Positions 1-64,000 of a stretch of DNA of 64,000 bases are shown here, piece by piece. The notes beneath the pieces are model-generated. The model was not told where the DNA came from, searched no databases, and saw nothing but the letters and a program-made list of their open reading frames with translations. Source of the stretch: Terribacillus aidingensis (GTDB lineage: Bacteria; Bacillota; Bacilli; Bacillales; Amphibacillaceae); assembly GCF_040703035.1 (NCBI RefSeq), contig NZ_CP159996.1, forward strand, positions 2,018,001 through 2,082,000. Direction: 5' to 3'. Numbering within the stretch: the stretch's first letter is position 1; every line of letters starts with the position of its first letter. The position numbers and the translations under genes were made by a program.

Positions 1-1612
1 CTGCATACATATCTTCCTCGGACGTGAAGTTGAATTTCTCGACTACCTTGCGAAGGTTATCCGGTGTAAATACAAGCTTCATATCGAAGCCAGACTGTTT
101 TACTTCTTCTTCCACTAGCTCCTTGCCTTTAGCTACATTCTCTTCGCGGCGCTGCTTCTTGAAGAACTGTTTTATTTTATTACGTGCATGAGTTGTCTGG
201 GCAAGCTTGACCCAGTCCTGAGAAGGCCCGTAAGAGTGCTTGGAAGTCATCATCTCCACAATATCGCCATTTTTCAGTTTATACTCAAGCGGCTCCATCT
301 TACCGTTGATCTTGGCGCCAACTGTATGATTGCCTACTTCTGTATGAACTCGATAAGCGAAATCAATCGGAACGGAACCTGAAGGAAGTTCGATAACATC
401 ACCTTTTGGTGTGAACACATAAACCATGTCACTAAAAAGGTCGAGTTTAAGTGATTCCATGAACTCCTCCGCATTTTCGGATTCATTCTGGAAATCAAGA
501 ATCTCACGGAACCATGTCAGCTTTTCTTCAAATGATTTCTTCTGCGTGCTCGTGTTTAGCTGTTTGCCTTCTTTATACGCCCAATGGGCTGCGATACCGT
601 ATTCTGCTATCTCATGCATTTCTTCCGTACGGATCTGTACCTCGAGCGGATCGCCCTTTGGCCCGATGACAGTCGTATGCAAAGATTGGTAAAGGTTAAG
701 CTTTGGCATCGCAATATAATCCTTGAATCTGCCCGGCATCGGTTTCCAGCATGTATGAATTACGCCAAGAACGGCATAACAGTCTTTGATGCTTTTCACA
801 ATGACTCGAACCGCAAGCAGGTCATAGATTTCATTGAACTGCTTATGCTGATACTCCATCTTCCGATAAATACTGTACAAGTGTTTCGGCCGTCCGAATA
901 TATCAGCATCGATGTTTATATCACTAAGCTGACTGCGGATCTGATCCATCACGTCACCGATGTAGCTTTCCCGTTCATCGCGCTTTTGCTTCATAAGGTG
1001 GACGATTCGATAATACTGCTGAGGATTCATATAGCGAAGTGCGGTATCCTCGAGTTCCCACTTGATCGTACTGATTCCGAGTCTGTGTGCAAGCGGTGCA
1101 AAGATTTCAAGTGTCTCATTAGAAATCCGGCGCTGCTTTTCAGGTGACAGATGCTTCAGTGTACGCATATTATGCAAACGGTCAGCAAGCTTAATCAGAA
1201 TGACCCGAATATCCTTTGCCATTGCAACGAACATCTTCCGGTGATTTTCAGCTTGCTGTGCCTGTTTTGATTTGTATTTAATTTTTCCAAGCTTGGAAAC
1301 GCCATCTACGAGCATTGCTACTTCGGCATTAAAAGCTGCTTCCAACTCTTCGACCGTTACAGGTGTATCCTCTACTACATCGTGCAGGAAGCCGCCTGCA
1401 ATCGTTTCGGCATCGAGTTCCAGATGAACAAGAATTCCGGCCACTTGAACAGGATGAATGATATAAGCTTCACCGGAACGGCGGAATTGTCCTTCATGCG
1501 CTTTTTCGGCGAACTCATACGCTTTCCGGATAAAATCGATATGCTCGTCCGACAGATATCGTGCTGCTTCTTGTATGACCTCTTCGGCCGTGAGAACTTT
1601 TTCCTTTGGCAT
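1..1612 (-). CDS. relA: RelA/SpoT family (p)ppGpp synthetase/hydrolase, 3' part missing
   Basis: Bifunctional stringent-response enzyme making and degrading (p)ppGpp. About 537 codons are visible before the window edge; Bacillus RelA has about 734 residues, so the C-terminal regulatory domains lie outside. Visible in order: an HD hydrolase domain with HDVVEDT at about residues 77-83, the synthetase domain (about 240-350), and the start of the TGS domain ([12 protein letters not shown], about 390). The start at 1612 ([12 protein letters not shown]) matches the B. subtilis N-terminus (MANEQVLTAEQV). In-frame upstream ATGs exist near 1636, but the AAGGAG 13 bases before 1612 and the family alignment favour this one. 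It lies downstream of apt, as in B. subtilis. Confidence 0.96.
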
Positions 1613-1734
1613 CTCTTTAGTTAAACTCCTTCTCATCGTCTGCATAAGCGACGAGGGTTCTGAACTGTCACATGTTATTTTTATAAGCTTAACAAATATC
1701 CAATCTATTCGACAAGTATCTGTTTCTTAAAATG

Positions 1735-1764
1735 AAACAAAGAGTGCCCCGAATGAGGCACTCC
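1735..1764 (-). terminator. Intrinsic terminator after apt
   Basis: GAGTGCC (1742-1748) and GGCACTC (1757-1763) form a stem followed on the minus strand by a T-rich stretch. It separates the recJ-apt unit from relA. Confidence 0.75.
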
Positions 1765-1778
1765 TGTTCTGTTCGATA

Positions 1779-2294
1779 TTATTCGTAGCTAGTCAATGTA
1801 AGTACTTCATAGCCATCCAGCTTATCTCTGCCGTCTAGATATGACAATTCCACGAAGAACGCACAACCGACAACAATACCGCCTAATTCCTCAACAAGCT
1901 TGATTGTTGCTTCGATTGTACCGCCAGTTGCCAGCAAGTCATCCGTAATAAGGACGCGCTGACCTGGCTTGATAGCATCTTTATGGATTGTAAGTACATT
2001 CTCACCATACTCAAGTCCATAAGCGACTTTGATAACTTCACGAGGAAGCTTGCCTTCCTTACGGACAGGGGCAAAGCCGATATCCAGCGCATACGATACC
2101 GGGCAGCCTACGATGAAGCCGCGCGCTTCTGGACCAACGATCAAGTCCACATTTTTATCTTTAGCGAATTCCACGATTTCATTTACCGCTGATTTATAAG
2201 CCGGACCATTATCCATCAAAGTAGTGATATCCTTGAATCGGATACCTGGTTTCGGCCAGTCCTCTACGACTGTAATATATTTTTTATAATCCAT
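1779..2294 (-). CDS. apt: Adenine phosphoribosyltransferase
   Basis: Purine salvage enzyme converting adenine and PRPP to AMP. The 171-residue length is typical. The PRPP-binding loop [13 protein letters not shown] spans about residues 114-126, and the N-terminus ([17 protein letters not shown]) is characteristic of Apt. GAGGAGG precedes the ATG, and the 5' end overlaps the end of recJ by 11 bases, so translation is probably coupled. The recJ-apt-relA order is conserved in Bacillus. Confidence 0.97.
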
Positions 2295-4629
2295 TTACTG
2301 CTTCCTCCTCGATAACTTCCCCGCGTTCAAGTACGCGTTCCAGCCACGCTTTCAATTCTTTATAGCCGGAATAATATAAGATCTTCTCGACTTCTATCGC
2401 TTCCTTCAATCCCTGGTAGACCTCAGAGTCAGCCAGATCACGTTTGGAAGGATTTGGGTTGATTGAAATTTGATCCTCATCTAGTTTAACAAATTCCAGC
2501 TCAAAAAACACGTCGGAAATAAACTTGGTCCTTTCAGGACTCCAGCCTCGGCTGTTTTTCAGATAATCCACTAGCTGGCTGTACATCATAGTCTTCTGCT
2601 TTAGCAGAATCGCATAGAATACTTTGAATTGATCACGATCTGGAAAACCTTGTAAGTAGGCATTCTCTTTCACATCATAGCACGCATAAATCAAATCTGG
2701 CTGTATATGCTGCAAGACATACGTGACATCCGTCATACGTCGAGGCAGATCAGCGAATATGACAGCCCTGATATTGCCTGCCGCATTTGCAAGACCTTCT
2801 GTTTCAAAATCCAAAACACGAATCTGATCAGACAGCCAGCTTAAATCCGTATTCGGCCGGAATCGCACGACAGCTGTCTCTTCTTCGTTTTTAATATGAA
2901 CAGCCTTCTTCAGCTGCTTGCTGCCTCTATGATCAAATAGCTGCCAAGAGCGAATTGCGACATCTTCAATCAAGATTTGCGGTTTTTGTCTGCCATTCCA
3001 TTCATTGATAGACAATTCTCCGACAACTTCCAGATCATCTGCCGGAGTGAGGAATGGGTAAAGATCTCCCTGACCAAAGCATACACCGTCTAACTGTACG
3101 CTTTCCTCTGCAAATACGAACTTGAGATGGTTTTTATTTGCTCCGATGAGCTTTACTTCCCGCATTGGTGAAGTAAGCTTCACAAGCGGCTTTGGATTTT
3201 GCATTCCAAAAGGAGAGAGCTGAGCCATGTCCCGGATCAAATCGATTGAAACATCTTCAACTGTAACCGACAAGTCGATCGCAAGCGTTTGTTTGAAATC
3301 TTCCGCTGAAAGCGATTCTGCTGCCATTTGATTCAAAGCTTTTCGCAGTTTATCCAATTGTTCCAGCTCTAATGTCATCCCGGCCGCTTGGGCATGTCCC
3401 CCGAAAGCGACGAAGTGATCCCGAACCTGCATACAGTGGTGGAACAAATCAAAAGCATCAATACTGCGGGCAGAACCTTTCGCCGTACCTTTTTCCGGAT
3501 GAATCGCCAGCACAATCGCCGGCCGGTCGAAGGTTCTGACCAGTTTCGAGGCCACAATCCCAAGTACACCTTCGTTCCAGCCTTCCTTTGCAACGATGAT
3601 GACATGGCTGCTGTCTTCCTCTGACTGTTCTCTGACCATTGCTTCCGCTTCTTTTGCTATTTTGGCAACGATATTTTGTCGCTCTGTGTTGAGAGATTGG
3701 ATTTCCTCTGCCATTTCAGCGGCTTCCTCGTACGAAGCTGCCAACAGCAATTCGACAGCGAGGTCAGCATCCTGCAACCGTCCAACTGCATTGATACGCG
3801 GCCCGATTTTGAAGCCGATATCTTCTTCTGTTACAACGCCGTCTAGTCCGCAGCTATCTCTCAGAGCACGGATTCCAGGTCTTGTCGACGACGCAATTGC
3901 CTTTAGCCCCTCGGCAGCCAGCACCCTGTTCTCATCAACAAGCGGCACCAAATCAGCTATTGTTCCGATCACAACAAGGTCAAGCAGCTGTTTTGGGAAA
4001 TAGCCGAGTAAATAATGAGCCAGCTTAAAAGCGACACCTACTCCTGCAAGCTCATGGAAAGGATAATCCGGCGAACATTTCGGATGTACCACTGCGACAG
4101 CTTCCGGGACAGCTTCCTGCACTTCATGGTGATCAGTGATGATAAGATCGATTCCAATTTGTTTCGCTACTTCTGCTTCGTGGATCGCAGCAATACCTGT
4201 ATCCACTGTCACAATCAACTGATAGCCATTTTCCTTTGCGGCGCGGAAAGCTGCTTCGTTCGGACCATACCCTTCCGTAAAGCGGTTAGGAATATAATAA
4301 TCACAGTCCGCTCCAAGCTCCCGTAATGCTTCCAATAAAACAACAGTGGATGAAACACCATCTGCATCATAATCTCCGAAAACCAGAATTTTTTCACCCT
4401 GCTCCACTGCAGCACGGATCCGTTCCGCTGCAACATCTATATCAGAAATAAGTTCCGGGCTGTGTAGGTCCTCTAGAGACGGATGAAGGAACCGTTTTGC
4501 AGCCTCAACTGACGTGATTCCGCGCTGTATGAGCAGCTGCTCTACTAGCGGAGAAACACCCAAGCCCATAGGCTCGTGAGCTGAAGGGCGGCTGCTATTA
4601 TCCTTCCATCTCATTCTGCTTTCTAACAT
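2284..4629 (-). CDS. recJ: Single-stranded-DNA-specific exonuclease RecJ
   Basis: 5'-3' ssDNA exonuclease of recombination and repair, a DHH-family phosphoesterase. Motif [11 protein letters not shown] is at about residues 84-93, ITDHHE at about 165, and GGHAQAAG near the DHHA1 domain. About 781 residues, as in B. subtilis. I chose the ATG at 4629 ([11 protein letters not shown], like B. subtilis MLASKMRWE) because AGGGGG lies 9 bases upstream; a TTG at 4650 would overlap that site. It overlaps apt at its 3' end. Confidence 0.95.
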
Positions 4630-4686
4630 AAAAAAAGACCCCCTAACCAAGCTATTATACTAGAGCCTGGTCGAGGGAGCAATCGG

Positions 4687-5070
4687 TTATTGTCTGTATT
4701 CATCTCTAATTCGTTCGGATGTTGGGTAGGTATTTGTTGTCGGATCGGAAATATTTGTCGTTGGTCTTTCGAATTCTTCATGTCCTTGTTCCGCACGTTT
4801 TTCTTGAAGTTCTGTTATTTCAGCTGCTTTTTTATCATTATCCTTACGTAAAGCGCGTACTTCCCTATTTAATTTGAACATACGCAACCCTCCTACAGAT
4901 GCTGTAATTAAGACGCCCATCAAAACGGAGAACAGAATGATCAGGATTAGCGGAGCAGAGCCTGTACCGAATAGATAGTCCACCTGCACGCTGTCTACGT
5001 TGATAACTGCGAATACTGCAATAAGTACTGCAAAGATGACTGCTAGAATGATATACCATTGTGCCTTCAT
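4687..5070 (-). CDS. LapA-domain (DUF1049) membrane protein, YrvD-like
   Basis: 127 residues with two hydrophobic helices (about 5-27 and 41-65), then a charged coiled-coil-like stretch (NREVRALRKDNDKK) and a hydrophilic tail. This is the lipopolysaccharide-assembly-A domain architecture seen at the same place in Bacillus (YrvD, between recJ and secDF). Function in Gram-positives is not established. AAGGAG lies 7 bases before the ATG. Confidence 0.8.
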   Translation of the reverse strand: MKAQWYIILAVIFAVLIAVFAVINVDSVQVDYLFGTGSAPLILIILFSVLMGVLITASVGGLRMFKLNREVRALRKDNDKKAAEITELQEKRAEQGHEEFERPTTNISDPTTNTYPTSERIRDEYRQ

Positions 5071-5117
5071 TTACTGGCTCCTTTCTAATGGTGCTACTCT
5101 TTACATTCCCCATTCCC

Positions 5118-5150
5118 CAAAAAATAACCCCCGTATTTACTACGGGGGTT
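5118..5150 (-). terminator. Intrinsic terminator after secDF
   Basis: AACCCCCGTA and TACGGGGGTT (5126-5150) form a perfect 10-bp stem followed on the minus strand by ATTTTTT. Confidence 0.92.
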
Positions 5151-5156
5151 AGCCAA

Positions 5157-7415
5157 TCAGACTTGCGGTCCTTCCACTTTCTTTTTCTCTTCATGGATGA
5201 TTGGATTTTTTTCAATATTTCTGCCGCGCCAAACGAGCCATAGCTGTGAAGCAATGAATAGGGAAGAATATGTCCCCGCTGCCAGCCCAATTATAAGCGC
5301 AATAGAGAAGTTAGCAATCGACGCAGCACCGAAGAGCCACAGAATAATCGCTGCAACTATTACAGTCAAAACAGTGTTCACACTTCGCACAAGTGTCTGC
5401 AGCAAGCTGTCATTTACGATTTTGGCCAGCTCATCGAACGTTTTGACTTTCCGTTTGATACGGATATTCTCTTTGATCCGGTCAAAGGTCACTATCGTAT
5501 CGTTGATCGAATAACCGATGATAGTCAGAATTGCTGCTATGATCGTAATGTCGAATTCCAGTCTGGTGATACTGAATATCGCCAAAATGAAGAAGGCGTC
5601 ATGCAGCAAGGCCAAGATGGCTGTTACAGCAAACTTAAATTCAAATCGGATCGTCGCATACAGGATGATACCTATGGAAGCAAAGATGACAGCGTATAAT
5701 CCATTTTCCGCTAGTTCTTTTCCGATTATAGGCGATACTGTACTGATACTCGGTGCATCTCCATATTCATCTTGAATACTGCTCTTCAACTCATTTTCCT
5801 CGTTTTTTGTGAGCGTATCCTCTAGTCGGACGGAGGCATGTTTGCCATCAGCCGACAGCTGCGTTTCCCTCGACTCGAAGCCGAAGTCATCCATCTTCTG
5901 CTCTACTTGTTCTGTCGTAAGAGCCTGATTTGAATCGAATTCCACACGAGATCCGCTCGTGAAGTCGATACCAAGATTCAGCTTGAATACACTCAAGCAG
6001 ATGATCCCGGCAATCGTCAGCGCGATAGAGAAAGCAAAATAAGCTTTTCTATGCTTCACTAGATTCAGCTTCAAACCATAGAATGTGACTTCACGTTCCT
6101 CTTTATCATTGAGTTTGCGAATATTTCTTTTCGAAACTCCGAACCAGCCTGGTTTCTTGTCAAACGCACGGCTTTTCACCAACAAGCTGAGCAATGCCCG
6201 TGACCCATACACAGCTGTAATGAAGCTCAATAGAATACTGATGATTAGTGTCGTTGCGAACCCTTTGATGGAGCTCGTACCGAATATGAACAGCACGATA
6301 CCTGCAATCATTGTAGTCAAGTTGGCATCTGTAATTGTAGCCAATGAGTTTTTGTTACCCGCTTTGTAGGCGGCTTTTAGAGACTTACCGGTTTTCAGTT
6401 CATCTTTTATCCGTTCGTAAGTGATGATATTGGCATCAACAGCCATCCCCACACCTAGGATTAATGCTGCAATTCCTGGCAGCGTCAGCACTACACCAAG
6501 TAAATCAAACACAAGTATGTTCAAATAAGCAAAAATTGCCAAAGTAATGGAAGCAATTAAACCAGGAAGTCTGTAGTACACAATCATGAACAACAGAATA
6601 AGCGCGAAGGCAATATACCCTGCAAGCATAGTCTGATCAAGTGCTTCCTGTCCGAATTGAGCACCAACTGAGTTTGAGTACACTTCCTCCATCTTCACTG
6701 GAAGTGACCCAGCATTCAGCAGGTCTGCAAGCTCTTGTGCACTTTCTACTGTGAAGTTACCTTCAATCTGAACTGATTTACTGTTGATAGTCTGAGAAAC
6801 TGCAGGAGCAGAAATGAACTTTTGTTCATTCTCAGGCTTTTGTGCTTCCTCTTCATAAGAGTCGCCATCTTCATAATCCAGCCAGATGACCAGACGGTTG
6901 TCCGGGAATGCACGCTGAGAAAGCTCACTTGTCACTTCGCCGAATTTGGAAGCGTCTTTCATATCGACCGTAACAAGCGGCTGATTCGTTTGTGGATCAA
7001 ACGCCTGCTTCGCACTGCCCGCCTCAATATCCGTACCATTCAGATATTCTTTATCTGCTGTGTCACGGAATGATAGATTAGCAGTAGTCGACAGCATCTC
7101 ACGAGCCTGTTCCTGATCCTTCACACCAGCAAGCTGGACTCGAATCCTGTTTGGCTGCTCGATATCAATGCTTGTCTCACTGACACCTAGGGAATCGACA
7201 CGCTCCGTTAATGCCTGTGCTGTGGCATTCAGCGTTGCCGTATTTACCTCGTCCCCTTCTTCCAGCGGACTTACTTCATATAGCACTTCGAAACCGCCCT
7301 GCAGATCGAGTCCTAAGTTTAAATCGTTTGCGATTCCTTTAATCGTCGTTCCCATCGCACCCAAAAGCAATAGGACGATCAAGAAGAAGGCAACAATTCT
7401 GCCTCTTTTCACCAT
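5157..7415 (-). CDS. secDF: Protein translocase subunit SecDF (fused)
   Basis: Membrane component that uses the proton motive force to assist Sec-dependent export. SecD and SecF are fused in one chain of about 752 residues, the usual Bacillus arrangement. Twelve hydrophobic segments occur as two sets of six, with large extracytoplasmic loops after the first helix of each half; typical motifs include GLDLQGG (SecD) and LGIDFTSGSRVE (SecF). ATG at 7415 (MVKRGRIVAFFL) is preferred over 7433 because GGGAGG sits 10 bases upstream of it. Monocistronic by its terminator. Confidence 0.96.
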   Translation of the reverse strand: MVKRGRIVAFFLIVLLLLGAMGTTIKGIANDLNLGLDLQGGFEVLYEVSPLEEGDEVNTATLNATAQALTERVDSLGVSETSIDIEQPNRIRVQLAGVKDQEQAREMLSTTANLSFRDTADKEYLNGTDIEAGSAKQAFDPQTNQPLVTVDMKDASKFGEVTSELSQRAFPDNRLVIWLDYEDGDSYEEEAQKPENEQKFISAPAVSQTINSKSVQIEGNFTVESAQELADLLNAGSLPVKMEEVYSNSVGAQFGQEALDQTMLAGYIAFALILLFMIVYYRLPGLIASITLAIFAYLNILVFDLLGVVLTLPGIAALILGVGMAVDANIITYERIKDELKTGKSLKAAYKAGNKNSLATITDANLTTMIAGIVLFIFGTSSIKGFATTLIISILLSFITAVYGSRALLSLLVKSRAFDKKPGWFGVSKRNIRKLNDKEEREVTFYGLKLNLVKHRKAYFAFSIALTIAGIICLSVFKLNLGIDFTSGSRVEFDSNQALTTEQVEQKMDDFGFESRETQLSADGKHASVRLEDTLTKNEENELKSSIQDEYGDAPSISTVSPIIGKELAENGLYAVIFASIGIILYATIRFEFKFAVTAILALLHDAFFILAIFSITRLEFDITIIAAILTIIGYSINDTIVTFDRIKENIRIKRKVKTFDELAKIVNDSLLQTLVRSVNTVLTVIVAAIILWLFGAASIANFSIALIIGLAAGTYSSLFIASQLWLVWRGRNIEKNPIIHEEKKKVEGPQV

Positions 7416-7570
7416 GATGCAACTGCCTCCCATTTTCCGTTCAACGGAAACCTAATATGATGCAGAGTTTTTCTGCAATAAAAGTACATACATATGTACG
7501 TGCTGTGCTTGTCCCTCAAATACTCACATAGTATAGAGAACATAAGCCGGCACTGTCAACATTACCCGAA

Positions 7571-7867
7571 TCAGGATTGACCATTGATAGCAGCAATGGA
7601 TGCCATCAGATCCTCATCTTCTCCATACACTGACATTGTCAAATAACCCATATAAACCGATACATTCAACTGCATAATATCAGCCACTACTTCATATAGA
7701 CGTTTTGGTTTGTCTTTCTCTTTTTTCCATACCTTTTTTTCCATACAGTTCCAGATATCCGCAGCAGAGGCTTTATCGTAGCCAAGCAAATGAAATTCTT
7801 CCTTCTTGCTAATCACTGCAGGCATCACTTCCGACTTCCATTCGTTCACCGTCTTTGTTTCGTACAC
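7571..7867 (-). CDS. comN: Post-transcriptional regulator ComN
   Basis: 98 residues with a GTG start preceded by AGGAGGT. It matches the post-transcriptional regulator family (YrzD/ComN), which in B. subtilis lies between secDF and spoVB and affects comE operon expression. Visible features are an amphipathic helix-rich fold with SAADIWNCMEKKVWKK and a tail with QLNVSVYMGYLTM. Position and length agree with the family. Confidence 0.85.
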   Translation of the reverse strand: MYETKTVNEWKSEVMPAVISKKEEFHLLGYDKASAADIWNCMEKKVWKKEKDKPKRLYEVVADIMQLNVSVYMGYLTMSVYGEDEDLMASIAAINGQS

Positions 7868-7987
7868 GTTTCTACCTCCTAAAACAACTTGCCTTTGTTC
7901 TGTTCAGGCTTGTCATGCTTGGCCATATCTCATGCATACATTTAATTGTAGCCGAAAAACTAACATTTGAGAAGGCAGGTTGTCGAT

Positions 7988-9535
7988 GTGACAAAGCAGA
8001 CTTTCCTAAAAGGGGCACTCATACTGATTGCCGCCAGCTTGATCACCCGCTTCCTAGGATTCGTGAACCGGATTGTCGTTGCACGTGTCATGGGGGGAGA
8101 AGGGATTGGTCTATACATGATGGCCATGCCTACGTTGTTCCTGGCAACTGCCATTACCCAGTTCGGTCTGCCTACTGCTATTTCTAAACGGGTAGCAGAA
8201 GCAGACGTGCGTGGAGACAACGAACAAATAAAAAAAATCGTTGTTGTTTCGCTAACCGTAACACTCAGTATCAGCATTGCATTTGTCGGTCTTCTTTACT
8301 TTGCAGCTCCATATCTTGCAGATAAGCTGCTGAAAGATGCGCGTGTCATCTACCCAATGCTGGCAATCGGACCAGTTATACCGATATTGGCTGTGGCATC
8401 AGTACTTCGGGGGTATTTTCAGGGGAAACAGAATATGAAGCCGCAGAGCTTTTCACAAGTGATCGAACAGATAGTCCGAATCAGCTGCACAGTCTTCCTC
8501 GTAAAGTTCTTTCTGCCTTATGGGGTTGAATTTGCAGCTTTAGGGGCAATGATTTCAGTTTTAATCGGCGAATTCATTTCTTTGCTCTACATGCTGTATC
8601 AATTCAAACGAAAAAAGACCGTAAAAATACGATCTCAATTCGTCACAGCTTTAAAGGGCGGCAAGCAGACTTTGGAGCGACTGTTCTCGATTGCCTTACC
8701 TGCCACTGGCAGCAGGCTTGTTGCCAGCGGAACCCACTTTCTAGAGCCGATACTTACAGCACAAAGCCTTGCTTTGGCTGGGGTCGGAACGGCAATGGCC
8801 ACAAGGCAGTACGGAGAACTTACCGGTTACGCACTCCCCCTATTGTTTTTACCGACTTTCATTACGAATTCTCTTGCAACAGCTTTGCTTCCTTCTATCA
8901 GCGAGGCAAATGAACAAAATCGACATCAATTCGTACATTATCGGATTCACCAGGCAATTCGACTCAGCTTTGCTTCAGGTGCGATTGCAACGGTAATTCT
9001 GACAGTATTTGCAGGACCGATCCTCCATTATATGTATGGAAGTGAAAGTGCAGAGCGATTCATTCTTCTCATGGCACCTTTTTATATTATGATGTATATC
9101 CAAATGCCGCTCAGTACTGCACTGCAAGCACTCGATGCAGCTAAGTCTGCGATGTGGAATACAATCATCGGTGCAGGCGTCAAAATCATCTTGCTTGTCT
9201 CTTTGGCATCCAATGCCAAGTTCGGAATTATCGGGGTTGCTATCAGTATGATTGTCACAGTTGTTTTAATAACTCTATTGCATTTGATTTCACTAGCACG
9301 AGTTGCAGGTTTTAGGCTATCTGTGAAGGAAATCGGTCAAATGCTAGGTCTGCTGGGAATAACAGCTTTTACTGCACACTTGTTGAAAGGGATATTCACT
9401 AGTTCACTATATAACCTTCCAACATTTCTATTTTTACTTTTGATTCTAACCATCCTCTATTTATTGTTCATGCTCAGTTTCGGCTTTATAACGAGAGCGG
9501 AAGTAGAGCAGTTTCTGTCCAGAAAGAAACGTTGA
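7988..9535 (+). CDS. spoVB: Stage V sporulation protein B (MATE/MOP-fold flippase)
   Basis: Polytopic membrane protein of 515 residues with about 14 helices, of the polysaccharide-export/lipid-flippase superfamily, needed for spore cortex synthesis. The N-terminus (TKQTFLKGALILIAASLITRFLGFVNR) closely matches SpoVB of B. subtilis. GTG at 7988 is chosen because AGGCAGG lies about 7 bases upstream; a TTG at 7967 is less well placed. Divergent from comN and convergent with the DUF421 gene. Confidence 0.95.
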   Translation: MTKQTFLKGALILIAASLITRFLGFVNRIVVARVMGGEGIGLYMMAMPTLFLATAITQFGLPTAISKRVAEADVRGDNEQIKKIVVVSLTVTLSISIAFVGLLYFAAPYLADKLLKDARVIYPMLAIGPVIPILAVASVLRGYFQGKQNMKPQSFSQVIEQIVRISCTVFLVKFFLPYGVEFAALGAMISVLIGEFISLLYMLYQFKRKKTVKIRSQFVTALKGGKQTLERLFSIALPATGSRLVASGTHFLEPILTAQSLALAGVGTAMATRQYGELTGYALPLLFLPTFITNSLATALLPSISEANEQNRHQFVHYRIHQAIRLSFASGAIATVILTVFAGPILHYMYGSESAERFILLMAPFYIMMYIQMPLSTALQALDAAKSAMWNTIIGAGVKIILLVSLASNAKFGIIGVAISMIVTVVLITLLHLISLARVAGFRLSVKEIGQMLGLLGITAFTAHLLKGIFTSSLYNLPTFLFLLLILTILYLLFMLSFGFITRAEVEQFLSRKKR

Positions 9536-9541
9536 TTCCTA

Positions 9542-10207
9542 TCAGCGTTCATCTTTTCGGTCAATATACCAGTTATGATCTTGGTCGAGTGTACAATACG
9601 ATATACGACCAATATCAGGATGGCCATGACGCTTCATCTCGCCGCGGAGCCAAGAAGCAGTTTTACCGATATACTCCAATGCTTTTTGCTGAATCTCGCC
9701 GTCGATGATCAGCGGCTGAACGAAACCGCTGCTGCCGTCATCTGTATCTTGTTTTTCAAATACAGATAATTCACCGGAAGTTTCCAGGATCGCAAAATCA
9801 ACATCTTGTACACTTTTCGTTCCTTTTTCTCTCAGTTGCTGCTGAAGATCAGAAAAGCTGTAACGCTGTTTGCGCATCTCATGCTCATCTATCTTGCCGC
9901 GGGAAATAATGACTGACGGCTTCCCTTCCATAAAATCACGCATCTTAGGAAACTTTAGAGAAAGTAATGCTGTCCCTCTCTGTATAACCAGTAGTATCAC
10001 CATCGGCACGATAAAATGAAGCAAGTGACTGCTTGGGTCTTCGATGGAGAAAACGGCTATTTCCGCCAGCATCAAATAGACGACCAAATCAATGATGCTC
10101 AATTCGCCTATCTCTCGTTTTCCCATAAGACGGAAAATGATAACAATGACAATATAAGAAAGAATTGTTCTGCCTATGATTGACCATTCCAGTGTATCAA
10201 GCAACAT
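9542..10207 (-). CDS. DUF421 membrane protein, YrbG-like
   Basis: About 221 residues: three N-terminal transmembrane helices (RTILSYIVIVIIFRLMGKREIGELSIIDLVV) followed by a soluble DUF421 domain (KPSVIISRGKIDEHEMRKQR). The YdfR/YetF/YrbG group is common in Bacillus; a YrbG-type gene lies beside spoVB in B. subtilis. Biochemical function unknown. ATG at 10207 has AGGAGG five bases upstream; GTG at 10213 would overlap it. Confidence 0.85.
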   Translation of the reverse strand: MLLDTLEWSIIGRTILSYIVIVIIFRLMGKREIGELSIIDLVVYLMLAEIAVFSIEDPSSHLLHFIVPMVILLVIQRGTALLSLKFPKMRDFMEGKPSVIISRGKIDEHEMRKQRYSFSDLQQQLREKGTKSVQDVDFAILETSGELSVFEKQDTDDGSSGFVQPLIIDGEIQQKALEYIGKTASWLRGEMKRHGHPDIGRISYCTLDQDHNWYIDRKDER

Positions 10208-10313
10208 GACCACCTCCTTTTTGCTTATTTTGTGTTAGAGCAATGGTTCTATTCGTTCTTAATTTGGTTGGACGAGCATACAGTAGCCATATAGACATGC
10301 TGGAGGGATCTTT

Positions 10314-10685
10314 GTGAAAAAGAATGTACAAGCGATATTGTATGGCTGGATAACCGTCTTTGCACTGCTGCTATTCATAAGTTTCACACTAGCATTATTG
10401 CTTCGCTTCACGGAAATGGGGGAAGGAATGCTTGACTGGACTACCCTCGGAGCTGGAGTACTCAGTTTATTCATCGGTGGTTTCATCGCAGGGGTGAAAG
10501 GCGAAGATAAGGGCTGGATGCTTGGCGGCATGACCGCACTCGGCTTTTCCCTTTTCATCCTTCTCTATCAGTATCTAGGCTATCAGGTAGGTTTTTCTGG
10601 AACACAGCTGCTGACACATGGCGGGTTTCTAGCAGCCGCCCTGGTCGGTGGTATGATCGGAGTCAACATTAAAACGAGCACATAA
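10314..10685 (+). CDS. TIGR04086 family membrane protein, YrzE-like
   Basis: 123-residue protein with four hydrophobic helices and glycine-rich turns (GGFIAGVKGEDKGWMLGG), typical of the small TIGR04086 family found next to yajC in Bacillus. GTG start with GGAGGG six bases upstream. Function unknown. It converges on yajC and shares a bidirectional terminator with it. Confidence 0.85.
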   Translation: MKKNVQAILYGWITVFALLLFISFTLALLLRFTEMGEGMLDWTTLGAGVLSLFIGGFIAGVKGEDKGWMLGGMTALGFSLFILLYQYLGYQVGFSGTQLLTHGGFLAAALVGGMIGVNIKTST

Positions 10686-10720
10686 AAAAGACAGGAGAGA
10701 AATCTCCTGTCTTTGTCTTT
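10683..10720. terminator. Bidirectional terminator between yrzE-like and yajC
   Basis: AGACAGGAGA and TCTCCTGTCT (10689-10712) form a perfect 10-bp stem with a GAAA tetraloop, flanked by A-rich and T-rich tracts, so it can act on both converging genes. Confidence 0.9.
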
Positions 10721-10983
10721 TACACTTCTGAAGGTTTAACGTCACGGATCGCATTACGATCGAACGTCAATTTACTGCCGTCATCCGTAGTCAGGACTAC
10801 AGATGCCTCGTCTATAGCATGCACCTTACCATGTAAACCACCGATGGTAACGATGCTGTCTCCTTTTTTCAAGCTAGACTGCATTTCTCTAACCTGTTTC
10901 TGACGCTTCTGCTGCGGACGAATCAACAGGAAGTAGAAGATGACAAACATTAATACGATCAGTATTAAACTTTGAATATTCAT
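10720..10983 (-). CDS. yajC: Preprotein translocase subunit YajC
   Basis: 87 residues: one N-terminal helix (SLILIVLMFVIFYFLLIRPQQKRQK) with the diagnostic RPQQKRQK after it, then a small KOW-like domain (GDSIVTIGGLHGKV). Accessory partner of SecDF. Last gene of the ruvA-ruvB-DUF2905-queA-tgt-yajC run. Confidence 0.95.
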   Translation of the reverse strand: MNIQSLILIVLMFVIFYFLLIRPQQKRQKQVREMQSSLKKGDSIVTIGGLHGKVHAIDEASVVLTTDDGSKLTFDRNAIRDVKPSEV

Positions 10984-10999
10984 TCACTGCTCCCCCTTT

Positions 11000-12154
<1,155 letters not shown>

Positions 12155-12165
12155 CTATTATCAAT

Positions 12166-13194
12166 CTATACGAGCAGCATTGCATCGCCAAAGCTGAAGA
12201 AACGATAGCGTTCTTCTACAGCAGTCCGGTACGCATCGAGGATGAAATCCCGACCTGCAAATGCACTGACAAGCATGATCAATGTGGATTTCGGCAAATG
12301 GAAATTAGTGATCAAGCCGTCAATAGCTCGATATGTGAAGCCAGGATAAATGAAAATATCCGTCCAGCCGCTTGCTGCCACGAATTTTCCATCATGATCA
12401 CGTGTGATTGTTTCCAAAGTACGAGTGGATGTAGTCCCGACTGAGATGATCCGTCCGCCGTTTGCACGGATCCGTGTAAGCTGATCTGCTGTTTCCTGTG
12501 ACATTTGATAGAATTCAGCATGCATTTCATGCTCCTCAATCGATTCCACACTAACAGGGCGGAAAGTTCCCAACCCAACATGAAGTGTGATGAACGCGAT
12601 TTCCACACCTTTTTCCTGGAGATTCGCAAGCAGCTCCTTCGTAAAGTGCAGGCCTGCTGTCGGTGCTGCAGCTGATCCTTGTTCTTTGGCATAAACAGTC
12701 TGATAGCGCTCCTGATCAGGCAGCTGTTCCTTGATATAAGGCGGTAAAGGCATTTCACCAAGCTGCTCAAGGACTTCATAGAAAATGCCGTCATAATGGA
12801 ATTCTACAATACGGCCACCATGCTCCAGCAATTCCTTACATACTGCTGTTAGTTTTCCGTCACCAAAGCTAAGCTCTGTGCCGACTTTGACTTTCTTGGC
12901 CGGTTTGACCAGCACCTCCCAGCTGTCACCTTCTATCTGCTTCAGTAAGAGAATCTCTACTTTTGCCTGTGTGTCCTTCTTGATACCATACAATCGTGCC
13001 GGAAGCACACGTGTATCATTCAGTACAAGACAGTCTCCTGCCTTTAAATAGTCACCGATGTCAGCGAAGTGACGGTGTTCCATTGTCTTCTCTTCCTTAT
13101 TTAACACAAGCAGCCTCGACGCTGTCCGATCCTGAAGCGGCGTCTGGGCGATTAGTTCTTCTGGTAAATGAAAATCGTAATCCTGTATATCCAT
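12166..13194 (-). CDS. queA: S-adenosylmethionine:tRNA ribosyltransferase-isomerase
   Basis: Converts preQ1-tRNA to epoxyqueuosine-tRNA using SAM. 342 residues. The N-terminus [19 protein letters not shown] and the internal segment [14 protein letters not shown] are hallmarks of QueA. Lies between the DUF2905 gene and tgt in one minus-strand operon. Confidence 0.97.
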
Positions 13195-13216
13195 ACCTGT
13201 TAACTCCTAGTCTGTA

Positions 13217-13417
13217 TCAGCGAAATTTGTTGAATAGGAACAAGATGAGCGACAGTACGATACTTACTACAATCGATGTTACGATCGGAAAGTAGACTGT
13301 CGTGTTCCCTTTCTTAAAAACGATATCTCCTGGCAGTCTGCCAATAAACGACATGATAATGCCGATTATAATACACACAACGCCTATAAGAATAAAGATT
13401 TTTCCAATGCCGGTCAA
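13217..13417 (-). CDS. DUF2905 family small membrane protein, YrzS-like
   Basis: 66 residues, two helices joined by the conserved turn [20 protein letters not shown]. Start is TTG at 13417, overlapping the ruvB stop as TTGA, with GGAGG about 10 bases upstream, so translation is likely coupled. The family sits at this place in many Bacillaceae; function unknown. Confidence 0.82.
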
Positions 13418-14415
13418 GCCCCTGGCACCTCCCGGTTGAAATGGACATAGGCAAGCGGAGTTACAACCCGTCCGCGCGGTGTTCGCTGGATAAATCCAAT
13501 TTGCAGCAAATACGGTTCATATACATCCTCAATCGTCTGGGATTCTTCCCCGATTGTTGCACTGATCGTATCTAGTCCGACAGGGCCTCCGCGGAATTGA
13601 TCCATGATAGTCGTCAGCAGCTTATGATCGATATGATCAAGGCCTTTTTCATCTACCTGCAGCTGATTAAGCGCTGCATGGGTCGTCTCCTGCGTGATAT
13701 AGTCTTCCCCTTTGACCTGGGATATATCGCGCACCCGTTTCAAGAGCCGATTGGCAATCCTGGGTGTTCCCCTTGAACGCAATGCTACCTCGTTGGCAGC
13801 AGAAGGTTCAATCTCGACATCGAAAATTACCGCTGTCCGCTCGACAATGCTCGCCAAATCTTCTGTATTATAGAATTCAAGGCGACTCAGTACACCAAAA
13901 CGATCTCTTAATGGTGCAGATAATAATCCAGCTCTCGTCGTCGCGCCAACCAATGTGAATGGCGGCAAATCGAGACGCACGCTTCTAGCACTCGGTCCGG
14001 TTCCGATCACAATGTCCAAAAAGAAATCTTCCATAGCAGGATAGAGTATCTCCTCGACCGCTCTTGGCAAACGATGGATTTCATCTATGAACAGCACATC
14101 GCCTGCTTCAAGTGAGCTAAGAATCGCTGCCAGGTCACCCGCTTTTTCAATTGCCGGTCCGCTTGTTGCCCGGAAAGACACGCCCATTTCATTGGCAATG
14201 ATCGACGCCATCGTTGTTTTCCCCAGACCTGGTGGTCCATAGAGCAATACATGGTCAAGCGGCTCATCCCGCATCTTAGCTGCCTCTATGAAGATTGCCA
14301 GATTTTCCTTTGCTTTATGCTGGCCGATGTATTGCTTTAAGGTGGACGGGCGCAGACTGAGCTCGATCACTTCGTCTTCCTGTTTCAATTCGTTCGTTAT
14401 CATGCGATCTTCCAT
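13414..14415 (-). CDS. ruvB: Holliday junction branch migration helicase RuvB
   Basis: AAA+ motor driving Holliday junction migration with RuvA. 333 residues. Walker A GPPGLGKT at about 60-67, Walker [10 protein letters not shown] at about 108-116, sensor GATTRAG, then the C-terminal winged-helix domain ([13 protein letters not shown]). Starts just after ruvA and overlaps the next gene by four bases. Confidence 0.98.
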
Positions 14416-14427
14416 CTTCGCACTCCT

Positions 14428-15042
14428 TTATTTCTTTTGACTTAACAAAGCCAAGCCTTTCTTGATCAAGTGATCCGCACTGTCGCTGTCTTCTTTTTTC
14501 AGCTGCGGCAATACAGCTTTGATCTCCCGCTCCTGGTATCCAAGAGCCCGCATTGCGTCTTCTGCATCAGCTAATGCAAGGCGTTTCTTAGATGTATTGC
14601 TTTCTGTCCCTGCAGATGCTTCGATTGCAGTAAGCGATACCATATATACAAGCTTACCCTTCAAATCGAGCACCATCTGACGTGCGGTCTTCTTACCGAC
14701 ACCCTGGAAGCTAGTCAGGAACTTATCATCTTCCCGTTCGATTGCTGCAACAAATTCCTCGACATTGACCCCTGCTAAAATCTGAAGGGCATTTTTAGGT
14801 CCGATACCAGATACCCCTAGCAGTTTTTGAAACAAAAACTTGTCCTCTGTATTTTTAAACCCGAACAAAGTCTGGGCATCCTCCCGTACATAATGATATG
14901 TATGGACAAGCGCCTCCTTGCCTTCTTCCATTTGGAATTGGAAAGGATTCGGGCAGATGATCTCATAACCTACACCGTGTGCCTCTACAAGCACCGCTTC
15001 GTCTGTAATTCCAGTAATATTTCCTTTTACATACGCTATCAT
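14428..15042 (-). CDS. ruvA: Holliday junction branch migration protein RuvA
   Basis: DNA-binding subunit that forms a tetramer on the four-way junction. 204 residues: OB-fold N-terminus (MIAYVKGNITGI), tandem helix-hairpin-helix motifs (GVSGIGPKNALQIL and FQGVGKKTARQMVLDLKGK), and a C-terminal RuvB-contact domain (DAEDAMRALGY). First gene of the run down to yajC. Confidence 0.97.
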   Translation of the reverse strand: MIAYVKGNITGITDEAVLVEAHGVGYEIICPNPFQFQMEEGKEALVHTYHYVREDAQTLFGFKNTEDKFLFQKLLGVSGIGPKNALQILAGVNVEEFVAAIEREDDKFLTSFQGVGKKTARQMVLDLKGKLVYMVSLTAIEASAGTESNTSKKRLALADAEDAMRALGYQEREIKAVLPQLKKEDSDSADHLIKKGLALLSQKK

Positions 15043-15129
15043 GCTGTTTCTCTCCTACCTGAATCAATAACTAGCTTCTATTTTACCACACAAGCGTATG
15101 TTCGTATAAGGTTAATGGCGAAAAACAAG

Positions 15130-15164
15130 AAAAGGACCTCCCTCTCTTGAGGGACGACCCTTTC
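15130..15164 (-). terminator. Intrinsic terminator after bofC
   Basis: AAAGGG, GTCCCTC and their partners GAGGGA and CCTTTT form an imperfect stem beginning at the bofC stop codon. Confidence 0.75.
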
Positions 15165-15648
15165 AACTTGGCATCGGTGCTATATCGTTTTTGGAACGGA
15201 ATGCTTCCAGTACATCTTCATAGACTTCTCTGGATTGAATCTTGATCCCATCTTCAAGTTCTTCCGCTTGATGGCTTTCCAGCTTGCCCTTATTTATCTG
15301 ATAAAACGATTGGATTGCCTGCTGGTCAATCGGTCTGCCTTCGAATATCGTCAGTTTCCCTTTGTAAATACCGAAATATCCATTCTTCTTTAATGAAGGA
15401 GAGATATCCATTACTTCTTGCTTAAATACAACCAAACCTTCTTTCTGGGAAACAAGCTGCCAATCATGATAGGTTGACCAGAAATCTTCCATTGCATAGA
15501 TTTTCTCTTGATGGGTTACCTCTGTCTGCTTGCCATCTATATATTGACGCTGCAGTACGACCTTTACTTCTACTGGATCCGCAGCTTGCGCTGTTATACT
15601 CGGAACGAATAAAAGGAAAAGCAAACAAAAGACTAAGAATCTCCTCAT
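15163..15648 (-). CDS. bofC: Forespore intercompartmental signalling protein BofC
   Basis: 161 residues with a clear signal peptide (MRRFLVFCLLFLLFVPSITAQA), then a BofC-type domain (VVLQRQYIDGKQTE and GKLTIFEGRP). In B. subtilis BofC is secreted into the intermembrane space of the forespore and restrains SpoIVB signalling to the SpoIVFA/FB complex, also encoded in this window. Position downstream of safA agrees with Bacillus. Confidence 0.88.
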   Translation of the reverse strand: MRRFLVFCLLFLLFVPSITAQAADPVEVKVVLQRQYIDGKQTEVTHQEKIYAMEDFWSTYHDWQLVSQKEGLVVFKQEVMDISPSLKKNGYFGIYKGKLTIFEGRPIDQQAIQSFYQINKGKLESHQAEELEDGIKIQSREVYEDVLEAFRSKNDIAPMPS

Positions 15649-15808
15649 GATCTTCCACCCCTATTCCGTTGCTTTTGCCTTCATTTTTTCCTGTCAGCGC
15701 TTCTTTATCCGTTTTTTTGAAAAAAAATGATTTGACCGACACTTTTTTGGTTTTCTTTTCGATTATATGTGGTAAAGGATTAGAAAGTTAAACAAAGGCG
15801 GGATAAAA

Positions 15809-16018
15809 GTGAGAAACACTACGCAGCAAAAGTACCTCCACTACGTGGAAGCGAAAAGCGAAGCAAACATGGCGAGCGTTTTCTCAGAAGAAAAAGCGAC
15901 CTTGATACTTAGAAATCACATTCAGCACGCAGGTCTGTCCAAAGCAGAAGTACTTGCTATGGAAGATAAGTATCGCCAGGATATGCACCGCATTTTCGAG
16001 GAACATGGTATATTATAA
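15809..16018 (+). CDS. Small hypothetical protein (69 aa)
   Basis: GTG start with AGGCGGG about 6 bases upstream and a strong terminator just after the stop. Charged, mostly helical, no membrane segment or signal peptide; contains EEKATLILRNHIQHAGLSKAEVLAMEDKYRQD. I do not recognise the family. Alone on the plus strand between bofC and the SafA-like gene. Confidence 0.6.
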   Translation: MRNTTQQKYLHYVEAKSEANMASVFSEEKATLILRNHIQHAGLSKAEVLAMEDKYRQDMHRIFEEHGIL

Positions 16019-16021
16019 ATG

Positions 16022-16055
16022 AAAGCCCCTTCAACGGAAAAAGGGGCTTTTTTTA
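16022..16055. terminator. Terminator shared by the 69-aa gene and the SafA-like gene
   Basis: AAAGCCCCTT and AAGGGGCTTT (16022-16050) form a stem followed on the plus strand by a T tract. The facing gene on the minus strand ends 3 bases away. Confidence 0.85.
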
Positions 16056-16057
16056 TT

Positions 16058-17305
16058 TTACTTATTTTCTTGTTCATCTCCCGGCAAATCTTGGGCAGGT
16101 GTAGGCTCATAGAAATCGGCGAGCGGCTGCTGCACACCGTACGGATCTCTGTATTCCGGCTGTTGTTGCGTAAATTCCGGTGCTGCCGGAAAAGGAATAT
16201 CCGGACCGCAACAAGAGCGCATCGTCGCTGGTGGATAGGAATAAGGTGCTGCTTGGTTTTGTGGGTTATAAGGTACTCCCATCTGCTGGCCTGGCTGGCC
16301 TCCTTGCATTCCCCAGTCACCCTGCATCTGCTGACCTGACTGACCTGACTGACCTCCTTGCATATTCCAGTCACCCTGCATTTGCTGGCCTGACTGACCT
16401 CCTTGCATTCCCCAGTCACCCTGCATTTGCTGGCCCGGCTGACCTCCTTGCATTCCCCAGTCGCCCTGCATTTGCTGGCCTGACTGGCCTCCTTGCATTC
16501 CCCAGTCACCCTGCATCTGCTGATCCGGCTGGCCTCCTTGCATTCCCCAGTCACCCTGCATCTGCTGACCCGGCTGACCTCCTTGCATTCCCCAGTCACC
16601 CTGCATCTGCTGACCTGACTGGCCTCCTTGCATTCCCCAATCACCCTGCATTTGCTGACCTGACTGGCCTCCTTGCATTCCCCAATCACCCTGCATTTGC
16701 TGGCCTGGCTGGCCTCCTTGCATATTCCAGTCTCCTTGCATCTGCTGGCCTCCTTGCATATTCCACCCTCCATGCATCGGCGTACCACCGTATCCTGGCT
16801 GCTGTATCAGCCAGCTACCGTGCTGTGGCTGCTGCCAGGCACCTTGATGGGGTTGATAAGATGGAAAGCCCTGCATCTGCTGACCTGGCTGCATTTGTGT
16901 AATCGGTTGAGTAGGAAGAGCCCCCATGTACGCTTGCTGCTGCGGCAGATTAGGAATGGAACCTCCACCTTGACCCGGCATAGAGATTTGCGGCATCTGC
17001 GGCATAATAGGATATGGAGTAGCAGACATGTCATCCTCTTGGATAGGCGGTGTATTATGGAACGTTGGAGCTGGTGTTTGTTGTCCTGCGTTTACAGGAG
17101 GAGTACCTCCTTCAGCTTCAGAGCGCAAGACCGCTTCCGTAGCTACTGCTTTTGCTGTAGACGGTATTTTGAGTTTCATTCCTGGCACCGCAAGCTCCGG
17201 CTCACGGATATGCCCATTCAATTCTCGTAATTCATCAAAGCTAACACCGTATTTTCTTGCGATACTCCACATGGTATCGCCTTTCTGTACAATATGAATC
17301 TTCAA
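16058..17305 (-). CDS. safA: LysM-domain spore coat assembly protein (SafA-like) with 15-residue tandem repeats
   Basis: 415 residues. Residues 1-48 are a LysM domain (MKIHIVQKGDTMWSIARKYGV), followed by a Pro/Gln/Met-rich region. Residues 187-339 hold ten copies of a 15-residue unit of the form QQMQGDWGMQGGQSG, one copy bearing a 3-residue insertion, and a short tail follows with CCGPDIPFPAAPEF. SafA in B. subtilis has the LysM/low-complexity plan and directs inner coat assembly at the cortex-coat boundary; the gene place (bofC side of pheA) is also the same. The repeat itself is not known to me from SafA, so orthology rests on position and LysM. Confidence 0.8.
   Translation of the reverse strand: MKIHIVQKGDTMWSIARKYGVSFDELRELNGHIREPELAVPGMKLKIPSTAKAVATEAVLRSEAEGGTPPVNAGQQTPAPTFHNTPPIQEDDMSATPYPIMPQMPQISMPGQGGGSIPNLPQQQAYMGALPTQPITQMQPGQQMQGFPSYQPHQGAWQQPQHGSWLIQQPGYGGTPMHGGWNMQGGQQMQGDWNMQGGQPGQQMQGDWGMQGGQSGQQMQGDWGMQGGQSGQQMQGDWGMQGGQPGQQMQGDWGMQGGQPDQQMQGDWGMQGGQSGQQMQGDWGMQGGQPGQQMQGDWGMQGGQSGQQMQGDWNMQGGQSGQSGQQMQGDWGMQGGQPGQQMGVPYNPQNQAAPYSYPPATMRSCCGPDIPFPAAPEFTQQQPEYRDPYGVQQPLADFYEPTPAQDLPGDEQENK
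16289..16747 (-). repeat. 45-bp coding tandem repeat (ten units) in the SafA-like gene
   Basis: Ten near-identical 45-bp units encode residues 187-339, differing mostly by Gly/Asn, Ser/Pro and Gly/Asp exchanges and one 9-bp insertion. Because 45 is a multiple of three, long open frames also appear on the opposite strand and in another frame here. Confidence 0.97.
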
Positions 17306-17380
17306 AACTGAAACTCCCCTTTCATGAACTCACGCACTACTTCACCATCTTATGCATCAAATTCAAAAAGGTTGAAATAG

Positions 17381-17417
17381 AAAAAGCCGGCACGCTAAAA
17401 ATTCGCTCCGGCTTTTT
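17381..17417 (-). terminator. Terminator overlapping the end of pheA
   Basis: AAAAAGCCGG (17381-17390) pairs with CCGGCTTTTTT (17408-17417). The 5' arm encodes the last residues of PheA and the TAG stop lies in the loop. Confidence 0.85.
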
Positions 17418-18258
17418 TCTCATATTGATGAATCGGGTAGCTTCCAAGTACCGTCAGACTGCAGCCCAATGCTGTAAGTTCCTGCTGGACGCCTTTAAAG
17501 AGTATATCCTCCGCTTCACATGTAACATCCATGATGAAAAAGTAATTTCCCAGTCCAGTTTTCATCGGTCTGGATTCAATCTTCGACATATTGATCTTCC
17601 GCCAAGCAAATGCTGCCAATACTTGATGCAGTGCACCTGCGTAGTCACTAGGAAGCGTTACGTACAAAGACGTTTTTCTGTTACTTCCTGAAACGATTGT
17701 TTCAGGAACCTTCGCTGCAGGGTCTGCCAAGATAAAGAAGCGTGTGTGATTATTTGCATAGTCATGGATATCTTCTTGTAAAATCGTCAGACCGAATTCT
17801 TTCGCAGCCAGTTCATTGCCGATAGCAGCGGCAGCCTCCTCCATTCCAGCAACCATCTCAGCCGCTGTACCAGTGGAGGAAGTAGCATGGGTAACTGCTA
17901 GCGGGAGCTTCGTATGCAAAAACTGATGACATTGTGCAATCGCATGACTATGGGAGTATACCGCTTCAATTTCACTTAACTCCATGACATCCTTTGTCAG
18001 TAAATGCTGTCTTATCGGAATGACAATCTCTCCGACAATCGGCAGTTTTGCTTGATGGATCAGATAATCCATCGTTATTGGCACCGTACCTTCAATCGTA
18101 TTCTCGACTGGAACGACACAATAATCCATTTCCCCGTTTGTGACAGCATCCATACATTGCGGAATCGTCGCATAGCTATATGCTTCTTCACCAGGGAATA
18201 ACGCATCTACTGCCATTTTCGTGAATGTTCCCTTTGGTCCTAGATAACTGATCTTCAT
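17395..18258 (-). CDS. pheA: Prephenate dehydratase
   Basis: Converts prephenate to phenylpyruvate in phenylalanine synthesis. 287 residues: catalytic domain beginning KISYLGPKGTFTKMAVDALF with VPVENTIEGTV and the threonine motif NHTRFFIL, then a C-terminal ACT domain (LHQVLAAFAWRKINMSKIESRPMKTGLGNYFFIMD) carrying the ESRP Phe-binding signature. Downstream of pheB, as in B. subtilis. Confidence 0.97.
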   Translation of the reverse strand: MKISYLGPKGTFTKMAVDALFPGEEAYSYATIPQCMDAVTNGEMDYCVVPVENTIEGTVPITMDYLIHQAKLPIVGEIVIPIRQHLLTKDVMELSEIEAVYSHSHAIAQCHQFLHTKLPLAVTHATSSTGTAAEMVAGMEEAAAAIGNELAAKEFGLTILQEDIHDYANNHTRFFILADPAAKVPETIVSGSNRKTSLYVTLPSDYAGALHQVLAAFAWRKINMSKIESRPMKTGLGNYFFIMDVTCEAEDILFKGVQQELTALGCSLTVLGSYPIHQYEKKAGANF

Positions 18259-18276
18259 ATTCCTCTGCTCCCTTGC

Positions 18277-18726
18277 CTAAGCTTCCGAACTCAAAATCTC
18301 TACTTTATCTACATATGCTAAAGCTCTCAGTTCATCCAGCAGCGACTGGATATCGGTATGCATGCCAGCCGTATTCAATGATATGGTTACGTTGGCTCTT
18401 CCTTGCAGAGGTATCGTCTGGTGAATTGTCAGGATGTTTCCACCTGATCTAGCTACGATAGCCAATAGCTCAGACAGCGTACCAGTCCGATCCTCTAAGT
18501 GGAAGAATAGGGTAATCATCCGCTGCTTCACCATGGCGCGGAACGGGAATACCGCATCCCGATATTTATAAAACACACTGCGGGAAAGGTCAACCTGCTG
18601 CACTGCATCGAAAACAGAAGCAACTTTTTTTCGCTCCAGCAGTTCCTTTGCCTGTAATGTTTTTTTCATCGATTCCGGCAGTACATCACTGCGTACGAGG
18701 TAAAATTGTTCTTCCTTCTCTGCCAT
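18277..18726 (-). CDS. pheB: ACT domain-containing protein PheB
   Basis: 149 residues: N-terminal helical part with [15 protein letters not shown], then an ACT domain ([32 protein letters not shown]). It matches B. subtilis PheB closely; its exact role is unproven. ATG at 18726 has AGGTGGGG just upstream, and the N-terminus aligns with B. subtilis; a GTG at 18747 is upstream of that site. Confidence 0.92.
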
Positions 18727-18753
18727 GCTATCCCCACCTTGGCTCACACAGAA

Positions 18754-20043
<1,290 letters not shown>

Positions 20044-20577
20044 TCATATATTGCACGCCAGTACGATGGTACAGCGTGATTTCTTCTCTGGCAATGATTC
20101 GATTTTCACTTCCCGGACACATTCCTTCTGGCCGATCAATTGTAAATTATCCCAGCCAGTAAACGTTCCGACAAATGACATTTCTATGACCGGCTCTTCC
20201 TGCCGCGTCTTTACATGGAGCAAGCCTTCATACAATTCCATCTCTTGTGCACTTTCACTTAATGCATCCACTACTGTTTCTAAGTTTTCTCGAATCCTCT
20301 TGTCATATTCCCAAATCTTCGGTATAGGCTCGTCCACTTGGAATTTAATCCGAAACTGAGAGTAGGTCCAGTTGAAAGAGAGAATCCAGACAAAAGTCTC
20401 TGGAATGTTCAGATTGGAGAGCTTTCGCTCCTCATCTGCCAAGTGAATGGCTTCCTCGATTTTTTCCTGTACCTTTTCATCCTTACCTAATTTAGAATAG
20501 CTATGTAGGAGTTGGAGCCGATTCATCCATTCATGGCGTGTAAATCCTAACAGCGTCATCACTTCATGATATTCCAA
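20044..20577 (-). CDS. spo0B: Sporulation initiation phosphotransferase Spo0B
   Basis: Relays phosphate from Spo0F to Spo0A in the sporulation phosphorelay. The phosphorylated His motif is GFTRHEWMNRLQLL (RHDWMN in B. subtilis), and LSNLNIPETFVWILSFNW matches the following region. Start TTG at 20577 is chosen because AAAGGAGG lies 7 bases upstream; further upstream reading would enter the rpmA terminator. About 177 residues, close to the family size. Confidence 0.88.
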   Translation of the reverse strand: MEYHEVMTLLGFTRHEWMNRLQLLHSYSKLGKDEKVQEKIEEAIHLADEERKLSNLNIPETFVWILSFNWTYSQFRIKFQVDEPIPKIWEYDKRIRENLETVVDALSESAQEMELYEGLLHVKTRQEEPVIEMSFVGTFTGWDNLQLIGQKECVREVKIESLPEKKSRCTIVLACNI

Positions 20578-20662
20578 CCGTATTCCTCCTTTACGAAAAA
20601 GAAGTGGAGAGGGCAACTCCTTTTTCATACTCAACAATATGTGGTGCAATAGATGTGGATTA

Positions 20663-20695
20663 GAAAAAAAGACTCTAACCCGAAGGCTAGAGTCT
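20663..20695 (-). terminator. Intrinsic terminator after rpmA
   Basis: GACTCTA (20671-20677) and TAGAGTC (20688-20694) form a stem followed on the minus strand by seven Ts. It separates the ribosomal protein operon from spo0B-obg. Confidence 0.9.
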
Positions 20696-20706
20696 CTCTT
20701 CAAACA

Positions 20707-21341
<635 letters not shown>

Positions 21342-21349
21342 GGTTCGCC

Positions 21350-21658
21350 TTACGCGTTGATTTTGCCGATTGTCAATTTAGTGTAAGGTTGACGATGGCC
21401 TTGTTTGCGTTTGTAGTTTTTCTTCGCTTTAAACTTGATCACGTTGATCTTTTTAGCGCGGCCTTGCTTCTCAACAGTTGCAGTAACCGTCGCACCTTCA
21501 ACGAATGGAGCACCGATTTTAACATCGTCGCCACCAACTACCAATACTTTGTCAAAAGTAACTTCCGCACCGTTCTCTCCGTCCAATTTCTCAACGTAGA
21601 TAGTTTGTCCTTCTGTTACTTTAACTTGTTTTCCACCAGTTTCAATAATTGCGTACAT
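21350..21658 (-). CDS. rplU: 50S ribosomal protein L21
   Basis: 102 residues; [18 protein letters not shown] and the basic C-terminus ([17 protein letters not shown]) are characteristic. ATG at 21658 has GGAGGTG 8 bases upstream; in-frame codons to 21667 are not needed. Preceded by an L21 leader RNA. Confidence 0.98.
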
Positions 21659-21667
21659 GTAACGCAC

Positions 21668-21775
21668 CTCCTCTTAAACTCAGACTCGCCATCACAGGCG
21701 CTCGTAAGCTTGAAACCTGATCTGCGCGGTTGTAGCACGGGTGCTAACCTCGTGTAACATACTGATGTTATCATA
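21668..21775 (-). ncRNA. Ribosomal protein L21 leader RNA
   Basis: The roughly 105-base 5' UTR between the rng end and rplU holds several short paired arms (for example CGAGGTTAGCACCCG and GCGCCTGTGATGGCG), as in the L21 leader described in Firmicutes, which is thought to mediate autoregulation. Identified by position and structure, not by a model search. Confidence 0.75.
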
Positions 21776-21794
21776 CTTCAAAAAAGATTGTCAA
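21772..21794 (-). promoter_or_regulatory. Putative sigma-A promoter for rplU-prp-rpmA
   Basis: TTGACA at 21789-21794 lies inside the last codons of rng, followed by a TAACAT-like -10 about 18 bases downstream on the minus strand. Confidence 0.5.
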
Positions 21795-23190
21795 GACTAT
21801 CTAACCCATCTCTTCTTACAGTTTCCATATCTGTCTCCGTAAGTTTGAGTTCATTTGTATCCTGGAAATTCACAAATACGGCTTCATAGGCAGGATTGCT
21901 GCCTGTCAGCTTAAGAAAATGATTGATCTGTTCCTTTCTGCCTGAGAGAAGATATGTCTTGTCTGCTGACAGACTAATGATTTCCCGTTCAAGCTGAAAA
22001 CATTTCGTCTCAAAGGATAAACTTCTGAGGATCGGAGCTTGCAGCTGTTCCATTAAGGACGGCCGTTCTCGTTTCCGCGACATTTCCAAAAGGCCGAGCT
22101 TCGTAAATCCATAGACTTCCGTCCGCTGTGTATCCTGCTGGAGTGCTTGCCGAAAAGTTTGCAAAACAGCGCGCTGTTGATCCGGCCGTTTCATGGATAC
22201 AAAATCTATCAGTATGATCCCTGACAGATTGCGCAATTGAATTTCCCGGGCAATTGCCTTTGCCGCCAGCTGATTGACCATGACAGCTGTCTGGTTCTTA
22301 TCCGAATGACCTGTGTAGCCGCCACTGTTTACATCAATGACCGTCATTGCTTCTGTTTGATCGATATGCAAGGTGATGCCTCTGTCAATACTCGTAATCG
22401 GCGAAACCAGACGGTCCCAAAGTACAGACAGTGGCTGAGGCAGGAGTGTTTCTGCCTCTCGTTCCCACCTGATCTTCTCGCTAAGCTCTGGATACTGCTG
22501 GCGAAGCTGTCTCGCTTCGAACCCATCATCTACCACGACCTCACCTAAAGTTCCTGGTGGAAAGCGACGGAGCAGCTGATCCGGAATAAGAGCATCTCGG
22601 TAAATAACCGCAGGCGGATTAGCTTTCTGTGTTGAAAAAGCACGCCACTTATCTCGAAGACGCTCCAGTTCTTCTAATAAAACTTCTTCTGATAATCTAT
22701 CTGCTTCTGTACGTACAATGACACCTTCTCCTGGTGTCAGGAGATCCGTCATCTGTGCTTTCCATTTAGCTGCTCTCTCTTCCGACAATTTCTTAGATAC
22801 AGCTACGTAGTTCCCATCCGGCAAATAAACGAGGCCGGTCCCCGGAATAGTGATAATAGCGGAAAGCTTCGCCCCTTTTGTACCATAGGCGTCTTTTTGT
22901 ACTTGAACGTAAAGAGCCTGTCCCTCCTGTATTACCTGCTCGATACGGAGCGATTGATCTTGTTTGCATGCTGGAACTTCCTCACGCTGCAAAAATCCTT
23001 GCCGGTCTTCACCATAATCGACGAAGGCCGCCTGCAGGCCGTGATCCACATGCCGTATAATTCCTTTATAAATGCTTCCAACTTTCGAGCCCATACCCGG
23101 CCGATCCAAGAACACTTCCTGCACTTGGCCGCGCTGCACTGTTAAAGCTGCTTTTTCTGTTCCTTTGAAAAACATATATAATGATAGCAT
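21778..23190 (-). CDS. rng: Ribonuclease E/G family protein
   Basis: Endoribonuclease of the RNase E/G family, about 471 residues (RNase G size). S1 domain near the N-terminus (GSIYKGIIRHVDHGLQAAFVDYGEDRQGFL); catalytic motif VIDVNSGGYTG and IILIDFVSM later supply the metal-binding aspartates. ATG at 23190 (MLSLYMFFKG) has GAGG 6 bases upstream and follows spoIVFB by 8 bases. B. subtilis 168 lacks RNase E/G, whereas several other Bacillaceae carry it between spoIVFB and rplU. Confidence 0.93.
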   Translation of the reverse strand: MLSLYMFFKGTEKAALTVQRGQVQEVFLDRPGMGSKVGSIYKGIIRHVDHGLQAAFVDYGEDRQGFLQREEVPACKQDQSLRIEQVIQEGQALYVQVQKDAYGTKGAKLSAIITIPGTGLVYLPDGNYVAVSKKLSEERAAKWKAQMTDLLTPGEGVIVRTEADRLSEEVLLEELERLRDKWRAFSTQKANPPAVIYRDALIPDQLLRRFPPGTLGEVVVDDGFEARQLRQQYPELSEKIRWEREAETLLPQPLSVLWDRLVSPITSIDRGITLHIDQTEAMTVIDVNSGGYTGHSDKNQTAVMVNQLAAKAIAREIQLRNLSGIILIDFVSMKRPDQQRAVLQTFRQALQQDTQRTEVYGFTKLGLLEMSRKRERPSLMEQLQAPILRSLSFETKCFQLEREIISLSADKTYLLSGRKEQINHFLKLTGSNPAYEAVFVNFQDTNELKLTETDMETVRRDGLDSLDNLF

Positions 23191-23198
23191 TGCTTTCC

Positions 23199-24053
23199 TC
23201 ACTGTCTGTTTTGTTGCAGAATATCCGCCACTGTACAATGTGCCTGCTTCCGCTTGAAGTACATATCACTGCATTGCTGTTCGTCCAATAATGCATTTTT
23301 CCCCTTCACTACAATTATATGCCGCCTGTTTCTCCTGTATTGTGACAGTACATCCAGGAGAGCTGTTTCCGATGTAGCAAAAATCGGCGTGCTGATCCCA
23401 GCATTCGTCCCGTATGTAGCACGCTGCAGCAGGAAACGCAGAAAGACATAATAGCGTCGTTTCCATTCTAGCCGATTTTCCCACAATAGAAAACAGAGAA
23501 GGCTGACTGTACTCAATGTAAATGGCATGGCCATGCACACATACAGAAGAACAGCTGTACCGATCATCCAGCTGACAAGGATAAGAGTGGTATGAGCCTT
23601 CCGGTAGGGCATTTGCAAGGACAGTAATAATCCAATCAGTTTACCGCCATCAAGCGGCCAAATAGGCAGCAGGTTAAAAAGAAGAATGGTCGTATTATAC
23701 ATATAAGCTGTCTCCAGTACGGATTGCGGTATAGATATAGCAGAAAGGCTGTATAGCGCCGCATACAGAATTAGGTGGACAGCTGGTCCTGAAAGAATCA
23801 CGATTGCTTCTTCCAGAGCCCTTCGATTTCCTTGTTCGTCGGTTTCCATCACACCGCCGAAAACCCATAGCATGATACGGCGGATACGCCAGCGAAAATG
23901 ACGTGCCGCCAAATAATGTCCCATTTCATGCAGCAGTACTATGATGAATAGAATAAGTACTTCCATAAGCATCCCGGTCAATACAGCAAGCAGCAGGAAA
24001 CCCCAGAATACCGGATGTAAGTGAATCGGCGGCAGCCAATTATGGCGCGTCAA
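23199..24053 (-). CDS. spoIVFB: SpoIVFB-type intramembrane zinc metalloprotease
   Basis: Site-2-protease family membrane peptidase which in B. subtilis cleaves pro-sigma-K in the mother cell. 284 residues. Zinc motif HEMGH at 42-46 and the third ligand in NLLPIWPLDGGK at about 130-141; several helices and a C-terminal CBS-like portion. TTG start with AGGAGG six bases upstream, overlapping the end of spoIVFA by 14 bases. Confidence 0.92.
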   Translation of the reverse strand: MTRHNWLPPIHLHPVFWGFLLLAVLTGMLMEVLILFIIVLLHEMGHYLAARHFRWRIRRIMLWVFGGVMETDEQGNRRALEEAIVILSGPAVHLILYAALYSLSAISIPQSVLETAYMYNTTILLFNLLPIWPLDGGKLIGLLLSLQMPYRKAHTTLILVSWMIGTAVLLYVCMAMPFTLSTVSLLCFLLWENRLEWKRRYYVFLRFLLQRATYGTNAGISTPIFATSETALLDVLSQYRRNRRHIIVVKGKNALLDEQQCSDMYFKRKQAHCTVADILQQNRQ

Positions 24054-24804
24054 CTTCTGCCTCCTGGATCGGATTCAAATACTTATTCCCCTGCTGCAAG
24101 GCAAAATAGACAGACTGGGCATTTTCTGCATTCGGTACAAATTCACCTATCTTTTCATTGGCCCCGATTCTCTGGTATTGATTCACCTCAATAGCATGCA
24201 AATGGCCGTAGATACTTTTGCTTTTATCTGCATGCTGGAGAATGATGGTCTTACCTGTATCTTGATCATTCCCTGCGAAAATGACGATCCCTTCGTCAAC
24301 TGCTACCACATCGGATTGCTGCGATGATTCGATTAGAATACCCTCTTTTGATTCTTCAAATGGCTGCACGACGGTTCCATTCACCGGCATCGCCTGTGCT
24401 TCTACAGTATCAGTACTATCACCACCAGGGCTTAGTGCCACTGGATCGCCGAATCTTTCCTGATACCAGCTATTCACAGTAGCGAAAGGAAACTCTTCCG
24501 TCAATGCTGTCAGTACTGTTGCCTTTGTTTTTTCGATAATCGGATGGTCAGCTTGCAGGTAGATGGCCGTACCAAAGAACAGACTGGCAGATACGATCAG
24601 CCGCAACATGAATCGAGAAGCAAATTTCGAATTATCCTGCGAATTCGGCGGATCATATTTTGGATGCGGCGGGAACCCATGAGATTCTTCTTCATCCACT
24701 GGAAATGATCTAACTGTATTTGCCATGCCTTTCTGAATTTGTTCCCCTTTCAGACGTTTACGTTCAGCAATTCCTTTCCGTACCGAATGCAGATTCTTGC
24801 CCAT
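24040..24804 (-). CDS. spoIVFA: Stage IV sporulation protein FA (M23-like)
   Basis: 254 residues: basic cytoplasmic N-terminus, one transmembrane helix (FMLRLIVSASLFFGTAIYL, about 65-83), and an extracytoplasmic M23/LytM-like domain (VVAVDEGIVIFAGNDQDTGKTIILQHADKSKSIYGHL). SpoIVFA holds SpoIVFB inactive until SpoIVB cleaves it. Overlap with spoIVFB implies coupled translation. Confidence 0.9.
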   Translation of the reverse strand: MGKNLHSVRKGIAERKRLKGEQIQKGMANTVRSFPVDEEESHGFPPHPKYDPPNSQDNSKFASRFMLRLIVSASLFFGTAIYLQADHPIIEKTKATVLTALTEEFPFATVNSWYQERFGDPVALSPGGDSTDTVEAQAMPVNGTVVQPFEESKEGILIESSQQSDVVAVDEGIVIFAGNDQDTGKTIILQHADKSKSIYGHLHAIEVNQYQRIGANEKIGEFVPNAENAQSVYFALQQGNKYLNPIQEAEVDAP

Positions 24805-24872
24805 AATAAGAACCCCTCTCCCCTTCTTTGTACAAGTCTATGAAGAAAGAGGACGAGTTATTAAAACAAGAG

Positions 24873-24897
24873 AAAAAAGCCTCCCAATAAGGGAGGC
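24873..24897 (-). terminator. Terminator after the methyltransferase gene
   Basis: GCCTCCC and GGGAGGC (24879-24897) form a stem followed on the minus strand by TTTTTT. Confidence 0.92.
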
Positions 24898-24903
24898 GAT
24901 ACA

Positions 24904-25652
24904 TTACTTCGGTCTAGCAGCTAAAAGGAAACGATGCTGCCGAACGTTTAAATAACCATTTTTCTCTATAAAAAGATGCATCTCGAACAAAGCATCTCGA
25001 TAAGCATCCACTGTGAATTGCGCACTTGCCAAGGAATAGCCTTCAAATAGTAGATGACTGCTCCTATGTCATAAAAACGCATGGACGGAAATGCTTCTGC
25101 CGACTCTAGTATGGTAAACTGATCTTCCAGTTCCTCGACAGCTGTCTGCAGACTCCAATTTTCGAAATCCGGGTTGAGCGGCGCTCCCAGGAGTTGATTG
25201 AGTTCTTTACAATCAGTACCTCCTACTTGTTGCGTAAGGAAAATGGCGTTTTGTTTCAGCACTCTCCATACTTCGCTTACATCGTAAGATTCATGTTTGT
25301 TCAGTATAACCTCAAATGATTCATCCAAGAATGGCAATTGGTCATCTTCCTTTATTTGGACGACATCTACTCCTAATGGTGAAAGTCTGTTTCTGGCGAT
25401 TGGTACATTCGGCGGATAGCTCTCTGTCGCCACGGTGTACTCCGGAAGCGGCAGCAGCTTAGACAGAAACTCTCCCCCGCCGGTTCCCATATCAAGTGCA
25501 CTCCCGGCACCGTAAAGATATTTCCGTGCTTTACTGCCATAGGACCATGGCAAAAGTTCATATTGAACTCGGCCTGTATCCTCGACATAAGAAAAATCCC
25601 ATCCTGTGAAGGCTTTGACGCTGTCTTCCAATAACAAATTAAATAACTCCAT
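24904..25652 (-). pseudogene. Class I SAM-dependent methyltransferase, frameshifted near the C-terminus
   Basis: Rossmann methyltransferase with SAM motif SALDMGTGGGEFLSKL (about 51-66), an AdoMet acidic loop, and the family motif YYLKAIPWQV near the end. As read, the frame ends at 24966 after 228 residues with an odd tail. In the -1 frame, the DNA from about 25022 encodes QFTVDAYRDALFEMHLFIEK, then HRFLLAARPK and a TAA at 24904, which is the normal C-terminus of this family. One base appears to be missing at about 25019-25024 (GTGCGCAA where GTGCCGCAA would restore the frame). It may still make a 228-residue product. Substrate unknown. Its ribosome binding site is buried in a hairpin (25656-25703). 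Confidence 0.82.
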
Positions 25653-25655
25653 CGT

Positions 25656-25703
25656 TCTCCTCCTTTACTTGTGGGCTAGCGTTCAAGTAAATCAGGGAGG
25701 AGA
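25656..25703 (-). promoter_or_regulatory. Hairpin sequestering the methyltransferase Shine-Dalgarno
   Basis: On the minus-strand transcript, UCUCCUCC (25703-25696) pairs perfectly with the SD GGAGGAGA (25663-25656), and UUUACUUG (25691-25684) pairs with CAAGUAAA (25671-25664). A 4-base bulge (CUGA) lies between the two helices on the 5' side and the loop is 12 bases. The stem ends 3 bases before the ATG at 25652. Pairing was read directly from the sequence; regulation is inference. Confidence 0.75.
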
Positions 25704-25729
25704 GCGTATATTGTAGCTGCCCCTTTAAG

Positions 25730-25753
25730 TTATGGATGATACTCCTTGTTCAT
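25730..25753 (-). CDS. Putative 7-residue leader peptide
   Basis: ATG at 25753 encodes MNKEYHP and then TAA. GGAGG (25764-25760) sits 6 bases upstream, a stronger site than most real genes here. The ORF ends about 26 bases before the SD-sequestering hairpin of the methyltransferase. Too short to be a normal protein; a leader peptide of a translational attenuator is the simplest explanation. Confidence 0.55.
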   Translation of the reverse strand: MNKEYHP

Positions 25754-25773
25754 AGTCATCCTCCTTTTTCCTA

Positions 25774-25779
25774 ATTATA
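25774..25779 (-). promoter_or_regulatory. Putative -10 element for the methyltransferase leader
   Basis: TATAAT on the minus strand 10 bases upstream of the leader SD, so transcription would start close to it. No convincing -35 is seen; the preceding sequence is the terminator of the TRIC-type gene. Confidence 0.4.
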
Positions 25780-25781
25780 AC

Positions 25782-25807
25782 AAAAAAAGACCAGCAATTT
25801 GCTGATC
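25782..25807 (-). terminator. Terminator after the TRIC-type channel gene
   Basis: GATCAGCAAATTGCTGGTC (25789-25807) folds on itself and is followed on the minus strand by seven Ts. Confidence 0.88.
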
Positions 25808-25808
25808 T

Positions 25809-26414
25809 TCATTGATAATGCATTTTCGGAACAGGCAGCTGCCATTTCCGATGGAAGGAAAAAATACGCAGGAAAATGATGGCTGCAAACAAAGCATAAA
25901 GCAAAATGGGATGATCAGAAGCTCCAAGCCCAATGACAAGTCCCGCCAACGCAGCCCAAGTTCCGTAGATTTCCGCTTTGAACACATATGGCTTCCTGCC
26001 GGCCAGTACATCTCGAAGTATGCCGCCTCCGCTTCCCGTCAGGAATGCAGCAACCATTATGGCAAGCAGACTATGATCAAGACTAGCAGCATGCAGCGCT
26101 CCTTGTATGGCAAATGCCGCCAAACCTATTGCATCAGCATACAAACCTGCCTTTTTCCATGAATAGCTCATCAGCTTTGGGAAAATCAAAATGATGGTAA
26201 TGGAAATAAGTGAAATATAAAATAAAGTCGTTTGGGACCATAAATAAGAGACTGGCAATCCGATTAATAAATTACGAATCGCTCCTCCGCCAAATGCAGT
26301 CACAAAACCTAATATATAAACGCCGAACACATCATACTTCTCGTCCATGGCGACGAGGGCACCACTTATTGCGAAAGCAGCAGTACCGATAATACTGAAA
26401 ATATCCCATGTCAT
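25809..26414 (-). CDS. Trimeric intracellular cation channel (TRIC/UPF0126) family membrane protein
   Basis: About 201 residues with two repeats of three helices plus one, each with a glycine-rich motif: AFGGGAIRNLLIG and GSGGGILRDVLAG. These are hallmarks of the UPF0126/YvgT-like TRIC family of cation channels. ATG at 26414 has AAGGGG about 10 bases upstream; 26423 is an alternative with the SD too close. Confidence 0.88.
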   Translation of the reverse strand: MTWDIFSIIGTAAFAISGALVAMDEKYDVFGVYILGFVTAFGGGAIRNLLIGLPVSYLWSQTTLFYISLISITIILIFPKLMSYSWKKAGLYADAIGLAAFAIQGALHAASLDHSLLAIMVAAFLTGSGGGILRDVLAGRKPYVFKAEIYGTWAALAGLVIGLGASDHPILLYALFAAIIFLRIFSFHRKWQLPVPKMHYQ

Positions 26415-26445
26415 ATTGTACATTCCCCTTGTTTGTAATGGAAAT

Positions 26446-26482
26446 AAAAAAAACTCGTAACTCTTACCAGAGCTACGAGTTT
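26446..26482 (-). terminator. Terminator after minD
   Basis: AAACTCGTAACTCT and AGAGCTACGAGTTT (26451-26482) form a long stem with one mismatch and a T tract on the minus strand. Confidence 0.9.
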
Positions 26483-26491
26483 ACCATAAGT

Positions 26492-27289
26492 TCATTTACT
26501 TTTGGAAAAAAGTTTTTTCAACCGGCTGAACATGCCTTTTTCACTCTCAAAGCTCATAAGCGGCACTGACTCACCTAGAATGCGTCGTGCGATATTGCGA
26601 TAAGCAATACTCGCTTTCGTATTCGGTTGAAAAGCAACCGGCTCCCCGTGATTGGCAGCTTTGATAACCTCTTCATCGTCTGCAACAATACCGAGCAAGT
26701 CGATCGACAGTACTTGGACAATTTCATCCACTTCCAGCATGTCGCCTTCTTGCACCATATGGTTACGGATCCGGTTGACGATCAATTTAGGAGGTTCGAT
26801 ATCCTCCTGCTCCAGCAAGCCGATAATGCGGTCCGCATCACGTACACTCGGTTTTTCCGGTGTGGTGACGACAATCGCTTTATCCGCTCCTGCTACAGCA
26901 TTTTTATAGCCCTGTTCGATACCGGCCGGACAATCAATGATGATGTAATCGAATTCCGGCTTCAGCTCGGCTACGATTTTTTCCATCCCATCGGGTGTCA
27001 AGTCCGTTTTATCGCTTGTTTGGGCAGCTGGCAGTAAGTAAAGATGATCGAAACGCTTGTCTTTGATCAACGCCTGTTTCAGCGCACATCTGCCGACAAT
27101 TACATCGATGATGTCATAGATGATTCTATTTTCAAGGCCCATCACAACATCAAGATTCCGCAGACCGATATCCGTATCAATCAAACATACTTTTTTCTCC
27201 ATCAGTGCAAGCGCTGTTCCCAGATTGGCAGAAGTAGTCGTCTTTCCTACTCCTCCCTTACCGGATGTAATAACGATTGCTTCACCCAT
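26492..27289 (-). CDS. minD: Septum site-determining protein MinD
   Basis: Membrane-binding ATPase which, with MinC, blocks division near the poles. 265 residues. Deviant Walker A GKGGVGKTTT at 10-19, switch IDCPAG, and a C-terminal amphipathic membrane-targeting helix (GMFSRLKKLFSKSK). The ATG overlaps the minC stop by 8 bases. Confidence 0.98.
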   Translation of the reverse strand: MGEAIVITSGKGGVGKTTTSANLGTALALMEKKVCLIDTDIGLRNLDVVMGLENRIIYDIIDVIVGRCALKQALIKDKRFDHLYLLPAAQTSDKTDLTPDGMEKIVAELKPEFDYIIIDCPAGIEQGYKNAVAGADKAIVVTTPEKPSVRDADRIIGLLEQEDIEPPKLIVNRIRNHMVQEGDMLEVDEIVQVLSIDLLGIVADDEEVIKAANHGEPVAFQPNTKASIAYRNIARRILGESVPLMSFESEKGMFSRLKKLFSKSK

Positions 27290-27968
27290 TTAACATTCTC
27301 CTCTCGAAACTGCTGATGCCCGGACGTTTGCGGATTACTGCCTGCAAACGGTCAATGATAATCTTTTCCTGTTCATCATCGATATGTCCGCATTCCATAT
27401 AAACACCATCTGTCTCATGATCGGGCGCGCGGCTGATATAATCCGCTATCCGAAGCTGAGTCGGATTCATATAGGAAGCAGCGATGACAGCATCAGCGTT
27501 GCCTTCCTTGCCCGCATGCGCTATCCCGAGCAGATTCCCCATGACGAAAATATTTCCGGTAGCTGTCACACAGCCTCCGGGATTCACATCACCAAGCAGC
27601 AGTAAGTCACCCTTTACTTCCAGAACCTGACCAGAACGGACGACGCGGCTGACAGCCTTCACTTCCGCTTCTTCCTTCCACTCAGTCGCCGCTTGTTTCG
27701 TAATGACATCAGAATGGATGGATTCTATTTTTAATCGCTGTTTACTCGTAATCATCTTACGGAGGGTTTCCTCCTGCTCCTTGTACAAATACCTGTTACC
27801 TAATTGAATATGTACACCAACAAGGTGATCAGCCGAATCAATACGATTAGCAGCAAGCTTCTCTTCCAATTCCTTCAGCAATTCCTCGAAAGAGCAGGCA
27901 TCATCCATATGCAAGGACAACCCTTCCCGGGTACCTTTTATCGTGATAATCTGTTTGTTTCCAATCAA
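27282..27968 (-). CDS. minC: Septum site-determining protein MinC
   Basis: FtsZ assembly inhibitor. 228 residues: N-terminal MinC domain (ITIKGTREGLSLHMDDACSFEELLKELEEKL) and C-terminal beta-helix (VVRSGQVLEVKGDLLLLGDVNPGGCVTATGNIFVMG). I place the start at TTG 27968 because GGAGG is 8 bases upstream and the N-terminus then matches B. subtilis; the GTG at 27977 overlaps that SD. Confidence 0.94.
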   Translation of the reverse strand: MIGNKQIITIKGTREGLSLHMDDACSFEELLKELEEKLAANRIDSADHLVGVHIQLGNRYLYKEQEETLRKMITSKQRLKIESIHSDVITKQAATEWKEEAEVKAVSRVVRSGQVLEVKGDLLLLGDVNPGGCVTATGNIFVMGNLLGIAHAGKEGNADAVIAASYMNPTQLRIADYISRAPDHETDGVYMECGHIDDEQEKIIIDRLQAVIRKRPGISSFERRMLNG

Positions 27969-28003
27969 GATGGTCACCTCCGTTCCTCGTCTGATTTTCT
28001 TCT

Positions 28004-28543
28004 CTATAAGCTAGTCGTTCTTCTAAGCTGCGAATCGGACCATTTCTGCAGAGGCTTGTGGAAAATCAGATACAAGATTACAAGCATGATAAGGTTGGCG
28101 CCAAGCGTCGGCAAGAGGCGGTGCAATAAATATGTACCGAATCCCAGCGGCGTGATGCCAATTAAATGATAGATAAAATAGCCGATTATATCGGCGAAAA
28201 CAATCGACAGCATCCCCAGCACTGCAGCTACAAGGATATTCCCATGCAGCACTCTGCGCAGTTCCAGGATCAAGTAGATGCTGAATCCATATGTGAACAT
28301 ATAAACACCAAGCATATCTGTATAGACAATATCCTTCAGAAGCCCGAAAATAAGTGCATATAACAGACTGTAATACGAATTATCCAAGTCATAAAGCATC
28401 GCGATCAGTACAAGGAACAAAAGACTCCAATGTGGAATCAGCCAAGTGTCACCGCCAATGAACTGCTCTGGCAGCATGGCGGTGGCAACTCCTTCAAAAC
28501 AAACGATCAAAAGCATAATCAGGGGCAAGTATAGCTTTTTCAT
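28004..28543 (-). CDS. mreD: Rod shape-determining protein MreD
   Basis: Membrane partner of the elongasome, 179 residues with five to six helices. ATG at 28543 shares one base with the mreC stop (TGATG), so translation is coupled. Sequence conservation in MreD is low; the call rests on hydropathy, YTDMLGVYMFTYGFSIYLI and the mreB-mreC-mreD order. Confidence 0.92.
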   Translation of the reverse strand: MKKLYLPLIMLLIVCFEGVATAMLPEQFIGGDTWLIPHWSLLFLVLIAMLYDLDNSYYSLLYALIFGLLKDIVYTDMLGVYMFTYGFSIYLILELRRVLHGNILVAAVLGMLSIVFADIIGYFIYHLIGITPLGFGTYLLHRLLPTLGANLIMLVILYLIFHKPLQKWSDSQLRRTTSL

Positions 28544-29439
28544 CACAGACCCTCATCTCCGTTACTTGACGAGGCGTCTTCAGATGCAGCATCTACCACA
28601 ATCACCTTTTCAATGTCATACAAGTCAGCTGTTGGTTTGACATGGACAGTTTGAGACAAACCATATTGGTCCAATTCAACAGAATCAACTTCCCCAATCG
28701 GAAGTCCTTTCGGGAATACACCACCCAGGCCAGAGGATAGAACTGTAGAACCTTTCTTCACTTCCAGTTCAGGTTTCACACCTGTAAACAGCAACATACC
28801 ATCTTTCTCATCATAGCCTTCGATCAAGCCGAAGATTGTATCCTGTTTTTCACCGTCTTCGTTCTCTCCACCAGATATCTGAGCAGAAATACGGTTAGTC
28901 TCGTTGAACCCACTCAACAATTGTACGGAAGAAGTACTGCGGCTGACGTCCTCGATTTTTCCAATCATGCCACTGGCTGTCATGACAGCCATGTTCGTCT
29001 CGATGCCATCGTCAGATCCCTTATCAATCGTCAGCTGGTCAAACCAGCCTTCTGGACTGCGTACGATGACATCAGCTGGAATGGGATCGTAATCCATCGA
29101 TGTGTACTGATTGAAAGAATCATTGGTTGCTTTCAGGTCGTCGTACTGCTTTTCCAATTCCTGATAGCGGAATTGCAAGCCTTTGTAATCGTCTACTTTC
29201 GATTTAAGCACCTGATTTTCTTCGTAGGTGTTCTTAAGATTTTTAATATTCGTCACTACCGTAGAGGTGAACTGTGCAGGTTTGGAGAAGATATTCTGCA
29301 CAAACCCTACGGTATCACTGATTATTTGTTCTGGTAATGTCTGGCTGCTCCGATCCCTGGTTGAAAAACCAATCAATCCGACTAGGATGATGATCGCAAT
29401 CAGGAATAAGAACATCCTTTTTTTCTTAAAGAAATTCAT
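28543..29439 (-). CDS. mreC: Rod shape-determining protein MreC
   Basis: 298 residues: short cytoplasmic tail, one N-terminal helix (MFLFLIAIIILVGLIGFS), a coiled coil (about 65-105), then the MreC beta domain (VIVRSPEGWFDQLTIDKGSDDGI). Periplasm-side scaffold of the elongation complex. Confidence 0.96.
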   Translation of the reverse strand: MNFFKKKRMFLFLIAIIILVGLIGFSTRDRSSQTLPEQIISDTVGFVQNIFSKPAQFTSTVVTNIKNLKNTYEENQVLKSKVDDYKGLQFRYQELEKQYDDLKATNDSFNQYTSMDYDPIPADVIVRSPEGWFDQLTIDKGSDDGIETNMAVMTASGMIGKIEDVSRSTSSVQLLSGFNETNRISAQISGGENEDGEKQDTIFGLIEGYDEKDGMLLFTGVKPELEVKKGSTVLSSGLGGVFPKGLPIGEVDSVELDQYGLSQTVHVKPTADLYDIEKVIVVDAASEDASSSNGDEGL

Positions 29440-29451
29440 AATTCACCCAAC

Positions 29452-30492
29452 TTAATTTTTAGTAGCTTTGGAAAACACATGTGGATGCGAACGGAAATGC
29501 TCGATGAATTCAAGTGATTTACCTGTACCGATTGCTACACTGTCAAGCGGATTTTCCGCAACGAACACCGGCATTTTAGTTTCTTCGCTGATAACGCTGT
29601 CCAAGTTGCGAAGCAATGCGCCGCCACCAGAAAGAACAATACCGCGATCCATAATATCAGCAGCCAATTCAGGCGGTGTTTTTTCAAGTGTAAGTTTCAC
29701 AGCATCCACAATCGCACTGACTGTGTCGGCTAAAGCTCCTGAGATTTCCTTCGCGCTCACACTGATTGTTTTCGGAAGACCAGTCAGCAAATCGCGTCCG
29801 CGAATTTCTGTTTCTTCATCTGCCTCCGGTACACCAGCATGACCAAGATCCATCTTCAATTGCTCTGCAGAACGTTCCCCGATCATCAAGTTGTACGTTT
29901 TGCGGATGTAATGGATGATTGCTTCATCCATATCGTCTCCGGCTGTACGGATCGATTGGCTTGTAACAATACCACCTAAGCTGATGATTGCGACTTCTGT
30001 CGTACCGCCGCCGATATCAACGATCATACTTCCAGTCGGTTCCCATACAGGAAGACCAGCACCGATTGCAGCAGCGAAAGGCTCAGCAATTGGGAAAGCA
30101 TCCTTTGCACCTGCTTGTTTTGTTGCGTCGATAACCGCGCGTTCCTCAACCATTGTGATACCTGATGGCACACAAACCATTACGTTAGGCTTCTTTGCGA
30201 ATGAAGAGCGATTACGCTGTGCCTGTTTGATGTAATACTTCATCATTGTCGCTGTTGTATCGTAATCCGCGATGACGCCATCCTTCATCGGACGGATGAC
30301 ACGGATATTTCCTGGTGTTCTGCCAATCATATTACGAGCGTCGCCGCCAACTGCCTCTACCTGGCCTGTTTCTACATTTGTCGCCACGACAGAAGGCTCA
30401 CGGACGACTACGCCTTTTCCTTTTACAAAAACCAATGTATTTGCTGTGCCCAAGTCGATGCCCAGGTCTTGTGAAAAACTGAATTTCGCCAC
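29452..30492 (-). CDS. mreB: Rod shape-determining protein MreB
   Basis: Actin-like filament protein organising lateral wall synthesis. 346 residues with [10 protein letters not shown] (phosphate 1), [14 protein letters not shown] (phosphate 2) and [17 protein letters not shown] (adenosine motif). GTG start with AAGGAG 8 bases upstream. First of the mreBCD-minCD group. Confidence 0.98.
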
Positions 30493-30647
30493 AATTAATT
30501 CTCCTTTTCCGAGTCCGTTCGTGTTTCAGCAAAGCTGTTACTCAGCAGTGCATACTTTTCATATATTGTCTCATTATGTTGTACTTTATCATATCAGATA
30601 TTAAATCCAATAGACATCGTTGCAAGGTAATAAAGCATACCATCAGA

Positions 30648-30690
30648 AGAAGCGCCAGCTAGTAAGGTGTACCATGCTAGGCGCTTCTCT
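30648..30690. terminator. Inverted repeat between radC and mreB
   Basis: AGAAGCGC and GCGCTTCT, with inner CTAG pairs, form an imperfect stem of about 12 bp. A T tract is weak on both sides, so terminator function for radC is only probable. Confidence 0.5.
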
Positions 30691-30738
30691 ACAAAGCTAG
30701 TTCCAATTATACGAGAAAACCAAAAAAATAGATAGTAA

Positions 30739-31428
30739 TTACAAGTATCCTTTTTCCTTCAATGAAATAAACTTTCGGTCACCAATGACAAGATGATCCA
30801 AAAGCTCGATCCCGATCATCTTCCCACACTCCAGCAATCGCTTTGTCACATGGATATCCTCCTGTGAGGGGGAAGGATCACCAGAGGGATGATTATGAGC
30901 ACATATAATGCTGGCAGCAGAACGACGGACAGCTTCGCGGAATATCTCGCGGGGATGGACGATGGAGGCGTTGAGGCTGCCAATGAAGATCGTCTGACGA
31001 TGGATGATATGATTCTTCGTATTGAGAAATAAGACGACAAAATGCTCCTGGCTTAGATTGCGCATTTCTTCCATTACATAATCTGCCCCGTCCTTTGGGC
31101 TTCGGATCGTGTAACGTTCTGCCGGCTTGTATCGATACAGCCTTTGCCCAAGTTCGATTGCAGCCAAAATAAGCACTCCTTTTGCAGTACCAATTCCTTT
31201 AATAGCTGTCAGCTCCTCAATGGTCGCATCACGCAGGAGCTGCAAACCTTCAAAATGCATCAAAAGCCGCTGCGCAAGCAATGTGACAGACTCGTCCTTG
31301 GTTCCGCTTCCTAATAGGATGGCGAATAATTCTGCATTGGACAAATGCGCAGGTCCTAGCTCCAGCAGCCTTTCCCGTGGACGATCCTCCTTTGGTACCG
31401 ATTTTATCGCCATTTCAGTATGCAGCAA
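30739..31428 (-). CDS. radC: RadC family JAB-domain protein
   Basis: About 229 residues. N-terminal helix-hairpin-helix (ATIEELTAIKGIGTAKG) and C-terminal JAB/MPN metal site HNHPSGDPSPSQED (H-x-H...D). Despite its name the family has no proven repair role in Bacillus. TTG at 31428 (reading LHTEMAIKSVPKEDRPRERLL) aligns with B. subtilis MIHTLLMKDLP; ATG at 31413 is the alternative. In B. subtilis maf lies between spoIIB and radC; it is absent here. Confidence 0.92.
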   Translation of the reverse strand: MLHTEMAIKSVPKEDRPRERLLELGPAHLSNAELFAILLGSGTKDESVTLLAQRLLMHFEGLQLLRDATIEELTAIKGIGTAKGVLILAAIELGQRLYRYKPAERYTIRSPKDGADYVMEEMRNLSQEHFVVLFLNTKNHIIHRQTIFIGSLNASIVHPREIFREAVRRSAASIICAHNHPSGDPSPSQEDIHVTKRLLECGKMIGIELLDHLVIGDRKFISLKEKGYL

Positions 31429-31578
31429 AAAACCGCCTTCCTTCTGACTCGGATTCCTGTGTGGCTGACAGGTTACGAGAAGCTTATCGGAAGACGGCGC
31501 ACTATTCAAATGGCTAAATAGAAATTTTAATAAGTTTCTCTATAGGATAATGAAGTAATTAGATCAAGAAAATCAAGT

Positions 31579-32406
31579 TCATTGACCTTCAGCTGCTAGA
31601 GTGGCAGCTTCATGCCATACCGGCAGCAGCATACTAGCTGTAAATGTCCCTTGCTCCATAGCGCTGACTGCTTCATCAGATACTGCTTTGACACTCTTCG
31701 CTTCTGCAGGGATTTTCTCCTGCCATGCTTTCCAAAGAGCCGCATCCTGGTTATCCCCTGCTGCAAGCAAAACAGCCAGCTCGTCCAGCCAAGCACTGCT
31801 GGCAGCCTCGACTCCAGGGTCCCATTGCTTCACATAGCTTTCATATCCTTGCGCCTGCAGCTGGGAGCCAAGTGTGTCAGCTTCTTCCTGCGAACCTGCC
31901 ATACCTGTCAACAAGAAGAACTGGCCGTTCTTTTCCCATAATACTGCCGGGATCCCTGCATCAGCATATTTTTGTACAACATCCTGCCCGATATCTTCTT
32001 GATTATAGACGCCGCCCTGCACAACGTAAGCTGTCAGATCACCAAACGCTCCCGCGTTAGCAGCGGCTTCCTTTGTCGCGATCGGGGCCGCCACACCGCT
32101 TGTCTCCGATTCAATACCTGCTGTATAACGTAGCAGCAGGAATCCTAACACAACTCCTATGAGCGCAGCACCAAGTGCAGCTGCAGCCAGCTTCTTCGCA
32201 AAAGGAGACAAAGATACTGCATTTTTCTCTGATTTCTTCTTATTCAGCTGATCCAATACAGGAACATCCTTTTCGACCGTTGCCGCCGCTTCTTCGTCAT
32301 AAAGTGTGTAGCTTCCCTCACCGATCATCTCTTCTTTTGACTGCTGCTGTTGTTTCTTCGGCTTCTTACCGCCAATCTTGACGGAAAACCCCTTTTTCTC
32401 TTCCAT
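31579..32406 (-). CDS. spoIIB: SPOR-domain sporulation protein, SpoIIB-like
   Basis: 275 residues: charged cytoplasmic N-terminus (FSVKIGGKKPKKQQQQ), one transmembrane helix (about 74-95, KLAAAALGAALIGVVLGFLLL), then a SPOR-like domain (AYVVQGGVYNQEDIGQDVVQKYADAGIPAVLWEKNGQFFLLTG). The architecture and the comC-to-radC position match SpoIIB, which localises to the sporulation septum. Start at 32406 has AGAGGTG upstream. Confidence 0.82.
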   Translation of the reverse strand: MEEKKGFSVKIGGKKPKKQQQQSKEEMIGEGSYTLYDEEAAATVEKDVPVLDQLNKKKSEKNAVSLSPFAKKLAAAALGAALIGVVLGFLLLRYTAGIESETSGVAAPIATKEAAANAGAFGDLTAYVVQGGVYNQEDIGQDVVQKYADAGIPAVLWEKNGQFFLLTGMAGSQEEADTLGSQLQAQGYESYVKQWDPGVEAASSAWLDELAVLLAAGDNQDAALWKAWQEKIPAEAKSVKAVSDEAVSAMEQGTFTASMLLPVWHEAATLAAEGQ

Positions 32407-32483
32407 CCTGGCACCTCTTTTATGATTGATTGGCTCAACTCTAGCACAGCTAGTAATAGAAGTAAGAGAAATGCTGTCGAGAC

Positions 32484-32527
32484 AAAAAAAGAGTGTTCGA
32501 CAGGATGAACCTATCAAACACGCTTTT
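32484..32527 (-). terminator. Terminator after comC
   Basis: AAAGCGTGTT, GATAGG and their partners CCTGTC, AACACTCTTT form a long stem ending in seven Ts on the minus strand. Confidence 0.85.
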
Positions 32528-32622
32528 CTACGAATTAAGATGCAGGATTATAAAATACCCGTAAAGATATCGTTGCAATATAGCTGTTTTCCGAAGCATT
32601 TGTCACGTCGATTTGTTCTATT

Positions 32623-33393
32623 TTATTCACAAAGTGATGTAAAGATTAATTGACTATACCAACACACAAATGTTTCACCGTGAAAATATGAAAATAGTGC
32701 TGCAGCTAAAATATATGGACCAAAAGGAATTAATTGGTTCCTCTTTATAACATTTATATAAAGAAGGAAAATACTAATTATGGCACCTAATATTGATGCA
32801 AATACAAAGGTAAGCAGAATGCCTTTCCAGCCAAGTATATAGCCTAGCAGTACAAATAATTTTAAGTCTCCACCACCCATACCACCACGGCTTAATAGAA
32901 TGACAAGGAAAAGTAGGATAAACGCAAAGAATGATCCGATTATGGAGTCCCACCATGGATCCAATGGAGTAATAAATCGAAGAATGATGAATAGAGGGAG
33001 GAAAAATAGAAGGACTTTATTTGGAATGAGTAGAAATCGCATATCCGTCACAAATAAAATTGCACCGATTGATACCAATAGAAGAGCCAAACCGAGATCC
33101 CATCCTATACCGAACAAATAAAAGCTATAACCAAAAAGCAGACCGGTTGCAAGCTCATTCAAAGGATAGATAAGTGAAATATTCTGTTTACAGTTTCGAC
33201 ATTTACCATGTAATATAAGAAAGGAAATGATAGGTATCAGATCATATGGTTTAATTTGCTGCTTACAGTCCGGACAAATTGAACGTTCTGCCTTAAACAT
33301 TCTCTCCTCAAGTATTCTCATACCCACAACATTGTAGAATGACCCGAACAAAGCTCCTAGAACAACGAAATAAATCAAGAAAAAAACTGACAT
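32623..33393 (-). CDS. comC: Prepilin peptidase ComC (A24 family)
   Basis: Processes competence pseudopilins. 256 residues: N-terminal helix, zinc-binding cysteines CPDC and CRNC (about 40 and 65), and catalytic aspartates in TDMRFLLIPN and GGGDLKL. Eight hydrophobic helices. Located next to spoIIB and near folC, as in B. subtilis. Confidence 0.95.
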   Translation of the reverse strand: MSVFFLIYFVVLGALFGSFYNVVGMRILEERMFKAERSICPDCKQQIKPYDLIPIISFLILHGKCRNCKQNISLIYPLNELATGLLFGYSFYLFGIGWDLGLALLLVSIGAILFVTDMRFLLIPNKVLLFFLPLFIILRFITPLDPWWDSIIGSFFAFILLFLVILLSRGGMGGGDLKLFVLLGYILGWKGILLTFVFASILGAIISIFLLYINVIKRNQLIPFGPYILAAALFSYFHGETFVCWYSQLIFTSLCE

Positions 33394-33632
33394 GGATCCA
33401 CTCCTTTACAGAGATTACATGATAAATCACTTTCTAAGCATTTCTGTGCCTCCTTTAATAATTTATTAGACTGCTCGCATATAACTTCCAATAAATTGTA
33501 CCAAACTCTATTTAAAGGTTTTTAGATTAAGCTCAAATTTTACATTAATTACACAACTTACGTAGAGCCAATCTTAGTAACAGAGAACATAAATCCCTAC
33601 ATCAGTAAATCGCTTGCATTCTTATCAAATAG
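33394..33632. other. Intergenic region upstream of comC
   Basis: About 240 bases, AT-rich. Contains an SD (AAAGGAGG) followed by a four-codon ORF (MLRK) about 45 bases before the comC ATG on the minus strand. A ComK box was looked for; only a partial AAAA-N-TTT pattern is present, so I do not call one. Confidence 0.4.
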
Positions 33633-33663
33633 AAAAGACCTATCCCCCAGGGATAGGTCTTTC
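33633..33663 (-). terminator. Terminator after yceI
   Basis: AAAGACCTATCCC and GGGATAGGTCTTT form a near-perfect stem with an A/T tract on both sides. Confidence 0.92.
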
Positions 33664-33674
33664 CTATATCCTTC

Positions 33675-34202
33675 TTACTCCACTACAAACTCAAAATCAG
33701 CAGTGAACTTCACATCTTTACCGATCAATACGCCGCCGGTTTCAAGTGCTGCGTTGTAAGTCAGTCCGTATGCTTCACGGTTGATTTTTCCTTCCACTTC
33801 GAAGCCGGCGATTGTGCTGCCGTCCATTGGGTTTTTGGAAGTGCCGTTATATTCTACTTTGAATGTTTCTTCGTTCGTTACGTCTTTAATTGTGAAGTCT
33901 CCAGTGATTTCGAATTCATCATCGGATAATTTCTTCACGGATTTGCTTTTGAAAGTCATGGCAGGATAGTTCGCTGCGTCGAAGAAGTCTCCGGATTGCA
34001 GGTGGCCGTCGCGGTCCGCGTTGCCTGTGTTGATTGTAGCTGCTTGGATTGTTGCTGTAACGGATGAGTTATCCATATCATTCAAGTCTCCGCTGAATTG
34101 TACGTCGAAGTCTTCGAATTTCCCCTTTGCTTTGGAAACCATCATATGTTTCACCGTAAATGAGATGCTGCTGTGTGCTTTATCCAATTTCAAAACTGCC
34201 AT
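33675..34202 (-). CDS. YceI family protein
   Basis: 175 residues, a single lipocalin-like YceI domain (KLDKAHSSISFTVKHMMVSKAKGKFEDFDVQFSGD ending ALETGGVLIGKDVKFTADFEFVVE). The family binds isoprenoid-like lipids. No signal peptide, so likely cytoplasmic as in other Bacillaceae. GAGGAGG precedes the ATG. Not present at this place in B. subtilis. Confidence 0.93.
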   Translation of the reverse strand: MAVLKLDKAHSSISFTVKHMMVSKAKGKFEDFDVQFSGDLNDMDNSSVTATIQAATINTGNADRDGHLQSGDFFDAANYPAMTFKSKSVKKLSDDEFEITGDFTIKDVTNEETFKVEYNGTSKNPMDGSTIAGFEVEGKINREAYGLTYNAALETGGVLIGKDVKFTADFEFVVE

Positions 34203-34293
34203 GTTTGTTCCTCCTCAGTGGTATTCCTTTATTAAGTTACTTTACGTAAGTAACTATATATTAATCACTTCGTTACGTCAAGCATTACTTTAT

Positions 34294-34325
34294 AAAAAAA
34301 CATTCCTTTTACGAAGGAATGTTTT
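34294..34325 (-). terminator. Terminator after the diguanylate cyclase gene
   Basis: AACATTCCTT and AAGGAATGTT form a stem followed by seven Ts on the minus strand. Confidence 0.9.
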
Positions 34326-36048
34326 CAGGCTTTTGATTCAGTTCATGGTAGATGCTTACTCGATTCCGCCCTTTTTGTTTGGCACCGACGTACATCGCGC
34401 GATCTGCATGCCTGACCAATTCCAAGTCATCTTCACTATTCTCCGGATAAGATGCTACACCAACACTGACTGTCATATTCAGTGAAACTGTCTGACCAGA
34501 ATCTAATGTATTTTTTGTTTGGAAAGGCTGGGCAGTAATACTGCGCCATAGTGTATCTGCTACCTCAGCTGCTTGAGCGGAACTGCTTCCTGGTAAAATG
34601 ACTGCAAATTCTTCTCCGCCATACCGTGCCAGCACTGCTTCCCCTTCCACAGCTTTTTCTAATCTGTCAGCAACCTCTCGAAGAATGTCATTTCCAGCTT
34701 CATGTCCATACGTATCATTCACTTGTTTGAAATGATCCAAATCCATCATGATCAACGATACAGGACTTTCAGGCGCACCCTCCTGAAATAGCTCCTTGAG
34801 TGCATCATCAAAGTAACGGTAGTTATATAAACCGGTTAATGCACATCGTTCACTGATCTGCTTTGTTTGTTCATAATGCTGTGCATTGAGCAGGCTTACA
34901 GCCATGAAATTCGCCAGCAGCTCAATCAGCATGAATTGATACTTCTCATAGATGTTCCGTTGTTCAGACAAAAGAACAAGGATACCTATTATTTCATTAT
35001 CACGTTCTATCGGCAAACACATAAGACTTTCGCTATCGATTGGTGCTGTAACTTTCCATTTGTCAGCCCATTGTTTTCGTTTCCCATAGCGGACACCGGT
35101 GCCTTTTTTCCATACGAAACCAGCTATTCCTTCGCCTTTTTTCTTCCAATCACCTTGGTTGTAGAAGGAGCGCTTTTTCGGATCATACAATCGGATTAAT
35201 TTCAGCTCCTCGCCATCTGTTACATCATACAGATAGGCTTGATCAGCCGGAACGAGCGATACTATCCGTTCCATAAACAGATCCAATGTCTCTTTCACAT
35301 TTAGTTGGGCCGTTAATTCGTGCCCCACTTCACTGACATTACGAAGATGTTCATTCATACTGCTGCTTCTGTAATAGAGACGCAATATATAGGATGTACT
35401 CACAATTGAAAAACCAATAAAGACAACCGCGACTCCACCAATCTGATGATAAAGAACGTGCAGAAGCAATGCAGCCGGCAGGATGTAGATAGTCGTCATG
35501 AACTCCCAGAAAAAACTGCGTTCAAAAAACTTATCTCTCTTTCCGTAGATATATCTTCTTGTCAGCGTTATCAGGATATGGTTCATCATGAACAGTGTCA
35601 TGGAGTATGCAAGAATGCCAATGATATGCAATGGTGTTTCCAATGCTTGAGCAGCGTCTCCCGGGAGGTCGAATAAACGATATACTCCCGCAGCAGATAC
35701 ACTCATAAGGAAGAACATTAGGTAATTCAGTGGTATGCGAAATAGGTCTTGTTTAGTCATACGCACTTGCAGCAGCACAATTGTGACACTGATGGAGGTA
35801 ATGATCAGTTCCAAGAACAAACCAAAATTCAAATAAATGACAAGCGTAATACCGTTGAGGAAAAAGACTGGAATTTGGTTTATCATGATCGGAAAAAGCG
35901 CCACAATAATCGCCAATGCGGTGAATGCTCCTAAATCAAGCCAGTTCAAATCATCCAAATTTGTCTGTCGATAGATTAGAAAAAGGGAAGCCGGCCAAAT
36001 GATAGCCCAAGCTACCCAGATCCATCGTTTCTTGCTGCTATTAACCAT
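34309..36048 (-). CDS. Membrane GAF-GGDEF diguanylate cyclase
   Basis: 579 residues: seven or eight N-terminal helices (about 10-225), a GAF domain (about 245-395), and a GGDEF domain (about 405-570) with the intact active loop RYGGEEFAVILPG near 475-480. Expected to make c-di-GMP in response to a membrane or cytosolic signal. No EAL domain. No RxxD inhibitory site was recognised before GGEEF. Lies between folC and yceI, absent from that place in B. subtilis. Confidence 0.92.
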   Translation of the reverse strand: MVNSSKKRWIWVAWAIIWPASLFLIYRQTNLDDLNWLDLGAFTALAIIVALFPIMINQIPVFFLNGITLVIYLNFGLFLELIITSISVTIVLLQVRMTKQDLFRIPLNYLMFFLMSVSAAGVYRLFDLPGDAAQALETPLHIIGILAYSMTLFMMNHILITLTRRYIYGKRDKFFERSFFWEFMTTIYILPAALLLHVLYHQIGGVAVVFIGFSIVSTSYILRLYYRSSSMNEHLRNVSEVGHELTAQLNVKETLDLFMERIVSLVPADQAYLYDVTDGEELKLIRLYDPKKRSFYNQGDWKKKGEGIAGFVWKKGTGVRYGKRKQWADKWKVTAPIDSESLMCLPIERDNEIIGILVLLSEQRNIYEKYQFMLIELLANFMAVSLLNAQHYEQTKQISERCALTGLYNYRYFDDALKELFQEGAPESPVSLIMMDLDHFKQVNDTYGHEAGNDILREVADRLEKAVEGEAVLARYGGEEFAVILPGSSSAQAAEVADTLWRSITAQPFQTKNTLDSGQTVSLNMTVSVGVASYPENSEDDLELVRHADRAMYVGAKQKGRNRVSIYHELNQKPENIPS

Positions 36049-36098
36049 CTAGCTTCTTCCTTCCTATTACCCGCACAAAAATATTCAGATAATTTAAA

Positions 36099-37334
36099 CT
36101 ACCACATTTTTCTAATTTGAACAATATAGTTTCTGACTTGGTATATAAAATGCAGGGAACCTGTGACAAAATAGATTGTGTCTGTTTGGTAGTCTCCATA
36201 AATCTGCTTTACCCACTCCTGCCAATCGGCAACAACTTCCACTGCCGGAAATGCTTCTGACAAAGTCTCCAAATTTGCTGCACGTGGATGATCGAAAGTA
36301 GTCAAAGCAATGTTAGGTGTAATTTCTTGAAGCTGCTGTATCATTTGTGCAAACGGCTTGTCCTGAAAAGCACTGAACATGACTTCTATTTTCTCATTCG
36401 GGTAATTTTCCCTAACCGTTTCAATGAAAGCAGTCATACCTTCTGCATTGTGAGCTCCGTCCAGGATGATTGTAGGTGCGTTTTCCACACGTTCAAATCT
36501 ACCTGGAAGCTGCACCTGGCTTATAGCTTCCTTCACTTTACCCGAATCTAGCGAGATTCCCTTCTCCTGCAGCAAACGACATGCCTCGGTCGCAAGCGCA
36601 GCATTCACTCGTTGATGAGCGCCTTTCATCTGTGGATCTATATGAAGCCGATCAGCATCCTTGGCGTCTATCCAAGTAATCTTTACACCTGCTCTATTCG
36701 CCTGGTTCTCTATAACTGCTCTTGCCTCAACTTGTGTTACTGCACTGACGATTGGAGCTCCCACTTTGATAATACCTGCCTTTTCCTCAGCAATCTTTTC
36801 AATCGTATCCCCAAGGAAACGTTGATGGTCCAGGCCGACATTGGTAATAATGCTGAGTAAAGGCTGACGCAGCACATTCGTCGCGTCACCACGTCCGCCC
36901 ATACCTGCTTCTATCACACTAATATCAGCATGCTTTGCAAGGTAGGAAAAAGCGATACATACGTGAATTTCGAATTCACTCGGATGATTGTCCTGCTGGT
37001 CCATCTCTTCTATAGTAGAAAGTAGTGCATTACATTCCGCGATGAACTCCTTCTCACTTATCCATTGGCCATCTACTTGAATGCTCTCCAGGAATCCGCC
37101 AGGGGTTGGGGAAATGAAACTGCCTGCTTTATATCCGTTATATGTAAGTGCTTGGGCTAGATAAGTCGACGTCGATCCTTTGCCATTCGTTCCAGCTATA
37201 TGTATACTTTTCATTCGACGTTCGGGATTGCCTGATGCCTGCAGCAGCTGCTGCACCCGATGCAGTCCCGGTTTGATGCCAAGATGTCTGCGGCTGGCTA
37301 AAAAAGCTTCCGCTTGTGCTAGGTTTGCAAACAT
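36099..37334 (-). CDS. folC: Bifunctional folylpolyglutamate synthase/dihydrofolate synthase
   Basis: Adds glutamate to folates and to dihydropteroate. 411 residues: HIAGTNGKGSTSTYLAQAL P-loop at about 45-63, VIEAGMGGRGDATNV, and ILDGAHNAEGM later. Slightly shorter than B. subtilis FolC (about 430). valS normally precedes it; here the upstream side is the divergent ATP-grasp operon. Confidence 0.95.
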   Translation of the reverse strand: MFANLAQAEAFLASRRHLGIKPGLHRVQQLLQASGNPERRMKSIHIAGTNGKGSTSTYLAQALTYNGYKAGSFISPTPGGFLESIQVDGQWISEKEFIAECNALLSTIEEMDQQDNHPSEFEIHVCIAFSYLAKHADISVIEAGMGGRGDATNVLRQPLLSIITNVGLDHQRFLGDTIEKIAEEKAGIIKVGAPIVSAVTQVEARAVIENQANRAGVKITWIDAKDADRLHIDPQMKGAHQRVNAALATEACRLLQEKGISLDSGKVKEAISQVQLPGRFERVENAPTIILDGAHNAEGMTAFIETVRENYPNEKIEVMFSAFQDKPFAQMIQQLQEITPNIALTTFDHPRAANLETLSEAFPAVEVVADWQEWVKQIYGDYQTDTIYFVTGSLHFIYQVRNYIVQIRKMW

Positions 37335-37446
37335 AAAGCATCTCCTTCCATGTATAATTGACTATTATATCAAACTAGTTTGTGCTGCCACTATAGAAAT
37401 AATTTCTTCATTTGTTGGGCATCACCTAAAGAAAGGAACTACAGTT

Positions 37447-38340
37447 ATGGCTACACCGAAACTTGGCTGGGTCATTTATAACGGCCATCTTGGCGGTAAG
37501 AAGTTTCTCGATTTTGCGGAATGGATACAGCGCGCTGCCAATGCCCAGAATATTGACATGAAAATCATTAAAAATAATGCGTTGCTAGGTATGGTTGGAG
37601 CAGACAACAGCCTGCTTAAGGAAGAACAGCAGCTGCCGGACTTTGTCGTTTTCAGCGACAAGGATATTCCGCTTGCTCAGCAGCTTGAAGCAATGGGAAT
37701 TCCACTATATAATTCCAGCAAATCGATCGCCGTATGTGACAATAAGATCCTTATGTATCAAGCATTAGCTGAAGCAAGCATTAGAATACCAAAAACGATT
37801 ATCGCACCGAAAATTTTCCCTGGTACAATGCCAATACAATTGGATTCTTTTGAACCTGCAATGAAGGAACTTGGCTTTCCAATGGTCGTTAAGGAAGCTT
37901 TCGGGTCCTTCGGAGAACAAGTATATCTGATTCATAATAAAGAGGCATTACATCAGAAAATCACCGAAATTGGCACTAACCCATTCGTCTTACAGGAATA
38001 TATCCAAACAAGCCACGGCAGAGATATACGAATCAATATCGTCGGCGGCAAGATTGTCGCTTCCATGATTCGTACATCGGAGACGGATTTTAGAGCCAAT
38101 GTTTCACGCGGAGGCAGTATGCAGCAGTATACACCAACAGAAAAAGAGTCCGAGCTTGCTATTGCAGCTGCCACAGCCGTTGGAACTGATTTCGCCGGGG
38201 TAGATTTGCTATTTGGTCCCGGAGGAGAACCGCTTGTATGTGAAGTGAATTCCAATGCGCATATTCGTTCTATCTACGACTGTACAGGTGTAGATGTAAC
38301 GGAATCAATCATCTCTTACATTAAAGAGGTGCTTTCATGA
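37447..38340 (+). CDS. RimK-type ATP-grasp ligase, first of a pair
   Basis: 297 residues. Pre-ATP-grasp domain (KLGWVIYNGHLGGKKFLDFAEWIQRAA), then an ATP-grasp fold with the P-loop-like MVVKEAFGSFGEQVYLI, RDIRINIVGGKIVASMIR and the metal ligands in GVDLLFGPGG and CEVNSN (E-x-N). All catalytic positions look intact. The RimK family joins amino acids to a carboxylate with ATP; the substrate is unknown. ATG at 37447 has AAGGA about 10 bases upstream. Its stop overlaps the next start as ATGA. Confidence 0.88.
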   Translation: MATPKLGWVIYNGHLGGKKFLDFAEWIQRAANAQNIDMKIIKNNALLGMVGADNSLLKEEQQLPDFVVFSDKDIPLAQQLEAMGIPLYNSSKSIAVCDNKILMYQALAEASIRIPKTIIAPKIFPGTMPIQLDSFEPAMKELGFPMVVKEAFGSFGEQVYLIHNKEALHQKITEIGTNPFVLQEYIQTSHGRDIRINIVGGKIVASMIRTSETDFRANVSRGGSMQQYTPTEKESELAIAAATAVGTDFAGVDLLFGPGGEPLVCEVNSNAHIRSIYDCTGVDVTESIISYIKEVLS

Positions 38341-39185
38341 GAGGTTGGCTGATATACGATCGAGTGAATGCAGAACGTAATTCGACTTTTATTGATTGGT
38401 TCCTTGAGGAAAGTGATTTGCTGAACATAGATTTACAGGTCATCTACACAGACGACATTCATGTGGTACTCCAAAATGGACAAGTAGTTGTACATACAAA
38501 AGAAACACAGGAGCCCCCAGACTTCAGTATCGTGCGGACTATCGATCCGTTGTTGACCGCACAGCTGGAGCAAGCGGGTATTGCCTGCTTTAATAATAAC
38601 GAGATTGCAGCTCTTACTAACGACAAAATTAAAACTCATCTCGAACTTGCAAAACTGGATATCCCGATGGTGGACATGCACTTTCAGACTAATGCCCCTC
38701 TACCTCAGCCGCCGCTAGACTTTCCTTTTGTATGGAAAACAGCCAGTGGCCGTGGCGGAAAAGAAGTTCATTTAGTTGAAAATGAAGCACAGTATAACGA
38801 TTTACAGCTGCAATATACAGTTCAGTCTGTCCTCATGCAGCAGTTAGCACCAAGACCAGGAAAAGATGTACGTGTTTTTGTGATCGGAAAGGAAATCATA
38901 GCTGCTGTACTCCGCAGCAGTAAGCAGGATTTCCGAGCAAACTATACTCTGGGAGGAAGCGCTTCTCTTTATACATTGAATACATCAGAGCAAAAGCTTG
39001 TCCAACGCATTGTCGATCATTACGACTTTGGCTTTGTCGGCATCGATTTTCTATTCGATGAAAATGGTGGCTTATTGTTCAATGAGATTGAGGATGTTGT
39101 CGGAAGCAGAACATTAAGTGCAGTAAGCGATCTGAATATCGTCCGACTTTATTTGGAATATATACAGCAGCGTATGGAGGGATGA
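38337..39185 (+). CDS. RimK-type ATP-grasp ligase, second of a pair
   Basis: 282 residues. ATP-grasp core FPFVWKTASGRGGKEVHLV, GKDVRVFVIGKEIIAAVLRSS, GIDFLF and the metal segment FNEIEDVVGSRTL, in which the usual E-x-N pair is replaced by E-x-E-D. Overlaps the first ligase (ATGA) and the 2H phosphoesterase (ATGA). The two ligases share fold but not close sequence, so they probably act on different substrates or as a heteromer (inference). Confidence 0.87.
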   Translation: MRGWLIYDRVNAERNSTFIDWFLEESDLLNIDLQVIYTDDIHVVLQNGQVVVHTKETQEPPDFSIVRTIDPLLTAQLEQAGIACFNNNEIAALTNDKIKTHLELAKLDIPMVDMHFQTNAPLPQPPLDFPFVWKTASGRGGKEVHLVENEAQYNDLQLQYTVQSVLMQQLAPRPGKDVRVFVIGKEIIAAVLRSSKQDFRANYTLGGSASLYTLNTSEQKLVQRIVDHYDFGFVGIDFLFDENGGLLFNEIEDVVGSRTLSAVSDLNIVRLYLEYIQQRMEG

Positions 39186-39699
39186 CGTTGTATGCGATAA
39201 TAGGTTATTTTGACGGCTTAACCGAAAATAACATAGTGAAGTTGTGGGAAGAATTGCGTGAAAAAGAAATCACTGATTATCCTTTTCGGCGTAAGGGACA
39301 CTGCCCCCACCTTACCTTCTCATCCTTCACTGAACTTAGCCCAGGTTTGTCACAAAAGATTGAGCGGTTACGAATTTCTACGAAGCCCTTACCTTACGTT
39401 TTAGACTATTTGGCAGCTTTATGAGAAGTGATTCGTTTCTGCTGCTTCCCGATCCGAGCAGCGCATTAACAGAGTTACACCGGGAAATCTGTAACTTGCA
39501 AGCTGTACCTTCTCTTTACACACTGGAAAATTGGATTCCGCATATGACAATTGCCAACCATCTTAACCCAGATCAACAGTCAGCTGTTCAGCAGCTGGCA
39601 CAGCAGAGGATGTATCCTTTTTCAGGAACCTTGACCAAATTAGCAATTATACAAATTACTGAACGAGAAGTAATTGAATTACAGATCTTTTCATTATAG
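39182..39699 (+). pseudogene. 2H phosphoesterase (2'-5' RNA ligase family), frameshifted
   Basis: Two pieces, 39182-39424 and 39421-39699, together make one 2H protein: the first carries HLTFSS and the second HMTIAN, the two H-x-T motifs of the fold. Near 39385-39396 the second frame runs upstream as LRFRLFGSFMRSDSFLLLPD, which fits the family, whereas the first frame runs into DYLAAL and a stop. One base appears missing near CCTTACC. It overlaps the second ATP-grasp gene and belongs to the same operon. Coordinates assume the ATG at 39182 with GGAGGG upstream. Confidence 0.82.
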
Positions 39700-39817
39700 G
39701 AAGCTGCTTGCTAGTAAAGCAGTCCCTCATACACTCAATTGTCTTAATGTTTTGAAAATGATTGTTTGATCTGATTTAATTAGCCTAATAGATAACAGCC
39801 TGCAGGAGGTAATAGAA

Positions 39818-40609
39818 GTGATAGTTGAATTGAAGGATGTTTCTCTTAAAAGAGGCGGTAACTGGATTTTAAAAGATTTGAACTGGAAGGTGGAAAGGGG
39901 GCAAAATTGGGTATTATTAGGTCTGAATGGCTCTGGCAAAACATCTCTGTTGAGTTTACTGAATGCCTACACCTTCCCCACTACCGGGAATATGCGTGTT
40001 CTGGGGATGGAATTTGGAAAGACTTATCTTGCCGAAAAACTGCGGATACAAATTGGCTTTGTTTCCTCTTCTCTTCAGCAAAAATTCGACTCTAGTTATA
40101 ATGCTTTTGAAGTTGTACTTAGCGGTGCTTTTGCATCCATCGGACTCTATGAAACACCTACAGATGAAATGAGAACAAGAGCCGCACAGCTGCTGCATGA
40201 TCTGGGCTGTTTCGCTTATGCAAATAGACGATACGAAACACTTTCACTTGGAGAAAAACAGCGTGTTTTAATTGCCAGAGCCTTAATGGCCGATCCGCCT
40301 CTGCTCATATTAGATGAACCCGCCAACGGATTGGACTTTTTAGCACGTGAGTCATTATTGGAATCCATTGAAAGAATCAGTAAGAAACCTGATGCACCTA
40401 CTATTATCTATGTAACGCATCATATTGAAGAGATATTGCCTATATTTGATCAAACACTTCTGCTTAAGGACGGGAAAGTATTTGCCTCTGGATGTACATC
40501 TAACATGATTTCCAATGAACGGCTTTCAGATTTCTTCGGGATTCCAGTCAACGTAATGTGGGACCAGAGCCGTCCAGTACTTTCTAGGGCGTATATGGCA
40601 AATAAGTAG
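39818..40609 (+). CDS. ABC transporter ATP-binding protein, YlmA-like
   Basis: 263 residues. Walker A GLNGSGKTS (35-43), Q-loop (SSSLQQKF), signature LSLGEKQR (about 142-149), Walker B LLILDEPANGLD and H-loop YVTHHIEE. No membrane domain is encoded nearby. GTG start with GAGGT upstream. The sequence resembles B. subtilis YlmA, a lone ATPase of uncertain role. Confidence 0.87.
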   Translation: MIVELKDVSLKRGGNWILKDLNWKVERGQNWVLLGLNGSGKTSLLSLLNAYTFPTTGNMRVLGMEFGKTYLAEKLRIQIGFVSSSLQQKFDSSYNAFEVVLSGAFASIGLYETPTDEMRTRAAQLLHDLGCFAYANRRYETLSLGEKQRVLIARALMADPPLLILDEPANGLDFLARESLLESIERISKKPDAPTIIYVTHHIEEILPIFDQTLLLKDGKVFASGCTSNMISNERLSDFFGIPVNVMWDQSRPVLSRAYMANK

Positions 40610-40929
40610 AGTTGGCTAATCATTAGAGTGAAAATATGCTCTTGCTATATCCGGTAATCTTGGATTAGTCCCTTAAGATACTTCAATGACTAAATATTCG
40701 ACTAGTAAAAAAGCTGCTGATAAGCGGTTTTTTTTATGCATGTAATTGCAGTTGAGTAATAACACTAACCACACCCAAAAATATATTTGCATTTACCTAA
40801 TACTCCTCTATTGCCTTCTCTTCCAACAAAGAGCTACCCCTTTTTTATCTTAAAATGATAATCGCATATACATTTTATATGCATTATGAATAGGTTGGAC
40901 TGTAGAGTTTCTTATAAGGAGGAATAATA
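40610..40929. other. 320-bp intergenic region between the ABC ATPase and the PLA2-like gene
   Basis: Holds a terminator (40706-40737) for the ABC gene and, at 40863-40881, the inverted repeat GCATATA and TATATGC with a 5-base loop, about 50 bases upstream of the PLA2-like ATG. No further gene is visible. The repeat could be an operator or part of a sporulation promoter; neither is established. Confidence 0.5.
40706..40737 (+). terminator. Terminator after the ABC ATPase
   Basis: AAAAAAGCTGCT and AGCGGTTTTTT form a stem with two wobble pairs, ending in eight Ts on the plus strand. Confidence 0.75.
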
Positions 40930-41199
40930 ATGCCACGTTTCTGTATTTTCCCGGGATATAACTGGTGCGGTCCCGGCTGCAGCGGCCCTGGCGCTCCCGT
41001 AAATAGGGTAGATGCTGCATGTAAACAGCATGATATATGCTATCGAAAACATGGTAATCGATGTGAATGCGACCAGATGTTTTTGAAACGGCTTCGTCCT
41101 TTAATCAATTCTCGTACACAAGAAGGACGACATGCACAAACTATCTATAACTATATGAAACTTCAAACAGCTATAACGTGTAGGAGATATAGAAAGTAA
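40930..41199 (+). CDS. Phospholipase A2-like small cysteine-rich protein
   Basis: 89 residues. Calcium-loop-like YNWCGPGCSGPG (10-21) followed by the catalytic helix DAACKQHDICYRKH with His34-Asp35, and further cysteines in RCEC and TCRRYRK. This is the phospholipase A2 pattern (loop, then C-x-x-H-D). No signal peptide; the mature-like N-terminus starts at once. AAGGAGG is 8 bases before the ATG. Families like this occur in Bacillus as small phospholipases; the role here (spore, toxin or other) is not shown. Confidence 0.82.
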   Translation: MPRFCIFPGYNWCGPGCSGPGAPVNRVDAACKQHDICYRKHGNRCECDQMFLKRLRPLINSRTQEGRHAQTIYNYMKLQTAITCRRYRK

Positions 41200-41315
41200 C
41201 ATCTATTTGAAAAGAAGTCAGAAGCATATTAGAAAAAAGAATGCTGCATATAGCATTCTTTTCCATTGGCACAAAAGTATAGTTTCTATGAGGTAAACCC
41301 AAACGTATCAGCATG

Positions 41316-41942
41316 CTAAAGCAATTTATTCTGATGCACATACACCGCTGCCTGCGTGCGATCATTCACTTGCAGTTTTGCCAGCGTATTACTCACATGT
41401 GTTTTAACTGTTTTGATGCCTATGTAAAGCTTATCTGCAATTTCCTGGTTCGTCATTCCTTGGCCGATACAGCATAATACTTCGAATTCTCTTTCGGTCA
41501 ATTGATCATGCAGGAGCTGTTTTTTTTGGCGAAAGCTGTTCATTACTTTCGCTGCAACAGCTGCTTCCATTACCGTTTCACCCATGGCTGCTTTCCTGAT
41601 GGCTTCAGCAATTTGTTCAGCTGTTGAAGTTTTCAACATATAACTGAATGCACCTGCCTCCAAGGCTGGAAACACCTGTTCATCATCATAGAAGCTAGTG
41701 AGAATGATAATTTTAGCAGCAGATCCCGCTGCCATTATTTCTTTAGTGGCCTCTATCCCTGTACCATCTTCCATGATCAAATCCATAAGTACGACATCTG
41801 GCTTCTCCGTTAGAACCAAGTGGATGCCTTCCCGGCCGCTGCTCGCTTGGCCAATGATATTGAAACCATCTTCTGTTTCTAAGTACGCTATCAGTCCTTT
41901 TCTTACGATATCATGATCATCTATGACTGCTATATTTATCAT
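41316..41942 (-). CDS. liaR: LiaR-type response regulator
   Basis: 208 residues: receiver domain with phospho-Asp54 (VLMDLIMEDG) and a LuxR-type HTH (LTEREFEVLCCIGQGMTNQEIADKLYIGIKTVKTHVSNTL). Overall like LiaR/VraR of the cell-envelope stress system. Follows liaS by 13 bases. Confidence 0.9.
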   Translation of the reverse strand: MINIAVIDDHDIVRKGLIAYLETEDGFNIIGQASSGREGIHLVLTEKPDVVLMDLIMEDGTGIEATKEIMAAGSAAKIIILTSFYDDEQVFPALEAGAFSYMLKTSTAEQIAEAIRKAAMGETVMEAAVAAKVMNSFRQKKQLLHDQLTEREFEVLCCIGQGMTNQEIADKLYIGIKTVKTHVSNTLAKLQVNDRTQAAVYVHQNKLL

Positions 41943-41955
41943 CCTGCCTACTCCT

Positions 41956-42996
41956 TCACTTAGTTGGTATTCGGAGACCTATTTGTGTACCAACACCTAC
42001 GCTCGCCCGCAGCATAAATGTTCCTCCTAATTCTTCGCAGCGTTCTTGCATGGTCCTTAACCCAAGCGATGTTTTACGCTGCTGCATAGCTGCTGTATCG
42101 AAGCCTTTTCCATTGTCCTGGATAGTAACTGCCACATCCATTCCTCTTGTCAGCAACTCGACCGTCACTTCACTCGCTTCAGCATGACGCAGTGTATTCG
42201 ACAAAGCTTCCTGAATGATACGAAACAGATGCTCTTCCACCGATTTCGACAACTGCATCGTATCTTCAATATGTATATGAAAAACAAGTTGGGTACGTTG
42301 TTTCAACTCATCGATCAGCTTCCTCACTCCGCTGCTTAAAGAGTCACCAGAAAGATGAACAGGTCGCAAATGCAAAAGCAATGCACGCATTTCTGTCTGA
42401 GCCTGCTGCGCAATTTGTGAAACTTCTGCGAATTTGTCCCTGGCAGCTTCCGAATTTTTATCAAATAGCTTCATGCCTGCTTTTGACATCATCGTAAGCG
42501 CAAATAATTGCTGGCTGACCGCATCATGTAAATCCCTTGCAAGGCGCTGGCGCTCTTCCATTGCAGCTGCTCGATGTGCACCCTCGGCAAGCTCTGCCTT
42601 TTCATCAGCCAAACGCTGAAGTGATTTGACCTGCGTATGCATCTTATCTGTCAATTCATTTAAATCCTTACCTATCCGAGCAATTTCATCGTTGCTGTTG
42701 TCTACAATCTTCGCCTGATAATTTCCATTGGCAACCATTGTAATAAACAAAGATATATAATCCATTCGATCCTTTATTTCTTTGCTGTCTTGAAATCCAA
42801 CAAATATGGATGTAAGGAAATGAAACATGATATATAGGAGCAAAAATGTAAAGATTGCTTGTACACTAAGCCACATCGGCTCCAGCAAAACGTACATAGA
42901 CAGCAGGACGCCAAGAAGCAGAATTGCATTCAGGAACATTGTGCGTATGTTTGTTTTGATATACGAGTATCGAATACTATTAAGTTTTTTCAGCAT
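41956..42996 (-). CDS. liaS: LiaS-type sensor histidine kinase
   Basis: 346 residues: two N-terminal helices (about 19-40 and 45-67), HAMP-like linker, HisKA_3 with RQRLARDLHDAVSQQLFALT (His157), and an HATPase (NTLRHAEASEVTVELL and DNGKGFD). No large extracellular domain, as in LiaS/VraS. ATG at 42996 has GAGGTGG 5 bases upstream; a GTG at 43005 overlaps that. Confidence 0.92.
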   Translation of the reverse strand: MLKKLNSIRYSYIKTNIRTMFLNAILLLGVLLSMYVLLEPMWLSVQAIFTFLLLYIMFHFLTSIFVGFQDSKEIKDRMDYISLFITMVANGNYQAKIVDNSNDEIARIGKDLNELTDKMHTQVKSLQRLADEKAELAEGAHRAAAMEERQRLARDLHDAVSQQLFALTMMSKAGMKLFDKNSEAARDKFAEVSQIAQQAQTEMRALLLHLRPVHLSGDSLSSGVRKLIDELKQRTQLVFHIHIEDTMQLSKSVEEHLFRIIQEALSNTLRHAEASEVTVELLTRGMDVAVTIQDNGKGFDTAAMQQRKTSLGLRTMQERCEELGGTFMLRASVGVGTQIGLRIPTK

Positions 42997-43006
42997 CACT
43001 GCCACC

Positions 43007-43783
43007 TCATATCCGGTCCACTCTTATTTGTCCAGCCTTATAATCGATAAAAATATCCAGCTTGCGGGTTGCATCTGCATATCCGGGGGTTTCGTAATAC
43101 GTTCGTCGATTTATGCCTTCTGAAAGTTCTCCAAAAACATTTATCTCTCCAGCCTTAATCAAAGCTTCCAAGCGGAATTCCACATTATCGGGGAGAATGA
43201 TCCGTACTTCCCCGGCCCAGCCTTTAAGATGAAATGGTATTTCGTCGTTCGGTATAAAGGCTTTTGTAAAGTCCACATAATACTCGCCTACCGCATTCTT
43301 CACCTGGGTAGGTTCAACTGTCCAGCCCTCACTATCAAACCGGTGCTCTCCCACTGCATAATTATGATAGTTTTTATAAGCTCTTTTGCCCTTCTTCTTT
43401 TGACTTCCAGTTTCCCATTCCATATTCACTCCAGCTTGACGCCTCTTCCCCTTCTTGCCTGAGCGAAGCAGACTGAATCCAAAGTAAATGATAAGAAGCG
43501 GCCAAAGCTTGAAAATATCATTAAATTCAAATGTAAGTACTTCAAACCGATCAAGGATCAGCAGTCCGCCAAACAGTATGCAGAATATACCAAACCAGAA
43601 TCCACCTTCGCCCCTTAAGAAATCAATCAATAATTTCAGCCCTAATAACAGGATGAATACAGGGTATAGATAATGCCAGCTTTGGCTGTAATTCCAGTCA
43701 ATTGCACCAATGTTAGATAAAATTAGCACCAGACCGATCACTATTATTGCGATAGCAAAAAGATTGCTCCATAAACGTTTCAT
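43007..43783 (-). CDS. liaF: LiaF-type envelope-stress negative regulator
   Basis: 258 residues: four N-terminal helices, then a cytoplasmic C-terminal beta domain (FHLKGWAGEVRIILPDNVEFRLEALIKAGEINVFGELSEGINRR) typical of LiaF, which keeps LiaS inactive in the absence of cell-wall antibiotics in B. subtilis. Ten bases before liaS; 14 bases after the MFS gene. Confidence 0.88.
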   Translation of the reverse strand: MKRLWSNLFAIAIIVIGLVLILSNIGAIDWNYSQSWHYLYPVFILLLGLKLLIDFLRGEGGFWFGIFCILFGGLLILDRFEVLTFEFNDIFKLWPLLIIYFGFSLLRSGKKGKRRQAGVNMEWETGSQKKKGKRAYKNYHNYAVGEHRFDSEGWTVEPTQVKNAVGEYYVDFTKAFIPNDEIPFHLKGWAGEVRIILPDNVEFRLEALIKAGEINVFGELSEGINRRTYYETPGYADATRKLDIFIDYKAGQIRVDRI

Positions 43784-43797
43784 AATAACCCACCTGC

Positions 43798-45063
43798 TTA
43801 TACCGTTTCTTGTTGTTCTACCTTATTATAACTGTTAAATGCAGTAAGTTGTTTATTTCGCAGACATAAAATTCCAGTAATCATCACGAGTATTCCTCCG
43901 GTTATACAAAGAACTTGAATACTAATTCCCATTCCAAGCAGTGCTGATGTAACCATATAAGACACTGGTATCAAGCCAGTCGAAGCAAGTGCCATAATGC
44001 TCATTACCCTGCCGATCATCCGCCGATCGGTTGTTTGCTGCAGCATAGTTGAAATCGGGATATTGGTAAATTGCAGACATACACCAATAACGAATATAGC
44101 TGCAGCCGAAGACCAGAAATGAAGCGCAGAACCGTATAGGATGAAAAATGCACTCATGATGATCAAGCTGAATATCACTGTATGACCTGGACTTTTAAGA
44201 TTTTTCAATAATACAAGACTAAGAGCAGCAGTAAGAGATCCAATTCCCAATGCACCTTCCAAAATTGTCAGACCTAGCGCATTTGTCTGGAAAACGTCCT
44301 TTGCCAGCAAAGCTACAGATAAAGAGACAGGACCTGTCAGGAAAAAATTGATAAAGAAACTTACTGTCATAATTGTACGGATCAGTGGATTATGTTTAAC
44401 ATAGTGAAAACCTGCTTTTACGTTTTCTAATGGGGATTTTCTTTCTTCTGCAGTTGCCTCGTCCTTAGAAGAGATTCGCAGCAAGGATATAGATAACGTG
44501 GCTGCACATAACATGACAACAGCAAGAGTGAATACTGCTGAAAAGCCACCTAACACAATGAGACTTCCACCAATTGCCGGGCCCAGAATAGGACTGATCA
44601 TATTCGTCATCTGTACCATGGCATTCCCTTGCTGCAAGTTTTCCGGTTTAAGTACTTCCGGCAATAACGATCCTGCCGCCGGGTAAGAAAAAGCATCCGA
44701 AACACCGAAAAGCGCGGAGAGTACAAGTAAGTGCCAAGGCTGCAGTACATCTGTCAGCAACAGTCCGATGACAATACCTACCAACACTGCCCTGGAGCCG
44801 TCCGATAGCAGCAGGATTATCTTCTTTGAAAAACGATCGGCAGTTATACCGCCAATAACAATGAATAATAGCCGAGGAACCGAGGCTGCAAAAAAGAGCA
44901 TTCCAAAATAAAAGCGATTTTCCGTGATGGACAGCATCAGCCACTCCGCTCCCATTAAGTACACATAATAACCTGGAGCAGAAAATAACATACTGATAAA
45001 AACGAGTCTAAAATTGCGATTCCGAAACAGCTGCCATTTGCTTACTGTTGCTTCTTCTACCAT
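43798..45063 (-). CDS. MFS transporter
   Basis: About 421 residues with 12 helices; MFS motifs GGITADRFSKK near the first cytoplasmic loop. Resembles the drug efflux/MefA-like branch. ATG at 45063 has AAGG about 8 bases upstream. Only 14 bases separate it from liaF, so it may be the first gene of an MFS-liaFSR operon. Substrate unknown. Confidence 0.85.
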   Translation of the reverse strand: MVEEATVSKWQLFRNRNFRLVFISMLFSAPGYYVYLMGAEWLMLSITENRFYFGMLFFAASVPRLLFIVIGGITADRFSKKIILLLSDGSRAVLVGIVIGLLLTDVLQPWHLLVLSALFGVSDAFSYPAAGSLLPEVLKPENLQQGNAMVQMTNMISPILGPAIGGSLIVLGGFSAVFTLAVVMLCAATLSISLLRISSKDEATAEERKSPLENVKAGFHYVKHNPLIRTIMTVSFFINFFLTGPVSLSVALLAKDVFQTNALGLTILEGALGIGSLTAALSLVLLKNLKSPGHTVIFSLIIMSAFFILYGSALHFWSSAAAIFVIGVCLQFTNIPISTMLQQTTDRRMIGRVMSIMALASTGLIPVSYMVTSALLGMGISIQVLCITGGILVMITGILCLRNKQLTAFNSYNKVEQQETV

Positions 45064-45292
45064 TCTCCCAACCTTCTTTCCATTTGTTACCTTAAGTATA
45101 AACGACTGGAAATAACAAGAAAACATCCTGGGGAATGGACTTGTATCCGCCTTAAGACGGAGTCCCTTTTCTGACAGATTCTATTGCATATCGAAGTGTT
45201 GCCGCTTGTAAGAAATCTTTTATAGTAAAATAAATGAATACCCATATCTTTATAGAAGTTAAAAACGTATTAGCAATAAAAGGGGTGAATAT

Positions 45293-45931
45293 ATGGCGCA
45301 GCCCAAACAAATAGATCGTCAATCACAGATAGAGGAAACTATGGAGAAGTTAACGCATTACTGTTTGTATCTAACGAAGAATAAATGGGATAGCGAAGAA
45401 ATAACGCAAGAGGCAGTCTTAAAGACGCTGACGAACTATCCTGAAGAAACTTTTCCGCCCCCGGTCAGTCTATTGAAAAAGATTGCTTATCACGCCTGGA
45501 TAGACAGAATACGTAAACAAAAGAAAGAAGAGCTTGTGCCTGAAATTCAGGATGAAACGCCAGCTGTAAGACAGGACAATGAACAGCAAATGGAACAATT
45601 GCGAAAGCTCACTCCAAAGCAGTTGATTGTGTTTGTTTTAAAGGAAGCTTTTCATTTTCAATCTGCCGAAATTGCAGATCTGCTTGAACTAAAAGAATCA
45701 GCTGTAAAAGCGCTCCTGCATCGAGGACGCATGAATATTCAAGCGGAGACGATGCATCCCCTCGTCCAGAGCTCGTGGGATAATGTAAAACAGGAAGAGT
45801 TTTTTGAGCTGGTAGAATTGTCTCTCAACAAAGGTGATCCAGCAGATATTATTCGAATTCTTCCTAGGTTGTTTCATATCTCCAAGCCCTACCTTCAAAC
45901 AAATACGAATCCATACATGGCTGCAGCCTGA
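45293..45931 (+). CDS. ECF-like RNA polymerase sigma factor
   Basis: 212 residues. Region 2 (about 16-80, with TQEAVLKTLTNYPEE and LLKKIAYHAWIDRIRKQKK), region 4 (about 105-150, TPKQLIVFVLKEAFHFQSAEIADLLELKESAVKALLHRGR), then a C-terminal extension of about 55 residues. No anti-sigma gene lies next to it; clpP follows on the same strand. The stop is inside the terminator loop. RBS AAAGGGG about 7 bases upstream. Confidence 0.85.
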   Translation: MAQPKQIDRQSQIEETMEKLTHYCLYLTKNKWDSEEITQEAVLKTLTNYPEETFPPPVSLLKKIAYHAWIDRIRKQKKEELVPEIQDETPAVRQDNEQQMEQLRKLTPKQLIVFVLKEAFHFQSAEIADLLELKESAVKALLHRGRMNIQAETMHPLVQSSWDNVKQEEFFELVELSLNKGDPADIIRILPRLFHISKPYLQTNTNPYMAAA

Positions 45932-45950
45932 GGTTGCAGTTATTTTTTTT
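45921..45950 (+). terminator. Terminator overlapping the sigma factor stop codon
   Basis: CTGCAGCC and GGTTGCAG pair around a three-base loop TGA, which is the stop codon (45929-45931), followed by TTATTTTTTTT. Confidence 0.8.
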
Positions 45951-46013
45951 GCCCGTATCGTATGTCATTCTGGATTCGTTCTAATTATGAAGAACGAAAG
46001 GAGAGTGTAAGCA

Positions 46014-46595
46014 ATGACAGCAATACCTTATGTAGTGGAGCAATCGAATATGGGAGAACGATCCTATGATATTTATTCCAGACTGTTAAAGGATCGGATC
46101 ATTATGGCCAGTGAGGAAATTAATGATAGTATGGCAAATGCTATTGTGGCACAGCTGTTATTCTTAGCTGCAGATGATCCTGAGAAAGACATTTCACTGT
46201 ACATCAACAGTCCTGGTGGTTCGATATCCGCAGGTTTTTCTATACTGGATACAATGCAGTTTATCAAACCGGATGTGCAAACGATTTGCACAGGCATGGC
46301 TGCTTCTTTTGGTGCAATGCTGCTGCTTGCAGGCACTCCTGGGAAAAGATATGCACTGCCAAATAGTGAGATCATGATTCATCAGCCGCTTGGTGGAGCC
46401 AGAGGTCAAGCAGCTGATATTGAAATCACTGCCAAGAGGATAATCAAACAAAGACAGCATATCAACCAGATGATTGCAGATTTTACCGGCCAGCCGATTG
46501 AGAAGGTAGCTGCCGATACCGACAGGGATTATTTTATGAGTGCAAAGGAAGCGAAGGATTATGGTATCATTGACCAGGTGCTACTGAGGAAGTAA
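46014..46595 (+). CDS. clpP: ATP-dependent Clp protease proteolytic subunit (paralogue)
   Basis: 193 residues with an intact triad Ser98 (GMAASFGA), His123 (MIHQPLGG) and Asp172 (DRDYF). Differs from canonical Bacillus ClpP ([36 protein letters not shown]) in ways that suggest a second ClpP. 82 bases after an ECF-like sigma factor with a terminator between. Whether a main clpP exists elsewhere cannot be seen. Strong SD before the ATG. Confidence 0.9.
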
Positions 46596-46652
46596 AGATC
46601 AATGGGAAAGAAGGCTTCCATTCTTCCCCAGGTATACACATCAAATAATAAT

Positions 46653-46686
46653 AAGACCTGAGTCATTATAGCTCAGGTCTTTTTTG
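46653..46686. terminator. Terminator after clpP
   Basis: AAGACCTGAG and CTCAGGTCTT form a stem followed by TTTTTT on the plus strand; the converging minus-strand gene may use it too. Confidence 0.92.
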
Positions 46687-46698
46687 CTGTATCATGGA

Positions 46699-46950
46699 TC
46701 AACTGCCAGACATACTTTTATCTTGGTCATCAATATTTTTCTCTTTCGGCAAGTAGTTCAAAGTGAAGCCGACAAGGCTGAATATGGCACTCAAAATAAT
46801 AGTTGGATTCTTAAACCATTCTGCGCTCTGGATGATCATGTCTCCATTTTGCAGGATTAAGCCCAGAATCTGCCCAAACACCAGCAGTGTACCGCATGCC
46901 AGGAATGCTACAAGAAATAGTTTAAACAACAGTTCTGCAAGCTTACGCAT
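46699..46950 (-). CDS. Small two-helix membrane protein, possible TRAP small subunit
   Basis: 83 residues with two helices (about 5-31 and 48-66) and a charged tail (YLPKEKNIDDQDKS). Too short for a normal DctQ (four helices). Its place 21 bases after the DctM-like gene suggests a subunit of the same transporter, but I do not recognise a family. Confidence 0.6.
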   Translation of the reverse strand: MRKLAELLFKLFLVAFLACGTLLVFGQILGLILQNGDMIIQSAEWFKNPTIILSAIFSLVGFTLNYLPKEKNIDDQDKSMSGS

Positions 46951-46971
46951 CTATACCAACTCCTATCCCTT

Positions 46972-48315
46972 TTATACTGGTAATATCTCCATGCCGATCA
47001 GCCAGCCGATTCCTACTATTGGCAGCATGTAATATACGATTAATGGTATGAAAGTTTTTTCCGGTCTTGCTCCTGCTAGTCCGGAGGCAATGAATATCGA
47101 TCCTGAAGCTGGAGGTGAGGCCCCTTCAGTTGAAGAGAAGGCCAGTATGGCTACTACTGCCACCAATGGGTCTACTCCGGCAGAAGTTAAAGCAGAGAAT
47201 GATACTAAACCAACTGCTGTAAGCGTGGCTGTAGAGGATAGCGGTCCTGCTACTAATGTAACCAATATACCTACCATAAGGACCATCAGCCATTTTGGTA
47301 TATCAAGAGAAGAAGTAATTTGACTAAGATCATTCGCAAGTCCTAATTGCGAGAGGACTTCACTGGCTGCTACTGCGAATAACATGAGCGCGCCAATCGT
47401 CGTAAACTGAGGTATAGCAGATGATAACATCCGTGACCAATTCACAAGCGAACCAGGTGTTTTGTTCCAGCCGATGATCAAACTTATAATCATGATAAGT
47501 ATAGGTATCCAAGTAATCAATGAAATCTGATCCATTGCCTCTGGTCCAATATTAGGGTTGTTTTCTATCGCTTCCGCAAGCGGACCAACAGTGACAAGTA
47601 TAGGAATCAACGCACCGAAGAATATAAAAATGGATTTCCATCCTTGTTTAAGAGCTTCCCTGAACCCAACGATATCCTCTGATGGAAGAGCCTTGATACC
47701 ATTTTTCTTAACGAGCAAGAATACTAAAATCATCCGGTAAATAACTTGGTAAGCACCACCGATCAAAAGAGCAATATACAAGTCACCCTCGGCAACCACT
47801 GCTCCTATCGGTGCAAATCCAAGCATGATGAACATGGAAGAATTCGGTGGCAATGCAGCGCCTAAACCGCCATTACCAGCCAGGATAGTCGCTGTCGTCT
47901 CACGGCTCCATCCGGATCTAATCATCCATTGTGCAGTAATTGATCCAGTTGTAGCGGTATTGGCTGAATTGGATCCTGAAAGAGCGCCAAGAATAGCAGA
48001 ACCTACCGTACTCATGTAGGCTGCACCACCTGGCAGCTTTCCTATGAGTGAGTTGAATATACGTAAAAGAGCTTGAATCAAGTTGAGCTGATCAACTAAG
48101 AAAGCCATGAAAACAAAGGCAACAGCAGCGTATAATACTTCATAAGTAGAGGCAAATACTAAACCTTCCCAAAATAATCTTGGAGCCTCAGTTCCTCCAA
48201 ACAAAACAGTGGCAACGAATCCTAGAAACATCGCTTCACCCATGTTGCGCTTTACTATTACATTCCAGATGATAATAACTGCTATAAACACAACCAGTGC
48301 GATAAAACCCGTCAT
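46972..48315 (-). CDS. TRAP-type large permease (DctM-like)
   Basis: 447 residues with about 12 helices. GALSGSNSANTATTGSITAQWM and GAALPPNSSMFIMLGFAPIG match the conserved DctM segments. TRAP permeases import carboxylates with a periplasmic binding protein (DctP/TAXI), but none is encoded in this window. Operon with the dehydrogenase and RraA-like genes suggests an organic-acid substrate (inference). Confidence 0.8.
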   Translation of the reverse strand: MTGFIALVVFIAVIIIWNVIVKRNMGEAMFLGFVATVLFGGTEAPRLFWEGLVFASTYEVLYAAVAFVFMAFLVDQLNLIQALLRIFNSLIGKLPGGAAYMSTVGSAILGALSGSNSANTATTGSITAQWMIRSGWSRETTATILAGNGGLGAALPPNSSMFIMLGFAPIGAVVAEGDLYIALLIGGAYQVIYRMILVFLLVKKNGIKALPSEDIVGFREALKQGWKSIFIFFGALIPILVTVGPLAEAIENNPNIGPEAMDQISLITWIPILIMIISLIIGWNKTPGSLVNWSRMLSSAIPQFTTIGALMLFAVAASEVLSQLGLANDLSQITSSLDIPKWLMVLMVGILVTLVAGPLSSTATLTAVGLVSFSALTSAGVDPLVAVVAILAFSSTEGASPPASGSIFIASGLAGARPEKTFIPLIVYYMLPIVGIGWLIGMEILPV

Positions 48316-48361
48316 TTGGTCTCCCTCCCCTTTGGTCTCTGTTTTTTAAAACGCTTACATT

Positions 48362-49255
48362 CTAAGTGTGATATACTTCGTTTTCCTTCATTAGCAACGC
48401 AAGGACTTCTTCCCAAGTGTCTGGCTTTTTTCCTTTATATTTTTCGGAAATATTTAAATCAGCTAGACGTTCCAATTTCTTCTGTGCAGCAATCGACATA
48501 CTCGCATCTAAATTCGATTCCTGCAGCATCTCGATTGAACCGCTCAATTCCACTGCTCGTCTTTGCGCGTGAAGTGCACTTCCTGTTACAAGCCGATTCA
48601 TTGTTTCAATAAAAGTCTTGGCATTCATTGTTTCGTTAATAGAACGAATGGCCGGTTCTTCTACTCCATATGTCTTAGCCGCTTCTAAAAATTCAACCAT
48701 CAAACCAACGACACCTTTCATATAGATGCTTCTTATAAGTTTAAGAGCTGAAGCATCTCCAGGATTATCACTTATTTTAGTGATTTGCATGCCGTATCCC
48801 GCTAAATTTTTTATAAATGAATCTGTCCCGTTTCCACTTGCCGAGATTGGTACCTTATGTTTATAAACAGGTAATGGCCCTAGCATCGCTGCATCTACAA
48901 ACAAAGAGCCTCCACCCTCTACTACACTGGCCACCTGTTTCTTAATTTCTGGTGTCGCAGCAGATACATCTACATAAATCAAATCATCCTTAAAGCTATC
49001 GGTTAGTGATTGTGCTGCTTCTAACGTCTTGTTGGCAGGTACTGCAGCAATAACAATTGTACATATATCCAATACTTCATTAGTACTTGCCAGCAGCTCT
49101 ACATTTGCTTTGGAAGCTCTCTCTCTTATACGTTCGGAAAGATTCGATTCATCTAAAAGTGGATCAAATGCATAGAATCTATCAATGCCTTCACTATGCA
49201 GTCCGGATGCCATTTCATAAGCAGCTTCTCCAAACCCGACAAAACCTAACTTCAT
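48362..49255 (-). CDS. NAD(P)-dependent dehydrogenase of the 3-hydroxyisobutyrate/DUF1932 type
   Basis: 297 residues: Rossmann motif GFVGFGEAAYEMASGL (about 4-19), PANKTLEAAQSL, and a helical C-terminal domain (DUF1932-like). In related clusters the enzyme oxidises a hydroxy-acid intermediate. ATG at 49255 has AGGGG about 9 bases upstream; TTG at 49264 is less likely. Confidence 0.83.
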   Translation of the reverse strand: MKLGFVGFGEAAYEMASGLHSEGIDRFYAFDPLLDESNLSERIRERASKANVELLASTNEVLDICTIVIAAVPANKTLEAAQSLTDSFKDDLIYVDVSAATPEIKKQVASVVEGGGSLFVDAAMLGPLPVYKHKVPISASGNGTDSFIKNLAGYGMQITKISDNPGDASALKLIRSIYMKGVVGLMVEFLEAAKTYGVEEPAIRSINETMNAKTFIETMNRLVTGSALHAQRRAVELSGSIEMLQESNLDASMSIAAQKKLERLADLNISEKYKGKKPDTWEEVLALLMKENEVYHT

Positions 49256-49267
49256 ATCTCTCAACCC

Positions 49268-49939
49268 CTATTCTTGGTATTGTTTCATCTTACTTTCCAG
49301 CCATTTCGGTGCTAAAGACTTTGGATCAGGGTATTCCTGATAAGAATACTGGACAATTGCTTCCAGGCGTTTTTTTTCATAAGACAATTTTTCTGACGCC
49401 TTCATAAGTACTTCGTCAATTTTATCGACTGGTACGATAACTACACCATCATCATCCGCTACAACTAAATCACCTGGCGCAACACGGACACCCCCGCAAG
49501 AGATGACTTCATTTATCTCCCCTGGACCATCTTTGAAAGGACCATTCGGATTAAACCCCTTACTGTATATAGGAAATTTCAGCTCTTCCAGTGCTTTTTT
49601 ATCTCTTACAAGTCCATCAATCACAATACCTTCTACTCCAATGGCTTGGGCTGAACTAGCCATAAGTTCTCCTAAGTAAGCATTATTTGTGTGTCCTTTT
49701 CCATCGACTACCAATACAAGTCCCTTCCTTGCCGAATAGATAGCTTCATGCAGAAATAAATTATCTCCGGGTCTTAAGCTCACTGTCATAGCTGTTCCTA
49801 CAAATTCCATACCAGAGCTTACTGGTTTGATGCGGTAATCCATCGAACCTGTACAGCCCATCACATCGGCAAGAAGTGTTGTATTCAACTTTTTTGCTCG
49901 CTCGATCAGTTCATTTGGTAATAACGATACACTTTCCAT
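49268..49939 (-). CDS. RraA-like protein (HMG/CHA aldolase or oxaloacetate decarboxylase family)
   Basis: 223 residues with the RraA fold motifs GELMASSAQAIGVEGIVIDGLVRD (metal and substrate binding) and GGVRVAPGDLVVADDDGVVIVP. Members cleave 4-hydroxy-4-methyl-2-oxoglutarate or 4-carboxy-4-hydroxy-2-oxoadipate, or decarboxylate oxaloacetate; the exact activity is open. First gene of the operon with the dehydrogenase and TRAP-like permease. Confidence 0.85.
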   Translation of the reverse strand: MESVSLLPNELIERAKKLNTTLLADVMGCTGSMDYRIKPVSSGMEFVGTAMTVSLRPGDNLFLHEAIYSARKGLVLVVDGKGHTNNAYLGELMASSAQAIGVEGIVIDGLVRDKKALEELKFPIYSKGFNPNGPFKDGPGEINEVISCGGVRVAPGDLVVADDDGVVIVPVDKIDEVLMKASEKLSYEKKRLEAIVQYSYQEYPDPKSLAPKWLESKMKQYQE

Positions 49940-49986
49940 ATCTAAGCTCCCCCTCCGTAACGAATATTACTTAAATTAAAATTAAG

Positions 49987-50000
49987 GTAATATATATTAC
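49987..50000. promoter_or_regulatory. 14-bp palindrome, possible operator of the RpiR-type regulator
   Basis: GTAATATATATTAC is a perfect palindrome 47 bases upstream of the RraA-like start, between the cre-like site and the SD. Confidence 0.5.
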
Positions 50001-50036
50001 TCCGATAACGCGATCATACCATTCTATCCCATTTTG

Positions 50037-50050
50037 GTAAAGCGCTTTCA
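50037..50050 (-). promoter_or_regulatory. Possible cre (CcpA) site
   Basis: On the minus strand the sequence is TGAAAGCGCTTTAC, close to the cre consensus (one deviation at the end). It lies upstream of the RraA-like operon and would bring it under carbon catabolite control. Confidence 0.55.
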
Positions 50051-50069
50051 CGAAAAAACATTCAAAATA

Positions 50070-50113
50070 AAATGAGTTACCGCACAATTAACGTTTTGTG
50101 TGGTAACTCATTT
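50070..50113 (-). terminator. Terminator overlapping the rpiR-type 3' end
   Basis: AAATGAGTTACC and GGTAACTCATTT with inner CACAA/TTGTG pairs make a long stem. The 5' arm encodes the last residues and the TAA lies in the loop. Confidence 0.9.
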
Positions 50114-50939
50114 TTGTAAGGATTTCATTGATTTTATCAAGTCTAGGCTTGGTTCTTTCAGGATAATTAATAGCTAAAGCACTTAGAATGTAGTCTACGA
50201 TGAAAATGGCTGACACTATGGAATTATGAGAAGCTGCACTCGCTGAAGAACAAGGTAAAATCAAATCAGCATACTTTGTCATTGGAGAAGAATAACCATC
50301 GGTAATCAGAATGATTTCAGTACCACAGGACTTAGCTACTTCTAACATATTTGCGATTCGTTCAGCATACCGCGGATAGCTCACGGCTATTATTAAATCC
50401 GACGAAGTAAGACTGACGGATTCATCAACCCATTCACTTTTATCCGCATCAATATACCTGCAATTCCCTAAAATCCTGTTTATCCCAAATGATATGTATT
50501 CTCCTACCGGTCTTCCGCTCCGCACACTTGTACATATAATATTATCTGATGCCGCTATCTTTTCTATTATTTCCTGTAAAGTACTCTCAGCTATATTGTC
50601 TAAGGAATATTGGATATTTTCTAATTGCAATTCAGCATGCTGCTGCAAAAGATCGCTTTTATCGGCATCCTTCAAATTGGCCTCTAACCTAGTTTGAGGA
50701 GCAGCTTTATGCTTCATGTTTGCTTGAAGTTCCCTCTGTAGTTCTGAAAAGCCGGAATAGCCAACTGCTGCCGAAAATCTCATTATAGTAGCTGTACTTG
50801 TTCCTACAGTTGAAGCTAATTTGTCAACAGTAAGAAATGCAACTTCCATGGGATGCTGTACAACATAATCAGCAATTCTCCGCTGTGCTTCTGTTAGTTC
50901 GAATGCTTTGGTTTGCAATCTATGAATTAGGTCTTCCAA
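50088..50939 (-). CDS. RpiR/MurR family transcriptional regulator
   Basis: 283 residues: N-terminal HTH (TEAQRRIADYVVQHPMEVAFLTVDKLASTVGTSTATIMRFSAAVGYSGFSELQRELQ) and a C-terminal SIS domain (DNIICTSVRSGRPVGEYISFGINRI) that binds sugar phosphates or related ligands. TTG start with AGGTG upstream. Likely controls the TRAP-like/RraA operon immediately downstream on the same strand. Confidence 0.9.
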   Translation of the reverse strand: MEDLIHRLQTKAFELTEAQRRIADYVVQHPMEVAFLTVDKLASTVGTSTATIMRFSAAVGYSGFSELQRELQANMKHKAAPQTRLEANLKDADKSDLLQQHAELQLENIQYSLDNIAESTLQEIIEKIAASDNIICTSVRSGRPVGEYISFGINRILGNCRYIDADKSEWVDESVSLTSSDLIIAVSYPRYAERIANMLEVAKSCGTEIILITDGYSSPMTKYADLILPCSSASAASHNSIVSAIFIVDYILSALAINYPERTKPRLDKINEILTKMSYHTKR

Positions 50940-51168
50940 TGTATCACCTGCTCCTGATGAGATATGACATGAGTTCTTCCTACGTCAACCGTCAATTATG
51001 AATCCTACCTGTATGATAACACTTATAAAAAAATTCCCAAAGCAGGATTCCGCTTGAGTAGTTTTATTTCATACTAAGTTAACGGTACATCGCAGGCTTC
51101 CCTAATTAAATCCCCAACAATAAGCAGTCCACTCCAAACTGGGAGGATGCCAATTTGGAGCTGACTTT

Positions 51169-51483
51169 TTAAGAAACCAGTTTTAATCCTACTGCTGCCC
51201 CCAATACCATGGCAATAAACAAAATCCTTTTCCAATCCTTTGATTCATTAAAGAATAACATCCCCACAATCGCTCCGCCAGAAGCACCAATTCCTGTCCA
51301 CACGGCATAGGCTGTGCCCATAGGCAGGCTTTCCATCGCTATAGAAAGAAAGAGAAAGCTAGCACCGAATCCAAGAATCAGGAAGACTGCTGGTTTCCAG
51401 CTTTTATCCTCATGCAGTTTATTTATCATTGCTACACCAAACATTTCAAACAGTCCTGCTAAAATTAAAAATGTCCACGCCAT
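51169..51483 (-). CDS. ykkD: SMR transporter, guanidinium exporter subunit YkkD-like
   Basis: 104 residues, four helices, SMR glutamate E13 in FEMFGVAMINKL and motif PMGTAYAVWTGIGASGG. One base overlaps with the ykkC-like stop (TAATG). The riboswitch upstream identifies the pair as the guanidinium exporter type rather than a general drug pump. Confidence 0.9.
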   Translation of the reverse strand: MAWTFLILAGLFEMFGVAMINKLHEDKSWKPAVFLILGFGASFLFLSIAMESLPMGTAYAVWTGIGASGGAIVGMLFFNESKDWKRILFIAMVLGAAVGLKLVS

Positions 51484-51824
51484 TACTGTTCTGCCCCCTC
51501 TGCTTCATGACTCTTCGTTACTAGTTTCAATCCAATGACCCCTGCAAGTAATAAAGCTACAAGCAAGAACTTATTAAGAACGAATGGCTGCTCAAAGAAG
51601 AGAATTTCCGAGAAAAAGGTACCTGCTGTTCCAAGTCCTACAAATACAGCATAAACCGTCCCGACAGGTATATAGCGCCCAGCCCTAATCATCAGATAAA
51701 AGCTAACCACGATCGCTATTATAGTTCCAATCCATTCCAAGACACCACTTGCATGCTTTAATCCAATAACCCATAAGACTTCAAAAACTGCCGCAATGAT
51801 TACCATGAACCAATGTTTGTTCAA
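51483..51824 (-). CDS. ykkC: SMR transporter, guanidinium exporter subunit YkkC-like
   Basis: 113 residues, four helices, [14 protein letters not shown] and [17 protein letters not shown] matching B. subtilis YkkC. TTG at 51824 has GGAGG 8 bases upstream and gives the B. subtilis-like N-terminus; a GTG at 51833 overlaps that SD. First gene after the guanidine-I riboswitch. Confidence 0.92.
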
Positions 51825-51864
51825 TTCTTCCACCTCCGAATTTTAGTTTGTCCATGAAAAGAAA

Positions 51865-51910
51865 AAAGCCTGGGAGTAACTGTTAAACAGTTTCTCCCAG
51901 GCTTTTATCC
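51865..51910 (-). terminator. Riboswitch expression-platform terminator
   Basis: GCCTGGGAG (plus 51868-51876) pairs with CTCCCAGGC (51895-51903), with an inner AACTGTT/AACAGTT helix, then TTTTTT on the minus strand. The 5' arm is also part of the aptamer 3' end. Confidence 0.9.
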
Positions 51911-51977
51911 TTCCGTGACACAGTGAATACTGTGAGTTTTCTCTCGGACCAGACCAACCAAGCTGCGGAACCCTAGA
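51868..51977 (-). ncRNA. Guanidine-I riboswitch (ykkC leader)
   Basis: Minus-strand RNA begins CTAGGGTTCCG, later carries GGTCTGGTCCGAGAGAAAAC, and ends with CACGGAAGG and AGCCTGGGAG: the conserved blocks of the ykkC/guanidine-I aptamer. In B. subtilis this RNA controls ykkCD; guanidinium binding prevents the terminator. Confidence 0.93.
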
Positions 51978-52005
51978 AAACATTTAGCAATATTCAATTC
52001 ACTAC

Positions 52006-52034
52006 ATTGTATAAGGTCTTACTTAAGAAATCAA
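52006..52034 (-). promoter_or_regulatory. Sigma-A promoter of the ykkCD riboswitch transcript
   Basis: TTGATT (52029-52034) and TACAAT (52006-52011) on the minus strand with a 17-base spacer, about 30 bases upstream of the aptamer. Confidence 0.8.
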
Positions 52035-52155
52035 GTCATAATTGAATCAAATGGACAGGTCAGTTAATAGAGTATATTACCCTATTCTAACTTGGAGACA
52101 GGGAAAGTATAATCATAATAAGATGCTAAAAAATGAAAAATTTGGGGGAATCAAG

Positions 52156-52791
52156 ATGGTGAAATCAGTTCTTTTAGATGAGAAATTCAAAAGTAGAGAA
52201 TTAAGTAATTTACTCCGATGGCATAATGAACCGAGTAAGTGGTCTATAGATACTACTAGTTCCCAATTAGTTTTAGAAACCGATGAGGAAACTGATTTCT
52301 GGCAAAAAACACATTATGGCTTTGAAAATGATAACGGGCATTTTCTATATATAAAAACAAATAAGAACTTTAGAATGACCACAAAAGTTAAAGCTATGCC
52401 AAATTCAAAGTATGACCATGCAGGATTAATGATTCGCCACTCAAAAAACACCTGGGTTAAAACCTCCTTAGAATATATAACACCTAATTTGAGTAAGCTT
52501 GGCGCAGTAGTTACAAATAGAGGGTATTCCGATTGGTCAACACAATATGTAAAGGATAAAGAGATTGACTTATACTTACGTTTATCGAGGATCAATCTAA
52601 ATTGTTATGTCGACTTTTCCTGGGATGGCGAAGAATGGATGCAAATGCGCATCGCTCATTTAGATCTTCCAGATGATTCCCCCATTGCAGCTGGATTATT
52701 TGCATGCAGCCCCCAAGGTAAGGATCAGACTGTGCGTTTTGATTTTCTAGCTATAGAAGAGCTTTCTGACCCAAACGAAGCTTACTTATAA
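52156..52791 (+). CDS. DUF1349 domain-containing protein
   Basis: 211 residues of a concanavalin-like fold (WHNEPSKWSIDTTSSQLVLETDEETDFWQKTHYGFENDNGHFL; HAGLMIRHSKNTWVKTSLEYI; DLYLRLSRINLNCYVDFSWDGEEWMQMRIAHL), the regulator-of-(H+)-ATPase-1/DUF1349 family. Function not known in bacteria. ATG at 52156 has GGGGGA upstream; an in-frame extension to 52042 lacks an SD. Confidence 0.85.
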   Translation: MVKSVLLDEKFKSRELSNLLRWHNEPSKWSIDTTSSQLVLETDEETDFWQKTHYGFENDNGHFLYIKTNKNFRMTTKVKAMPNSKYDHAGLMIRHSKNTWVKTSLEYITPNLSKLGAVVTNRGYSDWSTQYVKDKEIDLYLRLSRINLNCYVDFSWDGEEWMQMRIAHLDLPDDSPIAAGLFACSPQGKDQTVRFDFLAIEELSDPNEAYL

Positions 52792-52851
52792 TAAATGTCA
52801 ACCATGCTGCCATAGTGCAGCTTTTTCAATGAGAATACACACGGAGAACGT

Positions 52852-52890
52852 TAAATAAGCCGTTTCCTAAATAGGAAGCGGCTTATTTTT
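52852..52890. terminator. Terminator after the DUF1349 gene
   Basis: AATAAGCCGTTTCCT and AGGAAGCGGCTTATT form a long stem ending in TTTTT on the plus strand. It also overlaps the 3' end of the facing pseudogene. Confidence 0.88.
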
Positions 52891-53135
52891 GAAGTCACTA
52901 AAATCATAATTCATGATTTCAACTAGTTTTAAATTCTCTATTCTGATTTCCCAATTTCAAAATACAGCAATTCCTGATTCTTTATATTGCTGCACAATAG
53001 CGCTTTTATGTTCCCAATCCCTCATAAAGGTTCCTGCAAGCCGCACCATGAGAGACGGCTAAAACAACTTCCTTATCTTCTTCCATGATTTTTTGGCAGG
53101 TGACAGCAATTCTTTCTTGCTGAGACTTCCTTTCA
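52868..53135 (-). pseudogene. Decayed histidine phosphatase (phosphoglycerate-mutase-like) C-terminal part
   Basis: The piece RIAVTCQKIMEEDKEVVLAVSHGAACRNLYEGLG carries the SHGAA motif, then the frame stops. In another frame the DNA continues EHKSAIVQQYKESGIAVF, a stop, and NLKLVEIMNYDFSDFKNK, the normal end of this family. The N-terminal half with the catalytic RHG is gone; a hairpin (53145-53192) takes its place. At least one frameshift and one stop. Confidence 0.78.
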
Positions 53136-53144
53136 TGAAGACAT

Positions 53145-53192
53145 AAAAAAAGAACGCTTCGAATACTTCTTAGTTTCAAATCGTTCTTTTTA
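53145..53192. terminator. Long inverted repeat at the pseudogene 5' end
   Basis: AAAAAAGAACG and CGTTCTTTTT with inner TTCGAA/TTCAAA pairs. T tracts on both sides make it a likely bidirectional terminator or deletion scar. Confidence 0.55.
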
Positions 53193-53338
53193 TATACATT
53201 CATTAGCTTGTCAACTCTTGCAGCTGTGTTTGAGGCAAGCTATATCCGGATGTCTTTATTTTTACCTTGGAGAATCTCTATTGAGGACACAGTTTGATTT
53301 GCATTTTGACTCAGCCCAAAATTATGTGCCCGGTATTT

Positions 53339-53593
53339 CTATTTATCTATAAGGAAGCTTTTTAAGGTATCAAAAGTAATATGCTCATCACACCCATTCA
53401 CCATAAGCGTGATTTCATCACCATCCTTAACATTCAAATCCATCACTCTCATGAGCTTCTTTCCATCACTGGACATCCCGTTTTTAGAAAGGATTACATC
53501 ACTAGTAAAGGAACATGCTTTATCAACAAATATTGCAGTGTTCCTTGCCTGTAATCCTCGGTGAAGTTTTACTGTTATTTTAGTGACCAGCAT
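53339..53593 (-). CDS. HPr/Crh-like protein lacking both phosphorylation residues
   Basis: 84 residues with the HPr fold pattern. At the HPr His15 position there is Gln15 (GLQARN), as in Crh (GLQARP). At the Ser46 position there is Lys46 (DGKKLMRVMDL against AKSIMGLMSL). So neither PTS phosphotransfer nor HPrK regulation should be possible by the known sites. Crh in B. subtilis retains Ser46. GAGGAAGG lies 6 bases before the ATG, and no PTS gene is adjacent. Product could be a degenerate paralogue or bind a partner without phosphorylation. Confidence 0.85.
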   Translation of the reverse strand: MLVTKITVKLHRGLQARNTAIFVDKACSFTSDVILSKNGMSSDGKKLMRVMDLNVKDGDEITLMVNGCDEHITFDTLKSFLIDK

Positions 53594-53714
53594 AAGTTAC
53601 ACCTTCCTCAGGAACTTTTCGTAAGTTTCATCACTACCTGTACTAGCTTCATATCAAAATAGGATGTCCCAGAGCAGTACAACGGGACATCCTTAAGATT
53701 AAAAGTTACAAATG

Positions 53715-54755
53715 TTACAACGTACTGTTGTCGATAACAAAGCGATACTTTACATCTGAAGCCAGAACTCGTTGATAGGCTTCGTCGATTTGGTCAGCTG
53801 CTATCACTTCAATTTCCGGAGCAATATTATGTTCTGCACAGAAATCCAACATTTCTTGTGTCTCGCGGATTCCTCCTATCAAGGAACCTGCAAACGAGCG
53901 ACGATGACCGATGAGAGACTGTACGTTTAATGACAACGGATCAGCTGGAGCGCCGACATTAATCATAGTGCCATCAAGATTTAGTAAGGAGAGATATGCA
54001 TTCAGATCGATCTTTGCACTAACTGTGTTAATAATTAAGTCAAAAGATCCCGCAAGTTTGTCGAATGTTTCTGGATCACTTGTGGCATAGTAGTTGCTCG
54101 CACCAAATTGCAGACCATCTTCTTTTTTCTTCAATGATTGTGATAGAACAGTCACTTCTGCACCCATTGCATGTGCAATTTTGACAGCCATATGGCCTAG
54201 ACCACCTAAACCAACGACCGCAATTTTTTTACCTGGTCCAGCTCCCCAGTGATTTAGTGGAGAAAATGTCGTGATACCAGCGCAAAGCAACGGAGCAGCA
54301 GCATCAAGTTCAATATTATCAGGGATACTTACAACGAATTCTTCCGTTACAACGATGTGGGAAGAATAGCCTCCCTGTGTAGGTTCCCCATATTTATCCA
54401 CGCCAGCGTAAGTTGGGATATTTCCTTTATGGCAATATTGCTCTTCCCCTTTTACGCAATTTTCACATTCTCCGCATGAGTCAACCATGCATCCGACGCC
54501 TACTCTGTCACCGATCTTATATTTAGTAACTTCTGAACCGACATCTGTAACGATCCCTGCGATTTCATGTCCAGGTACAAGCGGATAGTTTACTGGTCCC
54601 CACTCTCCATGAGCAGTATGTATGTCAGAGTGGCAAATTCCGGCAAACTTGATTTCGATTAAAACGTCATGTAAATCAAGATCACGTCTTTCAATTTCAG
54701 CAGCTCTAAAGGGTTTGTCTGGACCGTCAACAGCGCGTGCTTTAGCGATAACCAT
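53715..54755 (-). CDS. adhA: NAD(P)-dependent zinc alcohol dehydrogenase, AdhA-like
   Basis: 346 residues, CAD/YahK-type. Catalytic zinc ligands in [15 protein letters not shown] and GHEIAG, structural zinc cysteines in [21 protein letters not shown], Rossmann GLGGLGH. B. subtilis AdhA belongs to the electrophile/aldehyde response under AdhR; the divergent MerR gene and a 19-bp-spaced promoter here give the same arrangement. GGAGG precedes the ATG. Confidence 0.9.
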
Positions 54756-54831
54756 TTAGAAATCCTCCAATAAAGTTTATAGTTTCAGAGAATAACATGG
54801 ACAGACTTTATCCTTTCTTCTCTTGTAAACA

Positions 54832-54862
54832 ATTGTAATCTTTAGAGTCAACTCTAAGTCAA
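54832..54862 (-). promoter_or_regulatory. MerR-type promoter and operator of adhA
   Basis: TTGACT (54857-54862) and TACAAT (54832-54837) on the minus strand with a 19-base spacer, the over-long spacing used by MerR activators. The perfect palindrome TTAGAGT-CA-ACTCTAA (54842-54857) fills the spacer. Confidence 0.85.
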
Positions 54863-54914
54863 GCATCTGAGTAAATATTTTCATCACTTTATATATATTC
54901 AACCCTCCTTCACT

Positions 54915-54943
54915 TTGACGTTCATGAAATCCTGTGATAGAAT
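54915..54943 (+). promoter_or_regulatory. Sigma-A promoter of adhR
   Basis: TTGACG (54915-54920) and TAGAAT (54938-54943) with a 17-base spacer, about 60 bases before the adhR start. Confidence 0.75.
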
Positions 54944-55001
54944 CCTTCCTATTCATAGAGTGAACTCGAGGTCTATATATTTATGGAAAAGGAGAGCTAC
55001 G

Positions 55002-55418
55002 ATGAAGACATATACGATCAGTGAAGCGGCAAAGGAATTAAATGTTACAGCATACACCTTGCGTTACTATGACAAGGAAGGATTGATGCCTTTTGTTGAA
55101 CGTACAGCAAGTGGCCAGCGTCTATTTAAAGAATCCGATATTGCAGATTTAAATATCATTGAATGCTTGAAATCAACTGGTATGCCGATAAAGGAAATAA
55201 AGACCTTCATTGATTGGTGTACAGATGGAGATGTTACGTTGCAGCAGAGATTTGACATGTTTATGGAACGAAAATCCGTGGTGGAAAAACAAATGGAAGA
55301 ATTAAAAGAAACAATGAAACTCATCGAGCATAAATGCTTTTATTACAAAACTGCCTTAGAAGCTGGAACGGAAGATATACATAAAAACGACAAAATTGAA
55401 ATTCCAGCTGCTCCTTAA
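55002..55418 (+). CDS. adhR: MerR family regulator, AdhR-like
   Basis: 138 residues: MerR HTH (YTISEAAKELNVTAYTLRYYDKEGLMPFVERTASGQRLF) followed by a coiled dimerisation helix. It has one Cys in DWCTDG and one in EHKCFYY; in B. subtilis AdhR a conserved Cys senses aldehydes. ATG at 55002 has AAAGGAG 7 bases upstream. Divergent from adhA. Confidence 0.9.
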   Translation: MKTYTISEAAKELNVTAYTLRYYDKEGLMPFVERTASGQRLFKESDIADLNIIECLKSTGMPIKEIKTFIDWCTDGDVTLQQRFDMFMERKSVVEKQMEELKETMKLIEHKCFYYKTALEAGTEDIHKNDKIEIPAAP

Positions 55419-55424
55419 TAGAAC

Positions 55425-55462
55425 GAGCCGTCCGTATTGTTAAATACAGATGGCTCTTTTTT
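55425..55462 (+). terminator. Terminator after adhR
   Basis: GAGCCGTCCGTATT and AATACAGATGGCTC form a stem with one mismatch followed by TTTTTT. Confidence 0.9.
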
Positions 55463-55552
55463 ATATAACTAATGCTCCCTTCTGACATCATAAAACTTAA
55501 GAGCAAAAACAGATTAAACAAATGCTCTCTTAAAAATATGAAATCCTCTCTC

Positions 55553-55583
55553 TTGCTTTAGAGCTGACTCTAGGGTGTAGACT
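55553..55583 (+). promoter_or_regulatory. Orphan MerR-type promoter with no gene behind it
   Basis: TTGCTT (55553-55558) and TAGACT (55578-55583) on the plus strand with a 19-base spacer containing TAGAG-CTGA-CTCTA, half sites like those at adhA. AAAGGAGG follows at 55596-55603, but no start codon or ORF of length comes after; at most a short frame ends at 55669. Confidence 0.7.
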
Positions 55584-55674
55584 CAACGTATTCACAAAGG
55601 AGGAATAAAGAATTCACAGTCGGACCAACCAGCCAGCCTTGGTAAGGTATGGATTAGACACTAACTAGATAAAC

Positions 55675-55714
55675 AGGCTGTCGGAAAGACCTCGACAGCT
55701 TGTATTTTCTCTTC
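55675..55714. terminator. Hairpin after the AraC-type gene
   Basis: AGGCTGTCG and CGACAGCTT pair around a 9-base loop. T tract is better on the plus strand than on the minus, so direction is uncertain. Confidence 0.6.
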
Positions 55715-55719
55715 AACCC

Positions 55720-56628
55720 TCAGACTTTTTCCACCGAATCCTCCCTAAGTCTCTTTATATCTTCTCTAGGTGAAAAACCAAACATCCGGGCATATTCGCG
55801 GGTGAATTGAGATTGACTTTCATATCCCACTCGGAAAGCCGCTTCCGCTATATCCGGTAACTCAGCTAATAACAAACGCCTGGCTTCCTGCAACCTCAAC
55901 TGCTTTTGAAACTGAATCGGACTCATTGAAGTTACTTCTTTAAAATGCCGATGAAGAGAAGAGATACTCATATTCGCTATCTCCGCTAAACCTTCTATTC
56001 GGAAAGATTTATCAAAGTCAGAAATGATATATTCAATTACATTACTAATTCGGACAGCATTGCTGCCTTCTAAAGCCATTTGTTCAAGTGCGTCCCCATT
56101 TGGTCCCTGCAAAACCCAGTACAGTATTTCCTTCTTACATAATGGAGCGAGTATCGGGATATGCTTCGGGCTGTCTAACAAACTAGCTAGCCTAATTACC
56201 GCATCTAACAAAGAGGAGTCTGAATTACCGATAAACATGGCTCGTTTTGTATCACGTTTCTTCCCGGATTTTGTGTCTGTTTCATTAAGGATCTCTAAGA
56301 TTTCTTTTGGTGTAAATTCAAGTTTGAGGGCCAAATAGGGATAATCATTTGATGCATGAATGACTTGCCCTGTTACTGGCAGCTCTACAGATGCCACGAT
56401 ATAATTGCCTGATCCATATCTAAAGCATTCTTCCCCCAGCCACACCTCTTTTTCTCCTTGGACAATAATGCAAAAAGAAGTTTCGTTAACTCTAGCTATA
56501 GGTTCGCTGATCAAGGATTCGCGGATGAGAAATAACGATTCGATAGAAGTAGCATGAACACCATCTTGACCGGTTTGTCTGCTGATAAGTCTGCTCAGTA
56601 CTTGCTGCTTTTCAGAATCCTTACTCAT
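55720..56628 (-). CDS. AraC family transcriptional regulator
   Basis: 302 residues: N-terminal AraC_N domain (ARVNETSFCIIVQGEKEVWLGEECFRYGSGNYIVASVELPVTGQVI) and two C-terminal HTHs (IEGLAEIANMSISSLHRHFKEVTSMSPIQFQKQLRLQEARRLL; VGYESQSQFTREYARMFGFSP). Divergent from the aldo/keto reductase by 180 bases, so probably its regulator. Confidence 0.9.
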   Translation of the reverse strand: MSKDSEKQQVLSRLISRQTGQDGVHATSIESLFLIRESLISEPIARVNETSFCIIVQGEKEVWLGEECFRYGSGNYIVASVELPVTGQVIHASNDYPYLALKLEFTPKEILEILNETDTKSGKKRDTKRAMFIGNSDSSLLDAVIRLASLLDSPKHIPILAPLCKKEILYWVLQGPNGDALEQMALEGSNAVRISNVIEYIISDFDKSFRIEGLAEIANMSISSLHRHFKEVTSMSPIQFQKQLRLQEARRLLLAELPDIAEAAFRVGYESQSQFTREYARMFGFSPREDIKRLREDSVEKV

Positions 56629-56808
56629 GTCTTATTTGCAATCCCTTCTATTTTAGATGTGTTCATTTTAATTGATATTTTTTTACTTTGAAAGGCTTTT
56701 GAGAGGATCAGGCAAAAACTTGATATGAATGGGTTTCATGTTTAATTAGTCTATATGAGACAATCTAAGAGACAGTAATGAACAAAATATAAAAGGAGGA
56801 TTATATAA

Positions 56809-57789
56809 ATGGAATATATAAAACTAGGAAATACGGGTTTGGATGTCTCTAGATTCTGTCTCGGGTGTATGAGTTTTGGTGAAGCAGAAAAGTGGATTCA
56901 TCAGTGGGTTCTTAACGAAGAGCAAAGTCGCACTATCATAAAAAAAGCTCTTGATCTTGGAATCAATTTTTTTGATACAGCTAATGTGTATTCGATGGGA
57001 ACCAGTGAAGAATTCCTAGGTCGTGCTTTAAAGGATTATGCCAATCGCGACGAAGTTGTGTTAGCAACAAAGGTTCACGGACGTATGCATAAAGGTCCAA
57101 ACGGTGCAGGGCTTTCCCGAAAAGCCATCATGAGTGAAATTGATAAAAGCCTTAAAAGAGTCGGCACAGATTATATAGACCTTTATATCATCCATCGCTG
57201 GGACTACAATACCCCTATCGAAGAAACAATGGAAGCATTGCACGATGTCGTGAAAGCTGGAAAAGCAAGATATATCGGTGCTTCTGCCATGTACGCTTGG
57301 CAATTCCAAAAAGCATTACACGTAGCAGAGAAAAATAATTGGACACGCTTTGTATCGATGCAGAATCACTACAACCTCTTATACCGTGAAGAAGAACGGG
57401 AAATGCTTCCTCTCTGCAAAGAAGAAAAAATAGGAGTGACTCCTTACAGCCCGCTTGCCTCCGGAAGATTGACACGTGATTGGGCAGAAACAACATATCG
57501 CTCCAAAACGGACCAAATCCAAAAATCCAAATATGATGCAACTGCTGATGCAGACAGATTGGTGGCAGAACGAGTAGCCTCACTGGCAGAGAAACATAGT
57601 GTTCCTCGTATCCACATTGCGCTGGCTTGGCTGCTTTCAAAAGAAAACATTACAGCCCCGATTATCGGTGCTACGAAAATATCCCATCTTGAAGATGCTG
57701 TAGGTTCTTTATCACTTAAGCTAACAGCTGCAGATATCGCCTTTCTCGAAGAACCTTATGTACCACATTCCATAGTTGGGCCTAACTAA
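56809..57789 (+). CDS. Aldo/keto reductase
   Basis: 326 residues, AKR with the tetrad Asp in FFDTANVYSMG, Tyr in the same motif, Lys in VLATKVHGRM and His in LYIIHRWD; NADPH-binding segments in the C-terminal half (PIIGATKISHLEDAV). Resembles the YghZ/YajO branch. GGAGG 8 bases before the ATG. Confidence 0.92.
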   Translation: MEYIKLGNTGLDVSRFCLGCMSFGEAEKWIHQWVLNEEQSRTIIKKALDLGINFFDTANVYSMGTSEEFLGRALKDYANRDEVVLATKVHGRMHKGPNGAGLSRKAIMSEIDKSLKRVGTDYIDLYIIHRWDYNTPIEETMEALHDVVKAGKARYIGASAMYAWQFQKALHVAEKNNWTRFVSMQNHYNLLYREEEREMLPLCKEEKIGVTPYSPLASGRLTRDWAETTYRSKTDQIQKSKYDATADADRLVAERVASLAEKHSVPRIHIALAWLLSKENITAPIIGATKISHLEDAVGSLSLKLTAADIAFLEEPYVPHSIVGPN

Positions 57790-57806
57790 ATATTTATTAA
57801 AGCAGC

Positions 57807-57848
57807 AATCCAATCTTATAAAATAGGAGATTGGATTGCTTTTATTTT
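57807..57848 (+). terminator. Terminator after the aldo/keto reductase
   Basis: AATCCAATCT and AGATTGGATT form a 10-bp stem followed by GCTTTTATTTT. Confidence 0.9.
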
Positions 57849-57959
57849 AAATAAATAAAAGATGGGGAATGGAATATGTAAAGTTTCCCTCAATTAGAAA
57901 TAAAGGTTTGAGGTAATCAAATAAAGGGCAAAGTATTAAGGTTGGGGGGAAGGCAAGAA

Positions 57960-58109
57960 ATGCGCTTAAATGAAAAGAAATTAATCTACAGAGAGCTTGC
58001 CAATCTAATGCATGATTTCGAAAGATGTCCAGATGAATCTATAAAAAAACATATAAACCAAGACATAGCACTTTTAAAAGAAGCAATTCAATATAAAGCA
58101 AAAAAATAA
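57960..58109 (+). CDS. Small hypothetical protein (49 aa)
   Basis: ATG with AAGG about 6 bases upstream; the protein runs MRLNEKKLIYRELANLMHDF and on to a lysine-rich end, charged and helical, without membrane segment. A bidirectional terminator follows at once. Family not recognised. Confidence 0.5.
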   Translation: MRLNEKKLIYRELANLMHDFERCPDESIKKHINQDIALLKEAIQYKAKK

Positions 58110-58148
58110 CTCTCCATTTATATTAAACGAAAAATGGAGAGTTTCTTT
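58109..58148. terminator. Bidirectional terminator between the 49-aa ORF and the RsbR-like gene
   Basis: CTCTCCATTT and AAATGGAGAG pair, with A-rich and T-rich flanks on both sides. Confidence 0.85.
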
Positions 58149-58153
58149 CTGTC

Positions 58154-59002
58154 TTACTTCAATATATATCGATCTACGGCAGCTTTTAAAGAATGCGTAG
58201 TTTTAACATCAAAACCAATTCCTAATTGCGTTGCAGTCTGCGCTATTTCAGGTCTTATTCCAGATAAAATAGTTTCTACTCCCAGAAGCTTCAAAGAGTT
58301 GACTATATTAAATATACGGTGAGCAACCATTGTATCGATAATTACCACACCTGACATGTCAATGAATAAGTAACCTACTCCCAATTTCGCACATTGCGAT
58401 AGAACATTATCCATCATATACTTAGCCCTGTTTGTATCAATATCACCTACAAGGGGAAGCAGTGCAACTTCTGGAGTCAATGAAATAACTGGGGTACTAA
58501 GCTCCAGGATCATCGCTTGCTGTGCAGCCAGCTTGAATTCAGCCTGTTTTGCATTCTCTCTAGTAAACCAAACAATGATTTGATTAAAAGCACTTGTAAT
58601 CTTTCTCGTATAACTAAGTGTTTCCTTACCGCATAAATCATGTTCTGCCACAAAGTCTTCCAATAGCTCCAAATATAATGATTCCGTTCTATTGAATTCA
58701 TCAATAATATCATCTATCGATGTATTTAAATGCTGCTCATCTTTTGATATCTCCACTATCCATTCCTCGAATAGCTCGTAAGATAGAGGATTTTCCGGAT
58801 CAAATAACTCACAGAAACGGGTATGGAAACCTTTATTTTGTTCTTTTAATACATCAATAACTGCTTGATCATCAGAACCATAAACCCCCTCTGTTTTTTT
58901 AAGTCCTGCAAACCAAGCATCATTCAATTTATCTATATTATCGCAAAGAAAGTTATATAATTCTTTATCTGCAGCTACTTGCAGTTTTTTCTCATTTGCC
59001 AT
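58154..59002 (-). CDS. RsbR-like STAS-domain protein
   Basis: 282 residues: N-terminal non-haem-globin-like helical domain (about 1-150) and C-terminal STAS domain with the phosphorylation segment YLFIDMSGVVIIDTMVAHRIF. RsbR paralogues join stressosomes that feed sigma-B. No RsbS/RsbT gene is adjacent. ATG at 59002 has GGGAG upstream. Confidence 0.88.
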   Translation of the reverse strand: MANEKKLQVAADKELYNFLCDNIDKLNDAWFAGLKKTEGVYGSDDQAVIDVLKEQNKGFHTRFCELFDPENPLSYELFEEWIVEISKDEQHLNTSIDDIIDEFNRTESLYLELLEDFVAEHDLCGKETLSYTRKITSAFNQIIVWFTRENAKQAEFKLAAQQAMILELSTPVISLTPEVALLPLVGDIDTNRAKYMMDNVLSQCAKLGVGYLFIDMSGVVIIDTMVAHRIFNIVNSLKLLGVETILSGIRPEIAQTATQLGIGFDVKTTHSLKAAVDRYILK

Positions 59003-59240
59003 AGAAACGTCTCCCTGATTTTTATATGTACGACACTTCATTCTATCATTTGTCACAGCAATTGCCTATTATACTCTAATAGATACACTTATTAGATAAC
59101 CAAAAGCCATTCTCCACTCTTAATTTCGTCACAAAATTACGCAGAACTATCCATTAATCTCGTGTAGAACCAAATAATCCAAACTATTCCAAAGTGATTT
59201 CCTCACTTTTCCGGATTTTAGCTTACGCAATTTATGCTTG

Positions 59241-59600
59241 CTACTTCCTGTCATCCTTCACTATCGATAAGATCATAATAGTACTTAAAATTAATATCGT
59301 GCCTATCCACTCGGCTAATCCAAATGGAATATGAAACCATAAGATAGAAAGAAATGTTGCAGACAATGGTTCCACAGAAGCCAGCAGACTCACTTTGTAT
59401 GCTGCAATGTATGTTGTACCTTCCAGATAGAAATAAAAAGCAACAATTGTACCGAAAATGATGACAAATAGCACAGCTGCTAGAGAAGATAATGTCCAAT
59501 CCCCTTGTACCTTCCATGATGGATGTATGAAGCTGAAACTAACACACAAACACATAGAAAGGAGCAGCGTAATTGCGTGCTCCTTTCTTCTCATATTTAT
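59241..59600 (-). pseudogene. C-terminal half of an EamA/DMT transporter
   Basis: About 120 residues equal to the second half of an EamA permease: FIHPSWKVQGDWTLSSLAAVLFVIIFGTIVAFYFYLEGTTYIAAYKVSLLASVEPLSATFLSILWFHIPFGLAEWIGTILILSTIMILSI. The first five helices are missing; upstream sequence is the end of the siderophore ATPase. It looks like a remnant left at a rearrangement. Confidence 0.75.
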
Positions 59601-59610
59601 AAAAAAACGG

Positions 59611-60417
59611 TTAACTAAACACGTGATAACGTCCACGCGGCACAATCATAGGAGACTTAGACACCGGATCTTCAATAACAGTACAGTCAAGTTCGAATAT
59701 CTCTTTGATCAATTCATCTGTAATGATATCAGATGGCCGTCCTTCTGCTATTAGTTCTCCTTTACGCAGTGCAAAGATATAATCTGCATAGCGAGCAGCT
59801 AGATTGATATCATGAAGAACCATCACAATCGTCGTCCCAAATCTTCTATTTAGATCGGTAAGCAAGTCCAGAATCTCAACTTGATACGTGATATCGAGAA
59901 ACGTTGTTGGTTCATCCAGGAACAATATATCTGTCTGCTGAGCCAATGCCATAGCAATCCAAACGCGCTGTCTTTGGCCGCCTGACAATTCATCTATATG
60001 TCTATTGGCAAGCTCAGTGATTCCCATCATGTCCATTGCTTCCTCGACCGCTTGATAATCCTTTTCCGACCATCCGCTTAACAATGATTGATGCGGGAAT
60101 CTGCCTCTGCCGACTAAGTCAGCTACTGAAATACCTTCCGGTGCAATCGGTGACTGAGGCAGCACGCCTAATACTTTTGCGAGTTTCTTTGGAGGGATCT
60201 TGTGAATTGATTTTCCGTCTAAAATGACTTCTCCTGCTATTGGCTTGATCAGTCTTGCCATCGTCTTTAGCAATGTCGATTTGCCGCATGCGTTAGGCCC
60301 AATAATGACGTTAATCTGATTGTTGGGAATTTCTACATCAATCCCATGGAGAATCTTTTTATTTTCATAACCTGCAGCAATTTGCTCCGTTTGGAGTTTG
60401 TGATTTGATTTCATCAT
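59611..60417 (-). CDS. Iron-siderophore ABC transporter ATP-binding protein
   Basis: 268 residues. Walker A GPNACGKST (40-48), signature LSGGQRQR, Walker B ILFLDEPTTFLD, H-loop VLHDIN: FecE/FhuC type. Overlaps the upstream permease stop (60414). Last gene of the fecB-fecD-fecC-like operon. Confidence 0.92.
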   Translation of the reverse strand: MMKSNHKLQTEQIAAGYENKKILHGIDVEIPNNQINVIIGPNACGKSTLLKTMARLIKPIAGEVILDGKSIHKIPPKKLAKVLGVLPQSPIAPEGISVADLVGRGRFPHQSLLSGWSEKDYQAVEEAMDMMGITELANRHIDELSGGQRQRVWIAMALAQQTDILFLDEPTTFLDITYQVEILDLLTDLNRRFGTTIVMVLHDINLAARYADYIFALRKGELIAEGRPSDIITDELIKEIFELDCTVIEDPVSKSPMIVPRGRYHVFS

Positions 60418-61445
60418 AAATATCCCTTCCGATTCATCCTAATTAGTAAATAAAGCAGATAAGGTGCCCCAACCAATCCTGTTATTATACCAACTGGATA
60501 TCTGACCTCAAAAGCAAATTGCCCTATCAAATCTGCTCCAAGAACCAGGTTGATGCCAATAAGACCAGCAGGCAGAACGTTTGAAAACCCGGTTCCCACT
60601 AATCTTTTTGCAATCGGTCCTGAAAGGAAAGCTACGAATGCTATTGGGCCTGTAGTAGCAGTTGCAAAAGCAATCATAAGAACAGCACCGACTATGAAAA
60701 GCAGTCTTATTTTGTTTGTACTCAGTCCAAGTGATAGCGCTGACTCTTCCCCAAGCTCCAATATGTCTAAATGCTTTCCTAAAACAATTAAAAGTGGAGC
60801 GAAAATCACTACTGTACAAATAAGCGGATATAATGTCTCCATCTTAGCTCCATTCAGGCTCCCGCTTAGCCAACGAAGTGCAGCAGACAAATCTTGTTGA
60901 CTTCCAACCATTAATAAATAGGAAATGACAGCACTAAGAGCAGCTTGAATACCAATTCCTATCAAGATAAGCCTGCCAATGGAGAAATGACTGCCTGATG
61001 ACAGCAGGTAAATGAGTAAGACAGTAACTAGTCCCGCTATTACTGAAGCTAAAGAAACAACTGTGTTGCTCGTTTGCAAAATAAGTATACTGAACAAAGC
61101 TGCAGCACTTGAACCAGTTGTAATTCCCAGTACATCCGGATTGGCCAGTGGATTACGCAGCATTGTTTGGAATATATGTCCTCCCATTCCAAAAGCCAGG
61201 CCTGCAAAAAGACCTGCTATCATCCTGGGGAGCCTTATCGTATTAACGGCAAAATAAGCACCTGGGATTCTCTCACCCATTAGCACTTGAAAAACCTCTG
61301 TAATCGGGTATATTGTATTACCCAATAGAAGCATGGCCATACAAAGTCCAACAGCAAGTGCTGCAAGCAGGATGTTAATGATCAGCCATTTTCTGAATCG
61401 ACGTTTTCTGCCTTGTTTAATAATAGTAGTTGAGCTATTTATCAT
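60414..61445 (-). CDS. Iron-siderophore ABC transporter permease (FecCD type), second
   Basis: 343 residues, ten helices, with GMGGHIFQTMLRNPLANPDVLGITTGSSAAA and GPIAFVAFLSGPIAKRL, the FecCD signature. Start overlaps the previous permease stop by four bases (ATGA). Confidence 0.93.
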   Translation of the reverse strand: MINSSTTIIKQGRKRRFRKWLIINILLAALAVGLCMAMLLLGNTIYPITEVFQVLMGERIPGAYFAVNTIRLPRMIAGLFAGLAFGMGGHIFQTMLRNPLANPDVLGITTGSSAAALFSILILQTSNTVVSLASVIAGLVTVLLIYLLSSGSHFSIGRLILIGIGIQAALSAVISYLLMVGSQQDLSAALRWLSGSLNGAKMETLYPLICTVVIFAPLLIVLGKHLDILELGEESALSLGLSTNKIRLLFIVGAVLMIAFATATTGPIAFVAFLSGPIAKRLVGTGFSNVLPAGLIGINLVLGADLIGQFAFEVRYPVGIITGLVGAPYLLYLLIRMNRKGYL

Positions 61446-62473
61446 AGTGACCGCACTTTCAGTTTAGTTGCGAGCAGTATCAATACAGGAGCACCAATAA
61501 AAGCAGTAATAATCCCGGCTTCCACTTCACCAGGACTCCCTATTAATCTGCCAAGTACATCAGCAATTGTTAGTATAGCTGCCCCCGAAATAGCTGACAT
61601 GGGGATGATAAGGCGTAGATCAGGCCCAAAGATGAGCCGCATCAAATGCGTCGCCAGCAGACCAATAAACCCAATAGGACCAGCTAATGCTGTTACCGCA
61701 CCGCACAAGATGACGCCGGTAAAAGCTGAAACCAATGTCAGCAATCCCGTGCGGACTCCTTGTCCAGTTGCAATTTCGTCTCCAAGCAGCAAAGCATTAA
61801 GTGAGGGTGCCATTATGAATGCCAGCAGGATCCCGGAAACCAAAAAAGGTAAAAATATTACGATGAAATCCCAATTTGCAGCACCCACACTACCCACTTG
61901 CCAAAACCTGAACTGATCCATCACAAAAGATCTAGGCAGCATGATAGCACTGATCAGGGAAGATAGTATAGCACTGGTTGCTGCGCCAGCCAGTACAAGC
62001 TTAAGAGGCGTATTGCCAGTACGCCCCATTGAACCAATTCCATATACGATGATAGCCGTAAGGATTGCTCCCAATATAGAAAGCCAAATATACTGACCAG
62101 CTGTACTGATATTAAAAAATGCTATACCTAATACGACAAATAACGATGCACCTGTATTAACCCCTAGTATACTGGGATCCGCCAGTGGATTGCGGGTCAC
62201 CGCTTGCATGAGAGCGCCAGACACACCTAGCGCTCCCCCGCAAAGCAAACTAAATACCGTTCGCGGTATCCTTTCACTGACAACAGCTGCAGCGTAAGAA
62301 TCCGAGCTGAATAATAACAACCCTGCCATTAAGTCATCCATCGTCACAGATCTTGATCCGAAAACCAGTGAAGCTACTACACTTACACACAGCAGTAGGA
62401 AGAAGAAGAACATGATGATTGCATAGTAGCTACGTTTATGTCCCACTGGTCTTTTTGCTACATTACTGTTCAT
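61442..62473 (-). CDS. Iron-siderophore ABC transporter permease (FecCD type), first
   Basis: 343 residues, ten helices, GALMQAVTRNPLADPSILGVNTGASLFVV and GPIGFIGLLATHLMRL. Overlaps the binding-protein stop by 11 bases. Heterodimer partner of the next permease. Confidence 0.93.
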   Translation of the reverse strand: MNSNVAKRPVGHKRSYYAIIMFFFFLLLCVSVVASLVFGSRSVTMDDLMAGLLLFSSDSYAAAVVSERIPRTVFSLLCGGALGVSGALMQAVTRNPLADPSILGVNTGASLFVVLGIAFFNISTAGQYIWLSILGAILTAIIVYGIGSMGRTGNTPLKLVLAGAATSAILSSLISAIMLPRSFVMDQFRFWQVGSVGAANWDFIVIFLPFLVSGILLAFIMAPSLNALLLGDEIATGQGVRTGLLTLVSAFTGVILCGAVTALAGPIGFIGLLATHLMRLIFGPDLRLIIPMSAISGAAILTIADVLGRLIGSPGEVEAGIITAFIGAPVLILLATKLKVRSL

Positions 62474-63524
62474 TGTTACTTAACGCATCATCGATCTGAG
62501 TAACATAATTATCGATGGTATACTCGATTGCAAGCGGATTTGGAGTTCCCGCTGCTGCTAGATCGGAGTTATTAGCGATAAATACGACAGAACCGTTTTG
62601 AATCGCTTTAATTTGTCCTAGACGTGCATCATTTTTAACTGCTTCGTACGTACTGTCATCACCGTATCCAATTATGATATCTGCGTCATTTAGGACGTCT
62701 GCATTCTCCGCACTCAAGTTTAGCGAGTAGGCAGCATCATCTTCGATCAATTCAGAGATACTTTCCGGATATTCCATTCCCAACTCTTCTAAGAAAGCAA
62801 CTCGGGAATCAGCTGGTGTATATAGATGGAACTCGGATAAATCTGTTGCTGTGAAGTTGACCCAAGCAACTTTTTTACCTTTGATTTCAGGATGTTCATT
62901 TACTTTTTCTTCAATTGTACTCTCGGTATCAGCAATAAGCTGCTCGCCTTCTTCTTCCATTCCCATACCTTTTGCGTTCATCGTAACTTGATCACGCCAA
63001 GACGTCGTCCAAGGAGAAGTCGGGTAAGCAACCACAGGCGCAATTTCGCTTAATGTATTATAATCCTCTTCTGTCAAACCTGAATAAGCCGCAAGAATGA
63101 CATCTGGAGCTGAGTCTGCAATAGCCTCAAAATCCAGTCCATCTGTATCTTGAAAGACATTAGGATCACTTTCGCCTAATTCTTCTAATTTCTCGGCAGT
63201 CCAAGGAAGGAGACCGCTGTCATCTTGCACACCGAAGTTGGCTGCGGAAAAACCTACTGGCACCACACCAAGTGCAAGCGCAACATCCTGGTTACCCCAT
63301 TGAACAGTTGCTACTCGCTCAGGCTTAGATTCGATAACCGTTTCCCCGAAAGCGTGCTTAATCGTGATCGGATAACCTTCAGTGGAAGCAGAATCTCCGC
63401 CGGATGAATTACTTCCTTCAGAATTTTCCTCCGTATTTGACTGACTTGAACACGCTGAAAGTACTAATAGGAACAATGCAGAAAAGATTGCTAGTTTTAA
63501 TATCGATTTATGCTTTTTGACCAT
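62463..63524 (-). CDS. Iron-siderophore substrate-binding lipoprotein
   Basis: 353 residues: signal peptide with lipobox LSAC (Cys25), Ser/Glu-rich linker, then a FecB/FhuD-type domain (PERVATVQWGNQDVALALGVVPVGFS). First gene of the operon behind a Fur box. The siderophore type cannot be told from sequence alone. Confidence 0.92.
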   Translation of the reverse strand: MVKKHKSILKLAIFSALFLLVLSACSSQSNTEENSEGSNSSGGDSASTEGYPITIKHAFGETVIESKPERVATVQWGNQDVALALGVVPVGFSAANFGVQDDSGLLPWTAEKLEELGESDPNVFQDTDGLDFEAIADSAPDVILAAYSGLTEEDYNTLSEIAPVVAYPTSPWTTSWRDQVTMNAKGMGMEEEGEQLIADTESTIEEKVNEHPEIKGKKVAWVNFTATDLSEFHLYTPADSRVAFLEELGMEYPESISELIEDDAAYSLNLSAENADVLNDADIIIGYGDDSTYEAVKNDARLGQIKAIQNGSVVFIANNSDLAAAGTPNPLAIEYTIDNYVTQIDDALSNNEQ

Positions 63525-63634
63525 TTGTTATTTCTCCCCTTATTTATGTAAGATATCTATTTGTGCTGAACTGTATCGCTTAAGTTAGGAACTCTCTTCA
63601 AGAATCAGTATGTAATGGGTAACCCTTTCTAATT

Positions 63635-63655
63635 GATATTGGTTCTCATTATCAA
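63635..63655 (-). promoter_or_regulatory. Fur box upstream of the siderophore operon
   Basis: TGATATTGGTTCTCATTATCA on the plus strand is an inverted repeat (TGATA...TATCA) close to the Fur consensus, about 110 bases before the binding-protein start. Confidence 0.8.
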
Positions 63656-63766
63656 TATACAATTAGTTATATTAATTAATCAAGGCTTTTTTACTACTTT
63701 TTAGACTATTTGGTGAAAATTGACGTATTATGTTTTCACCTTGATAAATTTCCGCTTTCATTCATT

Positions 63767-63795
63767 GAAAAAAGAGCCACTTGTAGTGACTCTTT
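63767..63795 (-). terminator. Terminator after the amino-acid permease fragment
   Basis: AAGAGCCACT and AGTGACTCTT form a stem followed on the minus strand by TTTTTT. Confidence 0.88.
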
Positions 63796-63814
63796 CGGCC
63801 TTGTCTATTTAATT

Positions 63815-64000
63815 TCATTGAGCATTTTTTAATTCGGTTTCTTTTTCTCTTCTTTTCCGACCCATAATTACTGCCAATACGGTCAGAACTGCTAAAGCTG
63901 TAAAACATACAACCGTTCCTACTGAAATCCCTTTACTGAATGTCGAACCTATCAGAATGATTCCCAGCCCTGCAATCCCGACAATTGTCGTCGCAGGAAA
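63815..64000 (-). CDS. Amino acid permease, C-terminal end (cut by window edge)
   Basis: About 61 residues are visible: FPATTIVGIAGLGIILIGSTFSKGISVGTVVCFTALAVLTVLAVI then a basic tail MGRKRREKETELKNAQ and TGA. This is the usual last two helices of AapA/YbgF-type amino acid permeases. The rest lies outside the window. Confidence 0.72.
   Translation of the reverse strand, partial: FPATTIVGIAGLGIILIGSTFSKGISVGTVVCFTALAVLTVLAVIMGRKRREKETELKNAQ

Follow-up and report, generated by a model that had tools for sequence, protein, structure and literature searches.

The locus considered here lies on the minus strand of the 3.58-Mb single-contig genome of Terribacillus aidingensis, within a 64,000-nt stretch of DNA that was analysed as a whole (the window). 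A gene for a class I SAM methyltransferase and the Gly_transporter gene flanking it are found between a gene that, from its sequence, we take to be minD-like and a peptidase M23 gene, presumably spoIVFA from its position. The features of the locus are collected in Table 1. The terminator-like hairpin is also present in the Terribacillus consensus fold; TTGTTATAAT is invariant in the eight aligned Terribacillus sequences (8/8), and the transcript is predicted to begin just ahead of the leader mini-ORF. Two other minus-strand RNA elements were recognised in the window: a guanidine-I riboswitch (51892-51987, Rfam RF00442, 82.6 bits) and a ribosomal protein L21 leader (21672-21741, RF00559, 54.9 bits).

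Table 1. Features of the methyltransferase locus, in window coordinates
Feature	Position	Strand	Basis or remark
Intrinsic-terminator-like hairpin and T-run, ending the upstream Gly_transporter gene	25782..25807	-	gatcagc-aaatt-gctggtc, then TTTTTTT
Extended -10 promoter element TGTTATAAT	25774..25782	-	Sequence; TATAAT 25779-25774 with TGT in front
Leader SD AGGAGG	25765-25760	-	Sequence
Leader mini-ORF MNKEYHP-stop, counterpart of the ...EHxx-stop leader of relatives	25730..25753	-	Sequence and comparison
Frame past the leader stop, reading LKGAATIYALLPDLLER-stop, without RxPP	25676..25729	-	Translation; place of the putative arrest motif in relatives
RSPP-coding stretch CGC TCT CCT CCC, overlapping the anti-SD	25695..25706	-	Out of the leader frame in the window
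Anti-SD TCTCCTCC	25696..25703	-	Sequence, predicted fold, covariation
Adjacent 8-bp helix with loop, TTTACTTG 25691-25684 / CAAGTAAA 25671-25664	25664..25691	-	Sequence, predicted fold
Methyltransferase SD GGAGGAGA	25656..25663	-	Sequence, predicted fold
Class I SAM methyltransferase, family unassigned, ATG at 25652	24966..25652	-	Pfam Methyltransf_11, E 2.2e-06

An initial annotation of this DNA had proposed an erm-like translational attenuator, with the methyltransferase SD paired to an upstream anti-SD, an adjacent 8-bp helix, a leader ORF with a strong SD and a TATAAT close ahead of it. All of these features were recovered, the TATAAT as part of an extended -10 and the SD/anti-SD hairpin as part of the predicted minimum-energy fold. 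The stability of the 140-nt leader is ordinary (z = -1.05; 33 of 200 shuffles fold as well). It had also been pointed out that the leader SD is complementary to the same anti-SD, so that the two pairings exclude each other. The complementarity is real but uninformative, because any GGAGG pairs with any CCUCC; as an exclusive pairing it has the wrong sign, because the gene would be released while no ribosome translates the leader.

Terribacillus supplies the best named matches to the methyltransferase among those listed. The Pfam and NCBIfam matches of the enzyme include no Erm model, and PADLOC gave one match to mad2 (E 1.8e-07) and a chance-level Cas12c. A leader ORF and a CCTCC...GGAGG pair are present in all eight aligned Terribacillus sequences; a search of a ninth genome of the genus (G008) gave no match to the methyltransferase gene. 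In the consensus fold of the eight, none of the 27 pairs had changed on both sides, so that the genus alone gives no covariation.

The leader and the frame beyond its stop codon in relatives

The same layout was found upstream of the methyltransferase in many genera, well beyond Terribacillus. Conservation in relatives, on which the proposed attenuator hinged, is thus observed for both the leader and the masked SD (the window copy is devoid of the in-frame motif described below). The leaders of relatives (e.g. MNLLEHNI, MNTFEHDI, MSLLEHET, MRSIEHET, MKYKGKEHNI) are 8 aa long in 59 of 77 cases, taking the closest SD-preceded start. They end in E-H-x-x-UAA, with E in 61 and H in 68 of 81 distinct cases, and a variable spacer then leads to the anti-SD; the place of E-H-x-x is fixed relative to the stop and not to the downstream RxPP motif. 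The set of 81 includes five rows added by eye (L019, L045, L178, L092 and L210) and excludes two dropped as spurious (L062, L190), and many of its rows are related, so that the counts exceed the number of independent events; L067, in which the frame is interrupted, was left out of one row set.

The leader stop is UAA in 80 of these cases and UGA in one. The base that follows is C in 43, A in 37, G in one and U in none. For comparison we used 288 long TAA-ended ORFs from the flanks of the named loci, called mechanically and not from annotation, after which T was found 99 times, A 99, G 47 and C 43. U or G at +4 is therefore rare after the leaders (1/81 versus 146/288; p = 1e-19, a nominal value, as the genomes sampled in the two sets are not quite identical and rows are related). 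CAA directly follows the stop in 39 of 81 leaders and in 3 of 288 comparison ORFs. A U at +4 favours termination. As UAA generally terminates efficiently, little basal readthrough is to be expected, a point against the model proposed below.

The frame of the leader continues, past its stop, into an R-x-P-P motif. Among 64 unique mini-ORFs, picked by their SD, start and E-H-x-x-stop alone, the downstream sequence being ignored, 61 have an in-frame R[GASPD]PP within 18 codons and before another stop; in the other two frames the motif was found in 0/64 and 0/64. Two of the three exceptions are from Terribacillus and carry RGPS or LGPP at the same place, and the third (L087) is spurious. In 3 of 65 cases, the first CCNCC past the stop is not in phase: two have an extra CCTCC before an in-phase RGPP and the other is the RGPS variant. 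At the anti-SD, the motif is R-G-P-P in 67, R-A-P-P in seven, R-S-P-P in five and R-P-P-P in two of the 81 cases, i.e. the second residue is always G, A, S or P, despite D being allowed in the scan. The Arg codon is AGA (32), CGC (18), CGT (17), AGG (8) or CGA (6); Arg is kept through up to two base changes, so that the constraint bears on the amino acid and not only on the RNA. As an example, the Rossellomorea marisflavi leader (L091) reads MPNQYEP-stop-QRCLWIRGPPRPGNEPE-stop.

The distance from stop to anti-SD was 2 modulo 3 in all 52 distinct segments (14, 17, 20, 23, 41, 44 or 47 nt), 13 further loci, mostly from Terribacillus, having been set aside because they did not fit the anti-SD pattern used. 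The start-stop-RxPP arrangement was found in 96 of 187 upstream regions (two probably spurious; some genomes are counted twice) versus 2 of 935 dinucleotide shuffles, and an uninterrupted ORF running from an SD and start to RxPP in 0 of the 187. RxPP was required for the 96/187 and 81-row counts; the 52/52 spacer count and the 61/64 count are the ones that avoid this circularity. Restart after the leader stop was considered as another way of translating the motif and rejected: of the 96 regions, only L016 and L121 have an in-frame ATG, GTG or TTG after the stop and ahead of the motif.

A few oddities were revealed by eye or by translation. No distinct leader could be recognised in L017 (G057); there, the gene upstream seems to end with ...NETYPDI-stop and its frame goes on as KNTIYIRGAS over the anti-SD region, as if the C-terminus of that gene had assumed the role of the leader. 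In Fictibacillus arsenicus and in G142 (L073, L136), the leader and RGPP are intact and about 200 nt of extra DNA precede the methyltransferase. In L007 and L129 (Terribacillus, G003), the frame past the leader stop is open into the methyltransferase ORF, as it is in 5 of the 81 distinct cores.

The window copy is itself atypical. Its spacer ahead of the anti-SD differs by a net 2 nt from that of T. saccharophilus, where RSPP lies in the leader frame; the RSPP of the window is therefore out of frame with the leader. The window methyltransferase diverges from its family around residue 211: its close relatives align over residues ~1-211 of 228, then differ (window 24966-25020). Interrupted copies of the gene were also seen in G001 (L005), G029 (L028), G079 (L027), G022 (L029) and L067. 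No relaxed selection was seen over the first 208 codons (dS ~1), dN/dS being 0.085 and 0.097 between the window and two T. saccharophilus copies, and 0.105 between those two. Under such normal purifying selection, any decay must be recent, or else the frame change is a sequencing error; the window copy is a poor example of a good switch, perhaps recently broken, perhaps misread.

Pairing, geometry and distribution of the element

Covariation, which the initial annotation had put forward as a check, is not seen within Terribacillus and appears across genera, at the bases that flank CCNCC. We scored 73 of the 81 rows (eight were dropped), with the SD register chosen beforehand for best pairing, which biases the counts upwards. 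The base just 3' of CCNCC, i.e. the third base of the second Pro codon, is paired in 54 of 73 rows (shuffle mean 33.6, maximum 46) with six pair types, and the base just 5' in 46 of 73 (shuffle mean 29.4, maximum 45). Positions further out show, for the most part, little or no excess of pairing. The segments that run from the leader stop to the anti-SD share no general hairpin (mean z = -0.29 relative to mononucleotide shuffles; z is negative in 26 of 52); a few relatives have one, such as the CCGC-AUUC-GCGG found by eye in Sutcliffiella.

With the stop codon in the A site, the distance between the first base of the P-site codon and the start of the anti-SD is 21-54 nt (81 cores). Measured in the same way, the methyltransferase SD would be 34-71 nt away under arrest at RxP/P (73 of 81). 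About 15 nt of mRNA on the 3' side of the P site are covered by a ribosome. From these distances, the hairpin should survive a ribosome held at the stop, and one on RxPP would cover the anti-SD and leave the SD free.

A match to the methyltransferase at E <= 1e-30, fragments included, was found in 100 of 397 genomes of the order. The element was present in 51 of the 96 that were read (46 recognised automatically and five by eye, one of the latter, G142, with interrupted spacing to the gene), so that about half of the family is without it. Among the named loci, i.e. the best 80 of at least 496 confirmed matches, 42 carry the element; they belong to 15 genera, including Anaerolinea and Schnuerera. 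On a quickly built tree of 166 proteins, the element label (set on 90 rows, some of them by eye) takes 19 changes versus a mean of 55.0 for shuffled labels, and 23 changes with the automatic labels alone (81 rows), which indicates that the element is inherited, with repeated loss or gain. The methyltransferases of Anaerolinea thermolimosa (L084) and Schnuerera (L088), which belong to different phyla, are sisters and have similar leaders (MYTCFISYGL and MYIYFILYGV); this likeness suggests horizontal transfer of the gene together with its switch.

A strict DNA pattern for the leader plus anti-SD gave 28 matches in 28 of 397 genomes, all 28 beside the methyltransferase (assigned through coordinate comparison by eye), and its reversed control gave none in the same 397 genomes; no leader shared with other genes was found in this strict-pattern search. 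A looser pattern, run on 398 genomes of the class, gave seven matches, five beside the methyltransferase and two elsewhere (G197, G511), versus nine for its control. Both patterns are strict and many true copies were missed. As for the gene neighbours, the 14 largest of 367 clusters revealed nothing at a fixed place across genera, and synteny within genera. Two clusters recur across genera at varying distance among the best 80 of at least 496 matches: one, ABC-ATPase-like as we presume from its sequence, at 14 of the 80 loci (8 genera, counting the unassigned), the other, presumably acetyltransferase-like, at seven loci (7 genera).

A putative readthrough-dependent switch and its relation to known systems

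The alignments thus present a frame kept across a conserved stop, a motif at its end, a UAA with a biased +4 context, an overlap between motif and anti-SD, and dedication to one methyltransferase family. We propose, with a probability of about 0.7, that the element is a readthrough-dependent arrest switch, i.e. a translational attenuator that would report termination failure. By default, the ribosome would make the short leader peptide, stop at the UAA and leave, and the anti-SD/SD hairpin downstream would keep the methyltransferase silent. A ribosome that fails to terminate at the leader UAA would read through, in frame, over 3-14 codons, and reach the R-x-P-P encoded within the anti-SD (GGN CCN CCN). 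An arrest of the RAPP/RGPP type, the first Pro codon in the P site and the second in the A site, would then place it on the anti-SD, so that the hairpin could not form; the methyltransferase SD, 34-71 nt past the P site, would be free for another ribosome. Readthrough, arrest, derepression and the nature of the signal are what we infer from the conserved features.

Our leading guess is that the signal is an antibiotic that acts on the ribosome and impairs termination, and against which the methyltransferase would protect. On MsrDL, erythromycin prevents RF1 and RF2 from acting at the UAA, the same complex also resisting elongation (PMC10314930), and azithromycin, and less so amikacin, raises stop-codon readthrough in E. 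coli (PMC10959953). Taken with the data on RAPP-class motifs, this would make a termination-blocking drug a reasonable inducer; on the other hand, a drug-bound ribosome blocked for elongation as on MsrDL would be hindered in reading through. The full scenario is advanced as a tentative and rather doubtful one: a bacterial sensor of nonsense readthrough, in which the leader senses a termination-blocking antibiotic, overrunning ribosomes are caught at a motif sharing its nucleotides with the anti-SD, and a previously unrecognised resistance-type methyltransferase is turned on, in Bacillales and some other bacteria. If the proposed readthrough-dependent switch is right, termination failure would be a new input among the things sensed by bacterial leader peptides, an arrest motif and an anti-SD in the same bases would be a dense solution, and a large methyltransferase family would probably be induced upon termination failure, which offers a handle for finding the drug or the target. 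A search among journal papers, for the most part those free of subscription, found no description of the leader, and no paper on PepNL/NanCL.

The frameshifting of prfB is a feedback loop for RF2, and the leader could likewise close a loop of its own. Readthrough and arrest would then be real, and the methyltransferase would aid termination or fidelity, with a release factor, rRNA or tRNA as its target. Generic termination at a UAA is just what such a leader would measure, and a role of this kind also fits the neighbourhood, in which no gene family (among the 14 largest of 367 clusters) recurs in a constant position across genera. We consider it unlikely: a core termination factor would not be expected to be an accessory gene (100/397 genomes of the order) with several interrupted copies. 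The family, profile and fold searches gave no clear pointer to a release-factor methylase.

Another possibility is a ribosome frozen on the leader UAA itself by a drug or metabolite, as for MsrDL or TnaC, in which case this stall would relieve repression and the RxPP frame would be secondary. The resemblance to MsrDL, also a very short leader ending in a preferred UAA ahead of an accessory gene, is real: the UAA is nearly fixed (80/81), the 8-aa length predominates (59/77), and in MsrDL, where both release factors are blocked at the UAA, UAG or UGA lowers induction (PMC10314930). In MsrDL, the ribosome stays at the stop and control is through transcription antitermination, and the accessible text describes no downstream arrest motif (PMC10314930). 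In the present element, however, a ribosome on the stop should end several nt short of the anti-SD in 81 of 81 cores (at least 21 nt from the P-site codon), the post-stop hairpin is not general, and the conservation of frame and RxPP would be left unexplained. This makes the explanation distinctly unlikely.

The initial annotation's proposal, an attenuator of the erm/cat type in which a ribosome stalled on the leader switches the RNA between mutually exclusive pairings, stands as regards a conserved leader-ORF attenuator in front of a SAM methyltransferase; the erm mechanics do not. The leader ORF with its own SD, the SD masked by an upstream anti-SD (a predicted pairing), the promoter just upstream and the conserved pairing all fit. 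The leader peptide ahead of a methyltransferase and control through leader translation are also shared with erm and with yxjB of B. subtilis, which is tylosin-induced (PMC6851288). However, the 52 post-stop segments revealed no general competing hairpin that a stalled leader ribosome could break, the leader ORF has no stall site near the anti-SD, which is beyond reach of a ribosome at the stop, and the gene product belongs to another sequence family (Methyltransf_11) than the Erm rRNA adenine N6 methyltransferases. Nor does the erm layout explain why a frame is kept across the stop, or why the anti-SD encodes R-x-P-P in that frame (61/64). An erm/cat-type mechanism is thus improbable.

Lastly, that the anti-SD constraint alone happens to code for Pro-Pro with no translation past the stop, CCUCC being required by the SD and Pro codons following in one of three frames, is scarcely credible given the 0/64 in each other frame, the Arg kept through AGN/CGN changes, a second residue limited to G, A, S or P and spacers that differ only in multiples of three.

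Known cases bear on both halves of the readthrough-dependent arrest switch. Readthrough followed by arrest has a counterpart in the human gene AMD1. In its C-tail, stop-codon readthrough is likewise followed by arrest in the extension; there, the pause is at a second in-frame stop 384 nt downstream and, in the accessible text, no separate downstream gene is involved (PMC13025110). As to the arrest motif, RAPP and RGPP are described as versatile, RGPP as the most robust and RSPP as arrest-permissive, and uORFs coding for RGPP or RAPP are reported absent in many Gram-positives, including Bacillota (PMC12992588); a search for export-related arrest peptides included RGPP and RSPP among its motifs (PMC10987492). 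Elements such as the present one would escape screens for arrest uORFs based on annotated, uninterrupted ORFs. With the RAPP/RGPP class (ApdA, ApdP, ApcA and the SecM-like RAGP), the element shares an R-[A/G/S]-P-P in an upstream ORF beside a masked SD, in phase in the relatives and not in the window copy. The members of that class have an uninterrupted ORF, and report protein export. Here, an in-frame stop splits a leader of about eight codons, too short for a signal sequence, from the motif (96/187 upstream regions interrupted in this way, 0/187 uninterrupted), and the codons of the motif are also the anti-SD. To conclude, the element departs from the RAPP class by its lack of a continuous ORF, and from the erm attenuators by its lack of a competing hairpin, yet it would work like a combination of both.
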